This document shows, piece after piece, positions 1-64,000 of a stretch of DNA of 64,000 nt. Source of the DNA: Paracoccaceae bacterium (lineage in GTDB: Bacteria; Pseudomonadota; Alphaproteobacteria; Rhodobacterales; Rhodobacteraceae); the NCBI GenBank assembly GCA_024742695.1, contig JANSXY010000007.1, forward strand, positions 1 through 64,000, in the 5' to 3' direction. Position 1 is the first letter of the stretch. Each line of letters begins with the position of its first letter. The position numbers were made by a program, and so were the translations under genes. The notes beneath the pieces are model-generated. The model ran no database searches. It had not been told where the DNA came from and saw nothing but the letters and a program-made list of their open reading frames with translations.

Positions 1-124
1 GATCCCCGTCGAACCGCGCCCGCAACCGGATCAGCAAATTGCTGAAGGCGGCCACATGGACCGGCCAGATCACGCCGAAGTTGTCCTCGACGATGCCGGT
101 GCGGGGCGGGGCTTTCGTGGGCAT
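1..124 (-). CDS. Partial protein of unknown function, 5' end only
   Basis: An ATG at 124 opens a minus-strand frame of 41 codons that runs off the left edge. The peptide begins MPTKAPPRTGIVEDNFGVIW and continues with a helix-like stretch rich in Leu, Ile and Arg. A weak GGAAAG lies upstream. The gene faces away from the barrel gene at 220, and the region between them holds overlapping palindromes, so a transcription regulator is plausible. Too little is present to name a family. Confidence 0.45.
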   Translation of the reverse strand, partial: MPTKAPPRTGIVEDNFGVIWPVHVAAFSNLLIRLRARFDGD

Positions 125-140
125 GGCGACGTCTTTCCGG

Positions 141-199
141 CTCAATCCACCCAATTTGGGTGACAAGGTGATTGAGAGTCAACGGCGTCGGTCTATCCT
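141..199. promoter_or_regulatory. Divergent promoter with nested palindromes
   Basis: A perfect inner palindrome, CACCCAATTTGGGTG, lies at 148-162. Outer arms CTCAATC (141-147) and GATTGAG (170-176) flank it. A plus-strand promoter can be read as TTGAGA (172-177), 16 bases, then TATCCT (194-199), about 20 bases before the GTG at 220. A minus-strand -35-like TTGACT lies at 182-177. The palindromes cover the promoter start, as expected for an operator; the regulator is not known. Confidence 0.5.
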
Positions 200-219
200 T
201 TGGTGGGGTGGGATGATCC

Positions 220-1752
220 GTGTGGAGGGGGAAGTTGCACAACGTAGGCGAGCACCGGTCCGGCGCGACCGGAGTGTCGGGCCAGGCCCCGCGGCATCGG
301 TTCGGCGCGAGCCCGGCCGGCAGGTTGGCCGGATCGTTCATTCCCGTGCTGCTGGTCGCGGCGGCATCCGGCCAGGCTGCGGCGCAGGATCGCGACCCGA
401 TGCTGTTGCACGACGCGAACGGCACCACGGTCCGCGGGCATTTGCAGTTCGGCCTGAACGCGGTCAGCGAACAGAACCTGTTCTGGAACTTCTCCGACAC
501 GATCGCGCCCGGGTCTGGTTTCGACCCCGATGCCGACTGGCTTGAGATCTACGTCAAGCCGGGGCTGAGCTTCGAGACGGCGCTGGACGGCGGATCGGTG
601 CTTTACGGCAAGCTTTCCGGCGTCGCCTCCTACACCTTCGGCACCGATGCCTACGATTTCGGCGACACCGGGCGGGCGACACTGGAAGAGGCCTATCTGG
701 GGCTCAGGACCGGGCTGGGCGAAGACCTTTCGCTGGATGTCTCCATCGGTCCACGCGAACTGAAACTGGGCACCGGCATGCTGATCTCGAACGGCGGGTC
801 CAGCGGGTTCGAGCGCGGCGCGCTCAAGTTCGGGCCGCGCAAGGCCTGGGAAATGGCCGCGATCGCGCGGCTGTCGGCCGGCGGGGTCACCGGCACCGCC
901 TTCTACATCGATCCGAACGAACGCCCGGCCAGCGACGGCGAAAACGAACTCGCCGGTCTCGATCTTCGCTGGGACGATCCGGCCGGCGGCTTTGCCGGGC
1001 TGACCTATGTGCATGTGCTCGAATCCGGATCGCCCTACATCCAGGCCGCCGCCGGCGGGGTGGGCCCGCCGACGGTGCTGCCCGGCGCGCGCGAGGGGAC
1101 GAACGCGATCAACCTCTATGCCAAGACCAACCCGTTCGACGGCGCGCTGGCCAACTGGGTGTTCTCGGCCGACTACGCCTACGAGTGGAACGACGAGATC
1201 GACCTCGACGCCTGGGGCGGGCGGGTCCGGGCCGGCTACACCTTCGCCGGCCTGCCATGGTCGCCGATGCTGACCTATACCTACCAGACCTTCTCGGGCG
1301 ACGATCCGGCCACGCCGGAACTGGAGCGTTTCGATCCGCTGTACTACGAAGGCTCGCCCAGCGCCTGGGCCACCGGGTCCAAGTCGTCGATGGTGTCGAT
1401 CAACTCCAACGTCCAGTCGCACGGGTTGGCCCTGCGCCTGCAGCCGACCAAGCAGGACACGCTGACGCTGCGCTATTCCCACATCCGCGCCAACGAGTTG
1501 CGCAGCCCGATCCAGTTCGGGCAGGCGACCCGCGTGGACACGACGGGCGGCACCGCGAACGTGGTCTCCGGCGTCACCGACGCGCATCTGGCCGATGACG
1601 TGTTCCTCGAATACAGCCGCATCATCAACCGCAACACCTTCCTGACCGCGGGCGTCAGCGTCTCCCTTCCGGGCGACGGGATCGAGACGACCGTGGCCGG
1701 GGATGTCCCGAACTGGACCGGAGGTTTCGTCAATGTCGTCTTCAACTTCTAG
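220..1752 (+). CDS. Outer-membrane beta-barrel protein, alginate-export/porin-like
   Basis: The product (510 residues from a GTG start) has a hydrophobic export signal at about residues 36-51 and a likely cleavage after AAAQ near residue 56. The mature part alternates polar and aromatic residues in beta-strand fashion and ends in VVFNF; a C-terminal Phe is typical of proteins inserted by the Bam machinery. The general look is that of alginate-export or carbohydrate-porin barrels, but I cannot fix a substrate. The start is uncertain: a TTG further in (about 325) would give a shorter signal. Its 3' end overlaps the next gene by 20 bases, so the two are probably translated together. Confidence 0.7.
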   Translation: MWRGKLHNVGEHRSGATGVSGQAPRHRFGASPAGRLAGSFIPVLLVAAASGQAAAQDRDPMLLHDANGTTVRGHLQFGLNAVSEQNLFWNFSDTIAPGSGFDPDADWLEIYVKPGLSFETALDGGSVLYGKLSGVASYTFGTDAYDFGDTGRATLEEAYLGLRTGLGEDLSLDVSIGPRELKLGTGMLISNGGSSGFERGALKFGPRKAWEMAAIARLSAGGVTGTAFYIDPNERPASDGENELAGLDLRWDDPAGGFAGLTYVHVLESGSPYIQAAAGGVGPPTVLPGAREGTNAINLYAKTNPFDGALANWVFSADYAYEWNDEIDLDAWGGRVRAGYTFAGLPWSPMLTYTYQTFSGDDPATPELERFDPLYYEGSPSAWATGSKSSMVSINSNVQSHGLALRLQPTKQDTLTLRYSHIRANELRSPIQFGQATRVDTTGGTANVVSGVTDAHLADDVFLEYSRIINRNTFLTAGVSVSLPGDGIETTVAGDVPNWTGGFVNVVFNF

Positions 1753-3070
1753 GCTCGCCGCGCTCGCCGCCGGCGTCGCCCTGTCGCTGGCCGCGGCCGG
1801 GGACGTCGCCGCGCAGTCGGCGCCGTTGTCGGCGCAGGAGTCCGATCCCCGTGTCATGGGCTGGATGCAGGGCTTCCCGCCGCCAGAGGACAAGATCATC
1901 ACCCAGCCGGATTCGGTCTATTTCAGCTTTCCGCGCCTGCGCTGGTCGGTTTGCCACCTGCGCGAGTTCCTGCCCACCGAGGAAATCAGCCGCGGCCTCG
2001 GCGCGCCGGTGCCGCTGGAGTACCTGCCGCCGGCCGAGTTCGCCGACATGCGCCAGGCGATCGACGCGCTGACCTTCACGCCGATCGGCGGCGACGCGCC
2101 GATGACCTGGGACGAGTCGCTTTACGCCAACTACACCGACGGGATGCTGATCCTGCATCGGGGCCGGGTGGTCTACGAGCGCTACTTCGGCTGCCTCGAG
2201 GACGACGGCAAGCATGCCATCATGTCGATGACGAAATCCGTCACCGGGCTTCTGGCCGAGATCATGGTGGCCGAGGGCGCGCTTGACGACGGTCTTCTTG
2301 TCCGTGACGTGATCCCCGAGATCGGCGACAGCGCCTTCGCCACCGCCACCGTGCGGCAGGTGATGGATATGACGACCGGGGTCCAGTATTCCGAGGACTA
2401 TTCGGACCCGAATGCCGATATCTGGCTCTACTCCGCCGCCGCCAGCCCGTTGCCGAAACCCGAGGGCTACGAAGGCCCGAACGGCTACTGGGAATACCTT
2501 CAGCAGGTCAGGCCCGACGGCAACCACGGCGACGCCTTCCATTACAAGACGATCAATTCCGACATGCTGGGCTGGATCATAAGCCGGGTGTCGGGCCAGT
2601 CGGTGACGGAACTTGCCTCGGAGCGGCTGTGGCGCAGGATGGGGGCCGAACAGGACGCCTACCAGACGGTCGACGGCAAGGGCGTGCCGTTCGCCGGCGG
2701 CGGCATCACCGCCGGGCTGCGCGATCTGGGCCGGCTGGGCCAGCTGATGCTGAACGGCGGCGTGATCAACGGCGAGCGGCTGTTCCCCGCCGCGGTGGTC
2801 GAGAAGATCCGCGCCGGCGGCGACCCGGCGAAGTTCGCGGGTTTCGCGACGATCCCGAACGGCAGCTACACCAGCCAGTGGTGGGTGTTCCACAACGACC
2901 ACGGCGCCTTTGCCGCCCGCGGGGTGCATGGCCAGACGATCTATGTCGATCCGACCGCCGAAATGGTTCTGGTTCGCGTTGCGTCTTACCCCCGCGCACA
3001 GAACGGGTTCATCGATCCGACCTCGCTGCCGGCCTACCAGGCGGTGGCCGAGTTCCTGATGGCGCGGTAG
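1733..3070 (+). CDS. Exported serine hydrolase, class C beta-lactamase/6-aminohexanoate-dimer hydrolase type
   Basis: I chose the ATG at 1733 because GGAGG stands 8 bases upstream and residues 1-28 form a signal peptide ending in VAAQ. The 445-residue protein has the SxxK nucleophile motif as SMTK (S165, K168), a second-motif Tyr at Y271 (YKTINSD) and a C-terminal HGQT stretch in place of KTG. These are the landmarks of the beta-lactamase/EstB/NylB fold, which cuts esters, amides or small peptides. The gene begins inside the barrel gene, suggesting a coupled pair: a porin bringing in a substrate and a periplasmic hydrolase acting on it. The substrate is unknown. Confidence 0.8.
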   Translation: MSSSTSRLAALAAGVALSLAAAGDVAAQSAPLSAQESDPRVMGWMQGFPPPEDKIITQPDSVYFSFPRLRWSVCHLREFLPTEEISRGLGAPVPLEYLPPAEFADMRQAIDALTFTPIGGDAPMTWDESLYANYTDGMLILHRGRVVYERYFGCLEDDGKHAIMSMTKSVTGLLAEIMVAEGALDDGLLVRDVIPEIGDSAFATATVRQVMDMTTGVQYSEDYSDPNADIWLYSAAASPLPKPEGYEGPNGYWEYLQQVRPDGNHGDAFHYKTINSDMLGWIISRVSGQSVTELASERLWRRMGAEQDAYQTVDGKGVPFAGGGITAGLRDLGRLGQLMLNGGVINGERLFPAAVVEKIRAGGDPAKFAGFATIPNGSYTSQWWVFHNDHGAFAARGVHGQTIYVDPTAEMVLVRVASYPRAQNGFIDPTSLPAYQAVAEFLMAR

Positions 3071-3179
3071 GCCCGCGGGGCCGGCACCCCGCGGCGGGCC
3101 GCGCCGCGGGGACTTCCGGCCTGACAAGCCCGCGCGTTTCCGCTATCGGCCACAAGAGCCCATGGTCACGGAGCGCCGC

Positions 3180-3656
3180 ATGCCGCTGCATCAGATCGCC
3201 AAGTTCCTCAACCTGTCGCTGGTCGTGGCCTTCCCGGTCGCGTGGTTCGCGCCGCTGATCGAGACCGGCCTGCTGCCGCAGTTCCGGATACCGTCGTGGC
3301 TGGGCGGCAGCACGCTGTTCGAGCCCGACACGATCACCGTGATCTCGGGCATCCAGAAGCTTTGGGAAACCGACGTGTTCCTGGCCATCGCGGTAACGTT
3401 CTTCGCCCTGGTCGCGCCGTTGCTGAAATGCCTTGGCATGGCGCTGATCCAGTTCGGGCTTCTGGCACGGGCGACCCAGCCCGCCATCGCGATCCTCGGC
3501 AAGCTCGCGATGGCCGACATCTTCATCCTCGCCCTCTACATCGTCATCGCCAAGGGCATCGGAGTGGGGCAGATCGACGTCGCCTGGGGGCTGTATCTGT
3601 TCACCGCGGCGGTGATCGCCTCGCTGGCGGTGTCGCTGATCGACAAGCGGGGCTGA
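3180..3656 (+). CDS. PqiA-domain inner-membrane protein
   Basis: The 158-residue protein has four membrane segments, near residues 8-25, 66-90, 108-125 and 133-150. Its pattern (KLWETDVFLAIAVTFFALVA, then PLLKCLGMAL) is that of single-domain paraquat-inducible protein A. Family members such as PqiA and LetA work with MCE proteins in lipid traffic between the membranes. No MCE gene is adjacent, and the Cys-rich zinc-binding N terminus of larger PqiA proteins is absent. The ATG at 3180 has GGAG 6 bases upstream; an in-frame ATG at 3162 is less likely. Confidence 0.75.
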   Translation: MPLHQIAKFLNLSLVVAFPVAWFAPLIETGLLPQFRIPSWLGGSTLFEPDTITVISGIQKLWETDVFLAIAVTFFALVAPLLKCLGMALIQFGLLARATQPAIAILGKLAMADIFILALYIVIAKGIGVGQIDVAWGLYLFTAAVIASLAVSLIDKRG

Positions 3657-3729
3657 AACGGAGGGCCGGGGCATCCGGCCCGGCACGCGCGGCGCTTGCC
3701 ATGACCGGAGCGCGCGCCATTTCTGCCTC

Positions 3730-4173
3730 ATGGACAGCATGATCCCGCGCCTTGCCCTGCCGTTGCTCTGTGTCGCCGGTCCCGCCTGGGCCTGGCAGGC
3801 CGGGGTCGAGGGCGCGATCTGCACGCTGGATCATTCCAGCGCCGAGGCGGAGGTTCGGCTGACCCACGATCCCGCCGGGCCGATCTATAGCATCGCGATC
3901 CGGCGCGCCGCGCCGTGGCCCGATGCGCCGGTCTTCGCGATCCGGTTCGTCGGACCGCGCGGCCTGACGATCTCGACGATGGAACATGTGCTGTCCGACG
4001 GCGGGCGGACGCTGACGGTCACCGACAGCGGTTTCGGCAACGTCCTGAACGGGCTGGAATTCAACACCTCCGCGCTGGCAATCGCCGGCGACACGGTGGT
4101 CGCCCTCGATCTGACCGGCGCGGCGCCCGAGGTCGCGGCGTTCCGCGACTGTTTCCCGGCGCCCGCCGTCTGA
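3730..4173 (+). CDS. Small exported protein of unknown function
   Basis: The 147-residue product starts with a signal peptide (hydrophobic residues 7-17, cleavage after AWA near 21). The mature part has two Cys residues (near 32 and 140) that could form a disulfide. I recognise no enzymatic motif. The gene stands alone between the PqiA-like gene and the convergent MBL hydrolase, and no clear ribosome-binding site precedes it. A second in-frame ATG at 3739 would give a tighter signal peptide. A periplasmic location is inferred; the function is unknown. Confidence 0.6.
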   Translation: MDSMIPRLALPLLCVAGPAWAWQAGVEGAICTLDHSSAEAEVRLTHDPAGPIYSIAIRRAAPWPDAPVFAIRFVGPRGLTISTMEHVLSDGGRTLTVTDSGFGNVLNGLEFNTSALAIAGDTVVALDLTGAAPEVAAFRDCFPAPAV

Positions 4174-4203
4174 CAGGGCCGTCTGAACGGGCCGTCTCGC
4201 CGG

Positions 4204-4935
4204 TCAGGCCCTGTCCCGCGCGTCAAGCCAGGCGCGGATGATCTCGCGGTGCCGGGCCGCGCCGTAGCTGGGAAAATGCCCGCCGTGCACGACCCGGACG
4301 GGCAGATCGGCCAGACGGACCATCGACCGGAAATAGTCGTCCGCGTTGGCGTGATAGGTGTCCTCGATCAGCGGGCCGTCGTAGACGATGTCCCCCGAGA
4401 ACAGGATGCCCGTCGCCGCCTCCCACAGCGCGATCCCGCCCGGCGAATGGCCCGGCGTATGGATGACCTCGAAATGCCGGTCGCCAAGATCGACGACGTC
4501 GCCGTCGTCCAGCAGGCGGGTCGCGGGCGCCGCCGCCACGCCGTAGGTGGCCGAGGCGTAGGGCAGGGGCGGCAGGCGGTCGAAGATCTCGTCGGTCACG
4601 TAGGGGTCGGCCAGCGTCGCCGCGCGCGTCGGATCGGCGAGAATGCCGGCCTCGGCCCGGTGCACCGCGCGATCCTCGAATTCGTGGTGGCAGCCGATAT
4701 GGTCGAAATGGGTATGGCTGGCCACGGCGGTCAGCGGCCGTTCGGTGACAAGCGGCACCCATTCGCGCAGCGACACCACGCCCATGCCGCTGTCGACCAG
4801 CATGTCGCGGTCGCGCCCGCGGACATGCCAGATGTTGCAGCGATAGAATTCCTGGATGAACGGTTCGTCGATGAAGGTCACGCCATCGTCCAGCCGGCGG
4901 GTGCGGTACCAGTCTTCGGGGCGCGCGCGCTCCAT
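4204..4935 (-). CDS. MBL-fold metallo-hydrolase
   Basis: The 243-residue protein has the metallo-beta-lactamase metal motif HTHFDH at about residues 74-79, then HTPGHS, FSGD and a late VVHGGH, which supply the other metal ligands. The ATG at 4935 follows GGAGGAG and lies 2 bases after the ABC ATPase stop, so this is the last gene of the transporter operon. The fold covers lactonases, thioesterases, glyoxalase II and others; nothing here fixes the substrate. Position suggests it acts on the imported compound or its product. A longer upstream frame exists but is antisense-like and Arg-rich, so I rejected it. Confidence 0.8.
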   Translation of the reverse strand: MERARPEDWYRTRRLDDGVTFIDEPFIQEFYRCNIWHVRGRDRDMLVDSGMGVVSLREWVPLVTERPLTAVASHTHFDHIGCHHEFEDRAVHRAEAGILADPTRAATLADPYVTDEIFDRLPPLPYASATYGVAAAPATRLLDDGDVVDLGDRHFEVIHTPGHSPGGIALWEAATGILFSGDIVYDGPLIEDTYHANADDYFRSMVRLADLPVRVVHGGHFPSYGAARHREIIRAWLDARDRA

Positions 4936-4937
4936 CG

Positions 4938-5978
4938 TCACTCCTCCAGGCGGTAGACGCGGAAGGCATGCGGCTCCGCGCCGAGATCGAGTTCCTGCCC
5001 CGCCGCGGGGGCGGCGCCCGGTGGCAGATGCGCCACCAGCACCAGTTCGGGCGCCGCGACGGGGACGAGGTGCGCGCGCCAATGGGTTCCGAAGAAGGCG
5101 GCATCCCGCACCCGCGCCCGGCCCAGCGCGACGCCGCCCGCTGCGAGGCCGATCGCCTCGGGGCGCAGGCAGACCATCGCACGGCCCCGCCCCAAGCCGT
5201 CAACCGGCAGCAGCCCCAGCGGGGTCTCGACGCCGGCGTCGGTCAGCGTGGCCGGAACATGGTTCATCTCGCCCATAAAGTCGGCGGTGAACAGCGTCGC
5301 CGGTTCGCGGTAGATGCGCACCGGCGCGCCCTCGTCCTCGATCCGGCCGGCATTCATCACCACGATCCGGTCGGCGATCGCCATCGCCTCTTCCTGGTCG
5401 TGCGTGACGTGGATGAAGGTCGTGCCGACCTGACGCTGGATCGCTTTCAGTTCGTCCTGCATCGCGCGGCGCAGCTTCAGGTCGAGCGCGCCCAGCGGTT
5501 CGTCGAGCAGCAGCACGTCCGGTTCCACCGCCAGCGCCCGGGCCAGCGCCACGCGCTGGCGCTGGCCGCCGGACAGTTCGTGCGGCCGCTTGCCCGCCGC
5601 ATCGGCCAGGCCGACCATGCCCAGAAGCGCTTCGGCCCGGGCATGGCGCACCCGGCGCGCGACCCCGGCCATCCGCAGCCCGAAGGCCACGTTGTCGCGC
5701 AGCGTCATGTGCGGAAACAGCGCGTAGTCCTGGAACATCGTCGTCGTGGGCCGCTTGGCCGGCGGCACATGCGTCATGTCCCGCCCGCCGATCAGGACCG
5801 CGCCCTCGGTCGGGTCCAGGAAACCGCCAAGGATCGACAGCAGCGTGGTCTTGCCGCAGCCGGAGGGGCCCAGCAGCGTCACGTATTCCCCCGCCTCGAT
5901 CCGCAGGTCGATGTCCTTGAGCGCGTGGAACGGGCCGAACCGGTGATTGAGCCCGGACAGGGTGACGGACGCGGTCAT
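4938..5978 (-). CDS. ABC importer ATPase, polyamine type (PotA-like)
   Basis: The 346-residue ATPase has Walker A GPSGCGKT (37-44), signature LSGGQ (135-139), Walker B VLLLDEP (about 155-161) and an H-loop HVTHD. After about residue 240 comes a TOBE-like domain, as in PotA and FbpC. It powers uptake through the two permeases encoded just upstream. Its ATG at 5978 overlaps the preceding permease stop by 4 bases (ATGA), so translation is coupled. The substrate is probably a polyamine or guanidino compound, given the divergent ureohydrolase gene, but that is inference. Confidence 0.9.
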   Translation of the reverse strand: MTASVTLSGLNHRFGPFHALKDIDLRIEAGEYVTLLGPSGCGKTTLLSILGGFLDPTEGAVLIGGRDMTHVPPAKRPTTTMFQDYALFPHMTLRDNVAFGLRMAGVARRVRHARAEALLGMVGLADAAGKRPHELSGGQRQRVALARALAVEPDVLLLDEPLGALDLKLRRAMQDELKAIQRQVGTTFIHVTHDQEEAMAIADRIVVMNAGRIEDEGAPVRIYREPATLFTADFMGEMNHVPATLTDAGVETPLGLLPVDGLGRGRAMVCLRPEAIGLAAGGVALGRARVRDAAFFGTHWRAHLVPVAAPELVLVAHLPPGAAPAAGQELDLGAEPHAFRVYRLEE

Positions 5979-6748
5979 GGGCGGCGTTTCCGGAAGACGA
6001 GGGTTTCGAGGATCACGACCGCCGTCACCGAGACCAGGAACACCAGGCTGCCGATCGCGTTCAGCCGCGGCGACAGGCCCGACCGCAGCATCGACCAGAT
6101 TTCGACCGGCAGCGTGACGTCGAAGCGGGTCAGCAGGAAGGCGATGATGAACTCGTCCCACGACAGCGTGACGGACAGGAAGAACGCCGCCGCGATCGCC
6201 GGCATCAGCATCGGGACGGTGACGAGCAGCACGACGCGCGCCTCGTCCGCGCCGAGGTCGCGGGCCGCACGCTCGGCGTTTACCTGCTGCGCGCCCATCG
6301 AGGCGTAGAGGATCGCGAAGGCGAGCGGCAGGTTGATCACGACATGCCCGATCGCCGCGGTCCACAGCGACAGGCCCAGGCCGGCGCGGGTCAGCACGAT
6401 CAGAAGGCCCAAGCCCACGATCAGGTAGCTGACCGTGAGCGGCGCGATCAGCAAGCCGCGCAGCAGGGCCGAGCCCGGCAGGACATGGCGCGCCAGCCCG
6501 TAGGCCGCGCCGAACCCCAGCGAAACGGCCACCGCGGAAGAGCCGAGCGCGACCAGAAGCGAGTTCGCCAGCGCGCCGGTCAGGTCGTCGTCGGCCAGCA
6601 CGTCGGCATACCACCGTGTTGACGGGCCGTTGAACGGCGGCACCGGCAGATTGCCCGCCTGGAAGGAAAACAGCACCAGCGCGCCGACCGGCAGATAGAT
6701 GAAGGCGAAGGCCGCCGCCAGGTAGAGCCAGGGCAGAAGGCGGATCAT
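5975..6748 (-). CDS. ABC importer permease, PotC-like
   Basis: The 257-residue protein has six predicted membrane segments and the EAA-type loop near residues 159-178 (ERAARDLGADEARV, then VTVPML), which docks on the ATPase. N-terminal Pro/Trp-rich features and length match PotC/YdcV permeases. It overlaps the genes on both sides by 4 bases (ATGA), placing it firmly in the operon of binding protein, permease, permease, ATPase and hydrolase. Confidence 0.9.
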   Translation of the reverse strand: MIRLLPWLYLAAAFAFIYLPVGALVLFSFQAGNLPVPPFNGPSTRWYADVLADDDLTGALANSLLVALGSSAVAVSLGFGAAYGLARHVLPGSALLRGLLIAPLTVSYLIVGLGLLIVLTRAGLGLSLWTAAIGHVVINLPLAFAILYASMGAQQVNAERAARDLGADEARVVLLVTVPMLMPAIAAAFFLSVTLSWDEFIIAFLLTRFDVTLPVEIWSMLRSGLSPRLNAIGSLVFLVSVTAVVILETLVFRKRRP

Positions 6749-7596
6749 AGCCGGTCGAGCCTGAGCCAGCGGGCGGAGGCGAGATAGGCCAGCGTCACGA
6801 TCCCCATCAGCACGATCGCCAGCGCCGAGGCGAGCGGGAAGTCCGCCCGCCGCCCCAGCTGCACCATGATGACCTGCGGCACCGTCAGCTCGGTGTTGCC
6901 GCCGAGGATCTGCGGCGTCACGTAATCGCCGATGCACAGCACGAAGGTCAGGAACGCCCCGGTGACGATACCTGGCAGGGCGAGCGGCAGGGTGACGTGG
7001 CAGAAGGTCTGGAAGGCGCTGGCGCCAAGATCCGTCGCGGCCCGGCGATAGTTCGGCGACAGCTGGATCAGGTTCGCGTAGATCGTCAGGGTCAGCAGCA
7101 TCACGAAGAAATGGACGAAGCCGGTGACGGTGGCGAACCGCGTATTGGCCAGCGTCACCGGCTCCGAGAGGAGGCCGAGGCCGAGCAGCGCCTGGTTCAC
7201 CACGCCCTCGCGCGCCAAAACCAGAAGCCAAGCGTAGGACCGCACCACATAGGATGTCCAGAACGGCAGGATCGCCAGCAACAGCGCCAGCCGCTGCCAG
7301 CGCGGCGGCACCCGGAACGCGATGATCGAGGCGAGCGGATAGGCCAGCAGCACCGAAACCACGGTCACGGTCAGCGTGATCTCGAGCGACACGAGGATCG
7401 CGCGCCACAGATAGGCCTTTTCGGTCAGCTCGGCGTAGTTCGCAAGCGACACGCCCCAGACCAGGGTCCGGCCCTCGAGCGTGGCAAGGCTCATCGCGCC
7501 CATCACCAGGAAGGGCACGACGAAGAAGGCGAGCGTCCAGATCAGGGCCGGGGCGACGAAGCCCCAGCCCCGCATGCGCTCGGCCCGCGCGGTCAC
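6745..7596 (-). CDS. ABC importer permease, PotB-like
   Basis: The 283-residue protein has six membrane segments and the coupling loop RRAATDLGASAFQTF followed by VTLPLALPGI. It pairs with the PotC-like permease to form the channel. The start is most likely the GTG at 7596, whose last bases overlap the TGA of the binding-protein gene (GTGA). The ATG at 7575 is the alternative and would remove 7 residues. The next gene begins inside its stop codon. Confidence 0.88.
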   Translation of the reverse strand: MTARAERMRGWGFVAPALIWTLAFFVVPFLVMGAMSLATLEGRTLVWGVSLANYAELTEKAYLWRAILVSLEITLTVTVVSVLLAYPLASIIAFRVPPRWQRLALLLAILPFWTSYVVRSYAWLLVLAREGVVNQALLGLGLLSEPVTLANTRFATVTGFVHFFVMLLTLTIYANLIQLSPNYRRAATDLGASAFQTFCHVTLPLALPGIVTGAFLTFVLCIGDYVTPQILGGNTELTVPQVIMVQLGRRADFPLASALAIVLMGIVTLAYLASARWLRLDRL

Positions 7597-8645
7597 TGCT
7601 GCAGCGTTTCCAGCCAGAGATCCTGCATCTCGATGTCGAGATCGGCATCGGGCGCGGGATAAAGCTGGCTGCGGGCCAGGTAGTCGGGCTGGCTGTCCCA
7701 GCGCAGGATCGCCTTCTGGTCCTCGCTCAGGAAGTCGCCGGCCTTGGCGTTGGCCGGCATGCCCCAGAAGCACGACGAGGTGGCCAGCCGCGCCTGGCCT
7801 TCGGGGCTGACGATGTATTTCACGAATTCGAGCGCCAGATCGGGGTTCTCGCTGCCGGCCACGACGCCGATCGACTGCGCCCAGCGCACCGCGCCCTGCT
7901 CCGGGATCGTCCAGGTTAGATCGGGCTGTTCGCCCGCCAGCACCGCCGTCAGCCATTCGCCGCCGCCGACGACGATATCCACCTCGCCGGTGGCAAGGGC
8001 CGTCTGCGCCGCGACGACGCCCGCGACCGAGGCCGCGCGCGCGCGCATCGTCGAAAGCACACCGCCGATCGTTTCCAGATCGTCGGGTCCGATGTCGGCG
8101 GTCGCGATGCCTTCGGCCATCGCGGCCAGCCCCATCACCGGCAGGTAGTAGTCGTAGATCGAGATCCGGCCGTCGTATTTCTCGGACCAGACGGTGGCGA
8201 GGTTCTCCATGTCGGCCGGATCGACCTTGGCGGCATTGTAGGAGATCGTGTTGTAGCCGAATTTCTCGGTCACCGCGTAGGTCACGCCGTCGACGCTGTT
8301 GTTCTCGGCCATCACGACCTCGGGAAAGAAGTCGCCGGTGGGCAGGTCGGCCGGATCGAGCGGCGCGAGGATGCCGGCCTCGACGGCGCGGAACACGTCG
8401 ATCCCGTCGATCACCAGGACGTCCCAGTCGCCGGGCCGCGACTGTTCCAGAAGCGCCAGCGCGGCGCCGGTGCCCTCGTATTCCCTCAGGTTCACCTTGA
8501 CCCCGTGCGCGGCCTCGAAGGGTTCGATCAGCGCCGGGTCGGTATGGTCGCACCAGACCAGCGCATTGAGTTCCTGGGCGTGCGCGGCGCCGGTCAGCGC
8601 GGTCGCGGCCGCGCTGGACAGAAGAAGGGCTGGCAGACGTGTCAT
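7593..8645 (-). CDS. Periplasmic substrate-binding protein, PotD/spermidine-putrescine type
   Basis: The 350-residue protein starts with a signal peptide (MTRLPALLLSSAAATALTGA, cleavage after AHA at about 23) and then LNALVWCDHTDPALIEPFEA, the usual opening of PotD-like binding proteins. The ATG at 8645 is preceded by GGGAG. It delivers the ligand to the two permeases encoded downstream. Ligand identity is unproven; the divergent TetR/ureohydrolase pair suggests a guanidino- or polyamine-like compound. It is the first gene of the operon, facing the operator at 8731-8760. Confidence 0.88.
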   Translation of the reverse strand: MTRLPALLLSSAAATALTGAAHAQELNALVWCDHTDPALIEPFEAAHGVKVNLREYEGTGAALALLEQSRPGDWDVLVIDGIDVFRAVEAGILAPLDPADLPTGDFFPEVVMAENNSVDGVTYAVTEKFGYNTISYNAAKVDPADMENLATVWSEKYDGRISIYDYYLPVMGLAAMAEGIATADIGPDDLETIGGVLSTMRARAASVAGVVAAQTALATGEVDIVVGGGEWLTAVLAGEQPDLTWTIPEQGAVRWAQSIGVVAGSENPDLALEFVKYIVSPEGQARLATSSCFWGMPANAKAGDFLSEDQKAILRWDSQPDYLARSQLYPAPDADLDIEMQDLWLETLQQ

Positions 8646-8730
8646 GTGTTCGCTCCCTGTGTGGTCGGCCCGGTTCGCGGGCCGGTCGTCCTGGGTCACG
8701 CCCGCGCGGGGCGCGGCCGGTTCAGAAAAA

Positions 8731-8760
8731 AGTTGAATTCACTCATGTTTGAAGTCAACT
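8731..8760. promoter_or_regulatory. Operator-like inverted repeat between transporter and TetR genes
   Basis: Arms AGTTGAATTC (8731-8740) and GAAGTCAACT (8751-8760) are complementary at 9 of 10 positions around a 10-base spacer. The minus-strand sequence TTGACT (8758-8753), a good -35 for the transporter operon, lies inside the right arm. Size and placement suit a TetR-family dimer that could control both divergent units. This is AT-rich against its surroundings. Confidence 0.6.
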
Positions 8761-8799
8761 CTATTTTCCAGCTGTTCCTCAACCGTCCCGACCCGTTCC

Positions 8800-9426
8800 A
8801 TGACCGGCTTGCGCGCCAAACAGAAAGCTGACCGCGAAAGACGCATTCTGAAGGCGGCGGTGACGCAATTTCGGGCAGAGGGCTATCGCTCGGTCCGAAT
8901 CGAGGACCTGGCCGAAATGGCCGAGGTCTCGGTCGGCACGGTGTACAACTACTACCAGACCAAGGGCGACATCCTGATCGCGACGGTCGCGATGGAGGTC
9001 GAGGAGGTGCTGGCCTCGGGCGCGGCGATCGTCGCGGACCCGCCGCGCGGGGTCGAGGCGGCGCTGCTCGCGCTGATCTTCCAGTACTACGACCACTCGC
9101 TCGAATACCTGTCGAAGGAGATGTGGCGCAACGCGATGGCGTTGTCGATCGAGGCGCCGGGAACGCCGAACGGCCGGCGCTACACCGAGTTGGACAGCCG
9201 TCTGGCCGCGCAGGTCACCGACATGATCGTCGCACTGCAGGCGCGCGGCGAGGTGCGGCGCGATATCCTTGCCGGGCCGCTCGGGCAGCTCGTGTTCAAC
9301 AACCTCAACCAGATGTTCATCGAGTTCGTGAAGGACGACGCCATGTCGTTGCAGGCGCTGCGCGACGCGGTCGCGGCGCAGACCCGGCCGCTGGCCCGGC
9401 TCATTTCGACGGAAGGATCACGATGA
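8800..9426 (+). CDS. TetR-family transcriptional regulator
   Basis: The 208-residue protein carries the TetR DNA-binding domain at about residues 10-57 (RRILKAAVTQF, then RIEDLAEMAEVSVGTVYNYY), followed by a ligand-binding helical domain. The ATG at 8800 gives the normal family length; an upstream TTG at 8749 would add an unlikely Ser-rich leader and cover the operator. Its stop overlaps the ureohydrolase ATG (ATGA). It is divergent from the ABC importer, so it probably represses both units until the imported compound or a product binds. Confidence 0.88.
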   Translation: MTGLRAKQKADRERRILKAAVTQFRAEGYRSVRIEDLAEMAEVSVGTVYNYYQTKGDILIATVAMEVEEVLASGAAIVADPPRGVEAALLALIFQYYDHSLEYLSKEMWRNAMALSIEAPGTPNGRRYTELDSRLAAQVTDMIVALQARGEVRRDILAGPLGQLVFNNLNQMFIEFVKDDAMSLQALRDAVAAQTRPLARLISTEGSR

Positions 9427-10370
9427 CCCGGTTCAACCAGCCCCTCGGCGGCAACGAGATGCCCCGCTTCGGCGGCCCGGCGACGATGATGCGGCTGCCG
9501 GCCCAAGCCACGGCGGAGGGCCTCGACGCCTGTTTCGTCGGCATCCCGATGGATATCGGCACGTCGAACCGGTCCGGCACCCGGCTGGGTCCGCGCCAGA
9601 TCCGTGACGAAAGCCGGATGCTGCGGCCCTACAACATGGCGACGCGGGCCGCGCCGTTCGACAGCCTGCAGGTCGCCGATATCGGCGACGTGCCGATCAA
9701 CACCTTCGACCTGAAGAAGTCGGTCGACATCATCACCGCGCAGTACCGCGACATCCTCGGTCACGGTGCGATCCCGCTGACGCTGGGCGGCGATCACACG
9801 CTGACCTGGCCGATCCTGCGGGCCGTGAAGGACCGGCACGGCCCCGTCGCGTTGATCCATGTCGATGCCCATGCCGACATCAACGAGCACATGTTCGGCG
9901 AGACGGTGGCGCATGGCTGCCCGTTCCGCCGCGCCTGGGAAGACGGGTGCCTGCAGAACGACAAGGTCTTCCAGATCGGGCTCCGCGGCACCGGCTACGC
10001 GCCCGAGGATTTCGACTGGGGCCGCGACCGGGGCTGGACCGTCGTGCAGGCCGAAGAGTGCTGGTACAGGTCGCTCGCCCCGCTGATGGAAAGGGTGCGC
10101 GCGGTCGTCGGCACGGCCCCGGTCTACCTGTCCTTCGACATCGACAGCCTCGACCCGGCCTTCGCGCCGGGGACCGGCACGGTCGAACCGGGCGGGCTGA
10201 CGACATGGCAGGCCCTTGAAATCGTGCGCGGATGCGCCGGGCTGAACCTTGTCGGCTGCGATCTTGTCGAGGTCTCGCCGCCCTATGATCCGTCCGGCAA
10301 CACCGCGCTGATCGCGGCGAACCTGCTGTTCGAGATGCTGTGCGTCCTGCCCGGCGTCGCGCGGGGCTGA
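9423..10370 (+). CDS. Agmatinase-family ureohydrolase
   Basis: The 315-residue protein has the full arginase/agmatinase manganese set: GGDHT, DAHADI and SFDIDSLDPAFAPG, with TGTVEPGG after it. The family hydrolyses guanidino compounds (agmatine, guanidinobutyrate, guanidinopropionate, guanidine) to urea plus an amine or ammonia. Coupling to a TetR gene and divergence from a polyamine-type importer fit uptake and use of an external guanidino compound. I cannot choose between agmatine and other substrates from sequence alone, so no symbol is given. Confidence 0.85.
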   Translation: MTRFNQPLGGNEMPRFGGPATMMRLPAQATAEGLDACFVGIPMDIGTSNRSGTRLGPRQIRDESRMLRPYNMATRAAPFDSLQVADIGDVPINTFDLKKSVDIITAQYRDILGHGAIPLTLGGDHTLTWPILRAVKDRHGPVALIHVDAHADINEHMFGETVAHGCPFRRAWEDGCLQNDKVFQIGLRGTGYAPEDFDWGRDRGWTVVQAEECWYRSLAPLMERVRAVVGTAPVYLSFDIDSLDPAFAPGTGTVEPGGLTTWQALEIVRGCAGLNLVGCDLVEVSPPYDPSGNTALIAANLLFEMLCVLPGVARG

Positions 10371-10407
10371 CCGCCGCCGCGCGCCGCCCGCCGGGCACGG
10401 GCCGGCC

Positions 10408-11244
10408 TCAGTCGCAGATGTCGGCGACGGATTTCTTCACCGCCTCGATCTCGAACACCGCGTCCAGCCAATCGTCTCGGAAGATGACCGACTTGGCGTT
10501 CTCGATCGCCAGCAGCGCGCCGTCGGAAAACTTGCCTTCCGGGAAGATGCCGAAGGCGATGGCCAGTTCGATCTTCAGGTGGCCGAGGATGAAGTCATGC
10601 GCCGCGGCTTTTGGCACGCCCATCGCCACCGCACGGTCGGTCGCCTCGCGCAAGGCCAGCGAAAACGTGGCCCCGACCGTCTCCGACAGCGCGGGTTCGA
10701 GGATCGCGATGTCCTGCAGCGTGCAGCGATGCGCGCGGGCGACCGGCGCGTAGATCAGCCGCGCGATCTCCTCGCAGGCCGCGTAATGCTCTTCCGGCCC
10801 CTGGATCAGGGCGCAGACGATGCCCTGCGGCCCGGCGATGCCCCCGAAATAGTCGCGTTGCGCGGCAAGGTCGGCCGTCACCTCGAAGATGTTGGGGTGG
10901 CAGGGATGGGTGCAGAAATAGGTCACGTCGGGCCGGTCGGGCATCCGGCCGGCGAAGGGCGCCGCGGCATCCAGCACGATGACCGCCGCGCCGGGCTTGA
11001 CCCGATCGATGAAACCCGCCGCGATCTGGCCGATCAACCGGTCGGGCACCGCCATCACGATCGCGTCGGCATCGGCCAGCGCGTTGTCGGCGGGCACGGT
11101 CTCGAGGCCCAGTTCCGCCCTGAGACGGTCCTGCCCGGCCGGCGACACCTCGACATGGTCGACGTCGAACCGCGACCCCATCAGGTTGCGTGCCAGCCGC
11201 ACCCCCATCTTGCCGCCGGCCCCCAGAAGCGCGATCTTCTCCAT
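10408..11244 (-). CDS. apnO: D-apionate oxidoisomerase-like NAD-binding enzyme
   Basis: The 278-residue protein has an N-terminal Rossmann fold (ALLGAGGKMG at 5-14) and a C-terminal helical domain of the phosphogluconate-dehydrogenase-like type (THPCHPNIFEV, then KAAAHDFILGHLKIELAIAF). Proteins of this form act as ApnO, turning D-apionate into 3-oxo-isoapionate, in the pathways described for D-apiose use. The gene lies 1 base after a DUF1537 kinase gene, itself overlapping a RuBisCO-like gene; this trio is the reason for the call. GGGGAGGA precedes the ATG at 11244. No ApnL lactonase or apiose dehydrogenase gene is adjacent. Confidence 0.72.
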   Translation of the reverse strand: MEKIALLGAGGKMGVRLARNLMGSRFDVDHVEVSPAGQDRLRAELGLETVPADNALADADAIVMAVPDRLIGQIAAGFIDRVKPGAAVIVLDAAAPFAGRMPDRPDVTYFCTHPCHPNIFEVTADLAAQRDYFGGIAGPQGIVCALIQGPEEHYAACEEIARLIYAPVARAHRCTLQDIAILEPALSETVGATFSLALREATDRAVAMGVPKAAAHDFILGHLKIELAIAFGIFPEGKFSDGALLAIENAKSVIFRDDWLDAVFEIEAVKKSVADICD

Positions 11245-11245
11245 C

Positions 11246-12625
11246 CTAGTCCTCCCCGGCGGTCCCGCCGCCACGCTTGATCCAACCAAAGTAATCGGGG
11301 CTGCCCATCTGTCCGCCCTTGAGCGCGATCTGCAGTCCGTCCATCGCCGGGTCGTCCGACCAGGCCTGCAGGAGCGCCGCGCCCGGTGTCGTGGGCGCGA
11401 GTGCGGTGAAGGCGAAAAGCCCCAGTTCCCGCGCCGCATGGCCCGAGGTGTCGCCACCCGAGATCACCACGCGGCCCAGCCCGGTGCGCCGGACCAGCCG
11501 TGCCACGATCCGGCCCAGCGCGGCGCCGATCCGTTCGCCCGCCGCTTCCGGCGCGATCCCGGTCGCATCCAGCGCCCTGCGCAGGGCCGCGACGGCCGCA
11601 TCGTCGGGGCCACGGGCCGTGCAGATCAGCGGGTCGCGGCCGCGCCCCAGCGCGTCGAGCGCCGCCGCTTCCGCCGCCGCTTCCGCCCCCGCATCGCCCC
11701 GCGCCACCGCGGCGGCATCGAGGCCGATAACCTCGAACCCCTCCGCCGCCGCCCGATCGATCTGCGCCGCCGTTACCGGTGACACCGACCCCGAGACCGC
11801 CAGCATCCGCCGGACCGGCCCCGCGCCGGGCGTGGCGGGTTCGGGCGGGATCAGCCCGGCGGCGCGCCAATGCGCGATCAGCGCGTATTCCACGCCTTGC
11901 GAGCCGACCGCGAGCAGCGGCGCGCGCGCCTGCCAGATCAGCCGGCCATTGGTTTCCATGTGCGGCCCGGTCAGCGCGTCGAGCGCGATCACCTCGCAGC
12001 CCTCGGCCCGCAGGCCGGCCAGCGCCGCCTCCGCGTCGGCCTCCAGCGCCTCGATGTCGATCAGGCCGAAACTGCGGGCGGTCTGCCGGGCAAGGTGGCG
12101 CGTCACCTCGGCCTCGTCCATCGGGGTCGCGGGGTGGCGGGCCATCACCGGGTGCCGATCCAGCCGGAAGACCCCGCCGGGGGCCGAGGCGAAGAGATTG
12201 CCGAAAACCTGGTAGCGCCGCATCACCGGCGCGGCGACGAGGCAGGGCACCCAGGGGCTGCCGACGATCTCTTGCCCGATGTCGATCGCCGCGCCGATCG
12301 ACCCCAGCCGCGGCGCGGAATCGAGGGTGGAGCAGGTCTTGTAATGCACCACCGGCGCGCCGGTTTCGGCCAGGCTGGCGAACAGCCGGGGCAGTTCCGC
12401 CGCCATCCACTCGGGCGTCTGCGCCCGCGCGGTGGTGGCGACGCCGATGCCGCGCAGGCCGGGAAACCGCGCCAGGCGCTCCGGTGTCGGCGCGTCGAGG
12501 AACAGCGCCGCGGGCAGGCCGGCGAAGGCCAGCGCCTCCATCACCGCCGCCGATCCGGTAAAATCGTCGCCCAGCCAGGCGACGAGCGGGCCGTCGGGCA
12601 GCCCGCCTGCCTGGCCGGCGTTCAC
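11246..12625 (-). CDS. oiaK: DUF1537-family four-carbon/branched sugar acid kinase, OiaK-like
   Basis: The 459-residue protein has the DUF1537 N-terminal motif LGDDFTG and the C-terminal nucleotide-binding region with VVISGGDTSGHAA and LKGGQMG. The family phosphorylates sugar acids such as erythronate, threonate and 3-oxo-isoapionate. With ApnO-like and RuBisCO-like partners in one operon, 3-oxo-isoapionate 4-phosphate is the likely product. The start is the GTG at 12625, overlapping the stop of the RuBisCO-like gene (GTGA). Confidence 0.72.
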   Translation of the reverse strand: MNAGQAGGLPDGPLVAWLGDDFTGSAAVMEALAFAGLPAALFLDAPTPERLARFPGLRGIGVATTARAQTPEWMAAELPRLFASLAETGAPVVHYKTCSTLDSAPRLGSIGAAIDIGQEIVGSPWVPCLVAAPVMRRYQVFGNLFASAPGGVFRLDRHPVMARHPATPMDEAEVTRHLARQTARSFGLIDIEALEADAEAALAGLRAEGCEVIALDALTGPHMETNGRLIWQARAPLLAVGSQGVEYALIAHWRAAGLIPPEPATPGAGPVRRMLAVSGSVSPVTAAQIDRAAAEGFEVIGLDAAAVARGDAGAEAAAEAAALDALGRGRDPLICTARGPDDAAVAALRRALDATGIAPEAAGERIGAALGRIVARLVRRTGLGRVVISGGDTSGHAARELGLFAFTALAPTTPGAALLQAWSDDPAMDGLQIALKGGQMGSPDYFGWIKRGGGTAGED

Positions 12626-13872
12626 CGGAACCGCCTCAGCGCGGCGGCCAGCGCCGGATGGTCGCGGGCGTAATCTTCGGCAGGAACGCCGGCCATCGCG
12701 GCCTCCCAGGCCTCGCGCAGGCTGCGGACGCCGGCGGCGGGGCCGTCGGGGTGCCCCATGATCCCGCCGCCCGCGGCATGCAGGCAATCGGCGCTGCCCA
12801 GCTTGCGGTAGGTATCGGCCGCCTGCACCGCGGTCTGGCCCGAGGAGAAGACCGGCATCGCGCGGCACGGCTTCTCGGCGAAAAGCGGCTCGCCCAGCGA
12901 CCGGGCCGAGGCGATCACGCTCTCGTCGCTTTCGCTGAACTTGTTGGACAGCCCGTTGACATGCATGTGGTCGGCCCCGGCCAGCCGCCAGAGTTTCGAC
13001 CAGGCCGGGTAGGACCAGCCTAGAAGCGGCGCGCGCGACAGCGCGCCCCAGCCGTTGCGATGGGCATGGATCGGCAGTTCGCTGTGCCGCGCGAGGGCGA
13101 GGAACCCCGACAGCCCCACCGAGTTCAGGCTGACCATCACGCAGGTGCCGCCCAGATCGCGCACCATGTCGTGCCGGCGGCGCATGTCGTCGATCTCGCC
13201 GGTCAGGTTGGCGGCGTACATCACCCGCTTGCCGGTGCGATGGGCATGGGCGTCAAGCACCGACAGCACGGCGCGCACGCGATCCCCGAACGGGCAGGCC
13301 GGGCCGTTGGCCTGCAATTCGTCATCCTTGATGAAGTCGATCCCCGCCGCCGCAAGGTCGCCGGCCAGTGCCGCCGTCTCGTCGGGCGACAGGCCGACGC
13401 TGGGCTTGACGATCGTGCCGATCACCGGCCCGGCCCCGATCCCGCACAGCCGTTTCGTGCCGTCGGCGCCGAAGCGCGGGCCGGGTCCGGCCGCGGCGAA
13501 GCCGGGCGGCAGGCGGATGTCCTCGACCCGGAGGCCCGAGAATTCCCGCAACTCGAAGAGGTTGCCGGCCAGCGTCACCATCAGGTTGGGCAGGTCCGGC
13601 CCGATGTTTTCCAACGGCCAGGACAGCGTCAGCCGCGCCCGGCGGTAGCCCTGGCCGCGATCCGCCATGACACAGGGCAGCGACGGCTGCCGTGCCGGCG
13701 CTTCTTCCTCCAGCCGTTCGACCCGCGCCGCGGCGCGGTCGCGCAGCGCCGCCGTCTCGCCGGGCAGGGCGACGAAGGTGCCCGAGGATTGTTCGCCGGC
13801 CATGACCTCGGCCGCGCGGGCGGGGTCGATCGGCGTTTCGATCAGGTAGTCGCATTCGATCCGGTCGGTCAT
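12622..13872 (-). CDS. RuBisCO-like protein, 3-oxo-isoapionate-4-phosphate cleaving type (OiaT/OiaX)
   Basis: The 416-residue protein keeps RuBisCO large-subunit landmarks: TIVKP (K156), the metal-binding KDDE (K182-E185, with the carbamylated-Lys position), HRNG (H271), HMHVNG (H302), K311 and SSGQ (S344), then GGG (368-370). The second Lys of the KPK motif is replaced by Ser158, so this is a RuBisCO-like protein and not a carbon-fixing enzyme. In apionate pathways such proteins either decarboxylate 3-oxo-isoapionate 4-phosphate (OiaX) or split it hydrolytically to 3-phosphoglycerate and glycolate (OiaT). No erythrulose-phosphate isomerases are near, which mildly favours OiaT. Confidence 0.75.
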   Translation of the reverse strand: MTDRIECDYLIETPIDPARAAEVMAGEQSSGTFVALPGETAALRDRAAARVERLEEEAPARQPSLPCVMADRGQGYRRARLTLSWPLENIGPDLPNLMVTLAGNLFELREFSGLRVEDIRLPPGFAAAGPGPRFGADGTKRLCGIGAGPVIGTIVKPSVGLSPDETAALAGDLAAAGIDFIKDDELQANGPACPFGDRVRAVLSVLDAHAHRTGKRVMYAANLTGEIDDMRRRHDMVRDLGGTCVMVSLNSVGLSGFLALARHSELPIHAHRNGWGALSRAPLLGWSYPAWSKLWRLAGADHMHVNGLSNKFSESDESVIASARSLGEPLFAEKPCRAMPVFSSGQTAVQAADTYRKLGSADCLHAAGGGIMGHPDGPAAGVRSLREAWEAAMAGVPAEDYARDHPALAAALRRFR

Positions 13873-13947
13873 GACAGTCCGGCGCAGGGCAAGGGCTATG
13901 GCCCATGTGGCGTCCCACGGGCCGGATCGCAGGTCAATAAACTTGCG

Positions 13948-13962
13948 TAAACAGCTTGTTTA
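13948..13962. promoter_or_regulatory. Palindrome upstream of the RuBisCO-like operon
   Basis: TAAACAGCTTGTTTA is a perfect inverted repeat (6-base arms, 3-base centre), 76 bases upstream of the operon start at 13872 and just beyond the convergent end of the neighbouring gene. It stands in a short AT-rich patch. It looks like an operator, but no regulator gene is adjacent. Confidence 0.4.
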
Positions 13963-13977
13963 GCCCAGCTTCAGACC

Positions 13978-15492
13978 CTAGCCGCCGATCAGCAGCCGCA
14001 CCATCGTCGCCTGGTCCAGGTAGCCCGTTGGCGTCAGGCCGCGCGCCTGCTGGAACCGGCGGATCGCCTTGCGCGTCGCCGCGTCGAACCGGCCGTCCAC
14101 GGCCCCGGGCTTCAGCCCCAGATCGGTGAGCCGGGCCTCGACCAGCCGGCGCATCACCGCGTTGCCGGCCAGCGCATCCTCGACCGCGGCCAGGTCGCGG
14201 CGCTGGCCGGCCTCGGCCTCGGCCGCCTGCCGCTCGGCCCGGCGCTGCTCGGCGGCCTCGGCGAAGGCGCCGTTCGGGTAGCGGTCGAGATAGGCGCGGT
14301 AGGCGGCGGCGGTGTCGGCCTCGGTCGCGGCGGTCCAGGCCTCGCGCTCCTCGGCCGGGATGCGCGCCAGCCGCTCGCCTTCGAACTCTTCCAGCCGGGC
14401 GGCGGCGATATCGGCGAACAGCCCGTCGGGGTAGCGATCCAGGTAGGCGCGCGCCCCGGCCTCGGTGCCGCCACGGCCGGTGTCGCGCCAATAGGCGGAA
14501 TCGCGGGCCTCTTCCTCGGCCTGCCGCCGCGCGGCCTCGGCCTCCAGTTCCGCCGCGCGGGTTTCGGCCTGCTGGAACAGCGCCTCCAGCAGGCGCGCGT
14601 CGAGATAGCCGGTCGCCTCGCCGGCGTTGGCGCTTTGCCAGGCGCGGATCGCGGCGCGGGTGGCCGGGCCGAAGACGCCGTCGATCCCGCGCGGGTCGAA
14701 GCCGAGGATCGCGAGGCTTTGCTGTGTCTTGCGCCGCTCGTCGCGGCTGAGCCGCAGCGCCTCTTCGATAAGCCGCAGGCGCTCTTCCGGGCTCGGCTCC
14801 GGCGCGGCGGCGGTCTCGTCCGGGCCCGACGGCGCCGGCCGGAACGACCGGTTGAGCGGCAGGTAGCCGTCGGCGCGCAGCCGCCCGACCGTCGCGATGG
14901 CCGCGGCCACCGGCATCTCCGGGTCGAACAGCGGCCCGCCAAACAGTTCGGCCAGCGCGGCGCCCGGCCCGGCCAGCACGGTCACGCCCTGCGGGATGTC
15001 GTGCGGCTCGAAGCCGGGATCGAGGCCGGGGCCGGTCAGCGCGCGGCGCGCAGGGTCGACCACGGCGACGACGGCGGAGCCCGGATGCCCGCCCGCGAAG
15101 TCCAGCAGCGGCGCCAGCGGCAGCCCCGCCGTCCCGACATCCAGGGCCGAGACGCGGCCCGCCTCGGGGGCAAGCAGCCAGTGATCGGTCTTCGCGCGGA
15201 CGACATGACCCTCCAGCACGATCAGCAGGCTGTCGGCGCGGGCGATCCGGGGGCGCAACGCCTCCAGCCGGGCCAGCGCCTCGGCAAGGCGCAGGTCATC
15301 CAGCACCACCGGCGCGAATCCCGCACCGCGCAGCGCCGCCGCGATCCCGCGGTTGCCCGCCAGCGCCGGCTGTTCGGAATAATCGGTATTGACCACAAGG
15401 ATCGCGAGGTCTTCGGCCGTCGCCTCGGCCACGCCAATGAAGCCCGCCAGCGCCGCCCAGGCCAGCGCCCGCGCCGTCTTGTCGAAAAGCAT
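13978..15492 (-). CDS. Exported caspase-fold protein with two peptidoglycan-binding domains; catalytic residues altered
   Basis: The 504-residue protein starts with a signal peptide (about 1-27) behind GGGAGGT and the ATG at 15492. Residues 28-240 resemble a caspase/metacaspase p20 fold: LAILVVNTDY, then IVLEGHVV and VAVVDPARR. The usual His motif GHG is GHV (H96), and the Cys of the D-x-C-R motif is Ala148, so proteolysis is doubtful. Two peptidoglycan_binding_1 domains follow (about 285-335 and 450-503), separated by an Ala/Glu-rich helical region with repeated RAYLDRYPDGLF-type units. It probably sits in the periplasm bound to the wall. The role is unknown. Confidence 0.72.
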   Translation of the reverse strand: MLFDKTARALAWAALAGFIGVAEATAEDLAILVVNTDYSEQPALAGNRGIAAALRGAGFAPVVLDDLRLAEALARLEALRPRIARADSLLIVLEGHVVRAKTDHWLLAPEAGRVSALDVGTAGLPLAPLLDFAGGHPGSAVVAVVDPARRALTGPGLDPGFEPHDIPQGVTVLAGPGAALAELFGGPLFDPEMPVAAAIATVGRLRADGYLPLNRSFRPAPSGPDETAAAPEPSPEERLRLIEEALRLSRDERRKTQQSLAILGFDPRGIDGVFGPATRAAIRAWQSANAGEATGYLDARLLEALFQQAETRAAELEAEAARRQAEEEARDSAYWRDTGRGGTEAGARAYLDRYPDGLFADIAAARLEEFEGERLARIPAEEREAWTAATEADTAAAYRAYLDRYPNGAFAEAAEQRRAERQAAEAEAGQRRDLAAVEDALAGNAVMRRLVEARLTDLGLKPGAVDGRFDAATRKAIRRFQQARGLTPTGYLDQATMVRLLIGG

Positions 15493-15748
15493 CGTCCTGA
15501 CCTCCCGGTCGCTAGAATTCCTGTCCCGTATCGGGCTGAAACGCCGGGCAGCCTCGGCCGGAAGCGGGCTGCTATGCAATAGCGACACCGCCCGCGGGCC
15601 TCGCGTTGGCAAGAGACCGCCGGTTCCGGCGCGCTGCCGTGGCCACACTCGCCCGCGCAAAGGCCGGGGCGGGGCAGCTTTGCCTTGGCAAGGCGGATGA
15701 TCCGTCGGATGCTTCGGTGAACGGCGAAGTCATTGAACGGGAGGTATC

Positions 15749-16081
15749 ATGGCCGGCAAATTCGAACTCTTCACCGACAAGGCCGGTGAAACGCGCTTCC
15801 GCCTGAAGGCGGGCAACGGGCAGATCATCCTTGCCAGCGAGGGCTACAAGCGCAAGGCCAGCGCGCTGAACGGCGTGGAGTCGGTGCGCCGCAATGCCGC
15901 CGATCCGAAGCGGTTCGAGAGGGCCGAGACCACCAGCGGCAAGTGGCGGTTCAACCTGCGCGCCACCAACGGTCAGGTCATCGGCACCTCCGAGACCTAT
16001 GAAAGCGAGGCGGCGCGCGACAACGGCATCGAGTCGGTGATGAAGAACGCGCCCGAAGCGAAGCTCGAAGACCTGACCTGA
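15749..16081 (+). CDS. YegP-family protein (DUF1508)
   Basis: The 110-residue protein consists of two tandem DUF1508 units, each with the pattern F-L-K-A-x-N-G-Q-I-I followed by S-E-x-Y and a GxESV stretch (residues 4-50 and 57-104). The family is small, cytoplasmic and of unknown biochemical function, often linked to stress. GGGAGGT precedes the ATG. The 256-base divergent gap to the caspase-fold gene presumably holds its promoter. Confidence 0.9.
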   Translation: MAGKFELFTDKAGETRFRLKAGNGQIILASEGYKRKASALNGVESVRRNAADPKRFERAETTSGKWRFNLRATNGQVIGTSETYESEAARDNGIESVMKNAPEAKLEDLT

Positions 16082-16162
16082 GGGCCGCGTCTTGGCCCGC
16101 CGGCGGCCCCGGAACGCTCCGGGGCGGCCGGTGTCCCCGGTGGTGCGGAACGCGAGGGCCCG

Positions 16163-17329
16163 ATGAAGATCACCCGAATCACCAGCCACGTGCTGCAATA
16201 CGACCTGCCCGAGACGCTGGGCTACTCGCAGCAGTTCTACACCCGTCGCAGCGCCCATCTGGTCGAGGTCGAGACCGACGAGGGCGTGACCGGCTGGGGG
16301 GAATGCTTCGGTCCCGGCAATGTCGCGCTGGCCAACCGGGCGATCGTGGAACAGGTGATCCAGCCGCTGGTTCTGGGCATGGATCCGCTCGACCGAGACG
16401 TGATCTGGCACCGGGTCTACAACCTTCTGCGCGACCACGGCCAGAAGGGGATGCCGATGCAGGCGCTGTCGGGTGTCGACATCGCGCTGTGGGACATCGC
16501 CGGCAAGGTCGCGGGCCTGCCGCTGCACAAGCTGATCGGCGGCGCGCATCGCGCCGACGTGCCGGTCTACGGCTACGGGATGATGCTGCGCCATGAGCCG
16601 GTGGCCGACCTTGCCGCGCGCTTCACGGACGAGGCGGCCGCGATCCGCGACGCCGGCTTTGTCGCCGCCAAGATGAAGGTCGGTCTCGGCCCGAGGGACG
16701 ACGTGCGCCTGGCCGAGGCGGTGCGCAGGGGCGTCGGGCCGGAGTACCGCTTCATGGTCGACGCCAACCACTGCTACACCACCAGCGACGCCTTCTACGT
16801 CGGCCGCGCGCTGGAAGAGCTGGAGGCGTACTGGTTCGAGGAACCGGTCGCGCCGGAGGATCACGACGGCTACCGCGAGCTGCGCGCGGGGCTGGATGTC
16901 AACATCTCGGGCGGCGAGGCGGAATTCGGGCGCTGGGGCTGGCGCGCGTTGCTGGAATCGCGCGGGCTGGACATCGCGCAGCCCGAGGTCTGCGCGCTGG
17001 GCGGGATCAGCGAATACCTGCGGGTGCTGGCGCTGTGTCACGCCCATCACACGCCGGTGGTCAACCATGTCTGGGGATCGGCGGTGGCGGTGGCGACGAA
17101 CCTGCAGCTGCTGGCGGCGATGCCGCCGCTGCCGGGCGGGCTGCATCCGTGGGAGCCGATGCTGGAATTCGATACCACCCACAACGCCTTCCGCGACGAT
17201 CTGCTGACCGAGCCGCTGGCGATACAGGCGCAGGTCGCCCGCACCGGCGGGCGGTGCGCGATACCCGGCGGGCCCGGCCTGGGCGTGGAACCCGACCGCG
17301 ACGTGATCCGGCACTACCGGATCGACTGA
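16163..17329 (+). CDS. Enolase-superfamily enzyme, D-galactarolactone-cycloisomerase-like
   Basis: The 388-residue protein has the mandelate-racemase-group layout: capping domain at the N terminus, then the barrel with KMK (the KxK base), VDANH, FEEPV and GGEAEF for the metal, and NHVWGS for the opposite His/Asp base. The C-terminal FDTTHNAFRDDLL and PGLGVE resemble galactarolactone cycloisomerase (Gci), an enzyme of uronate/hexarate use. Substrate remains a guess. It is followed 80 bases later by an oxidoreductase on the same strand; no dedicated transporter is adjacent. Confidence 0.75.
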   Translation: MKITRITSHVLQYDLPETLGYSQQFYTRRSAHLVEVETDEGVTGWGECFGPGNVALANRAIVEQVIQPLVLGMDPLDRDVIWHRVYNLLRDHGQKGMPMQALSGVDIALWDIAGKVAGLPLHKLIGGAHRADVPVYGYGMMLRHEPVADLAARFTDEAAAIRDAGFVAAKMKVGLGPRDDVRLAEAVRRGVGPEYRFMVDANHCYTTSDAFYVGRALEELEAYWFEEPVAPEDHDGYRELRAGLDVNISGGEAEFGRWGWRALLESRGLDIAQPEVCALGGISEYLRVLALCHAHHTPVVNHVWGSAVAVATNLQLLAAMPPLPGGLHPWEPMLEFDTTHNAFRDDLLTEPLAIQAQVARTGGRCAIPGGPGLGVEPDRDVIRHYRID

Positions 17330-17409
17330 GGCGCCGGTTTCGGCTTGACCCGCGCGGGCGGCGCGGGTTGCGTGGCCGAAACGTTGCGGGACCGAGCCCG
17401 GAGGGCGCG

Positions 17410-18408
17410 ATGCGAAACACCCAGGTCATTCTGTCCAGCCGGCCGGTGGGCGTGCCGGGGGCGGAACATTTCAGCCTGCGCGAGGTGCCGGTCGGGACAC
17501 CCGGCGAGGGCCAGGTTCTTGTCCGTCTCACGCATTGGTCGGTCGATCCGGCGATGCGCGGCTGGGCCAACGACGTGCCGAACTATTCGCCCCCCGTGGC
17601 GATCGGCGACCCGATGCGGGCCTTCGCGGTGGGCGACGTCATCGCCTCGCGCCATCCCGACTATGCCGAGGGCGACGTGGTCGAGGGGCTGCTGGGCTGG
17701 CAAACCCATGTGGTGGTGGATGCCGCGGCGATCGCCCGCAAGGTGACCGAGACCGACCTGCCGCGCAGCTACGCGCTGGGCATCCTCGGGCTGAACGGCA
17801 CGACCGCGTTTTTCGGCCTGACCGAAAGCTGCGCGGCGCGCTCGGGCGATACCGTCGTCGTCTCCACCGCCGCTGGCGCGGTCGGTTCGGCGGTGGGGCA
17901 GATCGCGAAGATCCTGGGCTGCCGGACGGTCGGCATCGCGGGCGGGGCGGAAAAGGTGCGGCAGTGCCGCGAGGAATTCGGCTATGACGCCGCGATCGAT
18001 TACCGGGGCGAGGACGTGGCCGCGGCGCTGGCGCGGCACTGCCCCAAGGGTGTCGACTGCTATTTCGACAACACCTGCGGGCCGATTTCCGACGCCGTGA
18101 TGACCCGGCTGGCGCAGGGCGCGCGAATCACCATCTGCGGCACCGCCGCGATCACCGAGTGGGATCCGCTGCCGATCGGGCCGCGGGTGCATCGCCAGCT
18201 TCTGGTCGCCCGCGCCCGGATGCAGGGTTTCCTGATCTTCGACTACAGGGATCGGCTGGGCGAGGCGCGGGCGGCGCTGGCCGGCTGGCTGCGCGCCGGT
18301 CGGATCGCGGTGCGCGAGCACGTGCTGGAGGGGCCCGAGGCCGCGCCGGGCGCCATCGCGATGCTCTATCGCGGCGAGAACACCGGCAAGCTGATCGTCG
18401 CGGTCTGA
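17410..18408 (+). CDS. NADP-dependent MDR oxidoreductase, leukotriene-B4-dehydrogenase/CurA type
   Basis: The 332-residue protein is a zinc-free medium-chain reductase. It shows the MRGW and RPVG signatures at the N terminus, the glycine-rich STAAGAVGSAVGQIAK motif and DYFDNTCG-like YFDNTCG before a late IYDYRD-like FDYRD. The family reduces double bonds of alpha,beta-unsaturated ketones or aldehydes using NADPH. The ATG at 17410 gives the usual family length. Substrate and pathway here are unknown. Confidence 0.88.
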   Translation: MRNTQVILSSRPVGVPGAEHFSLREVPVGTPGEGQVLVRLTHWSVDPAMRGWANDVPNYSPPVAIGDPMRAFAVGDVIASRHPDYAEGDVVEGLLGWQTHVVVDAAAIARKVTETDLPRSYALGILGLNGTTAFFGLTESCAARSGDTVVVSTAAGAVGSAVGQIAKILGCRTVGIAGGAEKVRQCREEFGYDAAIDYRGEDVAAALARHCPKGVDCYFDNTCGPISDAVMTRLAQGARITICGTAAITEWDPLPIGPRVHRQLLVARARMQGFLIFDYRDRLGEARAALAGWLRAGRIAVREHVLEGPEAAPGAIAMLYRGENTGKLIVAV

Positions 18409-18507
18409 CTCGCCGGTCGGGGTGGCGTCCGCGCCTTGACTCACGTCATGGTGGTGCGCCGTCCGATGCGGCACTGAATCGGTGCGAGCCGTGTTCAGGA
18501 GTGTCGC

Positions 18508-19893
18508 GTGGCAAGGTTGAGGATCGGAGCGAAGAGGGCCGGGGCCGGGCTGTCGGCGCTGCTTGCGTCTGTGATATGGGGCGTCGTGCTGGCGACGCCG
18601 GCGCCGGGCGAGGACTTCAGTCTCGAGCGCAGCGCGGCAGAGATCGAGGCCTGGCTGGGCCGGGCGGGGGCAGAGGTCGGCCATTTCATGGCGACCCGCG
18701 AAGACCCGCTGCCCGACGACGGCTGCATCGCCTGCCATACCGATGCCGGCGCCCTGATCGGCATGGTCGTGCCGCCCGAGGCGCCGCCCGAAGACGGCTG
18801 CGCCGCGGCGCCGTCGCGCCCGCCGTTCCTGGGCTTCTTCGTCAACCCGGAATTCCCGGCAAGTACCCATGGCGAACTGGGTTGCATCGCCTGCCACGGC
18901 GGTGACGGGACCGCGACGGAGGCCGAGATCGCCCATGCCGGGCTGCGACCGGGAACCGAGGGCTGCGCCGATTGCCACGGCAAGATCGTCGAGCGGCATG
19001 AAACCAGCCTGCACCACACGCTCAACGGCATGCGCCACGCGCTGGAACTGCGCGCCGGCGAGATGCGGATGCAGGCCCTGTCGACCCCCTGGCAGGCCGA
19101 TTGCGCGACCTGCCACACCACCTGTTCGGATTGCCACCTGTCACTGCCCGCGGCGGTCGGCGGCGGGCTGATCAAGGGCCACGAGTTCATGAAGCGCGCG
19201 CCGATGGAAGACAGTTGCGCGCTGTGCCACGGCAGCCGGGCGGGCGCGGAGTACCTGGGCAACAACCCCGGCGTCGGCCCCGATGTGCATTTCGAGGAAG
19301 GGATGCATTGCCTCGATTGCCACAAGAACGACCTGCACGGCGACGGCACGCTCTACACCAACCGCTGGGAGGTCGCGGGCCGCGCGGCCTGCACCGATTG
19401 CCACCCGGCCCTGCCGCGCGCGGCGAAGGACGAACCCGAACCCGACTACATGGATTTTCCCGTGCACAGCGAGGTGCATGCCGACGTCGCCTGCCAGGTC
19501 TGCCACGCCACGCCCTACCAGGCCTGTTTCGACTGCCACACCGGCGAGGAGGACGGCGAGTATTTCCGCCGCGCGGGCGACAAGCGGCTGGTCCTGAAAT
19601 TCGGCCGCAACACGGTGCCGGGGTATCCCTATGGCATCGTGACGCTGCGCAACAACCCGGTGGCGCGCGACTCCTTCGACCATTTCGGCCAGAACCTGCT
19701 CCCGGGCTTCGACGACGAGCCGACGTGGAAGACCGCCGCGCCGCACAACATCCAGAGGATCACCGGGCAGAACGTCAGCTGTTTCAACTGCCACGACGAT
19801 CCGACCCTGTTCCTGACCGAAGAAGACCTGGACCGCAGGGGGCCCGCGGCAAATACGCGCGCCCTGTTCGATCCACCCGCACCAGACCAGTAA
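18508..19893 (+). CDS. Exported undecaheme c-type cytochrome
   Basis: The 461-residue protein has an N-terminal membrane/signal segment (about 14-31) and eleven CXXCH heme-binding motifs: CIACH twice, CADCH, CATCH, CSDCH, CALCH, CLDCH, CTDCH, CQVCH, CFDCH and CFNCH. Many extra His residues could serve as distal ligands. The start is a GTG with AGGAG 7 bases upstream. Such proteins move electrons in the periplasm or reduce small inorganic ions. It lies 15 bases before a periplasmic rhodanese gene, pointing to a sulfur compound such as tetrathionate, thiosulfate or polysulfide; this is inference. I do not recognise a named family. Confidence 0.85.
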   Translation: MARLRIGAKRAGAGLSALLASVIWGVVLATPAPGEDFSLERSAAEIEAWLGRAGAEVGHFMATREDPLPDDGCIACHTDAGALIGMVVPPEAPPEDGCAAAPSRPPFLGFFVNPEFPASTHGELGCIACHGGDGTATEAEIAHAGLRPGTEGCADCHGKIVERHETSLHHTLNGMRHALELRAGEMRMQALSTPWQADCATCHTTCSDCHLSLPAAVGGGLIKGHEFMKRAPMEDSCALCHGSRAGAEYLGNNPGVGPDVHFEEGMHCLDCHKNDLHGDGTLYTNRWEVAGRAACTDCHPALPRAAKDEPEPDYMDFPVHSEVHADVACQVCHATPYQACFDCHTGEEDGEYFRRAGDKRLVLKFGRNTVPGYPYGIVTLRNNPVARDSFDHFGQNLLPGFDDEPTWKTAAPHNIQRITGQNVSCFNCHDDPTLFLTEEDLDRRGPAANTRALFDPPAPDQ

Positions 19894-19908
19894 TCGAGGA
19901 GACCGACG

Positions 19909-20370
19909 ATGCGCCTGATCCCCCTTTCCACCGCCCTTGCCGCGATGCTTGCCGCCGGGGCCGCGCAGGCGGAGATGCCGCCGATCGATGCCGCCGAACT
20001 GGCCGCCTGGCAATCCGCCTATGCCGAGATCCAGGCGATGTCGCCGAAATGGGCCGTGCAGGGCGGCGATGCCTTCCATGCCTCGGCCGCGGCGGGCGTG
20101 CCCGTCGTCTATCTTGACGTGCGCACCCCGGAGGAACGCGAAAAGGGTGTCGTCGCCGGGGCCCTGCAGGTCAGCCTGACCGAACTGGCCACCGAGGCGG
20201 GCATAGCCGCGCTTCCCGAAAGCAAGACGACGATCATGGCGGTCTATTGCAAGTCGGGCCACCGGTCGGCGCTGGCGATCCCGCTTCTGCACCGGCTGGG
20301 CTATGTCAACGCCACCAGCATGCAGGGCGGCTACGAAGGCTGGGTCGAGGCCGGGTACCCGGTGGAGTGA
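19909..20370 (+). CDS. Periplasmic single-domain rhodanese
   Basis: The 153-residue protein has a signal peptide (cleavage after AQA at about 21) and one rhodanese domain: VYLDVRTPEE near 68-77 and the active-site loop YCKSGHRSA, whose Cys carries the persulfide. The loop ends with Arg/Ser as in thiosulfate sulfurtransferases. It starts 15 bases after the multiheme cytochrome gene, so the two are almost certainly cotranscribed and may act on one periplasmic sulfur compound. Confidence 0.88.
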   Translation: MRLIPLSTALAAMLAAGAAQAEMPPIDAAELAAWQSAYAEIQAMSPKWAVQGGDAFHASAAAGVPVVYLDVRTPEEREKGVVAGALQVSLTELATEAGIAALPESKTTIMAVYCKSGHRSALAIPLLHRLGYVNATSMQGGYEGWVEAGYPVE

Positions 20371-20398
20371 GGCCCCGGGCCGCCGCGCCCCGACCCGG

Positions 20399-21094
20399 TC
20401 AGATCAGAGCCACCCAGCGCCGGGCCAGCCCGAGGCCCTCGGCATCGGCCGCGGCGCCGTCGGTTTCCGCGCGGCGCGGATGTTCGGCGGCGAAGCCGGG
20501 ATCGATGGCCGCGACCTGATCGGGAAACCGGCGCAGCCAGTCGGCGACCACGGCACGATGCGCCTCGAGATGGAACTGGAAGCCATAGCCCGCCCGTCCG
20601 TGGCGGAAACCCTGCGCCTCGGCGATGCCGGACCGGGCAAGATGCACCGCGCCCGCGGGCAGGTCGAACGTGTCGCTGTGCCATTGGGTGGCGAGAAAGC
20701 GCGCGGGGGCGGCGGCCATTACCGCGTCGCCGGTCGCGTCCGCGCAGCGCTCGACCGGGCACCAGCCGAATTCCCGCGCCGCGCCCAGCCGGTTGTCCGC
20801 GCCGAGGCCGCGGGCCAGCAGTTGCGCGCCCAGGCACAGGCCAAGGACCGCGCGGCCTGTCTCCGCCGTCTCGGCCATAAGCGCGGCCAGCGCCGGCAGG
20901 TAGGGATGGCGCGCATCGTCGCGCGCCGATTGCTCGCCGCCGAACACCACCAACGCGTCATGTTCGCCCAGGGCCGGCAAACGACCGTTGGCGAAGGGGC
21001 GGAAGATGTCGATGATCGCGCCCGCCTCGGCCAGCGCGACGCCGACCTGGCCGTGATGGGTGATCGCTGTATTCTCGACGAGCGCGACGCGCAT
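20399..21094 (-). CDS. Class I glutamine amidotransferase
   Basis: The 231-residue protein has the class I amidotransferase triad: Cys87 in LGLCLGAQ, His175 and Glu177 in FQFHLEAH. It is a stand-alone domain, like GuaA-type or gamma-glutamyl hydrolase-like members that release ammonia or cut gamma-glutamyl bonds. The ATG at 21094 fits the family start (MRVALVENT). No synthetase partner gene is adjacent, so its acceptor is unknown. Confidence 0.85.
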   Translation of the reverse strand: MRVALVENTAITHHGQVGVALAEAGAIIDIFRPFANGRLPALGEHDALVVFGGEQSARDDARHPYLPALAALMAETAETGRAVLGLCLGAQLLARGLGADNRLGAAREFGWCPVERCADATGDAVMAAAPARFLATQWHSDTFDLPAGAVHLARSGIAEAQGFRHGRAGYGFQFHLEAHRAVVADWLRRFPDQVAAIDPGFAAEHPRRAETDGAAADAEGLGLARRWVALI

Positions 21095-21236
21095 GGCCCT
21101 GTGTCCTTCGGTTCTACCGCGCACTCTGCACGAGTGCGACCGGGGATCAAGCGCACCGAAAGGGATTGACATGAGGCATAACAGTTAGAATGCTTCCCAA
21201 ATCTGGCGGGAGGGCCGGAACCGGGGGGACCGCGAC

Positions 21237-21878
21237 ATGCGTATCTGGGGATATTTCCGGTCGTCGGCAGCCTATCGCTGTCGCATCGGCCTGGGTTTGA
21301 AGGGGCTGGCGGCCGAACAATCCTTCGTCCACCTGCGCCGGGGCGAGCAGCGGGATCCGGCGTTCCGCACGCTCAATCCGCAAGGTCTGGTGCCGGCGCT
21401 GGAAACCGGCGAGGGGGTGATCACCCAGTCGCTCGCGATCCTCGAATGGCTGGACGAAACCCATCCCGAACCGGCCTTCCTGCCCGGCGATGCCGGCCAC
21501 CGGGCTGCGATCCGGGCCTTCGCGCAGATCATCGCCTGCGACATCCACCCGCTGCAGAACCTCCGGGTGCTCGATTACCTGCGCGCCGAATTCGGCCAGG
21601 ACCAGGACGGGCTGAACCGCTGGTGCCAGCGCTGGATCGGCGAGGGGCTGATGGCCTGCGAATCGATCCTTGCGGCACGCGGCGGTTCGGGGCCGTTCTG
21701 CTTTGGCGCGGCGCCGACGCTGGCGGATATCTGCCTCGTTCCGCAGGTTTTTTCGGCAGGTCGCTTCGGTGTCGATCTTGACCCGATGCCGCGGCTCAGG
21801 GAAATTCATCGCATCTGCAACGAATTGCCCGCCTTCGCGTCGGCGCATCCGGCGCGCCAGCCCGATCACGAGGCCTGA
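21237..21878 (+). CDS. maiA: Maleylacetoacetate isomerase/zeta-class glutathione S-transferase
   Basis: The 213-residue protein has the zeta GST signature SSAAYRCR (the SSxxxR active site) at about 9-16, NPQGLVPAL and QSLAILEWLDE in the thioredoxin domain, then an all-helical C-terminal domain. Zeta enzymes isomerise maleylacetoacetate or maleylpyruvate using glutathione in Tyr, homogentisate or gentisate breakdown. A TTGACA at 21166-21171 followed by TAGAAT-like sequence suggests its own promoter. No fumarylacetoacetase gene is adjacent. Confidence 0.82.
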   Translation: MRIWGYFRSSAAYRCRIGLGLKGLAAEQSFVHLRRGEQRDPAFRTLNPQGLVPALETGEGVITQSLAILEWLDETHPEPAFLPGDAGHRAAIRAFAQIIACDIHPLQNLRVLDYLRAEFGQDQDGLNRWCQRWIGEGLMACESILAARGGSGPFCFGAAPTLADICLVPQVFSAGRFGVDLDPMPRLREIHRICNELPAFASAHPARQPDHEA

Positions 21879-21976
21879 GGCCCAAGGAGACGATGGACTT
21901 GCCCGCCGCGAGGCGGTCTTATGACGCGAGATGGGCGGGCTGCCCGCTTCATGACACTCTGGGAGGAGAGAGACAG

Positions 21977-23017
21977 ATGACAACGACCCGCAGATCGCTT
22001 CTGGGCCTGGCCGCGGCGGCGGCGCTGGCCACCGGCCTTGGCACCGTCCCGGCGGCGGCGCAGGAGGTGACGCTGACGCTGCACCAGTTCCTGCCCGCGC
22101 AGGCGAACGTGCCGAAATACGTTCTCGACGTCTGGGCCGACAAGGTGGAGGCCGAGTCGAACGGGCGGATCAAGATCGACCGGTTCCCCTCGATGCAACT
22201 TGGCGGCACCCCGCCGGAGCTTTACGATCAGGTCGTCGACGGCGTGGCCGATATCGTCTGGACGGTGGCGGGCTACACGCCGGGGCGGTTCCCCCGCGCC
22301 GAGGTCTTCGAACTGCCCTTCATCATGACGAATGCCGAGGCCGCGTCGCGCGCCTACTGGGATCTCTACGAAAGCGACATGAAGGACGCCGACTACAAGG
22401 ACGTTCACATGATCGGCGTCTGGGTGCACGGGCCGGGGATGATCCATTCCAAGGAACCGATCACCTCGGTGGCCGACCTCAATGGCGTGAAGCTGCGGGC
22501 GCCGACGCGCACCACCAACATGCTGTTCAAGGAACTGGGCGCGACCCCGGTGGGCATGCCGGTGCCGGCGATCCCGGAATCGCTGTCCAAGGGCGTGATC
22601 GACGCGACGGTGATCCCGTGGGAGGTGACCGGCGCGCTCAAGGTGCCGGAACTGGTGTCCAACCACACCGAGTTCGGCGATGCCGCGCTTTACACCACCT
22701 CCTTCGTCTTCGCGATGAACAAGGCCAAGTACGACAGCCTGCCCGATGACCTGAAGGCGGTGATCGACGCCAATTCCGGCCCCGAGTTCTCGGCCTTCGC
22801 CGGCAAGACGATGGCCGCCTACGACGTGCCGACCCGGCAGGCCGCCGTCGACCGCGGCAACAACATCGTCGAGCTTTCGCCCGAGCAGGTGGCCGAATGG
22901 CAGGCCGCGGCGGCGCCGGTCTACGACCAGTGGATGGCCGAGGTCGAATCGCAGGGCATCGACGGCGCCGACCTGATCGCCCGGGCCAAGGCGCTGATGG
23001 AGAAATACGCGAACTGA
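21977..23017 (+). CDS. TRAP transporter solute-binding protein (DctP family)
   Basis: The 346-residue protein has a Tat-like signal (TTRRSLLGL, cleavage after AAAQ near 27) and the TRAP binding-protein pattern: LHQFLPAQA at the start, DLNGVKLRAPT, and a conserved Arg (in KLRAP) that holds a carboxylate group. GGGAGGAG precedes the ATG at 21977. It is the first gene of a complete TRAP set. Because the next operon activates hydroxycinnamates, an aromatic carboxylate is the likely ligand, as for TarP of Rhodopseudomonas; this is inference. Confidence 0.9.
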   Translation: MTTTRRSLLGLAAAAALATGLGTVPAAAQEVTLTLHQFLPAQANVPKYVLDVWADKVEAESNGRIKIDRFPSMQLGGTPPELYDQVVDGVADIVWTVAGYTPGRFPRAEVFELPFIMTNAEAASRAYWDLYESDMKDADYKDVHMIGVWVHGPGMIHSKEPITSVADLNGVKLRAPTRTTNMLFKELGATPVGMPVPAIPESLSKGVIDATVIPWEVTGALKVPELVSNHTEFGDAALYTTSFVFAMNKAKYDSLPDDLKAVIDANSGPEFSAFAGKTMAAYDVPTRQAAVDRGNNIVELSPEQVAEWQAAAAPVYDQWMAEVESQGIDGADLIARAKALMEKYAN

Positions 23018-23069
23018 TGCGCGCGGGCGGGCCGCGCCGCGGCCCGCCGTCTTCGTACCCGGGGGCGAC

Positions 23070-23654
23070 ATGCAGCGATTGATCTACGGGCTGGCCCGGC
23101 TGATGGCGCTCCTTGGCGGCATCGTGCTTGTCGGGCTGATCCTTCTGACCTGTGTCAGCGTCACCGGCCGTGGCGCCAACAGTCTGGGCCATGCCGACTG
23201 GCTGGAGGCGGCGTTCCCGGCGCTGTCCGAGGCGATCATCGGCAGCGGTGTCGGCCCGCTTCTGGGCGATTTCGAGATCGTCGAGGCGGGGATCGCGTTT
23301 TCGATCTTCGCCTTCCTGCCCTGGTGCCAGCTGCGCCAGGGGCACGCGGTCGTCGATATCTTCACCGCGATGATGCCTGGCGGGCTGAGCCGGTTCCTGA
23401 TCACCTTCTGGGATGTCCTGTTCGCGCTGGTGCTGATCCTGATCTCCTGGCGGCTCTACGAGGGACTGATCGGCAAGTTCGGCAACGGCCAGACGACCTT
23501 CCTGTTGCAGTTCCCGATCTGGTGGGCCTACGCCGCGAGTTTCGCGGGGTCGGTCGTCGCCGCGCTCACGGGGGTCTATGTCGCCGTCCTGCGACTGGCC
23601 GGGCTGGTGACCGGCCGCCACCTGCTGCCGGTGTCCGGGGGGAGCGCGCATTGA
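23070..23654 (+). CDS. TRAP transporter small permease (DctQ family)
   Basis: The 194-residue protein has four membrane segments, near 10-28, 70-90, 107-128 and 146-172, the normal DctQ topology, with the LRQGHAVVDIF motif between the second and third. It joins the large subunit to form the sodium-driven channel. Its stop overlaps the TTG start of the next gene (TTGA), so the two subunits are translated together. Confidence 0.9.
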   Translation: MQRLIYGLARLMALLGGIVLVGLILLTCVSVTGRGANSLGHADWLEAAFPALSEAIIGSGVGPLLGDFEIVEAGIAFSIFAFLPWCQLRQGHAVVDIFTAMMPGGLSRFLITFWDVLFALVLILISWRLYEGLIGKFGNGQTTFLLQFPIWWAYAASFAGSVVAALTGVYVAVLRLAGLVTGRHLLPVSGGSAH

Positions 23655-24961
23655 CCAATCTCGAACTGGGGCTGCTGTCCTTTCCCGTCCTTCTGCTGAT
23701 GATCTTCCTGCGCGCGCCGATCGGGCTGGCGATGATGATCTGCGGCATCGGCGGCCTCTACATGGTGACCGGCGGGCCGAACATGGTGCTCGCCAAGCTG
23801 AAATCCGAGAGTTTCTCGACCTTTTCCAGCTACTCGCTCTCGATCATCCCGATCTTCCTTCTGATGGGCCAGTTCGCGACGCTGGGCGGGATGAGCCAGG
23901 CGCTGTTTCGCGCGGCCGAAAGCTGGCTGGGCCACCGGCGCGGCGGGGTCGCGATGGCCTCGATCGGGGCCTGCGCGGGCTTCGGGGCGATCTGCGGCTC
24001 CTCGCTCGCAACCGCGGCGACGATGAGCCAGGTGGCGCTGCCGGAACTCAAGCGCAACGGCTATCCGGGCGGGTTTTCCACCGCCACGCTGGCCGCCGGC
24101 GGCACGCTGGGGATCCTGATCCCGCCCTCGGTCGTGCTGGTGATCTACGCGATCCTGACCGAGCAGAACATCGCGAAACTGTTCCTTGCCGCCTTCGTTC
24201 CGGGCCTTCTGGCCGCGCTGGGCTACATGATCGCGGTGTCGATCTACGTGCGCCGGCATCCGGAGGCCGGCGGCACCCTGCCACGCCAGCCATACCTGCA
24301 GCGGTTCCGCGCGTTGCTGGATGTCTGGCCGGTGCTGCTGGTCTTCGTGCTGGTGGTGGGCGGTATCTACCTGGGCTGGTTCACCCCGACCGAGGGCGCC
24401 AGCGTCGGCGCGGCGGGCACCGGGCTGATCGCCCTGGCCAATGGCGGGCTGACCTGGCGCACGCTGCGCGACAGCATCCTGTCGACCGCGCAATCGACCG
24501 CGATGATCTTCTTCATCGTGCTCGGCGCGGGCCTTTACAATTCCTTCCTCGCGCTCACCCAGGTGCCGCAGAACCTGTCGGAATTCGTGATCGGGCAGGG
24601 CTTCAGCCCGTGGCTGGTGCTGGTGCTGATCCTGCTGTTCTACCTCGTGCTGGGCTGCCTGATGGACAGCCTGTCGATGATCCTGCTGACGATCCCGATC
24701 TTCTTTCCGGTGGTCAGCCAGCTTGACTTCGGGCTGACGCCCGAACAGGTGGCGATCTGGTTCGGGATCCTCGTGCTGATCGTCGTCGAGGTCGGGCTGA
24801 TCACCCCGCCGGTGGGGATGAACCTGTTCGTGATCAACTCGATGGACCGGGAAACGCCGATGTCGGCGACCTATGCGGCGGTTCTGTGGTTCGTCGGATC
24901 CGACCTGATCCGCGTGGCGATCCTGGTGATGTTCCCGGCGATCACGCTGTTCCTGATCTGA
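23651..24961 (+). CDS. TRAP transporter large permease (DctM family)
   Basis: The 436-residue protein has about 12 membrane segments and the DctM motifs GACAGFGAICGSSLATAATM, LAAGGTLGILIPPS and LITPPVGMNLFV. The start is a TTG at 23651 overlapping the DctQ stop. It forms the main transport path, importing a carboxylate with sodium. A terminator-like double hairpin follows its stop. Confidence 0.92.
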   Translation: MTNLELGLLSFPVLLLMIFLRAPIGLAMMICGIGGLYMVTGGPNMVLAKLKSESFSTFSSYSLSIIPIFLLMGQFATLGGMSQALFRAAESWLGHRRGGVAMASIGACAGFGAICGSSLATAATMSQVALPELKRNGYPGGFSTATLAAGGTLGILIPPSVVLVIYAILTEQNIAKLFLAAFVPGLLAALGYMIAVSIYVRRHPEAGGTLPRQPYLQRFRALLDVWPVLLVFVLVVGGIYLGWFTPTEGASVGAAGTGLIALANGGLTWRTLRDSILSTAQSTAMIFFIVLGAGLYNSFLALTQVPQNLSEFVIGQGFSPWLVLVLILLFYLVLGCLMDSLSMILLTIPIFFPVVSQLDFGLTPEQVAIWFGILVLIVVEVGLITPPVGMNLFVINSMDRETPMSATYAAVLWFVGSDLIRVAILVMFPAITLFLI

Positions 24962-24988
24962 CCGACGGGCCCGCGGCGGGCCGCGGGC

Positions 24989-25051
24989 GGGGGGCTGTCT
25001 GCCCCCCGGCCGCCTGCGGCGGCTCCCCCCGAGGATATTTCGAGACCAAAA
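24989..25051 (+). terminator. Double-hairpin terminator-like repeat element
   Basis: Two adjacent hairpins, GGGGGGC (24989-24995)/GCCCCCC (25001-25007) and GCCGCC (25009-25014)/GGCGGC (25018-25023), are followed by CCCCCCGAGGATATTTCGAG. I recall this type of element as common after genes in Rhodobacterales genomes, where it probably ends or stabilises transcripts. It separates the TRAP operon from the crotonase operon. Confidence 0.6.
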
Positions 25052-25054
25052 CGA

Positions 25055-25085
25055 TTGCGCGAAACTGATTATATAGTATAACTAT
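25055..25085 (+). promoter_or_regulatory. Promoter and operator of the hydroxycinnamate operon
   Basis: TTGCGC (25055-25060), 16 bases, then TATAAC (25077-25082) forms a promoter in a short AT-rich patch. A perfect palindrome ATAGT-ATA-ACTAT (25073-25085) covers the -10 box. The MarR regulator encoded in this operon is the natural candidate to bind it. Confidence 0.5.
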
Positions 25086-25112
25086 TCGTGTGCAAATCGC
25101 AGGGAGGGCGCG

Positions 25113-25868
25113 ATGCTGGAGGTCGAAACGGACGGCCCGCTGGCGGTTCTGACGATGAACCGGCCGGAGAAACGCAACGCGATGTGCGACGCGCTGCTCG
25201 ACCGCATCGCGGCGTTCTTCGACGCGCCCCCCGAAGGCGTGAAGGTGGCGGTGCTCGCCGGGGCGGGCGGCCATTTCTGTTCCGGTCTCGACCTGGCCGA
25301 GCAGGAGTTGCGCGACGCCGAGGGCACGATGCGGCATTCGCGCGGCTGGCATCGGGTGATGGACCGGGTGCAGTTCGGCGGCCTGCCGGTGGTCGCCAGC
25401 CTGACCGGCGCGGTGATCGGCGGCGGGCTGGAACTGGCGGCCGCGGCGCATGTGCGGGTGGCCGAACCCTCGGCCCGGTTCCAGTTGCCCGAGGGGCGGC
25501 GCGGGATCTTCGTGGGCGGCGGCGCCAGCGTGCGGGTCGGGCGGCTGATCGGCCCCGACCGGATGACCGAGATGATGCTCACCGGCCGCAGCTACGGCGC
25601 GGAGGAGGGGCTGCGGCTGGGCTTCGCGCACGAGGTCGTCGCCGAAGGGCAGGGCCTGGCGCGGGCGCGGGCGCTGGCCTTGCAGATCGCCGGCAACGCG
25701 CCGCTGTCGAACTACATCATGATCCAGGCGTTGTCGCGGATCGCCGACATGGGCCGCACCGAGGGGCTGTTCACCGAAAGCCTGTGCGCGGCGCTGACCC
25801 AGACCAGCCCGGACGCGGTGGAGGGGCTGCGCGCGTTTCTCGAAAAGCGCGCGCCGCGGTTCGGTTGA
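25113..25868 (+). CDS. Crotonase-family enoyl-CoA hydratase, probable hydroxycinnamoyl-CoA hydratase/lyase
   Basis: The 251-residue protein has the crotonase fold: MNRPEKRNAM at the N terminus, the oxyanion-hole loop HFCSGLDL (about 52-59) and GAVIGGGLELA (about 97-107) with RFQLPEGRRGIFVGGG after it. In this operon it probably hydrates feruloyl- or coumaroyl-CoA and may split it to an aldehyde plus acetyl-CoA. It is shorter than classic feruloyl-CoA hydratase/lyase (about 275 residues), so a plain hydratase is possible. It is the first gene after the palindromic promoter. Confidence 0.75.
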   Translation: MLEVETDGPLAVLTMNRPEKRNAMCDALLDRIAAFFDAPPEGVKVAVLAGAGGHFCSGLDLAEQELRDAEGTMRHSRGWHRVMDRVQFGGLPVVASLTGAVIGGGLELAAAAHVRVAEPSARFQLPEGRRGIFVGGGASVRVGRLIGPDRMTEMMLTGRSYGAEEGLRLGFAHEVVAEGQGLARARALALQIAGNAPLSNYIMIQALSRIADMGRTEGLFTESLCAALTQTSPDAVEGLRAFLEKRAPRFG

Positions 25869-25882
25869 GCGGGGGCGGGGCG

Positions 25883-26332
25883 ATGCGGGCGGACGCGGGG
25901 CTCAGGGATCTGGTCGGCTACCGGATGAAACGCGCCTTCGCGGTGATCCAGGCCGATCTTTCGCGGGTGCTGGAGCCGTTCGGGCTGCGGATGATCCCGT
26001 TTTCCGCGCTGGTCGTGATCGCGCGCCAGCCGGGGATCGGCCAGGGGCAGCTGGCGGCGGCGCTGGCGGTGGAACGTTCCAATCTTGTCGCGCCGCTTGA
26101 CGGGCTGGAGGCGCGCGGCCTGATCCGGCGCGAGGCGGTGCCCGGCGACCGCCGCGCGCTGGCGCTGAAACCGACGCCGGCGGGGCTGACGCTGGCCGAG
26201 GCGGCGCTGGCGGCGGTGCGGGCGCACGAGGCGCGGCTGATGGCCGGGGTCAGCGAGGCCGATGTCGCGGCGCTGTTCCGGGCCTGCGCGGCGATCGAGA
26301 CGGTGCCGGAACGGGAGGAGACGTCCGGATGA
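25883..26332 (+). CDS. MarR-family transcriptional regulator
   Basis: The 149-residue protein has the winged-helix MarR core (FSALVVIARQPGIGQGQLAA, then RSNLVAPLDGLEARGLIRRE and the wing GDRRALALKPT). MarR proteins in hydroxycinnamate clusters (FerR, CouR, HcaR types) are repressors released by the CoA thioester. It begins 14 bases after the crotonase stop, and its stop overlaps the feruloyl-CoA synthase ATG (ATGA), so it is made with the enzymes it probably controls. Confidence 0.85.
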   Translation: MRADAGLRDLVGYRMKRAFAVIQADLSRVLEPFGLRMIPFSALVVIARQPGIGQGQLAAALAVERSNLVAPLDGLEARGLIRREAVPGDRRALALKPTPAGLTLAEAALAAVRAHEARLMAGVSEADVAALFRACAAIETVPEREETSG

Positions 26333-28152
26333 CGCGGGATGGCGAAGGCTTCCGGCCGCAGGCGATGCGGCGCGAGGACCGGCCGGACGGGACGGTGCGC
26401 CTGACCTGCCCCGATCCGCTGCCGCCGGTCGCGGCGCATGTCGGCGACTGGCTGGATCGCTGGGCCGCGGCGGCGCCGGAGCGGGTGTTCCTGGCCGAAC
26501 GGTCGGGCGCGGGCTGGCGAACGGAGGGTTACGCGGCGGTGGCGCAGGCGGCCCGGGCGATCGCAACGGCGCTGGCCGGGCGCGGGCTGGGGCCGGACCG
26601 GCCGCTGGCGGTGCTGTCGGGCAACTCGGTCGACCACGGGCTGATCGCGCTCGGCGCGCAACTGGCCGGGGTGCCGGTGGTGCCGCTGGCCGAACAATAC
26701 GCGCTGATCGGCGAGGCGCATCCCCGGCTTGTCCATGCGCTGGACCTGGTGCGGCCGGGGATGGCCTATGTCGACGATGCCGGGCGCTTCGCCGATGCGC
26801 TGGCGCTGTCCCAACTGGCCGGGGTCGAGGTCGTGGCCAGCCGGGTCGAGGGCGCGCCGCGGCCGGTGACGGGGTTTGCCGAGCTCTTGCGCGGCGATCC
26901 GGGCGCCGCGCTGCCGGCGATCGGCCCCGACACGGTGGCGAAGTACCTGCTGACCTCGGGGTCCACCTCGGCGCCCAAGGCGGTGGTCACGACGCAGCGG
27001 ATGGTCTGCGTGAACCAGGCCCAGATCGCCGCGGCGCTGCCGTTCCTGGCCGACCGGCCGCCCGTGATCCTCGACTGGCTGCCGTGGAACCATGTCTTCG
27101 GCGGATCGCACAATTTCAACATGATGCTGGCCAATGGCGGCAGCCTGTGGATCGACGATGGCCGCCCGGTGCCGGGCGGGTTCGACCGGACGCTGGAAAA
27201 CCTGGCGATGGTCGCGGGTACGCTATCGTTCAACGTGCCGGTGGGCTACGCGATGCTGGCGCGCGCGCTGGCCGATGACGCGGCGCTGCGCCGGCGGTTC
27301 TTCGGCGAGCTGGACCTCGTCTTCTACGCCGGCGCGGCCCTGCCGCCCGAGGTCTGGACCGCGCTGGAGGACATGGGGCGCGCGGTGCGCGGCCGGGCGC
27401 CGCTGATGGCCTCGTCCTGGGGGATGACGGAAACCGCGCCGGCCTGCGTGATGGTGCATGACCGCTCCGGCGGGGCGGGGATCATCGGCGTGCCGTTGCC
27501 CGGCGTGACGGTGAAGCTGATGCCGGCCGAGGACGGGCGGCACGAATTGCGGGTCGCCGGGCCGAACGTGATGCCGGGCTACCTGGGCGCGCCGCAGGCC
27601 ACGGCGGCGGGTTTCGATGACGAGGGGTTCCTTGTCACCGGCGATGCGGTGCGCTTCGTCGATCCCGACCGCCTGGCGGCGGGGCTGAAGTTCGATGGCC
27701 GGGTGTCGGAGGATTTCAAGCTGATGACGGGCACCTGGGTCCGGGCCGCGGCGCTGCGGCTTGAGGTTCTGGCCTGGCTCGCGCCGCTGGCCGCCGACGT
27801 GGTGATCTGCGGGCAGGACCGGGCCGAAGTGGGCCTGCTGGTGGTGCCCGACCGTGCGGCCTGCGCGGCGGCGGGGCTGGCCGTCGATGGTGGCGAGGGC
27901 CTTGTCGCCGCCGGGCCGCTGACGGCCGAGATCGGGCGGCGGATGAGGGCGGCGGCGGGCCGGGCGACCGGATCGGCCGGCCGGGTGGCGCGGGCGGCGG
28001 TGCTGGTCGATCCGCCCTCGCTGGCCGCGGGGGAGTTGACGGCGAAGGGTAACATCAACATCCGCAAGCTGCTGGATCGCCGCGCCGGTCTTCTGGCGCG
28101 GCTCTACGCCGCCGACGATCCCGACGTGGTGCGGCTGGAGGCCGGGCAATGA
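26329..28152 (+). CDS. fcs: Feruloyl-CoA synthase-like acyl-CoA ligase
   Basis: The 607-residue ANL-superfamily enzyme has the phosphate loop TSGSTSAPKAV, the WLPWNHVFGG stretch, the A5 motif SSWGMTETAP, GDAVRFVD and DGRVSEDFKL, and a C-terminal Lys in KGNINIRK. The VKLMP, ELRVAGPNVMPGYL and DFKLMTGTWV stretches are typical of feruloyl-CoA synthases. It would activate ferulate, coumarate or caffeate with ATP and CoA. Its ends overlap both neighbouring genes by 4 bases. Confidence 0.82.
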   Translation: MTRDGEGFRPQAMRREDRPDGTVRLTCPDPLPPVAAHVGDWLDRWAAAAPERVFLAERSGAGWRTEGYAAVAQAARAIATALAGRGLGPDRPLAVLSGNSVDHGLIALGAQLAGVPVVPLAEQYALIGEAHPRLVHALDLVRPGMAYVDDAGRFADALALSQLAGVEVVASRVEGAPRPVTGFAELLRGDPGAALPAIGPDTVAKYLLTSGSTSAPKAVVTTQRMVCVNQAQIAAALPFLADRPPVILDWLPWNHVFGGSHNFNMMLANGGSLWIDDGRPVPGGFDRTLENLAMVAGTLSFNVPVGYAMLARALADDAALRRRFFGELDLVFYAGAALPPEVWTALEDMGRAVRGRAPLMASSWGMTETAPACVMVHDRSGGAGIIGVPLPGVTVKLMPAEDGRHELRVAGPNVMPGYLGAPQATAAGFDDEGFLVTGDAVRFVDPDRLAAGLKFDGRVSEDFKLMTGTWVRAAALRLEVLAWLAPLAADVVICGQDRAEVGLLVVPDRAACAAAGLAVDGGEGLVAAGPLTAEIGRRMRAAAGRATGSAGRVARAAVLVDPPSLAAGELTAKGNINIRKLLDRRAGLLARLYAADDPDVVRLEAGQ

Positions 28153-29717
28153 CGCCGTTTCGCGCGCCGCTGGCCGATATCCTGCACTCGCTCGACCTGG
28201 CCGGGGCGGCGCGCTTGCCGGACTGGGACGCGGGGCTTGCCGCCGAACTGGGCGGCCATTTCGCGGCCTTCGCGGAGGCCGAGATCGCGCCGCTCGACGC
28301 GCTGGGCGATGCCGAGGGCTGCCGGCTGGAGGATGGCCGGGTCAGGATGCCGGCCGGGTTTCGCCGGGTCTATGCCGACTGGGCCGCGGCCGGCTGGCCC
28401 GGCCTCACCGCGCCGGAGGCCTATGGCGGGCAGGCGCAGGGCGCCGCGATGCTGGCGATCACCTCGGAAATCTTCTCGGGCGCCTGCCATGCGTTGCAGA
28501 TGGTCACCGGGCTGGTGCCCGGCGCGATCCGCACGCTGATGCGCTTCGGCACCGAGGCGCAGCGCGCGCGGATGATCCCGCCGTTGGCGTCGGGGCGCTG
28601 GCTGTCGACGATGGCGCTGACCGAGCCGGAGGCGGGATCCGACCTTGCGCGCATCCGCTGCCGGGCGGACCGCGACGGCGCGGGCCAGTGGCGGATCACC
28701 GGCGAGAAGATCTTCATCTCCGGCGGCGACCAGGATCTGAGCGAGGGCGTGTTTCACCTTGTCCTCGCGCGTACCGGGCCGGGCGGCGTGAAGGGCCTTG
28801 GCCTGTTCGCCGTGCTGCCCGGCGCCGCGGTGCGGGTCACGCGGATCGAGGAGAAGATGGGGCTGCATGCCTCGCCGACCTGCGCGCTGCTGTTCGAGGC
28901 GGCGGAGGCGGAACTGATCGGCGAGGCGGGCGGCGGGCTGGCCGCGATGTTCACGATGATGAACCACGCGCGGCTTGACGTCGCGCTGCAGGGCGTCGCC
29001 CATGCCGCGCGTGCCGCCGATGTCGCCCGGACCCATGCGGCGGGCCGCGTCCAGGGCCGGGGGCCGGATGGCGCGCTGGTGACGATCGACGCGCATCCCG
29101 ATGTCGCCCGGATGATCGCCGAGGCCGAGGCCGCGGCGCTGGCCGGGCGGCTGTTGTGCCATGTCGCGCTGGTCGCGATGGAGGCGGGTGACGATCCCGC
29201 CCTGGTCGAGTTCCTGACACCCTTGTGCAAGGTCGATTGCACCGAGGGCGCGCTGCGGGCCGCCGAGGCGGCGCAGCAGGTTTTGGGCGGTTATGGCTAC
29301 CTGCGCGAATACCGGGTGGAACAGACCTGGCGCGACGCGCGGATCGCCGCGATCTACGAGGGCGCGAACGGCATCCACGCGGGCCAGCTGGCCACCCGCG
29401 GCATGGCCCATGCCCCGGCCTTCGCGACCTGGGTCGCACGGGTCGGGGCCGAAACCGGGGCGGGCGAGGTCGCGGCGGCGCTGGCGGCGTGGGAGGCGGC
29501 GCGCGCCCATGTCGCGGATCATGACCGCCCGGCGGACCTGGCCCATGACTACGTCGCCTGCACCGTCGCGCTGGCGCGGCTGGCGGCCTTCGCGTTGATC
29601 GCCGCCGGCGCCGACCGGGCACCGGAACCGGCGCGGGCGGCCGCCCTTGCGGCCCGGTTCCGCCGGCGCCTGCCCGCCGAGGTCGCGTTCCGGGCCGGAT
29701 TGGTGCGCGCCGCCTGA
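28149..29717 (+). CDS. Acyl-CoA dehydrogenase
   Basis: The 522-residue flavoenzyme has ALTEPEAGSDLA and FISGGDQDLSEGV motifs and the C-terminal QVLGGYGYLREYRVEQTWRD stretch with the IYEGANGIHAGQL end. Long-type acyl-CoA dehydrogenases of the DmdC/FadE5-like group look like this, although they are usually nearer 590 residues. In this operon it may oxidise phenylpropanoyl-CoA (dihydrocinnamates) to the cinnamoyl-CoA form used by the crotonase. The ATG overlaps the ligase stop. Confidence 0.82.
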   Translation: MTPFRAPLADILHSLDLAGAARLPDWDAGLAAELGGHFAAFAEAEIAPLDALGDAEGCRLEDGRVRMPAGFRRVYADWAAAGWPGLTAPEAYGGQAQGAAMLAITSEIFSGACHALQMVTGLVPGAIRTLMRFGTEAQRARMIPPLASGRWLSTMALTEPEAGSDLARIRCRADRDGAGQWRITGEKIFISGGDQDLSEGVFHLVLARTGPGGVKGLGLFAVLPGAAVRVTRIEEKMGLHASPTCALLFEAAEAELIGEAGGGLAAMFTMMNHARLDVALQGVAHAARAADVARTHAAGRVQGRGPDGALVTIDAHPDVARMIAEAEAAALAGRLLCHVALVAMEAGDDPALVEFLTPLCKVDCTEGALRAAEAAQQVLGGYGYLREYRVEQTWRDARIAAIYEGANGIHAGQLATRGMAHAPAFATWVARVGAETGAGEVAAALAAWEAARAHVADHDRPADLAHDYVACTVALARLAAFALIAAGADRAPEPARAAALAARFRRRLPAEVAFRAGLVRAA

Positions 29718-29793
29718 GACGGTGGCGGAAAGGGCTGGTCAAATCGTGCCGCACCTGCCATGCTGCAGCGCAGCAATAGCGGTGGAGGGCACC

Positions 29794-30423
29794 ATGACGG
29801 GCAAGGTCATCGCGGTCGCGCAGCAGAAAGGCGGATCGGGCAAGACCACGATCGCCGTCAATCTCGCCGTCGCCTGCGCCCGGCAGGGCAAGACGGTCGC
29901 GCTTCTGGATACCGACCCGCAGGGCAGTCTCGGGCGCTGGTTCATGGCCCGGCGCGAGCGGCTGGGCGAGCCGGGGATGGCGTTCTCGACGTCGTCGGCC
30001 TGGGGGGTCAGCTACGAATGCGAGAAACTGCGCCGAGAGGCCGATATCGTGCTGGTCGATACCCCGCCCAAGGTCGATGCCGATCTGCGCCCGGCGCTGC
30101 GCGAGGCCGACCTTGTGCTGATCCCGGTCGCGACCAGCCATGTCGATCTCTGGGCGACGGAGGGGGTGCTGGACCTCGCGCGGCGTGAACGCAAGCGCGC
30201 GGTCGTGATCCTAAACCGGGTCAAGCCGGGCACCCGGCTGGCGGCCGAAGTCACGACGGCGGCGGAAGCGCTGGAGGCCGATCTGGCCGGGGCGGCGCTG
30301 GCCAACCGCGTGACCTATGCCGAAACCCTGGGCATGGGGCTGGGCGCGCAGGAGGCCGCGCGCCGCGGCCCGGCGGCGGCGGAGGTCGACAGGCTGCTGG
30401 CCGAGATCGCCGACCTGCTCTGA
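29794..30423 (+). CDS. Orphan ParA/MinD-type ATPase
   Basis: The 209-residue protein has the deviant Walker A QKGGSGKTT (11-19), DTDPQGSLGRW and VLVDTPPK. No parB or parS-like repeat is next to it, so it is probably an orphan member, of the kind that positions protein clusters or partitions other cargo. The ATG at 29794 follows GGAGGG. A 15-base hairpin (TGCTGC-AGC-GCAGCA) at 29761-29775 lies in the leader. Confidence 0.85.
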   Translation: MTGKVIAVAQQKGGSGKTTIAVNLAVACARQGKTVALLDTDPQGSLGRWFMARRERLGEPGMAFSTSSAWGVSYECEKLRREADIVLVDTPPKVDADLRPALREADLVLIPVATSHVDLWATEGVLDLARRERKRAVVILNRVKPGTRLAAEVTTAAEALEADLAGAALANRVTYAETLGMGLGAQEAARRGPAAAEVDRLLAEIADLL

Positions 30424-30482
30424 CACCGCAAGACCGTTGGCAGGCCCGGTCTTTCGGCCTAGCTGTGGCGCCGGAGGTGGCG

Positions 30483-31034
30483 ATGGACGATCTTGATCTG
30501 ATGCGGCGGGCCGGCCTGCCGGACGCGCTGCGCGTGCTGGTGACCGAAATGCCCCGCGCCGAGTGGGAAGCGCATCCGGCGTTCCGCGGGCTGGCGGAAT
30601 TCTGGCTCGACCGGCACATGATGTTTCGCAAGCTGGCCGCGCTTCTCAGGGCCGATGCCGAGGCACGGCTGGACGGCGGGCTCGACCCGGCCGCCCATGT
30701 CGCGCGGGTCGGCCGCTACGGCGGGCTCTACCTGGGCGAGTTGCAGGGCCATCACGCTGTCGAGGACGCGCATTACTTCCCGGTCATGGCCGGGCTGGAC
30801 GCGCGCGTGGCGCGCGGGTTCGAGTTGCTGGATGCCGATCACCACGCGCTCGACGCGCTGCTGGCCGAGTTCGCGGATCGCGCCAACGCGGTGATCCGCG
30901 ACGGCGGCGCGGCCCGCGACGCGGCGGGCCGCCTGCTGGAAACCGTGACCCGGATGGAGGGGTTCATCGATCGCCACCTGATCGACGAGGAGGAGATCGT
31001 GGTGCCGCTGATCCTTGCCCATCGGCTGGCCTGA
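30483..31034 (+). CDS. Hemerythrin HHE-domain protein
   Basis: The 183-residue all-helical protein has His/Glu iron-ligand patterns spread as in HHE domains: LDRHMMF, LQGHHAVEDAHYF, ADHHALD and DRHLIDEEE. Such domains bind two irons and sense or handle oxygen, NO or iron. GGAGG stands 6 bases before the ATG at 30483; an upstream GTG at 30465 is possible but less likely. Confidence 0.85.
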   Translation: MDDLDLMRRAGLPDALRVLVTEMPRAEWEAHPAFRGLAEFWLDRHMMFRKLAALLRADAEARLDGGLDPAAHVARVGRYGGLYLGELQGHHAVEDAHYFPVMAGLDARVARGFELLDADHHALDALLAEFADRANAVIRDGGAARDAAGRLLETVTRMEGFIDRHLIDEEEIVVPLILAHRLA

Positions 31035-31093
31035 GGCTTGCGGTTTCGCGCCGCGCCCCCATCTGGAGGGCAGGCAACAGGAGGACGACAACG

Positions 31094-31354
31094 ATGCAAT
31101 GCCCGATCGACGGAACCCAGCTGGTCATGACCGACCGCAACGGCGTGGAGATCGATTACTGCCCATCGTGCCGCGGCGTCTGGCTGGACCGGGGCGAGCT
31201 GGACAAGATCATCGAACGGTCGATGGCGCAGGCCGCGCCGCCCCCGCCGCCGCAGCCGGCGCAGCGCCCCGCGCGCGGCTATGACGAGGATTACGAGGAT
31301 CGCCGCCGCTACAAGAAGCGCGACAGCTTCCTGTCCGATCTCTTCGATTTCTGA
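31094..31354 (+). CDS. TFIIB-type zinc-ribbon protein
   Basis: The 86-residue protein has a zf-TFIIB ribbon (CPID near residue 3, then CPSCRGVWLDRGELDKI), with Cys pairs to bind zinc. A Pro-rich linker and an acidic/basic tail ending in FLSDLFDF follow. The family is widespread, small and of unknown function. It lies 60 bases after the hemerythrin gene and 9 before the next, so the small genes here may form one transcript. Confidence 0.85.
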   Translation: MQCPIDGTQLVMTDRNGVEIDYCPSCRGVWLDRGELDKIIERSMAQAAPPPPPQPAQRPARGYDEDYEDRRRYKKRDSFLSDLFDF

Positions 31355-31363
31355 GGCGCGGCG

Positions 31364-31606
31364 ATGGGCCTGATCGGAACCCTGATCATCGGCGCGATCG
31401 CGGGCTGGCTGGCCGGGCAGATCATGTCCGGCCGCGGCTTCGGCATCGTCGGCAACATGGCGCTGGGCATCCTGGGCGCCTTCGTGGCGGGAATGGTGCT
31501 TCCCGCCGTCGGGCTGGGCGGCGAGGGCACCGGCGTGACGCTGGTGCGCGCCACGATCGGCGCGGTGGCGATCCTCGCGCTGGTGCAGCTGGTCAAGAAG
31601 GCCTGA
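31364..31606 (+). CDS. GlsB/YeaQ/YmgE-family membrane protein
   Basis: The 80-residue protein has three membrane segments with the family pattern GAIAGWLAGQIM, GIVGNMALGILGAFVAG and ATIGAVAILALVQLVKKA. Related proteins (transglycosylase-associated proteins) are stress-induced inner-membrane proteins with no proven activity. It starts 9 bases after the zinc-ribbon gene. Confidence 0.9.
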   Translation: MGLIGTLIIGAIAGWLAGQIMSGRGFGIVGNMALGILGAFVAGMVLPAVGLGGEGTGVTLVRATIGAVAILALVQLVKKA

Positions 31607-31670
31607 GGCTTCGCGCCGCCCCGGACCCGTGCTAGGCTGACCCCGCGCGCGCCGGAGAGGAGCCAGCAGC

Positions 31671-31988
31671 ATGCCCGACATCACCCGCGATTTCGACGGC
31701 CAGACCGTCATCACCACGTTCGAGATGACGCCCGGCACCTGCCAGGATCTGCTGGAGGAACTGACCCGCGCCTATGACGAGCTGATCAGCCACCAGCCCG
31801 GCTTCCTCGGCGCCGGGCTGCATGTGAACGACGCGCAGACCCGGATCGTGAACTATTCGCAATGGCGCCGGCGCGAGGATTTCCAGGCGATGCTGCGCAC
31901 CCCCGAGATGCGCGAGCGGAACCGCAAGATCGCCGCGCTGTGTTCGCGGTTCGAGCCGGTGATGGTGGAGGTCGCGGCGGTGTTTTGA
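31671..31988 (+). CDS. ABM-domain (antibiotic biosynthesis monooxygenase-like) protein
   Basis: The 105-residue protein has the ferredoxin-like ABM pattern: VITTFEMTPG, then QPGFLGAGLHVN and YSQWRRREDFQAML. Domains of this kind include small monooxygenases and heme-degrading enzymes as well as proteins without known activity. GGAGAGGAG-like sequence precedes the ATG. No substrate is suggested by the context. Confidence 0.82.
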   Translation: MPDITRDFDGQTVITTFEMTPGTCQDLLEELTRAYDELISHQPGFLGAGLHVNDAQTRIVNYSQWRRREDFQAMLRTPEMRERNRKIAALCSRFEPVMVEVAAVF

Positions 31989-32064
31989 GGGGGAGACGGG
32001 GCAAGCCGCCCTTACCGCCATTTCCCGTGCTGCCGTCCTGTTCCCTGAAGACGCAGAAGGCTTC

Positions 32065-32112
32065 GCCCGTGCGCCAGCACGGGCACGCGCCCGCCCGCCC
32101 CCAGGCGGGCGC
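32065..32112. other. Two adjacent GC-rich hairpins in a gap without a gene
   Basis: GCCCGTGC (32065-32072) pairs perfectly with GCACGGGC (32077-32084), and GCGCCCGCC (32087-32095) with GCGGGCGC-type arm GGCGGGCGC (32104-32112). They lie in the 267-base gap 31989-32255, between the ABM gene and the convergent lipoprotein gene, where I see no gene. A shared transcript end is the simplest reading, though no T-run follows. Confidence 0.45.
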
Positions 32113-32255
32113 GTTCCGCGCCCACCCGGTCGGTCGCGCGCCCGTGCTGCTGGTGTTCGCGAAACGCGGGATCGAGGCCGAGGTTCCGGTCAGCCATTGT
32201 CGGGCCGGGCGAGGTTCCGTGTCCCCCCGCACGTGCCGCGAGGTCTTGTGCCAAG

Positions 32256-32528
32256 TCACCCGAGCGTCACCGAGATCAGCCGGTTGCCATCATACATCAC
32301 GATTGCCTGCCTGCCGGTAATCGTGCGCATGTGGTAGTATTCCATGCCGAACCCTCGGCTTGTCGTGATGAGTGGCCCCCAACACGGGCCTCTATTTTCC
32401 GGCGTCCCGAACATTTGCCCATATGTTTCCGCAGCGCGGCACTGTTCGGCTCGCACCATGTGTTCTTCGTATTCCTGGGTGCAGGCTGCAATCGCGAGAA
32501 GCGCAACGGCGGGCAGGAAGCGAACCAT
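32256..32528 (-). CDS. Small lipoprotein of unknown function
   Basis: The 90-residue product begins MVRFLPAVALLAIAAC, a lipoprotein signal with the lipid-modified Cys at residue 16. The mature part is rich in Tyr, Met and Gly. GGAGAG precedes the ATG at 32528. The gene and its surroundings are clearly lower in G+C (roughly 57%) than the rest of the window, suggesting recent arrival or weak codon adaptation. No family is recognised. Confidence 0.65.
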   Translation of the reverse strand: MVRFLPAVALLAIAACTQEYEEHMVRAEQCRAAETYGQMFGTPENRGPCWGPLITTSRGFGMEYYHMRTITGRQAIVMYDGNRLISVTLG

Positions 32529-32570
32529 GATACTCTCCACGTTACTGACGCCATGCTAGCGCGGCACCGT

Positions 32571-32606
32571 GAAAAGCAAAAGAGGCGGGCTTCCGACCCA
32601 CCTCTT
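32571..32606 (-). terminator. Rho-independent terminator of uvrB
   Basis: Read on the minus strand, a hairpin with 10-base arms (32606-32597 and 32589-32580, one mismatch, 7-base loop) is followed by TTTTGCTTTT. It lies about 130 bases past the uvrB stop at 32738 and isolates uvrB from the lipoprotein gene. I see no gene in 32607-32737. Confidence 0.75.
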
Positions 32607-32737
32607 CCGATGACGCCAAGACGATATCTGCGCGCAGGGGCGTTAAGCGGTAGTGTATTGGCGGTGCCTGTCCCGCAACATCATGCGCTCAGCGGCCATA
32701 CCCTCCGCCACGCACATCAGCGCCGCGACCCTAGAAA

Positions 32738-34918
32738 CTACCGCCCCCGCTTCCCCCGCTGTGGCCGCGACCCGGCCCGCCCGGCGGTCGACCGGCCCTT
32801 GACCTTCTGCGCCGCCTCCACCGCCTCCTCGATCACCGATTGCCGCGCCAGCGGATCGTCGTGGACGGCCAGGTCCACGGCCTCCAGCCGCTTGATCTCG
32901 TCGCGCAGCCGGGCCGCTTCCTCGAATTCCAGGTTCTCGGCCGCCTTGCGCATTTTCAACCGAAGATCGTCCAGATGCGCCGCCAGATTGGCCCCGACCA
33001 TTGATTTTTCAACCTTGGCCGTCACGCGGGCCATGTCGGTATCGCCCTGCCACAGCCCCGCCAGAACATCCTCGACATTCTTCTTCACGGTGGTCGGCGT
33101 GATCCCGTGTTCCTCGTTGTAGGCGATCTGTTTGGCGCGGCGGCGGTTGGTTTCGGCCAGCGCGCGTTCCATGCTGCCCGTCACCCGGTCGGCATACATG
33201 ATCACCCGGCCCTCGGCGTTCCGCGCCGCCCGGCCGATGGTCTGGATCAGCGAGGTTTCCGAGCGCAGGAAGCCCTCCTTGTCGGCATCGAGGATCGCCA
33301 CCAGCCCGCATTCGGGAATGTCCAGCCCCTCGCGCAGCAGGTTGATCCCCACCAGCACGTCGAAGGCGCCCAGCCGCAGGTCGCGCAATATCTCGATCCG
33401 CTCGATCGTGTCGATGTCGGAATGCATGTAGCGCACCCGGATTCCCTGTTCGTGCAGGTATTCCGTCAGATCCTCCGCCATCCGCTTGGTCAGGGTCGTG
33501 ACCAGCGTGCGGAAGCCCCGCGCCGCCACCCGGCGCACCTCGTCCAGAAGATCGTCGACCTGCATCGAGACGGGGCGGATTTCCACCTCCGGGTCCAGAA
33601 GCCCGGTGGGGCGGATCACCTGTTCGGTGAACACCCCGCCGGCCTGGTCCAGCTCCCACGCCGCCGGCGTGGCCGAGACGAAGACCGACTGCGGCCGCAT
33701 CGCATCCCATTCCTCGAACTTCAGCGGCCGGTTGTCCATGCAGGACGGCAGCCGGAACCCGTGTTCGGCCAGCGTGAACTTGCGCCGGTAGTCGCCCCGG
33801 TACATCCCGCCGATCTGCGGCACGCTGACATGGCTTTCATCGGCGAAGACGATGGCGCTGTCGGGGATGAACTCGAACAGCGTCGGCGGCGGCTCGCCCG
33901 GCGCACGGCCCGTGAGGTAGCGCGAATAATTCTCGATCCCGTTGCACACGCCGGTCGCCTCCAGCATCTCGAGGTCGAAGTTGGTGCGCTGTTCCAGCCG
34001 CTGCGCCTCCAGCAGCTTGCCCTCGTCCGTCAATTGCCTGAGCCGCAGCGCCAGTTCCTTGCGGATGCCCTGGATCGCCTGTTGCAGCGTCGGGCGCGGG
34101 GTGACGTAGTGCGAATTGGCGTAGATCCTGATCTTCTCGAATGTGTCGGTCTTCGCCCCGGTCAGCGGGTCGAATTCGGTGATCGCCTCCAGCTCCTCGC
34201 CGAAGAAGGAGAACCGCCAGGCCCGGTCCTCGAGGTGGGCGGGCCACAGTTCCACCACGTCGCCGCGCACCCGGAAGCTGCCGCGCTGGAACGCCGCGTC
34301 GTTGCGGCGGTACTGCTGGGCCACCAGTTCGGCGATGAACTTGCGCTGTTCGAAAAGCCCGCCGACGGCCATGTCTTGCGTCATCGCCGAGTAGGTCTCG
34401 ACCGAGCCGATGCCGTAGATGCAGGAGACCGAGGCGACGATGATCACGTCGTCGCGTTCCAGAAGCGCCCGGGTGGCCGAATGGCGCATCCGGTCGATCT
34501 GTTCGTTGATCTGGCTTTCCTTCTCGATGTAGGTGTCCGACCGGGGCACGTAGGCCTCTGGCTGGTAGTAGTCGTAGTAGCTGACGAAGTATTCCACCGC
34601 GTTGTCGGGGAAGAAGCCCTTGAACTCTCCGTAAAGCTGGGCGGCCAGCGTCTTGTTCGGCGCGAGGATGATCGCCGGGCGCTGGGTTTCCTCGATCACC
34701 CTGGCCATGGTGAAGGTCTTGCCGGTGCCCGTCGCGCCCAGCAGCACCTGGTCGTGGTCGCCGGCGAGGATTCCGGCGGACAGTTCCGCGATCGCCGTGG
34801 GCTGGTCGCCCGCGGCCCGGAACTCGGTGTGCATCACGAACCGCTTGCCGCCCTCCAGCTTCGGTCGGGTCAGCACGTCGGGGCGCGGGGCGGGGGCGTT
34901 GGTATTGTTGTGGGGCAT
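32738..34918 (-). CDS. uvrB: Excinuclease ABC subunit B
   Basis: The 726-residue helicase-like protein has Walker A GATGTGKT, the beta-hairpin [12 protein letters not shown] that holds damaged [37 protein letters not shown], and the C-terminal UVR domain ([20 protein letters not shown]). It loads at lesions with UvrA and then recruits UvrC in nucleotide excision repair. The ATG at 34918 gives a Pro/Asn-rich leader before the conserved part. A possible LexA box lies 77 bases upstream, and a terminator follows. Confidence 0.97.
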
Positions 34919-34994
34919 CGGCAACCTCCGGCCCCCAATGTGGCGCGCCGGGCGCCGGGTGCAAGGCGCATTTGCCGGACGCAGCCGCAATTCC

Positions 34995-35009
34995 GAACGA
35001 GAGGTTAAC
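34995..35009. promoter_or_regulatory. Possible LexA (SOS) box upstream of uvrB
   Basis: GAAC (34995-34998), seven bases, TAAC (35006-35009) matches the alphaproteobacterial LexA consensus GAAC-N7-GAAC at 7 of 8 fixed positions. Being 77 bases from the uvrB start, it would allow SOS control. The match is short and could be chance. Confidence 0.35.
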
Positions 35010-35107
35010 GAAAACCCTTCGGTTTTATGGACTTAGTTCTGCCGCATTGTCGCCTTGTTCTTGCAGGTCGGTCGCGGCGCGCGTAGCTTCCCCCATGCAA
35101 GCAGCAA

Positions 35108-35165
35108 TGCTGCCGACCGGAAAACACCCACCCCACCCAAGCTCCCCAAGCACCGGTCGGCAGCA
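35108..35165. other. Long perfect inverted repeat enclosing a G-quadruplex-type loop
   Basis: TGCTGCCGACCGG (35108-35120) and CCGGTCGGCAGCA (35153-35165) are perfectly complementary. The 32-base loop has almost no G on the plus strand; on the minus strand it reads GGGG-N5-GGG-N1-GGGG-N1-GGG, a textbook quadruplex motif. It lies in the 339-base gap between uvrB and the complex I gene (34919-35257). It could be a small RNA with a C-rich loop or a regulatory DNA structure. No poly-T tail follows. Confidence 0.6.
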
Positions 35166-35257
35166 CCTTTGCCCGCGGCGGCCTGCCTGCCCGCACGCTC
35201 TTGCGCCGGCGCCCCGCTTTGGCGATAACGGCGCGAGGCAGCGACGAGGGGATGACC

Positions 35258-35569
35258 ATGCGCGCGCGGATCTACAGGCCGGCCCGTACGGCGATGCAAT
35301 CCGGAACCGCCAAGACCCATGACTGGGTGCTGGAATACGCGCCCGCCTCGGCACGCGATATCGATCCGCTGATGGGCTGGACCGGCTCGGCCGATACCCA
35401 GGCCCAGGTCCGGCTGCGTTTCGAAAGCCAGGCGGCGGCCGAGGACTACGCGCGCGAGAACGGGATCGACTATGTCGTCCTGCCCGCGCATGACCGCAAG
35501 CCCAACATCCGGCCTCGCGGCTACGGCGAGAATTTCGCCACCGACCGCCGCGGCGCCTGGACGCACTGA
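35258..35569 (+). CDS. NADH dehydrogenase accessory subunit (NDUFS4/ETC complex I type)
   Basis: The 103-residue protein matches the ETC_C1_NDUFS4 family: [56 protein letters not shown], and the basic C terminus with [15 protein letters not shown]. It is the alphaproteobacterial homologue of the mitochondrial 18-kDa subunit, which stabilises the NADH module of complex I. GAGGGG precedes the ATG at 35258 at good spacing; the ATG at 35252 is too close to it. Confidence 0.92.
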
Positions 35570-35630
35570 CCGGGCGGGGCGGCCGGTGGCGACGGGGCGG
35601 GTGGCGGCCCCGTGCCGGGCGAGGCGAGCG

Positions 35631-36101
35631 ATGATCACGATTTCCCGCGAACATCCCGTGCAGGACGACCTGGGGCTTTTGCACGCGCGCCATACCGAAG
35701 CGATGCATGCCGACACGCCGCCCGAAAGCATCCACATGATGCCCGCGGACGCGCTGGCCGCGCCGGGCATCGCCTTCTTCGTGATGCGCGAGGATGGCGC
35801 GCCTGTGGGGATGGGCGCGATCAAGCGGATCGGCCCCGATCATGGCGAGATCAAGTCGATGCACGTCCTGGCCGAACTGCGCGGGCGCGGGTTGGCGCGC
35901 GTCCTTCTCGACCACCTGATCGCGGCGGCGCGGGCCGACGGGATCGCCCGGCTGTCGCTGGAAACCGGCGCGCAACCCTCCTTCGGGGCGGCGCGGGCGC
36001 TGTACGAACGGGCGGGCTTTGCCTATTGCCCGCCGTTCGAGGGCTATGTCGCTGATCCGAACAGCGTGTTCATGACACGGCGTCTTGCCGAAGGCGCTTG
36101 A
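35631..36101 (+). CDS. GNAT-family N-acetyltransferase
   Basis: The 156-residue protein has the acetyl-CoA-binding GNAT core: IKSMHVLAELRGRGLARVLLDHLI (motif A with the RGRGLA loop) and GAARALYERAGFAYC (motif B). Residues 40-72 form the first beta hairpin. It would acetylate an amine on a small molecule or protein; the acceptor is unknown. The gene ends 34 bases before tRNA-Arg. Confidence 0.88.
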   Translation: MITISREHPVQDDLGLLHARHTEAMHADTPPESIHMMPADALAAPGIAFFVMREDGAPVGMGAIKRIGPDHGEIKSMHVLAELRGRGLARVLLDHLIAAARADGIARLSLETGAQPSFGAARALYERAGFAYCPPFEGYVADPNSVFMTRRLAEGA

Positions 36102-36135
36102 TCGCAGGGGCGCTCTGTCGCAGAACGGCCAAAGC

Positions 36136-36212
36136 GGCCCCGTAGCTCAACTGGATAGAGCAGGCGACTTCTAATCGCCAGGCTGAGGGTTCGAGTCCTT
36201 CCGGGGTCGCCA
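36136..36212 (+). tRNA. tRNA-Arg, anticodon TCT
   Basis: All arms fold: acceptor GGCCCCG (36136-36142) with CGGGGTC (36202-36208), D arm with AGCTCAACTGGATAGAGC, anticodon stem GGCGA/TCGCC around loop CTTCTAA (anticodon TCT, reading AGA and AGG), a variable region, and a T arm with loop TTCGAGT. The discriminator is G36209 and CCA is encoded (36210-36212). I saw no repeat of its 3' end elsewhere in the window, so there is no sign of an integrated island. Confidence 0.96.
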
Positions 36213-36414
36213 GCGGCTTGCATGGCTCCTGAGCGAACCTTTCGCGCCCTTCGCCGCCGGCCGCGTGCCGCCGGGCCGCGAATGTTCGCCGCGTCGCCCG
36301 CAGGCCACACCGCCCCCGCGACGATGCGTCCGGGGTTTTCGTCTGGCCGACGGATCGACATGCTGCGCCGGGACCGTGCGCGCGCTGCCCGGCCAACCTG
36401 CGAGGGCATATCCG

Positions 36415-37200
36415 ATGGCCGACAACGCCTTCTTCGTGATCTCGAAGCTGGTCGGCTTGCTGTTGATGGCCGAGACTTGGCTTTTGCTGGTCATGGCCCT
36501 TGGGCTTCTTGCGCTCTGGCGCGGGCGGCTGGGGATCGGGCGCGCCTGCCTGACGCTGGCCCTTGCCGCGACGCTGGTGCTGGGGGCGCTGCCGCTCGGC
36601 AGCCTTCTGATGGCGCCGCTGGAGGCTGAGTATCCCGCCGATCCGCCGCTGGACGAGGTGACCGGCATCATTCTTCTGGGCGGTTGGGAAGGCGGGTTTT
36701 CCGATGAGTTGCCGCTGCTTCCGCAGATCAACGATGCCGGGGATCGCCTGCTGGCGGCGGCCATGCTGGCCCGGCGCTTCCCCGAAGCGTCGATCGTGAT
36801 CACCGGCGGGACGGGGCAGATCCTGCCGCGCGACCGGCCGGTGATGTCGAATGCCGCGCGCGGCGCGGCGATCCTCGAAGGTCTGGGCCTTGCGCCGGGC
36901 CGGATGATCGTCGAGGGCGCCTCGCGCAACACGGTGGAGAACGCGCGGCTGAGCCATGCGCTCGTTCGCCCCGGCCCGGCGGATCGCTGGGTGCTGGTCA
37001 CGTCGGCCTTCCACATGGGCCGCTCGATGCAAAGCTTCGAAAGCGCCGGCTGGGCGAACCTCGTGGCCTATCCGGTGGATTTCCGGGCCGACAGTTTCAG
37101 GGTCGGCATCGGCTGGGACATGCAGGACAAGCTGAGGACGCTGAACCTGGCCCTCAAGGAGCATGTCGGCCGCATCGTCTACGACCTGGCCGGGCGCTGA
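36415..37200 (+). CDS. YdcF/ElyC-type DUF218 membrane protein
   Basis: The 261-residue protein has two N-terminal membrane segments (about 8-35 and 44-67) and a DUF218 domain: IILLGGW, ITGGTGQ, EGASRNTVENA and LVTSAFHMGRSMQSF. Relatives such as ElyC/YdcF work in cell-envelope metabolism, mainly the undecaprenyl carrier pathway. The ATG at 36415 lies about 200 bases after the tRNA; I see no other gene in that gap. Confidence 0.85.
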   Translation: MADNAFFVISKLVGLLLMAETWLLLVMALGLLALWRGRLGIGRACLTLALAATLVLGALPLGSLLMAPLEAEYPADPPLDEVTGIILLGGWEGGFSDELPLLPQINDAGDRLLAAAMLARRFPEASIVITGGTGQILPRDRPVMSNAARGAAILEGLGLAPGRMIVEGASRNTVENARLSHALVRPGPADRWVLVTSAFHMGRSMQSFESAGWANLVAYPVDFRADSFRVGIGWDMQDKLRTLNLALKEHVGRIVYDLAGR

Positions 37201-37487
37201 CCGACCGGGGCGGGCCGGGCGACCGTCTGAACGGCGACCGGCATCGTGGTCGCATCCGGCAGGGCAGGCGGCCGCCCGGTCGCGCATGACGCAGGAAGCC
37301 GTTGGGCCGGACTTGAACATTTCGAAACCGACGGCGGCAGGGCCCCCGCCATCGCCGATGCCGGTCGCGTCGCCCCTGGCGCGCAGGTTGCGCAACGCTT
37401 TCGCGCCAGTTGATCCTGCAGAAACCGACATCGCCCGGCTCAAGACCCGTCTTCCCTGACGCGACTGGTCCGGCGCGATCACCAAAA

Positions 37488-37650
37488 AGTATGTATTTTT
37501 CTGGACCGAAGGTCTGCAACTTCTTGTGCAAAGGATGCAACTGGGCTACTAGATGCGCGACCGCTTCCACTCACGGTCTGTGACCGAAGTTATTTGTATC
37601 TCTTCGTGGAGGCCGGCAACGAATTTTTCTGCTGGCCTCCACTATTTACT
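37488..37650 (+). ncRNA. Structured AT-rich stretch, possible small RNA or leader
   Basis: The gap 37201-37782 has no convincing gene. Within it this AT-rich stretch holds GACC-GAA-GGTC (about 37504-37514), CGGTC-TGT-GACCG (about 37574-37586) and a long hairpin, GTGGAGGCCGGCA (37606-37618) with TGCTGGCCTCCAC (37630-37642). The long stem is complete if one G-T pair is allowed, and TATTTACTTTTT follows it. That end resembles a terminator, so a short plus-strand RNA is possible, or a leader attenuating the gene at 37783. No promoter is clear. Confidence 0.4.
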
Positions 37651-37782
37651 TTTTCGAACATCCCCGCCCATCCCGCGTTGGCCCTCTGCGCCCGGTGCGA
37701 TGCCCGCGCCAGGGCCGCGCCCGTGCCATCGCCTTCCCTTTCCCGCGCGCGCCGCTACTGTGGAGCGGGTGGGAGGACTGCG

Positions 37783-39081
37783 ATGAATCTGCATGGCAAG
37801 CTGGCGGACCGTCTGGCCCGGGGGCGCCCGGTGCGGGTGGCGCTGATCGGGGCGGGCAAGTTCGGCTCGATGTTTCTCGCGCAGGTGCCGACGATACCGG
37901 GGCTGGAGGTCGCCGCGATCGCCGATCTCGATCCCGACCGGGCGCGCGCCGCCTGCCGTGCCGTGGGCTGGACCGACGACCTTGTCGCCGCCACGGCGTT
38001 CACCGACGACGGGGCCGCGGCCGCGGCCGATCCGCGGGTCGAGCTGGTGATCGAGGCGACGGGCGCGCCCGAGGCCGGTATCCGCCATGCCCGCGCCGCG
38101 ATCGCGGCGGGCCGGCATGTCGTGATGGTCAATGTCGAGGCCGACGTGCTCGCCGGCCCGGTGCTGGCGGCAGAGGCGCGCGCCGCCGGCGTGGTCTATT
38201 CGATGGCCTATGGCGACCAGCCCGCGCTGGTGGCCGAGATGGTCGACTGGGCGCGTGCGGCGGGCTTCACCGTCGCCGCGGCAGGCAAGGGCACGAAATT
38301 CCTGCCCGCCTATCACGCCGTCACGCCCGACGATGTCTGGGCGCACTACGGCCTGACGGCGGACGAGGCGCGGGCGGCGGGGATGAACCCGCAGATGTTC
38401 AACTCCTTCCTCGACGGCACCAAGTCGGCGATCGAGATGGCGGCGATCGCCAATGCCTGCGGGTTGGACGTGCCGGAGGCCGGGCTATCATTCCCGCCCT
38501 GCGGCGTTGACGATCTGGCGCATGTGCTCCGGCCCCGGTCGGTCGGCGGCCAGCTGGAGCGCGAGGGGATGGTCGAGGTCGTTTCCTCGCTGGAACGCGA
38601 TGGCCGGCCGGTGTTTCGTGACCTGCGCTGGGGCGTCTACGTGGTGCTCAAGGCCGAAACCGACTACGCCGCCGCCTGTTTCCGGCAATACGGCCTGCCG
38701 GTGGACGCGACGGGCCGCTACGCCGCGATGTACAAGCCGTTTCACCTGATCGGGATGGAACTGTCGATCTCGGTCCTCTCCGCCGCCTTGCGGGGCGAAC
38801 CCACGGGCCAGGCGCGCGAGTGGCGAGGCGACGCCGTGGCGGTGGCCAAACGCGACCTGGCCGAGGGCGAGATGCTGGATGGCGAAGGCGGCCATACCGT
38901 CTGGGGCCGGGCGATGCCGGCTGCCGCCAGCAAGGCCGCGCAGGCGCTGCCGATCGGCCTGGCCCACCGGGCGCCGCTGCGCCGCGCGATCCCGGCCGGC
39001 ACCGTGCTGACGCTCGCCGACGTGCGGCTGGACGAGACGGCCGAGGGCGTGCGGGCGCGGCGCGCGATGCTGGCGGGGTAG
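37783..39081 (+). CDS. NAD-binding oxidoreductase with C-terminal SAF domain (COG4091, homoserine-dehydrogenase-like)
   Basis: The 432-residue protein opens with a Rossmann fold (VRVALIGAGKFGSMFLAQVP, then IADLDPDRARA), followed by an EATGAPEAG stretch and a central catalytic part (MNPQMFNSFLDGTKSAIEMA). A SAF domain lies at about 345-430 (RDLAEGEMLDGEGGHTVWG, then LRRAIPAGTVLTLADV). Such proteins stand near sugar or sugar-acid catabolic genes; their reaction is not settled. GGGAGGA precedes the ATG at 37783. It is convergent with the dehydratase at 39089, which may be functionally related. Confidence 0.78.
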   Translation: MNLHGKLADRLARGRPVRVALIGAGKFGSMFLAQVPTIPGLEVAAIADLDPDRARAACRAVGWTDDLVAATAFTDDGAAAAADPRVELVIEATGAPEAGIRHARAAIAAGRHVVMVNVEADVLAGPVLAAEARAAGVVYSMAYGDQPALVAEMVDWARAAGFTVAAAGKGTKFLPAYHAVTPDDVWAHYGLTADEARAAGMNPQMFNSFLDGTKSAIEMAAIANACGLDVPEAGLSFPPCGVDDLAHVLRPRSVGGQLEREGMVEVVSSLERDGRPVFRDLRWGVYVVLKAETDYAAACFRQYGLPVDATGRYAAMYKPFHLIGMELSISVLSAALRGEPTGQAREWRGDAVAVAKRDLAEGEMLDGEGGHTVWGRAMPAAASKAAQALPIGLAHRAPLRRAIPAGTVLTLADVRLDETAEGVRARRAMLAG

Positions 39082-39088
39082 GGCGGGG

Positions 39089-40327
39089 CTACACCGTCGC
39101 CGCCGGCGCGCCGCCCTCGAACCGGTTGCCATTGCGCCAGTCGCAGGGCGCTTCCTGCATTTCCAGGTGCAGGCGTTGCCCGGTGTAGGGATGGGCGCGC
39201 GCCAGGTCTTCGTCGAAGTCGATGCCAAGGCCGGGGGCATCGGGCACCGTGACGTATCCGTCCTCCCAGCGGATCGCGTTGCGGATCAGTTTCAGTTGGA
39301 AGTCGCCGCCCTGTTCGATCGTCTCGACCATCAGAAGGTTCGGGATCGAGGCGCCAAGCTGGATGTTCGCCGCCCATTCCACCGGCCCCGCATACAGATG
39401 CGGCGCGACCTGGGCCGAGAATCCCTCGGCCAGGACCGCGATCTTCTTGCCCTCCCAGATGCCGCCCGCGCGGCCCAGCGCCGGTTGCAGGATGCGCACG
39501 CCGCCGGCGCGCAACAGCATCGCGAATTCCGTCTTGGTCGTCATCCGCTCGCCGGTGGCCAGGGGGATGCGCACCGCCCGCGCGACCTCGGCGAAGTCCA
39601 AGAGGTTGTCGGGCGGGATCGGTTCCTCGTACCAAAGCGGCCCGTAGGGCTCCAGCGCCTGACCCAGCCGGATCGCGCCGGCCACCGTGAACTGGCCGTG
39701 CGTGCCGAACAGCAGGTCGGCCCGGTCGCCCACCGCCGCCCGGATCTTCGCGCAGAACTCGACCGACCGGCTGATGTCGCTTTGCGCCGGATCGTGGCCG
39801 CCGCGGATCGTGTAGGGGCCGGCGGGGTCGAACTTCACCGCGGTGAACCCCTCGGCCACCCGCGCCGCCGCCGCCTCGGCGGCCATGTCGGCATCCACCC
39901 AGAACCGCGCCTGGTCCTGCGCCGGGCCGGGGTAGAGATAGGTGTAGCTGCGCAGCCGCTCGTTGATCCGCCCGCCCAGCATCGCCCAGACCGGCAGGTT
40001 CCGCGCCTTGCCCAGGATGTCCCAGCAGGCGATCTCGAGCCCCGAAAAGGCGCCGATCACCGTCGGGTCCGGGCGTTGGGTGAAGCCCGAGGAATAGACG
40101 CGGCGGAACATCAGTTCGATCGCGTCTGGCCGCTCGCCGGCCATGTGGCGGGCGAACACGTCCTCGATCACCGCCGCCATGGCACGCGGGCCGACCGTCG
40201 AGGCGTAGCATTCGCCATAGCCGGCGATCCCGTCATCGGTCGTCAGCTTGACGAAGATCCAGTAACGCCCGCCCCAGCCCGGTGCGGGCGGGGCTACGGT
40301 GAAGATCTCCAAGTCCTTGAGTTTCAT
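39089..40327 (-). CDS. Enolase-superfamily sugar-acid dehydratase-like protein
   Basis: The 412-residue protein follows the mandelate-racemase/galactonate-dehydratase layout: capping domain, AVKFDP (a K-F-D base motif), LFGTHGQF, YEEPIPP, TGERMTTK and the C-terminal PHLYAGP. At the first metal-ligand position, where relatives show an acidic residue (V-D-F-H-G-R), this protein reads F-G-T-H-G-Q. It is therefore either a divergent subgroup with another ligand or altered in activity. It is the last gene of a long minus-strand run, 10 bases after an alcohol dehydrogenase gene. Confidence 0.75.
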   Translation of the reverse strand: MKLKDLEIFTVAPPAPGWGGRYWIFVKLTTDDGIAGYGECYASTVGPRAMAAVIEDVFARHMAGERPDAIELMFRRVYSSGFTQRPDPTVIGAFSGLEIACWDILGKARNLPVWAMLGGRINERLRSYTYLYPGPAQDQARFWVDADMAAEAAAARVAEGFTAVKFDPAGPYTIRGGHDPAQSDISRSVEFCAKIRAAVGDRADLLFGTHGQFTVAGAIRLGQALEPYGPLWYEEPIPPDNLLDFAEVARAVRIPLATGERMTTKTEFAMLLRAGGVRILQPALGRAGGIWEGKKIAVLAEGFSAQVAPHLYAGPVEWAANIQLGASIPNLLMVETIEQGGDFQLKLIRNAIRWEDGYVTVPDAPGLGIDFDEDLARAHPYTGQRLHLEMQEAPCDWRNGNRFEGGAPAATV

Positions 40328-40337
40328 CTCTGCCCCC

Positions 40338-41426
40338 TCAGAACAGGATCACGTTGCGCCGGGCCGCGCCGGTGCGGGTATCGGCGATGGCGGCGTTGAT
40401 GTCGTCAAGCCGCCAGCGCCCCGAAATCAGCTCGGCCAGCTTCAGCCGGCCCTGGCCCCACAGATCCACCATCCAGCGGATGTCGCGCGCCAGCACCGTG
40501 TCGCCCATCAGCGAACCGACCATCGCCTGCCCGGTGGCGGCGATGATCACCGGTTCGTAGCTGGCCGTCTGTCCCGAATGCGGCATCCCGACCATCACCA
40601 TCCGGCCGCCGGGCGCAAGGTAGCGCGGCGCGGTGTCATAGGCGCCGATCGCGCCCACGGTGACAAGGACGGCGTCGGCCCCGCGCCCGCCCGCCGCCGC
40701 CCGCGCGGCGCGCCAGGGTTTCTCGTCGGTGGCCAGCACGCCGTCGGTTGCGCCGAAGTCCCGTGCGATTTCCAGCTTCGCGGGCAACCTGTCGACGGCG
40801 ACGATCCGCGCCGCGCCGGCGATCCGCGCGCCCTGGATCGCGTTCAGCCCGACGCCGCCGGCGCCGATCACCACCACCACCTCGCCGGGCCGGATGCCGG
40901 CGGAATTCACCGCCGCGCCGACCCCGGTGATCACCCCGCAGGACAGCAGGCAGGCCTCGTCCGCCGGCATTCCGGCCGGCACCGGCGCGATCTGCGAGGC
41001 ATCCACCACCACGCGTTCGGCGAAGGCGCCGCAGTTCAGGCCGTGCGCCATCGGCCCGCCATCGGCGGCCGAAAGCGGCCCCTTCGCGCGGTCATAGGGT
41101 ACCTCGCACAGCACCGGTCGGCCGGTGGCGCAGGCGGGGCAGGTGCCGCAGGCGCGCATCAGCGTGACGATCACCGTGTCGCCGGGGCGATAGGCCGACA
41201 CCCCCGGCCCGGTCGCGGCGACGCGGCCCGCCGCCTCGTGGCCGTAGACCGCCGGCAGCGGCCCGCCCCAGCCGCCGTCGATGAAGCTGATGTCGGAATG
41301 GCAGATCGCGACGGCATCGATCTCCACCTCCACCTCGCCGGGGCCGGGCGGGCGCAGCGCGACCTCCTCGATCTTCAGCGGTTCGCCGAAACCGTGGCAG
41401 ACGGCGGCGCGGATCAGGCGTGTCAT
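40338..41426 (-). CDS. Zinc-dependent alcohol dehydrogenase (MDR, class III-like)
   Basis: The 362-residue protein has the catalytic zinc ligands CHSD and GHEAAG, the structural-zinc lobe CGTCPACATGRPVLC, and the cofactor motif VIGAGGVGLNAIQGA. Class III/formaldehyde dehydrogenase-like members oxidise alcohols or glutathione adducts with NAD. Being between an MFS transporter and a dehydratase, it may oxidise a sugar-type or aromatic alcohol; the substrate is unknown. Confidence 0.88.
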   Translation of the reverse strand: MTRLIRAAVCHGFGEPLKIEEVALRPPGPGEVEVEIDAVAICHSDISFIDGGWGGPLPAVYGHEAAGRVAATGPGVSAYRPGDTVIVTLMRACGTCPACATGRPVLCEVPYDRAKGPLSAADGGPMAHGLNCGAFAERVVVDASQIAPVPAGMPADEACLLSCGVITGVGAAVNSAGIRPGEVVVVIGAGGVGLNAIQGARIAGAARIVAVDRLPAKLEIARDFGATDGVLATDEKPWRAARAAAGGRGADAVLVTVGAIGAYDTAPRYLAPGGRMVMVGMPHSGQTASYEPVIIAATGQAMVGSLMGDTVLARDIRWMVDLWGQGRLKLAELISGRWRLDDINAAIADTRTGAARRNVILF

Positions 41427-41440
41427 GGGGTCCTCCAGTC

Positions 41441-42661
41441 TCAGGTCAGCGGGTCGGGCATCGCCGGCCGGGGCCGGGCGAGGTGCAGGGCAAGGGCCAG
41501 AACGGCAAGACCGGCGGCCAGCAGGAACGGCGCGCCGGGCAGGTAGGCAACCGCCCCGGGCGCCGTGAAGGCCGCGAAGACCGCCGTCATCACCAGCGGC
41601 GCGACGATCATCGCCAGCGCGTTCAGGCTGGCCAGAACGCCCTGCAACTCGCCCTGCGCATCCTCGGGCGTGGCGCGCGAGGCCAGCGCCTGCAGGGCCG
41701 GCGTGGTCAGCCCGCCCACCGCGGCGATGACGGTCAGGGCCAGGGCAAGCCACCCCTGCGCGACAAATCCGAAGGCCGTCAACGTGGCGATGCCAAGGCA
41801 CAGGCCCAGCGTCGCGGCCCCCGCCTCGCCGAAACGGGCGATCAGCGGGCCGACAAGCGTGGCCTGCGCGATCCCGAAACACACCCCGTAGACCGCCAGC
41901 GAGGCGCCGATCATCGGCGCGTCCCAGCCGAAGCGTGCCGTGCCGAAATAGGGCCAGATCGAGGGATAGACATTCATCGCGACCGCGAGGAGCGCGAAAA
42001 CGGTCAGCAAGCGCGCCAGCCCCGGCAGCCGCGACACCGCCGCCAGCGCGCCCACCGGATTGGCGCGGGTCAGCGAGAACGGCCGGCGAATCCGCTCCGT
42101 CACCGTTTCGGGCAGCACGAGCGCGGCAACGGTCAGGTTGACCAGCGCCAGCAGCGCCGCGCCCCAGAACGGCGCGCGGGTATCGACCCCCGCCAGAAGC
42201 CCGCCGATCGCCGGCCCGGCGACGAAACCGAAGCCGAAGGCCGCGCCGACAAGGCCGAAGCGGCGGCCCCGGTCTTCCGGCGCTGAGATATCGGCCAGGA
42301 ATGCGGTCGCCGTGGCATGGGTGGCCGAGGCGATGCCCGCGACCAGCCGCGAGACCAGCAGAAGCCAGATCGTCATCGCCAGCGCCATCAGCACGTAGCC
42401 CGCCGCCAGCACCGCCAGCGACCCAAGCAGAACCGGCCGCCGCCCCCAGCGATCCGACAGCGCGCCCAGCGCCGGGCCGAAAAGGAACTGCATTACCGCG
42501 AAACCGGTCGACAACACGCCGCCCCACAGCGCCGCGCCGGCCAGCGTGCCGCCGGTCACCGACAGGATCAGGTCGGGCATCACCGGAAAGATCAGCCCCA
42601 CCCCGATCGCGTCCAGCGCGACGGTCGACAGGATCACCGGGACGGCGAGGCGGTGGGTCAT
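41441..42661 (-). CDS. Major facilitator superfamily transporter, TetA-like (DHA1)
   Basis: The 406-residue protein has 12 membrane segments, the family motif GALSDRWGRRPVLL (about 66-79) between segments 2 and 3, and the motif-C-like VAGPAIGG. TetA-like DHA1 members are mostly efflux pumps; in this run of catabolic genes it may instead move a substrate or excrete a toxic intermediate. The ATG at 42661 lies 55 bases after the pcaB stop; the alcohol dehydrogenase gene follows 14 bases after its own stop. Confidence 0.85.
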   Translation of the reverse strand: MTHRLAVPVILSTVALDAIGVGLIFPVMPDLILSVTGGTLAGAALWGGVLSTGFAVMQFLFGPALGALSDRWGRRPVLLGSLAVLAAGYVLMALAMTIWLLLVSRLVAGIASATHATATAFLADISAPEDRGRRFGLVGAAFGFGFVAGPAIGGLLAGVDTRAPFWGAALLALVNLTVAALVLPETVTERIRRPFSLTRANPVGALAAVSRLPGLARLLTVFALLAVAMNVYPSIWPYFGTARFGWDAPMIGASLAVYGVCFGIAQATLVGPLIARFGEAGAATLGLCLGIATLTAFGFVAQGWLALALTVIAAVGGLTTPALQALASRATPEDAQGELQGVLASLNALAMIVAPLVMTAVFAAFTAPGAVAYLPGAPFLLAAGLAVLALALHLARPRPAMPDPLT

Positions 42662-42716
42662 GAAACCTCCGTCTTGGCCAAGCCGTAGCCGGATGGGGCA
42701 CGGAAGGAAAGGGGGC

Positions 42717-44051
42717 TCAGCCGGCCAGTCCGCGCGCCTGCCGGGCAAAGGCGCGGGCCTCGGCCGGCGCGGTGCCCAGCCCGTGCCGGGGATCGAGCAG
42801 GGCGGCCCAGTCGCGCCCCGGATGGTCGCGCGCCGCCAGCGCGGCCAGCGGCGTGCCGCTGTCGCGCGCCTCGGCGCACAGCGCCGTGACGGCCGCGGCG
42901 GCCTCGGGGCGCGGCAGGGTTTCGGCCAGCGCGAAGGTCAGCGCCTCGGCCATCACAAGGCCAAGGCCGTCATCCAGCGCGGCGGCCATCCGCCCCGGAT
43001 CGGGCCGGGCGGCTTCGGCGAGGTCGCGGGCCAGCGCCGCGGCACGGCCGGTGGCCAGCACCAGCCCCGGCAGCGCCAGCCATTCGGAAAACCACGCCGC
43101 GCCGTCGCGCTGGTCGCGGTGCATCCCCGCGCCCTGCACGAGGCCCGCAAGCCCGATCGCATGCCGGCACAGCGCAACCAGCGCCGAGGCGGCGACGGGG
43201 TTCTGCTTCTGCGGCATGGTCGATGAGCCGCCGCCGGTGCCCAGCCGCAGTTCTTCCACCCCCGTCCGGGTCAGCGACAGCAGGTCTTCGCCGATCTTGC
43301 CAAGGCTTGCCGCGAGGCCGGCGGCCCAGCCGGCGAGATCCCCGATCCGGTCGCGGCCCGCATGCCACGATCCGCCGGGATCGCTCAGCCCCAGTTCGGT
43401 GGCCAGTGCCGCGCGGACCGCCGGGCCCGCCCCGCCCAAGGCCGACAGTGTGCCCGCCGCGCCCGACAGCGAGACCGACAACAGCCGCGGCGACAGATCG
43501 GTCAGCCGCGCCCGGTGATGCAGGAGCGGCGCGCCCCAGCCCGCCGCCACGGCGCCGAAACTGGTCGGCACCGCGCCCTGCCCGTAGGTCCGTGCCAGCA
43601 TCGGGGTCTCGGCATGCGCCTCGGCCAGATCGGCCAGCGCCGCGATGGCGCCGGCCAGCCGCGCGTCGACGATCTTCAGCGCGGCGCGCAGCCGCAGCGC
43701 CAGCGCGGTGTCGCAGATGTCCTGGCTGGTCGCGCCCCAGTGCAGGTAGCGGGCATGCTCGGGTGCCTCCAGCGCCTTGCGCGCCGCCGCGACCAGCGCC
43801 GGCACCGGTACCCCGTTCGTCGCCGTTTCCGCCGCAAGGCCCGACGGGTCGATCTGGATTTCCTGCACGGCGCGGTGCAGGAAGCTGGCCGCGGTTTCCG
43901 GGATCATGCCCAGCCCGCCCTGCGCCTTCGCCAGCGCCCCCTCGACCAGCAGAATCGCGCGAACCTCGGCGCTGTCGGAAAACAGCCGCGCCAGGTCGTC
44001 GTCGCCGAAAAGCCCGCGGTAGATCGCGCTGTCGATCGGCGAGGCGGGCAT
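42717..44051 (-). CDS. pcaB: 3-carboxy-cis,cis-muconate cycloisomerase
   Basis: The 444-residue protein belongs to the fumarase/aspartase superfamily, with the signature GGGSSTMPQKQNP and the YLHWGATSQDICDT stretch. Its N terminus matches PcaB enzymes, which close the ring of carboxymuconate made from protocatechuate. The ATG at 44051 shares one base with the stop of the BKACE gene (TGATG), so both are coupled. It works before PcaC, encoded upstream in the same run. Confidence 0.85.
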   Translation of the reverse strand: MPASPIDSAIYRGLFGDDDLARLFSDSAEVRAILLVEGALAKAQGGLGMIPETAASFLHRAVQEIQIDPSGLAAETATNGVPVPALVAAARKALEAPEHARYLHWGATSQDICDTALALRLRAALKIVDARLAGAIAALADLAEAHAETPMLARTYGQGAVPTSFGAVAAGWGAPLLHHRARLTDLSPRLLSVSLSGAAGTLSALGGAGPAVRAALATELGLSDPGGSWHAGRDRIGDLAGWAAGLAASLGKIGEDLLSLTRTGVEELRLGTGGGSSTMPQKQNPVAASALVALCRHAIGLAGLVQGAGMHRDQRDGAAWFSEWLALPGLVLATGRAAALARDLAEAARPDPGRMAAALDDGLGLVMAEALTFALAETLPRPEAAAAVTALCAEARDSGTPLAALAARDHPGRDWAALLDPRHGLGTAPAEARAFARQARGLAG

Positions 44052-44887
44052 CAGGCCGGCATCCGCAGGCCGAGGATTTCACGCGCCTCGCGCCAGCTGG
44101 CGACGGGGCGTTCGTATTTCTCGCAAAGCTCGACCGCCCGGCGCACCAGCGCGGCATTCGACGGCGCCAGCCGTGTGCGGTCCAGCCGCACGTTGTCTTC
44201 CAGCCCGGTGCGGGCATGGCCGCCGGTCGAGATCGCCCATTCGTTCACGACGATCTGGTTCGCGCCGATCCCGGCCGCGCACCACGGCGCATCCTGCCCG
44301 AACAATCGCCGGACGGTGGCGATGTAGAAATCGAACACCGCGCGGTCGACCGGCATCGCGTTCTTCACGCCCATGACGAATTGCACGTAGGGCCGCGCGG
44401 GGATCTTGCCCTCGTCCCACATCTTCCGGGCCTGGAAGATATGCGACAGGTCGAAGGCCTCGATCTCGGGTTTGACCCCGTGTTCGACCATCTCCGCCGC
44501 CAGCCAGTCGACGAGGTCGGGCGGGTTTTCATAGACGCGGGTGGGGAAGTTGTTCGACCCGACGGACAGCGAGGCCATGTCGGGCCGCAACGGCAGCATC
44601 CCGCCGCGCGCCTGCCCCGCGCCGGACCGGCCGCCGGTGGACATCTGCACGATCATGCCGGGACAATGCCTTGCGATCCCCTCCTGCAGCCGCGCGAAAC
44701 GCTCGGGATCGGAGGTGGGCTTGCCCGCGTCGTCGCGGACATGGGCATGGCAGATGCTGGCCCCGGCCTCGAACGCCTCGTGCGTGCTTTCGATCTGTTC
44801 CGCGACCGTGACCGGCACGGCGGGATTATCCGCCTTCGTCGGCACCGAGCCGGTTATGGCGACGCAGATGATGCAGGGCTGGGTCAT
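44051..44887 (-). CDS. Beta-keto acid cleavage enzyme (BKACE, DUF849)
   Basis: The 278-residue TIM-barrel protein has the BKACE pattern: ICVAITGSVPTKADNPAVPV, GASICHAHVRDD (zinc His pair), STGGRSG, EIEAFDLSHI and AAGIGANQIVVNEWAISTGGHARTGLEDN. BKACE enzymes exchange the acyl parts of a beta-keto acid and acetyl-CoA, giving acetoacetate and a new acyl-CoA. Lying between pcaB and pcaCD, its likely substrate is beta-ketoadipate, giving succinyl-CoA plus acetoacetate. That role is inferred from position. It overlaps both neighbours. Confidence 0.88.
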   Translation of the reverse strand: MTQPCIICVAITGSVPTKADNPAVPVTVAEQIESTHEAFEAGASICHAHVRDDAGKPTSDPERFARLQEGIARHCPGMIVQMSTGGRSGAGQARGGMLPLRPDMASLSVGSNNFPTRVYENPPDLVDWLAAEMVEHGVKPEIEAFDLSHIFQARKMWDEGKIPARPYVQFVMGVKNAMPVDRAVFDFYIATVRRLFGQDAPWCAAGIGANQIVVNEWAISTGGHARTGLEDNVRLDRTRLAPSNAALVRRAVELCEKYERPVASWREAREILGLRMPA

Positions 44888-45591
44888 GACACGATCTCAT
44901 CGAGGCGGCGGGCGAGGCCCGCAGGGTCGGCGAAGAAGGGCGAATGCGACCGGGGCAGGCGGGTGACATGGCCGGGCGGGAAGCCCGCCGACATCTTGGC
45001 CTGGTACTCGGGCGGTATCGCCCGATCCTGTTCGCACAGGATGTAGTGCTTTTCCACCCCCGCCCAGCGGTCGAGCGCGGCGATCGGCGTCGCCTGCGGC
45101 GCGACCGGCTGCGCACCGAGATGCGCCAGCGCGAAATCGACGGCCTCTGCCGGGCAGTCATGGTAGAGCTTTTCCGCCACCATCCCGGGGCGGAAGGAAA
45201 AGGTCAGGCCGTCGGCGGCAAGTTCGATCGCGGGCAGAAGCGGCTGGCGCGGCCCGGCGCGGCGCATTTCCGCCAGCGACATCCCCGGCACCGGGACATA
45301 GGCGCACAGATAGACCAGCCGCGCGATCTTCCCGGGCGCCCGCTCCGCCGCAAGGGTGATCGGGAAGCCCGCCATCGAGTGGCCCACAAGTGTCACCGGC
45401 CGGTCGATCGCGGCAAGGATCGCCTCGGCATAGCCCACCAGCGTGACCTCGGCGGCCGGCGTTCCGTCCTGGCCGTGGCCGGGCAGGTCGATGGCGCGGG
45501 CGGTGTGGCCCAGCGCGGCCAAGGCCGGGATCACGTCGCGCCAGCACCAGGCGCCGTGGCAGGAGCCATGGATCAGAAGCAGGTCGGCCAA
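44884..45591 (-). CDS. Alpha/beta hydrolase, plant-esterase/hydroxynitrile-lyase-like
   Basis: The 235-residue protein has LLLIHGSCHGAWCWRDVIP at the start, the nucleophile elbow LVGHSMAGFP and a late His in LPRSHSPFF. This is the pattern of the methylesterase/hydroxynitrile-lyase branch of the fold. The best start is a TTG at 45591, since no in-frame ATG lies upstream and the protein already begins as its family does; GGATGA is a weak ribosome site. The function may be hydrolysis of an aromatic methyl ester feeding pobA. It overlaps the BKACE gene by 4 bases. Confidence 0.78.
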   Translation of the reverse strand: MADLLLIHGSCHGAWCWRDVIPALAALGHTARAIDLPGHGQDGTPAAEVTLVGYAEAILAAIDRPVTLVGHSMAGFPITLAAERAPGKIARLVYLCAYVPVPGMSLAEMRRAGPRQPLLPAIELAADGLTFSFRPGMVAEKLYHDCPAEAVDFALAHLGAQPVAPQATPIAALDRWAGVEKHYILCEQDRAIPPEYQAKMSAGFPPGHVTRLPRSHSPFFADPAGLARRLDEIVS

Positions 45592-45710
45592 TCGTTCATC
45601 CGCCTTTCGCCGTCGCCGTCCGCATCGCCGGCCGCGAGGGCCGGGTCGGCGGACCGGTTGATCTCATGCGGACCGGTCAGAGGCCGCCGCGTTCGGCAGG
45701 GCCGGCATGG

Positions 45711-46091
45711 TCATTCGGGCCCCTCCATTTCGTCGAACACCTGCTTGGCGATCTTGATCGCGGTGTTGGCCCGCGGCACGCCGGCGTAGATCGCGACGTG
45801 CAGCAGCGCCTCCATCACGTCGGCCCGGCTGGCGCCGGTATTGGCGGTCGCGCGGATATGCATCGGCAGTTCCTCGACATTGCCGAGGCCCGCCAGCAGC
45901 GCGATGGTCAGCATCGAGCGTTCCCGCGGCGTGATCGCGTCGCGCGACCAGACATGGCCCCAGGCGGCCTCGGTGATCAGGTCCTGGAACGGCGCGTCCA
46001 GAGGCGATTTCTGCGCCTCGGCGCGGTCGACATGGGCGTCGCCCAGCACCCGGCGGCGGGTTTCCATGCCCTGGCGGTGGCGGTCAGACAT
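45711..46091 (-). CDS. pcaC: 4-carboxymuconolactone decarboxylase
   Basis: The 126-residue protein is a complete CMD-family enzyme with ETRRRVLGDAHVDRA, WGHVWSRDAITPRERSMLTI and LPMHIRATANTGASRADVME, matching PcaC. It decarboxylates the lactone made by PcaB to beta-ketoadipate enol-lactone. Its ATG lies inside the end of pcaD (8-base overlap). A 119-base gap without a gene separates it from the hydrolase downstream. Confidence 0.92.
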   Translation of the reverse strand: MSDRHRQGMETRRRVLGDAHVDRAEAQKSPLDAPFQDLITEAAWGHVWSRDAITPRERSMLTIALLAGLGNVEELPMHIRATANTGASRADVMEALLHVAIYAGVPRANTAIKIAKQVFDEMEGPE

Positions 46092-46871
46092 GGCCGATCT
46101 CCTTCAGGAAGCCGGTCAGAACCTCGGCGTAGTCAGCGGGCTTTTCCACGCAGGGCAGGTGGCCCGCGCCCCGGATCAGGTGGAACCGGCTGCCCTTCAC
46201 CAGCGCCGCGGTTTCGCGCACCAGGTCGGGCGGGGTCGATCCGTCCTCCGATCCGGCGATGGCCAGCGTCGGCAGCGTCAGCCCCGCGGTCGGCGTGTAG
46301 AAATCCGTCCCGGCGATCGCCGCGCAGCATCCGGTGTAGCCTTCCACCGGCTGCCGCGTCAGCATCGCGCGCCAGCCCTGCAACTCGGGCGTTTCGCGGA
46401 ACGGGCGGGCGAACCAGCGTTCCATCGTCGCATCGGCGATCGCCTCGATCCCGCCGGCGCGGATCGCGTCGATCCGGTCCTGCCACATCGCGGCGGTGCC
46501 GATCTTCGCGGCGGTGTTCGAGATCACCATGCCGCGCACGAGGTCCAGCCGCTTGACCGCCAGCCCCTGCGCAATCAGCCCGCCGATCGACAGGCCGACG
46601 AAGACGCAATCCTTCACCGCCAGCGCGTCCAGCAGCCGCTCGGCATCGCGCACCAGCGCGCCCATCGCGTAGGGCCCCGGCGGGCAGGCCGACAGGCCGT
46701 GCCCGCGCTTGTCGTAACGGATCAGCCGCAGGCCGGGCGGCATCAGCGCCACCAGCTTGTCCCACAGCCGCAGGTCGGTACCGAGCGAATTGGCGAAGAC
46801 CACCGGCGCGCCATCGGGGTCACCGTCCTCGCGCCAGTGCAGGTAGATGTCGCCCAGGTCCGCGATCCGCA

Positions 46872-46872
<1 letters not shown>
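46084..46872 (-). CDS. pcaD: 3-oxoadipate enol-lactonase
   Basis: The 262-residue alpha/beta hydrolase has the oxyanion region FANSLGTDLRLWD, RYDKRGHGLS, the nucleophile elbow GLSIGGLIAQGLA and the late GAGHLPCVEKP with the catalytic His. These match PcaD, which opens the enol-lactone to beta-ketoadipate. The ATG at 46872 shares a base with the pobA stop, and pcaC begins within its end. Confidence 0.9.
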
Positions 46873-48086
<1,214 letters not shown>

Positions 48087-48101
48087 TCAATCTGTTCACC
48101 G

Positions 48102-49073
48102 TCAGTCGCCCGCCAGCGCCCGGATGTAGGTCGCGGCGTCGACATTGCCGCCGGTGGCGACGCAGATCACCGTGTCGCCCGCGATCGCCTCGGGGCGGAA
48201 CAGCGCCGCGGCCAGGGCCACCGCGCCGCCCGGTTCGACGACGATCTTGAGCCGGGCGAAGGCGAGCGCCATCGCGCGCAGCACCTCGGCATCATCCACG
48301 ACAAGGCCGGGGCCGCACAGCCGCTGCATGATCGGGAAGGTGATCCCGCCCGGCGCCGGGGTCACGATCGCGTCGCAGATCGAGCCCGCCGCGGCGGCGT
48401 TGCGTTCGATCCGGCCCGCGGCCAGCGACCGCGCGGTATCGTCGAAACCCTCGGGTTCGCAGGGCCGGGCGCGCAGCCCCGGCGCCCGCGCGTCCAGCGC
48501 CAGCGCGATGCCCGAGGTCAGCCCGCCGCCGCCGCAACAGACCAGGACGTCGGCCGTGCCTATGCCTTCGGCGGCGGCCTGCTCGGCGATCTCCAGCCCG
48601 CAAGTGCCCTGCCCGGCGATCACCTGTGGTTCGTCATAGGGCTTGATCAGGGTCAGGCCGCGCTCTGCCGCCAGCGCCGCGCCGATCGCCTCGCGGTCTT
48701 CGCCGGCACGATCGTAGAGCACCACCTCCGCGCCGAGGGCGCGGGTATTGTCGATCTTCATCCTCGGCGCATCCGCGGGCATCACGATCACCGCCGGCAC
48801 GCCATGCAGCTTCGCCGCCCGCGCCACGCCCTGAGCGTGGTTGCCCGAGGAATAGGCGATCACGCCCGCCGCCCGCCGGTCCGCCGGCAGGGCCGAGACG
48901 GCGGCCCAGCCGCCGCGCGCCTTGAAACTGCCGGTATGCTGCAGGCATTCCGCCTTCACGAAGACCCGCCGCCCCGCGATCTCGTCGAGGAACGGCGAGG
49001 ACAGCAGCGGCGTGCGGCGGATATGGCCCTCGGCGCGCCGGGCGGCGGCCTCGATCATCGCGATATCGGTCAT
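48102..49073 (-). CDS. PLP-dependent threonine/serine dehydratase-like enzyme
   Basis: The 323-residue protein is a fold-type II PLP enzyme: the Schiff-base Lys in HTGSFKARG (about 51-59), SSGNHAQG and the phosphate-binding CCGGGGLTSG. Length suggests the serine racemase/threo-hydroxyaspartate dehydratase group without a regulatory ACT domain. It would deaminate a hydroxyamino acid. Its ATG overlaps the preceding hydrolase stop by 4 bases. Confidence 0.82.
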   Translation of the reverse strand: MTDIAMIEAAARRAEGHIRRTPLLSSPFLDEIAGRRVFVKAECLQHTGSFKARGGWAAVSALPADRRAAGVIAYSSGNHAQGVARAAKLHGVPAVIVMPADAPRMKIDNTRALGAEVVLYDRAGEDREAIGAALAAERGLTLIKPYDEPQVIAGQGTCGLEIAEQAAAEGIGTADVLVCCGGGGLTSGIALALDARAPGLRARPCEPEGFDDTARSLAAGRIERNAAAAGSICDAIVTPAPGGITFPIMQRLCGPGLVVDDAEVLRAMALAFARLKIVVEPGGAVALAAALFRPEAIAGDTVICVATGGNVDAATYIRALAGD

Positions 49074-49930
49074 GCGCCGGCTCCGATGCGGGTTTCGCCG
49101 GCGACGAGCATCGCCTCGATCGCGGCCAGGCTTTCGGGTTCGTCCAGGAACGGCACATGGCCACGGTCGGGCACTGCGACGGCCATCATGCCGGGGTGGC
49201 GGCGCTGCATCTCGGCCATCGTCTCGGCCGACAGGATGTCGGAATTCGCGCCGCGGATCACGGCCAGTGGCAGGGTCTTCAACGCCTCGAAGAACGGCCA
49301 AAGGTCGGGCATCGCGCCGGCCGCCGACTGGTGCAGAAGCGCCTTGCGCAGATCCGGGTCGTAGCGCAACCGGAGCCCCTCGGACGTCTGCTCGTACCAG
49401 TGTTCCACCTGTTCGCGCCAGATCGCCGGCGGCACCCCCGGAAACGCCTCGGCATGATAGCGGGCGGTGGCCTCGGCCACCGCGTCCAGCGTGCGGGACG
49501 ACGGCGCATGGCCGACATAATCCATGATCCGCGCCAGGCCGGCCGCGCCCACCACCGGCCCGATGTCGTTGAGGATCACCGCCGCCATCCGCTCGGCATG
49601 ACCCGCGGCCAGCGCCATCGCGATCAGCCCGCCGCGCGACGTGCCCAGCACGACGACCTTGTCGAGCCCGAGATGGTCGAGCAACTCCAGCACGTCATGG
49701 CCCTCGCGGATCACGTTGTAGGTGGTGAAATCCTCTGGCCAGTCCGACCGGCCGCGGCCCCGGGCATCCAGCCGGATGATCCGGCAGCGGCCCTCCAGGG
49801 GGCCGAGGATCGGCTTGAAATCGTCCATGTTCCGGGTCAGCCCGGCGAGGCACAGAAGCGGCGTGCCGCTGCCCCGGTCGTCGTAGCACAGACGCACGCC
49901 GTCGGAGGTGGTGAAGGTCGAAAGCGTCAT
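49070..49930 (-). CDS. Alpha/beta hydrolase
   Basis: The 286-residue protein has the fold's landmarks: LCLAGLTRNMDDF (oxyanion region), LDARGRGRSDW, the nucleophile elbow LGTSRGGLIA and a C-terminal His in VPDRGHVPFLDE. The acid is probably the Asp in GANSDIL. It overlaps both neighbours by 4 bases (ATGA), forming a tight trio with the haloacid dehalogenase and the PLP lyase. The substrate is unknown. Confidence 0.85.
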   Translation of the reverse strand: MTLSTFTTSDGVRLCYDDRGSGTPLLCLAGLTRNMDDFKPILGPLEGRCRIIRLDARGRGRSDWPEDFTTYNVIREGHDVLELLDHLGLDKVVVLGTSRGGLIAMALAAGHAERMAAVILNDIGPVVGAAGLARIMDYVGHAPSSRTLDAVAEATARYHAEAFPGVPPAIWREQVEHWYEQTSEGLRLRYDPDLRKALLHQSAAGAMPDLWPFFEALKTLPLAVIRGANSDILSAETMAEMQRRHPGMMAVAVPDRGHVPFLDEPESLAAIEAMLVAGETRIGAGA

Positions 49931-50619
49931 GCAAGCTCCGGCAGATCGGCAAGGCCCGCGAGGTCGGGCAGGACATGGGCGGGAGTGCCGGGCAACCGGT
50001 CGGCCGGCTGGCCGGCGCGATTGACCCAGATCGTGCGAAAACCGTAGTCCGCCGCCCCGGCGGCGTCCCAGCCGTTCGACGAGACGAACAGCACCGCCTG
50101 CGCCGCGCAGCCGAACCGCTGGCCGACAAGGTCGTAGACGGCGCGGGCGGGCTTGAACACGCCCACCTCCTCGACCGACAGCACCGCGTCGAGATCCCCG
50201 GCGATCCCGGCCGAGGCCACGGCATCGGCCAGCATCCCCGGCGCGCCGTTCGACAGGATCGCAGTGGCAAGGCCGCGGGCCTTCAGCGCGGCCAGCATCG
50301 CCGGCACCTCGGGATAGGCGGGCAGGGTGCGGTAAAGATCCATCAGCCGGGCGCGCAGCGCCGCGTCGCCCGCCAGCCCCGCCGCCTCCAGCGCCCAGTC
50401 CAGCCCGTCGCCGGTGACCTGCCAGAAATCCGCATGCCGGCCGGTGATCGCGCGCAGCCAGGTGTATTGCAACTGCTTGAGCCGCCAGTCCTCGGCCAGT
50501 TTCGGCCAGGCTTCGGCCAGGGCCCCGCCGCCGGGTTCCGCCGCCGCGGCGCGGGCGGCCCCGGCCACGTCGAACAAGGTGCCATAGGCGTCGAAGACGC
50601 AGACGCGGATCGCGGACAT
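49927..50619 (-). CDS. Type II haloacid dehalogenase (HAD superfamily)
   Basis: The 230-residue protein has the type II haloacid dehalogenase motifs: the nucleophile in FDAYGTLFDV (Asp10), LSNGAPGML, VFKPARAVYDL (Lys) and SSNGWDAAGAADYGF. These enzymes displace halogen from L-2-haloacids. A role on natural substrates is possible, since many homologues lack a known haloacid. First gene of the minus-strand trio, divergent from the VOC gene across 165 bases. Confidence 0.88.
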   Translation of the reverse strand: MSAIRVCVFDAYGTLFDVAGAARAAAAEPGGGALAEAWPKLAEDWRLKQLQYTWLRAITGRHADFWQVTGDGLDWALEAAGLAGDAALRARLMDLYRTLPAYPEVPAMLAALKARGLATAILSNGAPGMLADAVASAGIAGDLDAVLSVEEVGVFKPARAVYDLVGQRFGCAAQAVLFVSSNGWDAAGAADYGFRTIWVNRAGQPADRLPGTPAHVLPDLAGLADLPELA

Positions 50620-50784
50620 CCCAACCCCTCCCTCTCGCGCGCCACACTGGCCCGGTCGCCCGCAGGCGGCAAGCGCAAAGCGGCCGGCCCTCGCGCGGTC
50701 CGGCGCCGCGCGTCGCGGATTCGTCGCGGACCTGTCGCGCGAACCATGCTAGCCTTGCCCGAGTTGCGTCAGGGAGGGACGAGA

Positions 50785-51171
50785 ATGTCCGAAACACACG
50801 GCAAGATCTGGTGGTCGGAACTGATGACCCGCGATGTCGAGGCCGCCAAGGCCTATTATGCCGCCACCTGCGGCTGGACCTTCGAGGACATGCCGATGGA
50901 AGGCGGCGAGGACTATCACTGCGCCATGCTGGCCGGTCAACCGACAGCCGGGATCATGGACCTCTCCGACATGCCCGGCACCGACGATCTGCCGCCGCAC
51001 TGGTTCACCTATATCGCGGTCGACGATGTCGATGCGGCGACCCGCGCGACCGAGGCGGCGGGCGGCACGATCATTCGAGCGCCCTTCGACGTGGCCAATG
51101 TGGGGCGGATCGCGATCCTGACCGATCCGACCGGGGCCGCGGTGGGGCTGATGACGCCGGCCGCGGGCTGA
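50785..51171 (+). CDS. VOC-family (glyoxalase-like) protein
   Basis: The 128-residue protein consists of two beta-alpha-beta units of the vicinal-oxygen-chelate fold (WWSELMTRDVEAAKAYY and WFTYIAVDDVDAATRATEAAG, ending in DPTGAAVGLMTP). The family includes glyoxalases and dioxygenases. AGGGAGG precedes the ATG. It is convergent with fabI, whose stop lies 4 bases beyond its own. Confidence 0.85.
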   Translation: MSETHGKIWWSELMTRDVEAAKAYYAATCGWTFEDMPMEGGEDYHCAMLAGQPTAGIMDLSDMPGTDDLPPHWFTYIAVDDVDAATRATEAAGGTIIRAPFDVANVGRIAILTDPTGAAVGLMTPAAG

Positions 51172-51175
51172 GCAG

Positions 51176-51964
51176 TCAGAGATTTTCCGGCTGGGGCATG
51201 CCCAGAACGTGATAGCCGCCGTCGACGCGGACGATCTCGCCGGTGGTGCAGGCGCCCCAGTCGGAACACAGCCAGACCGCGGTGCCGCCGATCGCCTCCA
51301 GCGTGGCGTTGGCGCGCAGGGGCGCGTTCTGCTCGGTATGCCGGAACGTGGCCCGCGCGCCGCCGATCGCCGCGCCGGCCAGCGTCTTCATCGGGCCGGG
51401 GCTGATCGCGTTCACGCGGATGTTCTGCCGGCCCAGATCGTTCGCGAGGTATCGGGTGGCCGATTCAAGCGCGGCCTTCGCCACGCCCATCACGTTGTAG
51501 TTCGGCGTCACGCGGTTCGATCCCTCGAAGGTCAGCGTGATCAGGCTGCCGCCCTCGGGCATCATCTCGGACGCGCGGCGCGCGACATCGATGAAGCTGT
51601 AGCAGGAGATCGCCAGCGAATTCGCGAAGTTGCCGCGGCTGGTGTTGATGAACCGGCCGGTCAGTTCCGTCTTGTCGGAAAACGCGATGGCATGGACGAG
51701 GAAATCCATCGTCCCCCATTCGTCCTTCAGCCGGGCGAAGGCGGCGTCGAGGCTGGCGTCGTCGGTGACATCGACATCGACAAGGATCGACGAGCCGACA
51801 GAGGCCGCAAGCGGTTCCACGCGCTTGCCGAAGGCCTCGCCCTGGTAGGAAAACGCGACATGCGCGCCCTCGTCGGCAAGGGCCTTGGCGATGCCCCAGG
51901 CGATCGAGCGTTCGTTCGCCACGCCCATCACCAGACCGCGCTTGCCCGCCATCTTGCCCGGCAT
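51176..51964 (-). CDS. fabI: Enoyl-ACP reductase (NADH)
   Basis: The 262-residue short-chain reductase has the FabI motif GVANERSIAWG, the VHAIAFSD stretch, the active site YNVMGVAKAALE (Tyr and Lys six residues apart) and ISPGPMKTLA. It performs the last reduction of fatty-acid elongation. It lies 6 bases after fabB in the order fabA-fabB-fabI. An internal ATG at 51952 is possible; the start at 51964 gives the usual family length. Confidence 0.94.
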   Translation of the reverse strand: MPGKMAGKRGLVMGVANERSIAWGIAKALADEGAHVAFSYQGEAFGKRVEPLAASVGSSILVDVDVTDDASLDAAFARLKDEWGTMDFLVHAIAFSDKTELTGRFINTSRGNFANSLAISCYSFIDVARRASEMMPEGGSLITLTFEGSNRVTPNYNVMGVAKAALESATRYLANDLGRQNIRVNAISPGPMKTLAGAAIGGARATFRHTEQNAPLRANATLEAIGGTAVWLCSDWGACTTGEIVRVDGGYHVLGMPQPENL

Positions 51965-51970
51965 GTCAGT

Positions 51971-53200
51971 TCACCCGTCGAAAGCGCTGAACACGAGGCT
52001 GGCGTTGGTGCCGCCGAAGCCGAAACTGTTCGAAAGCACGCTGTCCAGCGTGACGTTCTCGCGCAGGGTGGTGGCGATCTCGGCCGGTTCGATCGCCGGA
52101 TCGAGCGTGCTCACGTTGGCCGAGGCGGCGATGAAACCGCCCTGCATCATCAGCAGCGAATAGATCGCCTCGTGCACGCCGGTCGCGCCCAGCGAATGCC
52201 CGGTCAGCGACTTGGTCGAGGAAATCGGCGGCACCTTGCCGGCCCCGAAGATCCGGCGGATCGCCTCGACCTCGGTCACGTCGCCCGCGGGCGTCGAGGT
52301 GCCGTGGGCGTTGATGTAGTCGATCTTGCGTCCCTCGGGCAGCGTGGACAGCGCCAGCCGCATCGAGCGTTCGCCGCCCTCGCCGGAGGGCGCGACCATG
52401 TCGTGCCCGTCCGAGGTGGCGCCATAGCCGGTCAGTTCGGCGTAGATCTTCGCGCCGCGGGCCTTCGCGTGCTCAAGTTCCTCCATCACCAGCACCCCGC
52501 CGCCGCCGGCGATCACGAAGCCGTCGCGCGTGGCGTCGAACGGCCGGCTCGCGGTTTCCGGCGCGTCGTTGTATTTCGACGACATCGCGCCCATCGCGTC
52601 GAACAGGCACGACAGCGTCCAGTCCAGTTCCTCGCCGCCGCCGGCGAAGATCACGTCCTGCTTGCCCATCTGGATCAGTTCCGCGGCGTTGCCGATGCAA
52701 TGCGCCGAGGTCGAGCAGGCCGAGGTGATCGAGTAGTTCACGCCCTTGATCCTGAACGGCGTCGCCAGGCAGGCGGAATTCGTCGAGGACATGCAGCGCG
52801 TGACCATGAACGGGCCCATCCGCTTCGGGCTGCCCTTTTCCATGACGATCCGGTGCGCCTCGAAGAAGTTCGAGGTCGAGGGCCCGCCGGACCCGACGAT
52901 CAGCCCGGTGCGCGGGTTCGACACCTCGCCGGGTTCCAGCCCGCTGTCGGCGATCGCCTGTTCCATCGCGATGAAATTGTAGGCCGCGCCGGGGCCCATG
53001 AAGCGCATGTTGCGCTTGTCGATATGATCCTCCGGCACGATCTGCGGCAGGCCGTGGATCTGGCTGCGGAAGCCGTGTTCGGCATAGTCCGGCGCGAAGA
53101 CGATGCCCGACCGGCCGGCGCGCAGGCTTTGCGCGACTTCATCTGCGGTATTGCCGATCGGCGAGACGATGCCGATACCGGTGACGACGACACGGCGCAT
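51971..53200 (-). CDS. fabB: 3-oxoacyl-ACP synthase I
   Basis: The 409-residue condensing enzyme has the Cys-His-His triad: [11 protein letters not shown] (nucleophile Cys), [11 protein letters not shown] and [11 protein letters not shown], plus the C-terminal NSFGFGGTN. With FabA next to it, it is the FabB type needed for unsaturated fatty acids. It lies 19 bases after fabA. Start and length are normal. Confidence 0.95.
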
Positions 53201-53219
53201 GGCGGTTTCCTTCCCTGTC

Positions 53220-53729
53220 TCAGCTCTCGGAGAGCGCGACCTTCATGTCCCGGACCTGGTAGATCACCTCGCCATCGGCCTCGACCCGGCCATCGGCCAC
53301 GCCCATGGTCAGCCGGCGGGTCTGCAAGGCCTTGGTGAAATCCACATGGTATGTCAGCATCTTGCGATCCGGGCGGACCATCCCGGTCAGCTTCACCTCG
53401 CCGACGCCAAGCGCGTAGCCGCGCCCCGTCCAGCCGCGCCAGCCCAGGTTGAACCCGGTGAGCTGCCACAGCCCGTCAAGCCCGAGGCAGCCGGGCATGA
53501 TCGGGTTGCCGGGAAAGTGGCAGTCGAAGAACCAAAGGTCGGGCCGGATGTCGAACTCGGCCACGACATGGCCTTTGCCGTGGGCGCCGCCATCGCCCGA
53601 GATGTCGGTGATCCGGTCCATCATGAGCATCGGAGGCAGCGGCAGTTGCGCGTTCCCGGGGCCGAACAACTCGCCCCGTGCGCAGGCCAGGAGTGCTTCT
53701 TTGTCGAAGCTCGTCGGAAAACCGGCCAT
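53220..53729 (-). CDS. fabA: 3-hydroxydecanoyl-ACP dehydratase/isomerase
   Basis: The 169-residue hot-dog-fold enzyme has the FabA motif [20 protein letters not shown] with the catalytic His and, within GCLGLDG, the Asp. It makes the trans-2 and then the cis-3 decenoyl-ACP, the branch point for unsaturated fatty acids. The ATG at 53729 gives the family length; a longer frame upstream is rejected. It is divergent from irr. Confidence 0.95.
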
Positions 53730-53839
53730 CGCCACTCCCTGTCCTGGCACGTCCCATGTTGACGTCCCGTCTAACACCCGCATCGGCGCGGAAGCAAGGC
53801 CCGCCACGGCGCGCCCGGAACGGGCAACCTTGGCCGGCA

Positions 53840-53869
53840 TTGAAATTCGCCCGGCCCGGGCTTTATATT
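53840..53869 (+). promoter_or_regulatory. irr: Promoter of irr
   Basis: TTGAAA (53840-53845), 18 bases, then TATATT (53864-53869) is a good housekeeping-type promoter 33 bases before the irr start at 53902. It contains CCCGGCCCGGGC between the boxes. Confidence 0.6.
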
Positions 53870-53901
53870 CCCTGTGAGGAAACGGCACGGCGACTCGAGA
53901 C

Positions 53902-54318
53902 ATGGAAAGCAAAGCTGCCCAGCGCGCAAGCCAGTGGCTCAGTTCGGCCGGGGTGCGGCCGACGCGGCAGCGCGTGTTGCTGGCCGGTCTGCTGGTCGGC
54001 GATGGCAAGGATCGCCACGTCACGGCCGAAAGCCTGTATTCGGCGGTGCAGGACGCGGGCGAACGCGTGTCGCTGGCCACGGTCTACAATACGCTCAAGG
54101 CGTTTTGCGATGCCGGTCTGATGCAGGAGATCACGGTCGACGGCGCGCGATCCTACTTCGACACGCGGCTTGACGATCATCCGCATTTCTACTGGGAAGA
54201 CGAAGGCCGGCTGAGCGACGCGCCATCGGGCGAGCTGGAAATCGCGCGCCTGCCCGGCGCTCCCGCGGGGGCCGAGGTTGCCCGCGTCGACGTGATCATC
54301 CGGCTGCGGCGCGCCTGA
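53902..54318 (+). CDS. irr: Iron-responsive regulator Irr (Fur family)
   Basis: The 138-residue protein has the Fur winged helix ([15 protein letters not shown], then [28 protein letters not shown]) and the [10 protein letters not shown] stretch in place of the metal-sensing Cys pairs. The histidine-rich motif and lack of CXXC match Irr, which senses heme state and controls iron genes in alphaproteobacteria. Its position beside fabA-fabB-fabI is familiar from Rhodobacterales. Confidence 0.9.
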
Positions 54319-54321
54319 CCT

Positions 54322-55191
54322 TCAGAACCACTGCCCCGGTTCCATCAGCCCGGCCTGCATCAGTTGCCGCGACGACCAGGCGAACGTCTCCGATCCGGGC
54401 CAGGTGAACCTGTCGATCGCCTCGCGGCTGGCGGGGTTCGCCATCAGCGCCTTGGCCGCGCGGAACGAGACGACCGCGCAGGTCAGGCTGTTGTGCCAGG
54501 GGCAGGCGTAGGTGTTCATCTCCTCGTCGTCGAAGGTGAAATCCTCTCGCATCCGCAGACCCGGCCGCGCCCGGAACAGTGCGATCCGGTCGATCCGCCG
54601 CCGGTTCGGGGGCACGTGTTCCTCGAAACGCCAGCGCAGCCCGCCGTGAAAATCCAGTTGCCGATCCTTCGGCACGCCGTTCGGCCCCGGCCGCTCGGTG
54701 GCGAAATAGCCCATCCTGTCGAACTGCGCCGCGGAAAGGCCGACGCCGTCGGGATGCGCGGCCAGGTCCGCGGGATAGAGATCGACGACATAGGCCAGCA
54801 TCGCGCGGCGCCGTTCCTCGGCATGGAAGGCCAGCATCTCCGACACCCGCCGCGTTTCGCAAAACGGGTAGAACAGGTACTCGGCATTGTGCCCGGCGTA
54901 GACCCAGGTGTCCGCGGGCAGCCGGGGCAGGACCGCGCTGACGATCGCCGGCAGGTCGCCGTCGCGCGGGGCGGCGTGATCGACGCGGATCACGTCGCCG
55001 CCGCAGCCCTCCGGATCCGGGGCCTCCGCCGGGGCGAACAGAAGGATTTGCCGGAACCCGCGGGCCAGGTGGTGGCGCAGCGTCGTGTCGATCTCCACCA
55101 TGTCTTCGGCAAGGATCACCGCGACCGGGCCGGAGATTCGGGCCGCATCGCCGGATCGAAGGAACTGGGCGAGCGTGGCGTGGCGGATCAT
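54322..55191 (-). CDS. Glycosyltransferase-family-2-like protein, function uncertain
   Basis: The 289-residue protein begins with a beta-alpha pattern (AVILAEDMVEIDTTLRHHL, then GFRQILLFAP) like family 2 glycosyltransferases that lack a classic DxD. It continues with YAGHNAEYLFYPFCETRRV, VVDLYPAD and CPWHNSL. No metal-binding motif is certain. It might modify a surface polysaccharide. It is convergent with irr, whose stop is 3 bases away. Function is inferred from fold only. Confidence 0.5.
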   Translation of the reverse strand: MIRHATLAQFLRSGDAARISGPVAVILAEDMVEIDTTLRHHLARGFRQILLFAPAEAPDPEGCGGDVIRVDHAAPRDGDLPAIVSAVLPRLPADTWVYAGHNAEYLFYPFCETRRVSEMLAFHAEERRRAMLAYVVDLYPADLAAHPDGVGLSAAQFDRMGYFATERPGPNGVPKDRQLDFHGGLRWRFEEHVPPNRRRIDRIALFRARPGLRMREDFTFDDEEMNTYACPWHNSLTCAVVSFRAAKALMANPASREAIDRFTWPGSETFAWSSRQLMQAGLMEPGQWF

Positions 55192-55338
55192 CCGGGCAAC
55201 TCGGCAAAGGCTGGGGTCTCGACCGCGCCAGCATCGCCCCCCGCGCGGCGCGATGCAACCCGGTCGCGGCCGCCATTGCCCAGCCCCCCCGGTTTCGGGT
55301 AGGACGGCCGCCAAGCCGATGGATCGGGAAGCGCAACG

Positions 55339-56670
55339 ATGGGCGAGACGGCGGGGCCGAAGAAGCTCTGGATCAAGACCTATGGCTGTCAGATGAACGT
55401 CTACGACAGCGAGCGCATGGCCGAGGCCATGGGCGGCGAGGGCTATGTGGTCACCGACCGGGCCGACGAGGCCGACATGGTGATCCTCAACACCTGCCAT
55501 ATCCGCGAGAAGGCCGCCGAGAAGGTCTATTCCGACCTCGGCCGGCTGCGGCCGCTGAAGGCGGCGCGGCCGGATCTGAAGATCGGCGTCGCCGGCTGCG
55601 TCGCGCAGGCCGAAGGCGCGGAGATCCTGCGCCGGATGCCGCTGGTCGACCTGGTCGTCGGCCCGCAAAGCTATCATCGTCTGCCCGCGATGGCGAAGGC
55701 CGCCGCGGCGGGGGAAAAGACCGTCGACACCGATTTCCCCGCCGAGGACAAGTTCGATCACCTGCCGGACCGCCCGGCGCCCAGCCGTGGCCCGACCGCC
55801 TTTCTCACCGTGCAGGAGGGGTGCGACAAGTTCTGCTCGTTCTGCGTGGTGCCCTACACCCGCGGCGCCGAGGTCAGCCGCCCGGCCGCCAAGGTGCTGG
55901 ACGAGGCGCGGGGCCTTGTCGCGCGCGGGGTGCGCGAGATCACGCTGCTGGGCCAGAACGTCAACGCCTATCACGGCGCGGGCGAGGGCGGCGAATGGGG
56001 GCTGGGGCGCCTGGTGCGCGCCCTGGCCGGGATCGAGGGGCTGGAGCGGATCCGCTACACCACCTCGCACCCGAACGACATGGACGACGACCTGATCGCC
56101 GCGCATGGCGAGGTGGCGGAACTGATGCCCTACCTGCACCTGCCGGTGCAGTCCGGTTCCGACCGGATACTGAAGGCGATGAACCGCAAGCACACCGCCG
56201 AGGCCTATCTTCGGCTGGTGGAACGGATTCGCGCGGCGCGGCCCGACGTCCTTCTGAGTTCCGATTTCATCGTGGGATTTCCCGGCGAGACCGAGGCCGA
56301 GTTCGACGCGACGCTCGATCTGATCCGCGCGGTCGGGTTCGGCGCGGCGTTTTCCTTCAAGTATTCGGCCCGGCCCGGCACCCCCGCGGCGGAGCGGCCG
56401 CCGGTGCCGGCCGAGATCGCCGACGACCGGTTGCAGCGGCTGCAGGCGCTCGTCACCGAACAGCAACGCGCGGCCCAGGCCGCGATGGTGGGCCGCACGG
56501 TCAAGGTGCTGTTCGAGAAGCCTGGCCGGATGCCTGGCCAGATGGTCGGCAAGTCGGACTACCTGCATGCCGTCCATGTCGCCGATCCGGCCGCGATGCC
56601 GGGCCGGATCGCGCCGGTGCGGATCACCGAAAGCGGGCCGAATTCGCTTGGCGGGGTTCTGGCGGGCTAG
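55339..56670 (+). CDS. miaB: tRNA-2-methylthio-N6-dimethylallyladenosine synthase
   Basis: The 443-residue radical-SAM methylthiotransferase has the N-terminal cluster Cys residues ([24 protein letters not shown]), the radical-SAM motif CDKFCSFC (about 162-169), LLGQNVNAY and a C-terminal TRAM domain. It adds a methylthio group to A37 of tRNAs reading codons that start with U. It overlaps the end of the minus-strand neighbour by 4 bases. Confidence 0.96.
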
Positions 56671-57293
56671 GCGTCCTGCTCTTGTGCGGCGGCGATGCGC
56701 GCCTGCCAGACAAGGTTGTTCGCCCCGGCCTCGGCCAGCGCCAGTTCCAGCGCCGGGGCCGAGATCGGGCCGCGGATCGTCACGTCGCACAGCGCCAGCC
56801 GCTCGGTCGTGAAATCGTGGAACCCTACCTCTTCCGACACCAGGATCACCGGCAGGTGCGGCAGCTTGCGGCGCAGGTGCAGCAGGCCGTCGAGGACCAG
56901 GCGCGGGCCGCCGAAGCCGTCGATCGACAGCAGCAGCGTCGACCAGCCCATCGGCGCGCCGTGCGCGCGGGTCAGCGCGCTGCGGAATGTCGTGCAGGTG
57001 ACCACGTCAAGCCCGAAGCCCTGCATGTGCTGCACCGCGGACATGTCGAAGGCCGGGTCCGAGGTGCCGAAGAGCACCGGCCTCGGGTCGGCGAGGAACG
57101 GGCGGAACAGCGGCGCGGGCGCGGGCCGCGCCGGGCGGTCGCCGGCCAGGCTGGGCGTCTGGCGCGGCACCGCGATGGCGCCGGGCGCGGCACGTTCCGG
57201 GCGCAGGAGCGCGACGACGGACGCCCACAGGCCCCGGCGCGGGGCTGCGACGGGTTGCGGGGCGGTCTGCGGTCCGATCCGGTCGTGGCGCAT
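56667..57293 (-). CDS. Pseudo-receiver protein of unknown function
   Basis: The 208-residue protein has a basic, Pro-rich N terminus (about 1-70) and a domain that reads like a response-regulator fold: [21 protein letters not shown] (Asp at the phosphate position), PVILVSEE and TIRGPIS, where the usual Lys is Arg. Missing or moved key residues suggest a receiver no longer phosphorylated, or one only distantly related. It is cotranscribed with a small gene upstream. Confidence 0.55.
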
Positions 57294-57306
57294 GATGACG
57301 GGCCGT

Positions 57307-57561
57307 TCAGATCACGCGGCGCAGCGGCGGCGCGACGCTGTGCGCCGGCTTCGGCGCATGGCCGGCAAGGGCGCGCCGCACATCGAGCGGGAACACGTCG
57401 AACCCGTCGGTCGGCGGCATCGCGGCATCGGACGATTCCAGCATCGGCGCCACCTGCGCCGCGGTCTGGCGCAGGGTCCGGCTCACCTCGGGCAGATCGT
57501 TGCGATCAGCGTATTCGATGATGTCGGAAAGAACGAGGTTGATCCAGACGTGGCAACTCAT
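57307..57561 (-). CDS. Small protein of unknown function
   Basis: The 84-residue product begins MSCHVWINLVLSDIIEYADR and has a helical N-terminal half (NDLPEVSRTLRQTAAQVAPML) and a Pro/Ala-rich tail. GGAGGAT lies 11 bases before the ATG at 57561, a wide spacing. It lies 13 bases before the pseudo-receiver gene, so they are probably one operon. No family is recognised. Confidence 0.5.
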   Translation of the reverse strand: MSCHVWINLVLSDIIEYADRNDLPEVSRTLRQTAAQVAPMLESSDAAMPPTDGFDVFPLDVRRALAGHAPKPAHSVAPPLRRVI

Positions 57562-57604
57562 ATCGGGCCTATCCTCCAGCAAAATGGCGCACCAATCCGT
57601 TGCC

Positions 57605-57848
57605 CGGACCGGTCCGCACCGCAGCGCCTGCCTCACAATCGCAACCGGCACTCTCGCGGTGCTTCCACTCGCTACTGGGGATGTGGACATCCCGGTGGAT
57701 AGATTGGCATGGGAAGCGCCTGTTCCGAAACCAATTCTTGCGAAACCCGCCCCATGCAATGGCATGGATACATCCAATCGGCGATAATTTGCCCAAATCC
57801 TGTGCATATGGCGGACATACCCAGGGTTGTCTGTTAACCTTCTGTTTA
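57605..57848. promoter_or_regulatory. Cluster of palindromes and a CtrA-like site in a gap
   Basis: The gap 57562-58095 (534 bases) holds no convincing gene. It contains three perfect inverted repeats: CGGACCGGTCCG (57605-57616), GGGATGTGGACATCCC (57678-57693) and CCATGC-AATG-GCATGG (57752-57767). TTAA-N7-TTTA (57834-57848) is one base from the CtrA consensus TTAA-N7-TTAA. These may control the divergent small gene and phoH. Confidence 0.45.
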
Positions 57849-58095
57849 CGCTTTTGGCGTGTGGCCCGTTCGCGGCTGAAATCCAATCCGCCCGGGGCCG
57901 GCGTCAGTGTCGCGGAATGCGGGGGGTGATTCGCCGGCCCGGCGCCCGAAAAGCCCCTTTTCGCGCCGTTCAGGCGCAGACTCGCGACCCGCTCCGCCTG
58001 ATCCGGGGATCGGGTCGTGAATTTTTTGTGGATGGCTTGCGCGGCTGGCGATCCCTTGGCACGGTTGGGGTCAAACACGGGCCAAGGAGAGTTGC

Positions 58096-59112
58096 TTGGG
58101 CATCAGCGCGCTGACCCCCCCGCCGAAACAGGACGACGTGCACGAGACGCTGCTGGAGTTTCCCGACAATCGTCTGCTGATCGACCTTTGTGGCGAGTAT
58201 GATCGCAATCTTGCCCAGATCGAACATCAACTCGGTGTCCATATCCTGCGCCGCGGCAACCACCTTGCCGTGGTCGGCGCCGCGACTGCCCGCGACCGGG
58301 CCGCGGCGGTCCTGACCCAGCTTTACGGCCGGCTTGAGCAGGGCAGGCCGGTCGATGCCGGCGAGGTCGACGGCGCGATCCGCATGGGCGAGGTCGCGGC
58401 CGAACCGGGCGATCCCGGCGACCAGCTGGAGATGTTCCATGCCGGCCGCGTCGAGGTGCGCACCCGTCGCAAGACGGTTGAGCCGCGGACCGAGGCGCAA
58501 AAGGCCTACGTGGCCAACCTGTTCGAACACGAACTCGCCTTCGGCATCGGCCCGGCGGGCACCGGCAAGACCTATCTCGCCGTCGCCGTCGGCGTGGCCA
58601 TGTTCATCGGCGGCCATGTCGACCGGATCGTCCTGAGCCGCCCGGCTGTGGAGGCGGGCGAGCGGCTGGGATTCCTGCCCGGCGACATGAAGGAGAAGGT
58701 CGATCCCTACATGCAGCCGCTTTACGACGCGCTGAACGATTTCCTGCCGGCCAAGCAGGTGCAGAAGCTGATCGAGGAAAAGCGGATCGAGATCGCGCCA
58801 CTGGCCTTCATGCGCGGCCGGACGCTGGCAAACGCTTTCGTCGTGCTCGACGAGGCGCAGAACGCGACCACGATGCAGATGAAGATGTTCCTCACCCGTC
58901 TCGGCGAGGGCAGCCGGATGGTGATCACCGGCGACCGCAGCCAGGTCGATCTGCCGCGCGGCACGCAAAGCGGGCTGCACGATGCCGAACGCATCCTGAA
59001 GGGTGTCAAGGGCGTCAGCTTCAACTACTTCACCGCGAAGGACGTGGTGCGCCATCCCCTGGTGGCGCGGATCATCGAGGCCTATGACCGCGACGATGGA
59101 GCCGCTGGTTGA
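58096..59112 (+). CDS. phoH: PhoH-like ATPase
   Basis: The 338-residue protein has Walker A GPAGTGKT, LSRPAVEAGERLGFLPGDM, VVLDEAQN (Walker B) and ITGDRSQVDLPRG, all typical of the PhoH/YbeZ group tied to RNA handling and ribosome biogenesis. The start is a TTG at 58096 with AGGAG 7 bases upstream; no in-frame ATG is near. ybeY begins 17 bases before its stop, the usual pairing. Confidence 0.93.
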   Translation: MGISALTPPPKQDDVHETLLEFPDNRLLIDLCGEYDRNLAQIEHQLGVHILRRGNHLAVVGAATARDRAAAVLTQLYGRLEQGRPVDAGEVDGAIRMGEVAAEPGDPGDQLEMFHAGRVEVRTRRKTVEPRTEAQKAYVANLFEHELAFGIGPAGTGKTYLAVAVGVAMFIGGHVDRIVLSRPAVEAGERLGFLPGDMKEKVDPYMQPLYDALNDFLPAKQVQKLIEEKRIEIAPLAFMRGRTLANAFVVLDEAQNATTMQMKMFLTRLGEGSRMVITGDRSQVDLPRGTQSGLHDAERILKGVKGVSFNYFTAKDVVRHPLVARIIEAYDRDDGAAG

Positions 59113-59602
59113 CACCCTGACCGAAGACCCGCGCTGGGAGGCGTTCGGGCTGGGGGATCTTGCCGAGCCCGCGGCGCGGGCCACGCTGGCCAGCCTTGGG
59201 CTGCCGCCCGACGGGTTCGCGATAAGCCTGCTGGGCTGTTCCGATGCCCGGATCGCGGTGCTGAACGCCGATTTCCGGGGCAGGCCGCAACCCACAAACG
59301 TCTTGTCCTGGCCTTCGGAGGAGCGGGCTGCGGCGGCCGACGGCGACCGCCCGGCACCACCGCGGGCCGGGCCCGTGGCAGAGCCGGCCGAACTGGGCGA
59401 TATCGCCATCGCCTGGGAAACCTGCGCGCGCGAGTCCGAGGAAGCCGGGCGGCCGATGCGCGACCATGTCACGCATCTTGTCGTTCATGGAGTGTTGCAT
59501 CTGTTGGGCTACGATCACATCCGTGACAAAGATGCCGCCCTGATGGAGGCGCTGGAGGTGGAAACACTTGCCAGCCTCGGGGTGGCCGACCCATATGAGT
59601 GA
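59096..59602 (+). CDS. ybeY: Endoribonuclease YbeY
   Basis: The 168-residue protein has the YbeY zinc motif HGVLHLLGYDH (three His) near the C terminus and the PTNVLSWPSE loop. It acts in 16S rRNA 3'-end maturation and ribosome quality control. The ATG at 59096 overlaps phoH by 17 bases; another ATG at 59084 is possible. Confidence 0.94.
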   Translation: MEPLVDTLTEDPRWEAFGLGDLAEPAARATLASLGLPPDGFAISLLGCSDARIAVLNADFRGRPQPTNVLSWPSEERAAAADGDRPAPPRAGPVAEPAELGDIAIAWETCARESEEAGRPMRDHVTHLVVHGVLHLLGYDHIRDKDAALMEALEVETLASLGVADPYE

Positions 59603-59640
59603 ACCGGGGCGCGCGATGCCCCAATTTTCGGAAAGGACCC

Positions 59641-60534
59641 ATGGGCCAGTCTACCGACGGATCTAGTGCGGCGCAGGGCGCGCTCGAGGATCCCGACAGT
59701 CAGCACACCGGCGGGCAGCGCGGCTTTTTCGGCCGCATCCTGCACGCCCTGTCTCCCACCGACACGATCGAGGACGAGGACGAAACCGCCAAGGCCGACG
59801 GCACCGCACAGGTGGCGCTGGACCGGCCCGGCATTTCCAACCTGCGCCGTATGCGGGTGGACGATGTCGCCGTTCCGAAGGCCGAGATCGTCGCGGTGCC
59901 GGTCACCATCACCAAGGAGGCGCTGGTCGAGGTGTTCCGCGAGTCGGGCTTTTCCCGCCTGCCGGTGTTCAAGGGCACCCTCGACAGCCCGCTCGGGCTC
60001 GTCCATCTCAAGGATCTCGCGCTGGAATACGGGTTCGGCAATGCCGGCGGGCGGTTCACGCTGCGCAAGATGCTGCGGCCGCTGCTTTACGCGCCGCCAT
60101 CGATGCCGATCGGCGTGCTGTTGCAGAAGATGCAAAGCCAGCGGATTCACATGGCGCTGGTGATCGACGAATACGGCGGCGTCGACGGGCTGGTGACGAT
60201 CGAGGATCTGATCGAGCAGGTCATCGGCGAGATCGAGGACGAGCATGACGAGGTCGAGGCCGGCCTTTGGACGCAGGAGAAGCCCGGCCAGTACATCGCC
60301 CATGCCCGCGCCCCGCTCGACGAGTTCGAGGCCGAGATCGGCATGCCGCTGGCCAATCCCGAAGAGGGCGACGAGATCGATACGCTGGGCGGGCTTGTCT
60401 TCATGCTGTCGGGCAAGGTGCCGGCGCGGGGCGAGGTGATCCAGCATGACAGCGGCGCCGAGTTCGAGGTCGTCGACGCCGATCCGCGGCGGATCAAGCG
60501 GCTTCGGGTGCGCCTGCCGCAGGCCGCCGCCTGA
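59641..60534 (+). CDS. corC: CBS-domain CorC/HlyC-type protein
   Basis: The 297-residue protein has an acidic N terminus (EDEDE at about 42-46), two CBS domains (about 70-200, with RLPVFKGTLDSPLGLVHLKD and MALVIDEYGGVDGLVTIEDL) and a C-terminal CorC_HlyC domain (EFEAEIGMPLANPEEGDEID). Such proteins assist magnesium or cobalt transport or bind nucleotides. The ATG at 59641 follows AAGGA. Confidence 0.9.
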   Translation: MGQSTDGSSAAQGALEDPDSQHTGGQRGFFGRILHALSPTDTIEDEDETAKADGTAQVALDRPGISNLRRMRVDDVAVPKAEIVAVPVTITKEALVEVFRESGFSRLPVFKGTLDSPLGLVHLKDLALEYGFGNAGGRFTLRKMLRPLLYAPPSMPIGVLLQKMQSQRIHMALVIDEYGGVDGLVTIEDLIEQVIGEIEDEHDEVEAGLWTQEKPGQYIAHARAPLDEFEAEIGMPLANPEEGDEIDTLGGLVFMLSGKVPARGEVIQHDSGAEFEVVDADPRRIKRLRVRLPQAAA

Positions 60535-60536
60535 TC

Positions 60537-62066
60537 ATGCGCCCGGCCCGGCCCCGGCGCTGGGCGGCGCCCGCGATGGCCCTGGCCGCGGGCCTCGCGG
60601 CAGCGGCCGGGCAGGCGCCGCTGGGGCTTTGGCCGCTGACGCTGGCGGGGTTTGCCGGGCTGGTCGCGCTGGTCGCGGGCGCCCGGTCGGCGCGCCGGGC
60701 CGCGATGCTGGCCTGGATCGGCGGCGCGGGCCATTTCGCGGCGGCGATGTTCTGGATCGTCGAGCCGTTCCTGGTGGACGCCGCCCGGCATGGCTGGATG
60801 GCGCCCTTCGCGCTGGTCCTGATCTCCGGCGGGCTGGCGCTGTTCTGGGGCGCGGCGGGGGCCGTCGCGGGTGCGATGCGCGGCCGCGCCGCGCGCGCGC
60901 TGGGCTTTGCCGCCGCGCTAGCGCTTGCCGAACTGGCGCGGGGCTACGCGTTCACCGGCCTGCCCTGGGCCGCGCCCGGCCATGTCTGGATCGACACGCC
61001 TTTCGCGCAACTGGCCGTGCTGGCCGGGGCGCCGGGCCTTACCGCGCTGACGCTGCTGGTCGCCGCGCTTCCGGTGGCGGCGCGCGGGCCATGGCCGCGC
61101 GCGCTTGCCGTGACGCTGGCCATCGCGGCGCTGGGCGCCGGCTGGCTGTGGGGCGCCGCGCGGCTGAACGCCGCGGCGGAGGGGCCGGCGGAGGGGCCGC
61201 TGATCCGTATCGTCCAGCCCAATGCGGCGCAGCATCTCAAGTGGCGGCCCGACATGGCGAGGCTGTTCTTCGAACGCCAGATCGGGCTGACGGCGGCCCC
61301 CGGCCCGGCCCGGCCCGACCTGGTGATCTGGCCCGAAACCGCCGTGCCCTTCCTGTTGAACTACCCCGGTGAGGGCCTTGTGCGGATCGCCGCCGCGGCG
61401 GGCGGCGCGCCGGTGGCGCTGGGCATCCAGCGGACCGAGGGGTTTCGGGCCTACAACAGCCTCGCGGTGATCGATCCCGATGGCGTGCCGGCCGCGATCT
61501 ACGACAAGTTCCACCTAGTGCCGTTCGGCGAATACATCCCGTTCGGCGATGCGCTTGCCCGCATCGGGATCACCGCCTTCGCCGCGCAGGAGGGCAACGG
61601 CTATTCCCCCGGGCCGGGTGCGGCGATCCTCGATCTCGGGGAGCGGCTGGGCAGGGTGCAGCCGCTGATCTGCTACGAAGCGGTATTCCCGCAGGACTTG
61701 CGCGCCGCGCCGGAGCGGCCCGACTGGCTCTTGCAGGTCACCAACGATGGCTGGTTCGGCACGCTCACCGGGCCGTACCAGCATTTCGCCCAGGCCCGGC
61801 TGCGCGCCATCGAGCAGGGGCTGCCGCTGCTGCGCGCCGCCAATACCGGGATTTCGGCGGTGGTCGACGCGCGCGGCCGGGTCGTCGAGTCGCTGCCGCT
61901 GGGTGCGATCGGACGGATCGACGCGACGCTGCCCCCCCCCGGCCCGCCCACGCCCTACGCCCGCACCGGCGATCTGCCGCTGGCGGTGTTGCTCGGCGCG
62001 CTTGTGCTTGGCGTCGCATCGATTTGTCGGCGCTTGACCATTGACGCCGGGCACGGCGGGCCCTAG
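60537..62066 (+). CDS. lnt: Apolipoprotein N-acyltransferase
   Basis: The 509-residue protein has about six membrane segments in its first half and a nitrilase-type periplasmic domain with WPETAVPF (catalytic Glu), YDKFHLVPFGEYIPF (Lys) and ICYEAVFP (Cys). It adds the third acyl chain to lipoproteins in the inner membrane. It starts 2 bases after the corC stop. Confidence 0.95.
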   Translation: MRPARPRRWAAPAMALAAGLAAAAGQAPLGLWPLTLAGFAGLVALVAGARSARRAAMLAWIGGAGHFAAAMFWIVEPFLVDAARHGWMAPFALVLISGGLALFWGAAGAVAGAMRGRAARALGFAAALALAELARGYAFTGLPWAAPGHVWIDTPFAQLAVLAGAPGLTALTLLVAALPVAARGPWPRALAVTLAIAALGAGWLWGAARLNAAAEGPAEGPLIRIVQPNAAQHLKWRPDMARLFFERQIGLTAAPGPARPDLVIWPETAVPFLLNYPGEGLVRIAAAAGGAPVALGIQRTEGFRAYNSLAVIDPDGVPAAIYDKFHLVPFGEYIPFGDALARIGITAFAAQEGNGYSPGPGAAILDLGERLGRVQPLICYEAVFPQDLRAAPERPDWLLQVTNDGWFGTLTGPYQHFAQARLRAIEQGLPLLRAANTGISAVVDARGRVVESLPLGAIGRIDATLPPPGPPTPYARTGDLPLAVLLGALVLGVASICRRLTIDAGHGGP

Positions 62067-62082
62067 CAAGCTTCATCGAACC

Positions 62083-62126
62083 GTCACAACGGCTTCCTGG
62101 CGTGGCGGGGATTTCCCAATGGAGCA
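62083..62126 (+). promoter_or_regulatory. SAM/SAH riboswitch
   Basis: The leader between lnt and metK contains CACAACGGCTTCCTGG (from 62085), then CGTGG and, after a short variable part, AATGGAGCA. This follows the conserved core I recall for the SAM/SAH riboswitch of Rhodobacterales metK leaders. GCTTCC in the loop can pair with GGAGC at 62121-62125 in a pseudoknot with one bulge. GGAG is also the ribosome-binding site, 8 bases from the metK ATG, so ligand binding would block translation. Confidence 0.8.
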
Positions 62127-62132
62127 CTTCTC

Positions 62133-63295
<1,163 letters not shown>

Positions 63296-63299
<4 letters not shown>

Positions 63300-63937
63300 C
63301 CGGCCCGGCGCGGCAGGCCGTTTTCGCCGCCTTGCTGGGCCTGGCCGCGGCGCCCGCCGCGGCCGGGGCCGGCGAGGCCGGCGCCGGCGCGTTCCGGATC
63401 GAGACCGGGGTGCTGCATTACGATACCGAAACGCAGCCCGGCGGCATCACTCCCGGCGATGCCGCGCGTCTTGTCGCGCTTTTGCGCGCCAACCCGGATG
63501 TTGCGGCGGTGGAACTCAACAGTTCCGGGGGCGACTATTTCGAATCCTTCGATCTTGCCCATGTGATCGCGGATTTCGATCTCGAGACCCGCGTTCGCGG
63601 GTTTTGCGAAAGCTCCTGCGTGCACGTCTTCCTCGGCGGGACGCGGCGGACGCTGGCGCGTGGCGGCCGGATCGGCTTTCACCGCACGACGTGGAGCCCG
63701 GACAGCGTGGAAAGCTACTACACGGACCGGCAGGAGAGCGAACGCTGGCGCAGCCCGTTCGACATGGTCTCGTGGACCTACGAGGATACGCAGGGCGAGG
63801 TCTACGACCGGCTGATGTTCATGGTGGATCGCGGTGTCGATCCGCTGTTCGCGATCGAGACGCTGCGCGTGGAAGCCGGCGGGATCTGGTATCCCGACCG
63901 CGACCGGCTGCGCGACGCCGGCTTCATCACCGAATGA
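63296..63937 (+). CDS. Exported ClpP-like (COG3904-type) protein
   Basis: The 213-residue product starts at a GTG overlapping the metK stop and has a signal peptide ([19 protein letters not shown], about 8-26). The rest resembles the ClpP/crotonase fold: [34 protein letters not shown] and GGRIGFHR. A Ser sits in ESSC, where the serine-protease relatives have their nucleophile, with the His in GFHR. Activity is unproven. Its position after metK is well supported; the role is not known. Confidence 0.78.
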
Positions 63938-64000
63938 CCGCCGGCGTCGGCCCGGCGCTTGACGGCCGCGCGGCGCGGCGCTACCCCGCCCGCCGATGAC

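What the first reader, a model, noticed from the sequence alone, without database searches (positions are those of the whole stretch)
10408..13872. Compact apionate operon built on a RuBisCO-like protein
Three overlapping or near-overlapping minus-strand genes encode an ApnO-like oxidoisomerase, a DUF1537 kinase and a RuBisCO-like protein with KDDE intact but the second Lys of KPK changed to Ser. Known apionate pathways combine these families. Here there is no lactonase, transporter, regulator or erythrulose-phosphate isomerase next to them, so the operon is a minimal form. It probably ends at 3-phosphoglycerate and glycolate, which would make the RuBisCO-like protein OiaT and not OiaX.
Basis: partly seen in the sequence, partly recalled or inferred. 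Interest (0 to 1): 0.65.

Follow-up and report, generated by a model that had tools for sequence, protein, structure and literature searches.

The report
OiaT-type D-apionate catabolic operon
Three adjacent genes very probably break down the plant sugar acid D-apionate, using a relative of RuBisCO that makes 3-phosphoglycerate and glycolate; this is an ordinary, widespread form of a pathway already known, and the earlier steps are encoded elsewhere in the same genome.

Summary
In detail: an intact minus-strand operon encodes a RuBisCO-like protein (RLP), a DUF1537 kinase and an ApnO-like oxidoisomerase. KDDE is intact and KPK reads KPS. The only non-RuBisCO RLP found in Xanthobacter autotrophicus Py2, the reported source of OiaT, is 59-60% identical and shares the window's clade. 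NCBI-labelled OiaX proteins are 43-45% identical and form a separate clade; an AU test rejects joining the window to them (p = 4e-5). Like Py2, the window protein keeps RuBisCO residues E60, N123, H327 and S379; all 14 OiaX-clade proteins have lost them. No TIM/RpiB-type isomerase lies near any of 84 OiaT-clade loci. 'Minimal form' is not special: 25 of those 84 loci show only RLP, kinase and ApnO of the pathway genes tested, and the Py2 cluster also lacks a lactonase. The window's own genome carries a D-apionate lactonase homologue overlapping an apiose-dehydrogenase-like gene on another contig, and glycolate-oxidase-like genes, so the pathway looks complete but split. Verdict: new member of a known kind, of modest interest. 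Every catalytic step is inferred from sequence.

The parts
12622..13872 (-). RuBisCO-like protein, predicted OiaT (3-oxo-isoapionate-4-phosphate transcarboxylase/hydrolase), 416 aa
   Evidence: PF00016 3e-63; 59-60% identical to the only non-RuBisCO RLP of X. autotrophicus Py2; same clade; keeps E60/N123/H327/S379 equivalents E30/N107/H307/S346, K177 is S161
11246..12625 (-). DUF1537 kinase, predicted 3-oxo-isoapionate kinase OiaK; GTG start overlaps the RLP stop (GTGA)
   Evidence: NF042436 OiaK 491 bits, next best 3-oxo-tetronate kinase 157; kinase tree; junction
10408..11244 (-). D-apionate oxidoisomerase ApnO-like protein, 278 aa
   Evidence: PF16896 1e-57; 71-72% identical to the ApnO of ApnL-containing clusters; ATG one base after the kinase stop
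13948..13962 (-). upstream inverted repeat TAAACAAGCTGTTTA, possible operator
   Evidence: partly conserved upstream of the Rhodovulum robiginosum orthologue, which has a divergent LysR gene; function not tested

Best explanation
The operon encodes the lower half of the D-apiose/D-apionate pathway of the OiaT type. ApnO oxidises D-apionate with NAD+ and moves its hydroxymethyl group to give 3-oxo-isoapionate. OiaK phosphorylates that with ATP to 3-oxo-isoapionate 4-phosphate. The RLP (OiaT), with Mg2+ and presumably a carbamylated K185, decarboxylates it, recarboxylates the resulting enediolate at the neighbouring carbon, then hydrates and cleaves the product to 3-phosphoglycerate and glycolate. 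D-apionate is supplied by an apiose-dehydrogenase-like enzyme and a D-apionate lactonase encoded on another contig; glycolate probably goes to glycolate oxidase. Shown here: gene identity, clade, residues and genomic co-occurrence. Inferred: all catalysis (reaction chemistry from general knowledge of the Carter et al. 2018 pathway), flux and regulation.
For: X. autotrophicus ATCC BAA-1158 (Py2) is the reported source of the transcarboxylase/hydrolase RLP (PMC6302742). Its genome, identified by a 100% match to pXAUT01, has one non-RuBisCO RLP, 60% identical to the window's, beside ApnO and an OiaK above cut-off. Trees join window and Py2 apart from OiaX; AU test p = 4e-5 against window with OiaX. 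Active-site signature shared with Py2, absent in OiaX. No TIM/RpiB isomerase in 84 OiaT-clade loci. ApnL and Gfo/Idh homologues elsewhere in the genome.
Against: The window kinase and RLP are below NCBIfam equivalog cut-offs (491/700 and 446/700). Identity to Py2 OiaT is only 59-60%. About 12 of 84 OiaT-clade loci carry an SDR, nearly all of them without ApnO, so the clade may serve more than one substrate. That the Py2 RLP is the assayed OiaT rests on a review plus its being the only candidate; the primary paper could not be read.
Confidence: 0.82

Rival explanations
1. The RLP is an OiaX: it only decarboxylates 3-oxo-isoapionate 4-phosphate to erythrulose phosphate, which unlinked isomerases convert further.
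For: OiaX is its best NCBIfam model (446 bits); kinase and ApnO occur beside OiaX too.
Against: The Py2 RLP scores the same on that model (431 bits). Separate clade and AU rejection. OiaX proteins have D/G/Q/(G or C) where window and Py2 have E/N/H/S. No isomerase gene near any OiaT-clade locus, 2 of 9 for OiaX.
Confidence: 0.07
2. An OiaT-like enzyme acting on a different 3-oxo sugar-acid phosphate, so that the operon degrades an acid other than D-apionate.
For: Some loci of the clade have an SDR or erythronate/threonate genes nearby; identity to the reference is about 60%.
Against: The window has an ApnO 71-72% identical to ApnO of ApnL-containing clusters, and the genome has ApnL and apiose-dehydrogenase homologues 61% and 77.5% identical to those of an RLP-kinase-ApnO cluster.
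Confidence: 0.09
3. A methionine-salvage enolase (MtnW), a 2QYG-type RLP or a true RuBisCO.
For: It belongs to the RuBisCO large-subunit superfamily and keeps most active-site residues.
Against: MtnW structures score 111-145 bits and 2QYG 216, against 417 for 3NWR; 2QYG-like proteins and RuBisCOs fall outside the clade; K177 is Ser; neighbours are an ApnO and a sugar-acid kinase.
Confidence: 0.01

Closest known systems
ApnO-OiaT-OiaK cluster of Xanthobacter autotrophicus Py2 (ATCC BAA-1158)
   Same: The same three families side by side; RLP 59-60%, ApnO 52% and kinase 46% identical; identical active-site residues at all 16 positions compared; no lactonase or isomerase gene in the cluster.
   Different: Py2 order is ApnO-OiaT-OiaK with an MFS transporter upstream and a divergent LysR gene; the window order is OiaT-OiaK-ApnO with neither.
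OiaX clusters (e.g. Rhizobium sp. TAL182, S. meliloti; activity reported for A. radiobacter K84)
   Same: RLP plus DUF1537 kinase, often ApnO, in apiose/apionate clusters.
   Different: RLP only 42-45% identical, separate clade, E60/N123/H327/S379 replaced; TIM and RpiB isomerases beside it in TAL182.
ApnL-Gfo/Idh-NanR-RLP-OiaK-ApnO cluster of Rhodobacteraceae bacterium SC52 plasmid
   Same: RLP-kinase-ApnO in the same order; its lactonase and Gfo/Idh are the closest fetched relatives of the window genome's unlinked pair (61% and 77.5%).
   Different: There all these genes plus a NanR-type regulator are together; in the window's genome they are on two contigs.

Membership tests
OiaT (3-oxo-isoapionate-4-phosphate transcarboxylase/hydrolase) | Groups with the Py2 RLP and not with OiaX | tested here: met
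   AU p = 4e-5 against window plus OiaX
OiaT (3-oxo-isoapionate-4-phosphate transcarboxylase/hydrolase) | Active-site residues as in the Py2 RLP (RuBisCO-like except K177S) | tested here: met
   All 16 positions compared are identical to Py2
OiaT (3-oxo-isoapionate-4-phosphate transcarboxylase/hydrolase) | Encoded with ApnO and OiaK | tested here: met
OiaT (3-oxo-isoapionate-4-phosphate transcarboxylase/hydrolase) | Makes 3-phosphoglycerate and glycolate | not testable with these tools
   Needs an enzyme assay
OiaX (3-oxo-isoapionate-4-phosphate decarboxylase) | NF042437 score at or above the curated cut-off of 700 | tested here: not met
   446 bits
OiaX (3-oxo-isoapionate-4-phosphate decarboxylase) | D/G/Q/(G or C) at the E60/N123/H327/S379 positions, as in all 14 OiaX-clade rows | tested here: not met
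   Window has E/N/H/S
OiaK (3-oxo-isoapionate kinase) | NF042436 score at or above the curated cut-off of 700 | tested here: not met
   491 bits; best model by far but below the cut-off, so membership is by tree and context
ApnO (D-apionate oxidoisomerase) | Orthologous to ApnO-position proteins of clusters with ApnL and Gfo/Idh genes | tested here: met
   71-72% identity to L167 and L054
D-apiose pathway in this genome | ApnL lactonase present | tested here: met
   NF049900 591 bits on contig C40 (below the cut-off of 750), overlapping a Gfo/Idh gene
MtnW / methylthioribulose-type RLP | Nearest to MtnW or 2QYG-type RLPs | tested here: not met
   MtnW models 135-166 bits against OiaX 446; 2QYG group outside

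The most novel reading that the evidence does not exclude
The OiaT clade keeps nearly the whole RuBisCO active site, residues from both domains included, with K177 replaced by Ser, while OiaX has lost much of it. Members of this clade might therefore carry out a measurable net carboxylation of an enediol phosphate with free CO2, or retain the ancestral activity from which RuBisCO's carboxylation arose.
Probability: 0.08. Interest if true: 0.75.

Novelty: new member of a known kind. Interest (0 to 1): 0.3.

Why it matters
A RuBisCO relative can here be assigned to a specific known reaction, while the only matching curated model (OiaX) would point to the wrong one. The four-residue difference between the OiaT and OiaX clades offers a simple, testable rule for telling transcarboxylase/hydrolase from decarboxylase among the many RLPs now called 'ribulose-bisphosphate carboxylase large subunit family protein'. 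It also shows that absence of a lactonase beside such an operon does not mean its absence from the genome.

Tried and rejected
Carter et al. 2018 is not in the paper library, so OiaT was anchored through a review and the Py2 genome. A genome cannot be used as search centre through a locus id, so Py2 was found by matching plasmid pXAUT01 DNA across its family. A shared operator between the operon and the unlinked lactonase locus was sought and not found. Window neighbours (MR/MLE enolase homologue, TRAP binding protein, arginase-family gene, MBL hydrolase, Pot-type binding protein) were considered as pathway parts and rejected because they are not conserved beside related operons. In one search three RuBisCO rows were wrongly counted in the window's clade; one search replaces those counts. 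No structure prediction was run because the fold and family are clear from sequence.

Full report
What is there. Three intact minus-strand genes form one compact unit: an RLP (12622-13872), a DUF1537 kinase (11246-12625) and a PGDH_C-domain oxidoreductase (10408-11244). The RLP stop and kinase start share GTGA, and the oxidoreductase ATG follows the kinase stop after one base. Pfam and NCBIfam matches are far beyond chance. The RLP has KDDE at 185-188 and KPS at 159-161.

Which RLP it is. NCBIfam has a model for OiaX; none for OiaT turned up. The window scores 446 bits against a cut-off of 700. That is no evidence for OiaX, because the Py2 RLP scores 431 on the same model. A review states that the RLP of Agrobacterium radiobacter K84 decarboxylates 3-oxo-isoapionate 4-phosphate and that of Xanthobacter autotrophicus ATCC BAA-1158 (Py2) does the transcarboxylation/hydrolysis (PMC6302742). 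It holds one non-RuBisCO RLP, 59-60% identical to the window's, lying between ApnO and an OiaK that passes its equivalog cut-off at 811 bits. Proteins of the NCBI-labelled OiaX clade are 42-45% identical. Three trees put the window with Py2 and the OiaX proteins in their own fully supported clade; forcing the window into OiaX costs 86 log-likelihood units (AU p = 4e-5). In the careful tree some branches around the window-Py2 group have moderate support (91/80), so the exclusion of OiaX is firmer than the inner branching.

Active site. RuBisCO's site includes Glu60, Thr65 and Asn123 of one subunit's N-terminal domain and Lys175, Lys177, Lys201, Asp203, Glu204, His294, Arg295, His327 and Lys334 of its neighbour's barrel (PMC5786004). 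In 101 OiaT-clade rows E60 and N123 are kept in all, H327 and S379 in all but one gapped row, and K177 is always Ser. In all 14 OiaX-clade rows the four positions are D, G, Q and G or C. My reading is that a transcarboxylase must place and stabilise a new carboxylate and so keeps the carboxylation residues, while a plain decarboxylase need not. This is inference, but it fits the two reported activities.

Context. In 84 OiaT-clade loci of at least 11 kb, a kinase is within reach in 77, ApnO in 61, a lactonase homologue in 27 and a Gfo/Idh gene in 23; TIM or RpiB isomerases in none. In 9 OiaX-clade loci isomerases occur in 2. Loci are related and partly cut by contig ends, so these are descriptive counts. 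The 649-aa neighbour was identified as ApnL by NF049900 at 636 bits. Twenty-five of the 84 loci have RLP, kinase and ApnO without lactonase, Gfo/Idh, SDR or isomerase, so the window's compact form is the commonest one, and Py2's own cluster lacks a lactonase too.

The rest of the pathway. The window's own genome has an ApnL homologue (591 bits, cut-off 750) overlapping a Gfo/Idh gene on contig C40 (L215:10369-13112, minus strand). They are 61% and 77.5% identical to their counterparts in the SC52 plasmid cluster, where lactonase, dehydrogenase, regulator, RLP, kinase and ApnO lie together. GlcD-like proteins occur on several contigs, the best at 445 bits (cut-off 568) with a further partial match just downstream, as expected of a GlcD-GlcE pair. 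So apiose, apionolactone, apionate, 3-oxo-isoapionate, its 4-phosphate, then 3-phosphoglycerate plus glycolate has a candidate gene for every step, split over two loci. No transporter was identified. A growth study of another Rhodobacteraceae strain reports D-apiose use with a cluster annotated as lactonase, dehydrogenase, ApnO, kinase and RLP (PMC11747546).

Kinase and ApnO. The kinase's best model is OiaK (491), with 3-oxo-tetronate kinase at 157 and D-threonate kinase at 77, and it groups with OiaK-type kinases away from OtnK-like ones. Its nearest relatives include kinases of both OiaT and OiaX clusters, so the kinase does not discriminate between the two routes. ApnO is 71-72% identical to ApnO of ApnL-containing clusters.

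Verdict. The claim of a distinctive minimal operon does not survive: it is a common arrangement, and the missing upstream genes are elsewhere in the genome. All catalytic statements remain predictions.

Noticed in passing
L176, L177, L188, L209-L212: The clade of PDB 3NWR (19 rows): an RLP next to a VOC-family protein in 7 of 7 loci, usually with a DUF1537 kinase, a TRAP transporter and a LacI regulator, and no ApnO; K177 is Asn while E60/N123/H327/S379 are kept. Looks like a different, unassigned RLP pathway.
   Followed up: partly
L052, L078, L085, L086, L091, L173, L186: About a dozen OiaT-clade or near-clade loci have an SDR dehydrogenase, most of them in place of ApnO, with LysR and TRAP or other transporters: a possible variant pathway for another sugar acid.
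   Followed up: partly
L057, L059, L061, L067: RLP-kinase-ApnO units sit beside D-erythronate/L-threonate genes (DenD, LtnD, OtnI, OtnC) and a 2-hydroxyacid dehydrogenase.
   Followed up: no
L175 and L174: The family reaches haloarchaeal plasmids (RLP-kinase-PGDH_C) and the Bacteroidota plasmid of Rufibacter tibetensis, next to pectin-degrading genes.
   Followed up: no
window 4204-10370: Pot-type ABC transporter, MBL hydrolase, TetR regulator and agmatinase-family gene next to the operon, probably an unrelated amine-catabolism locus.
   Followed up: no
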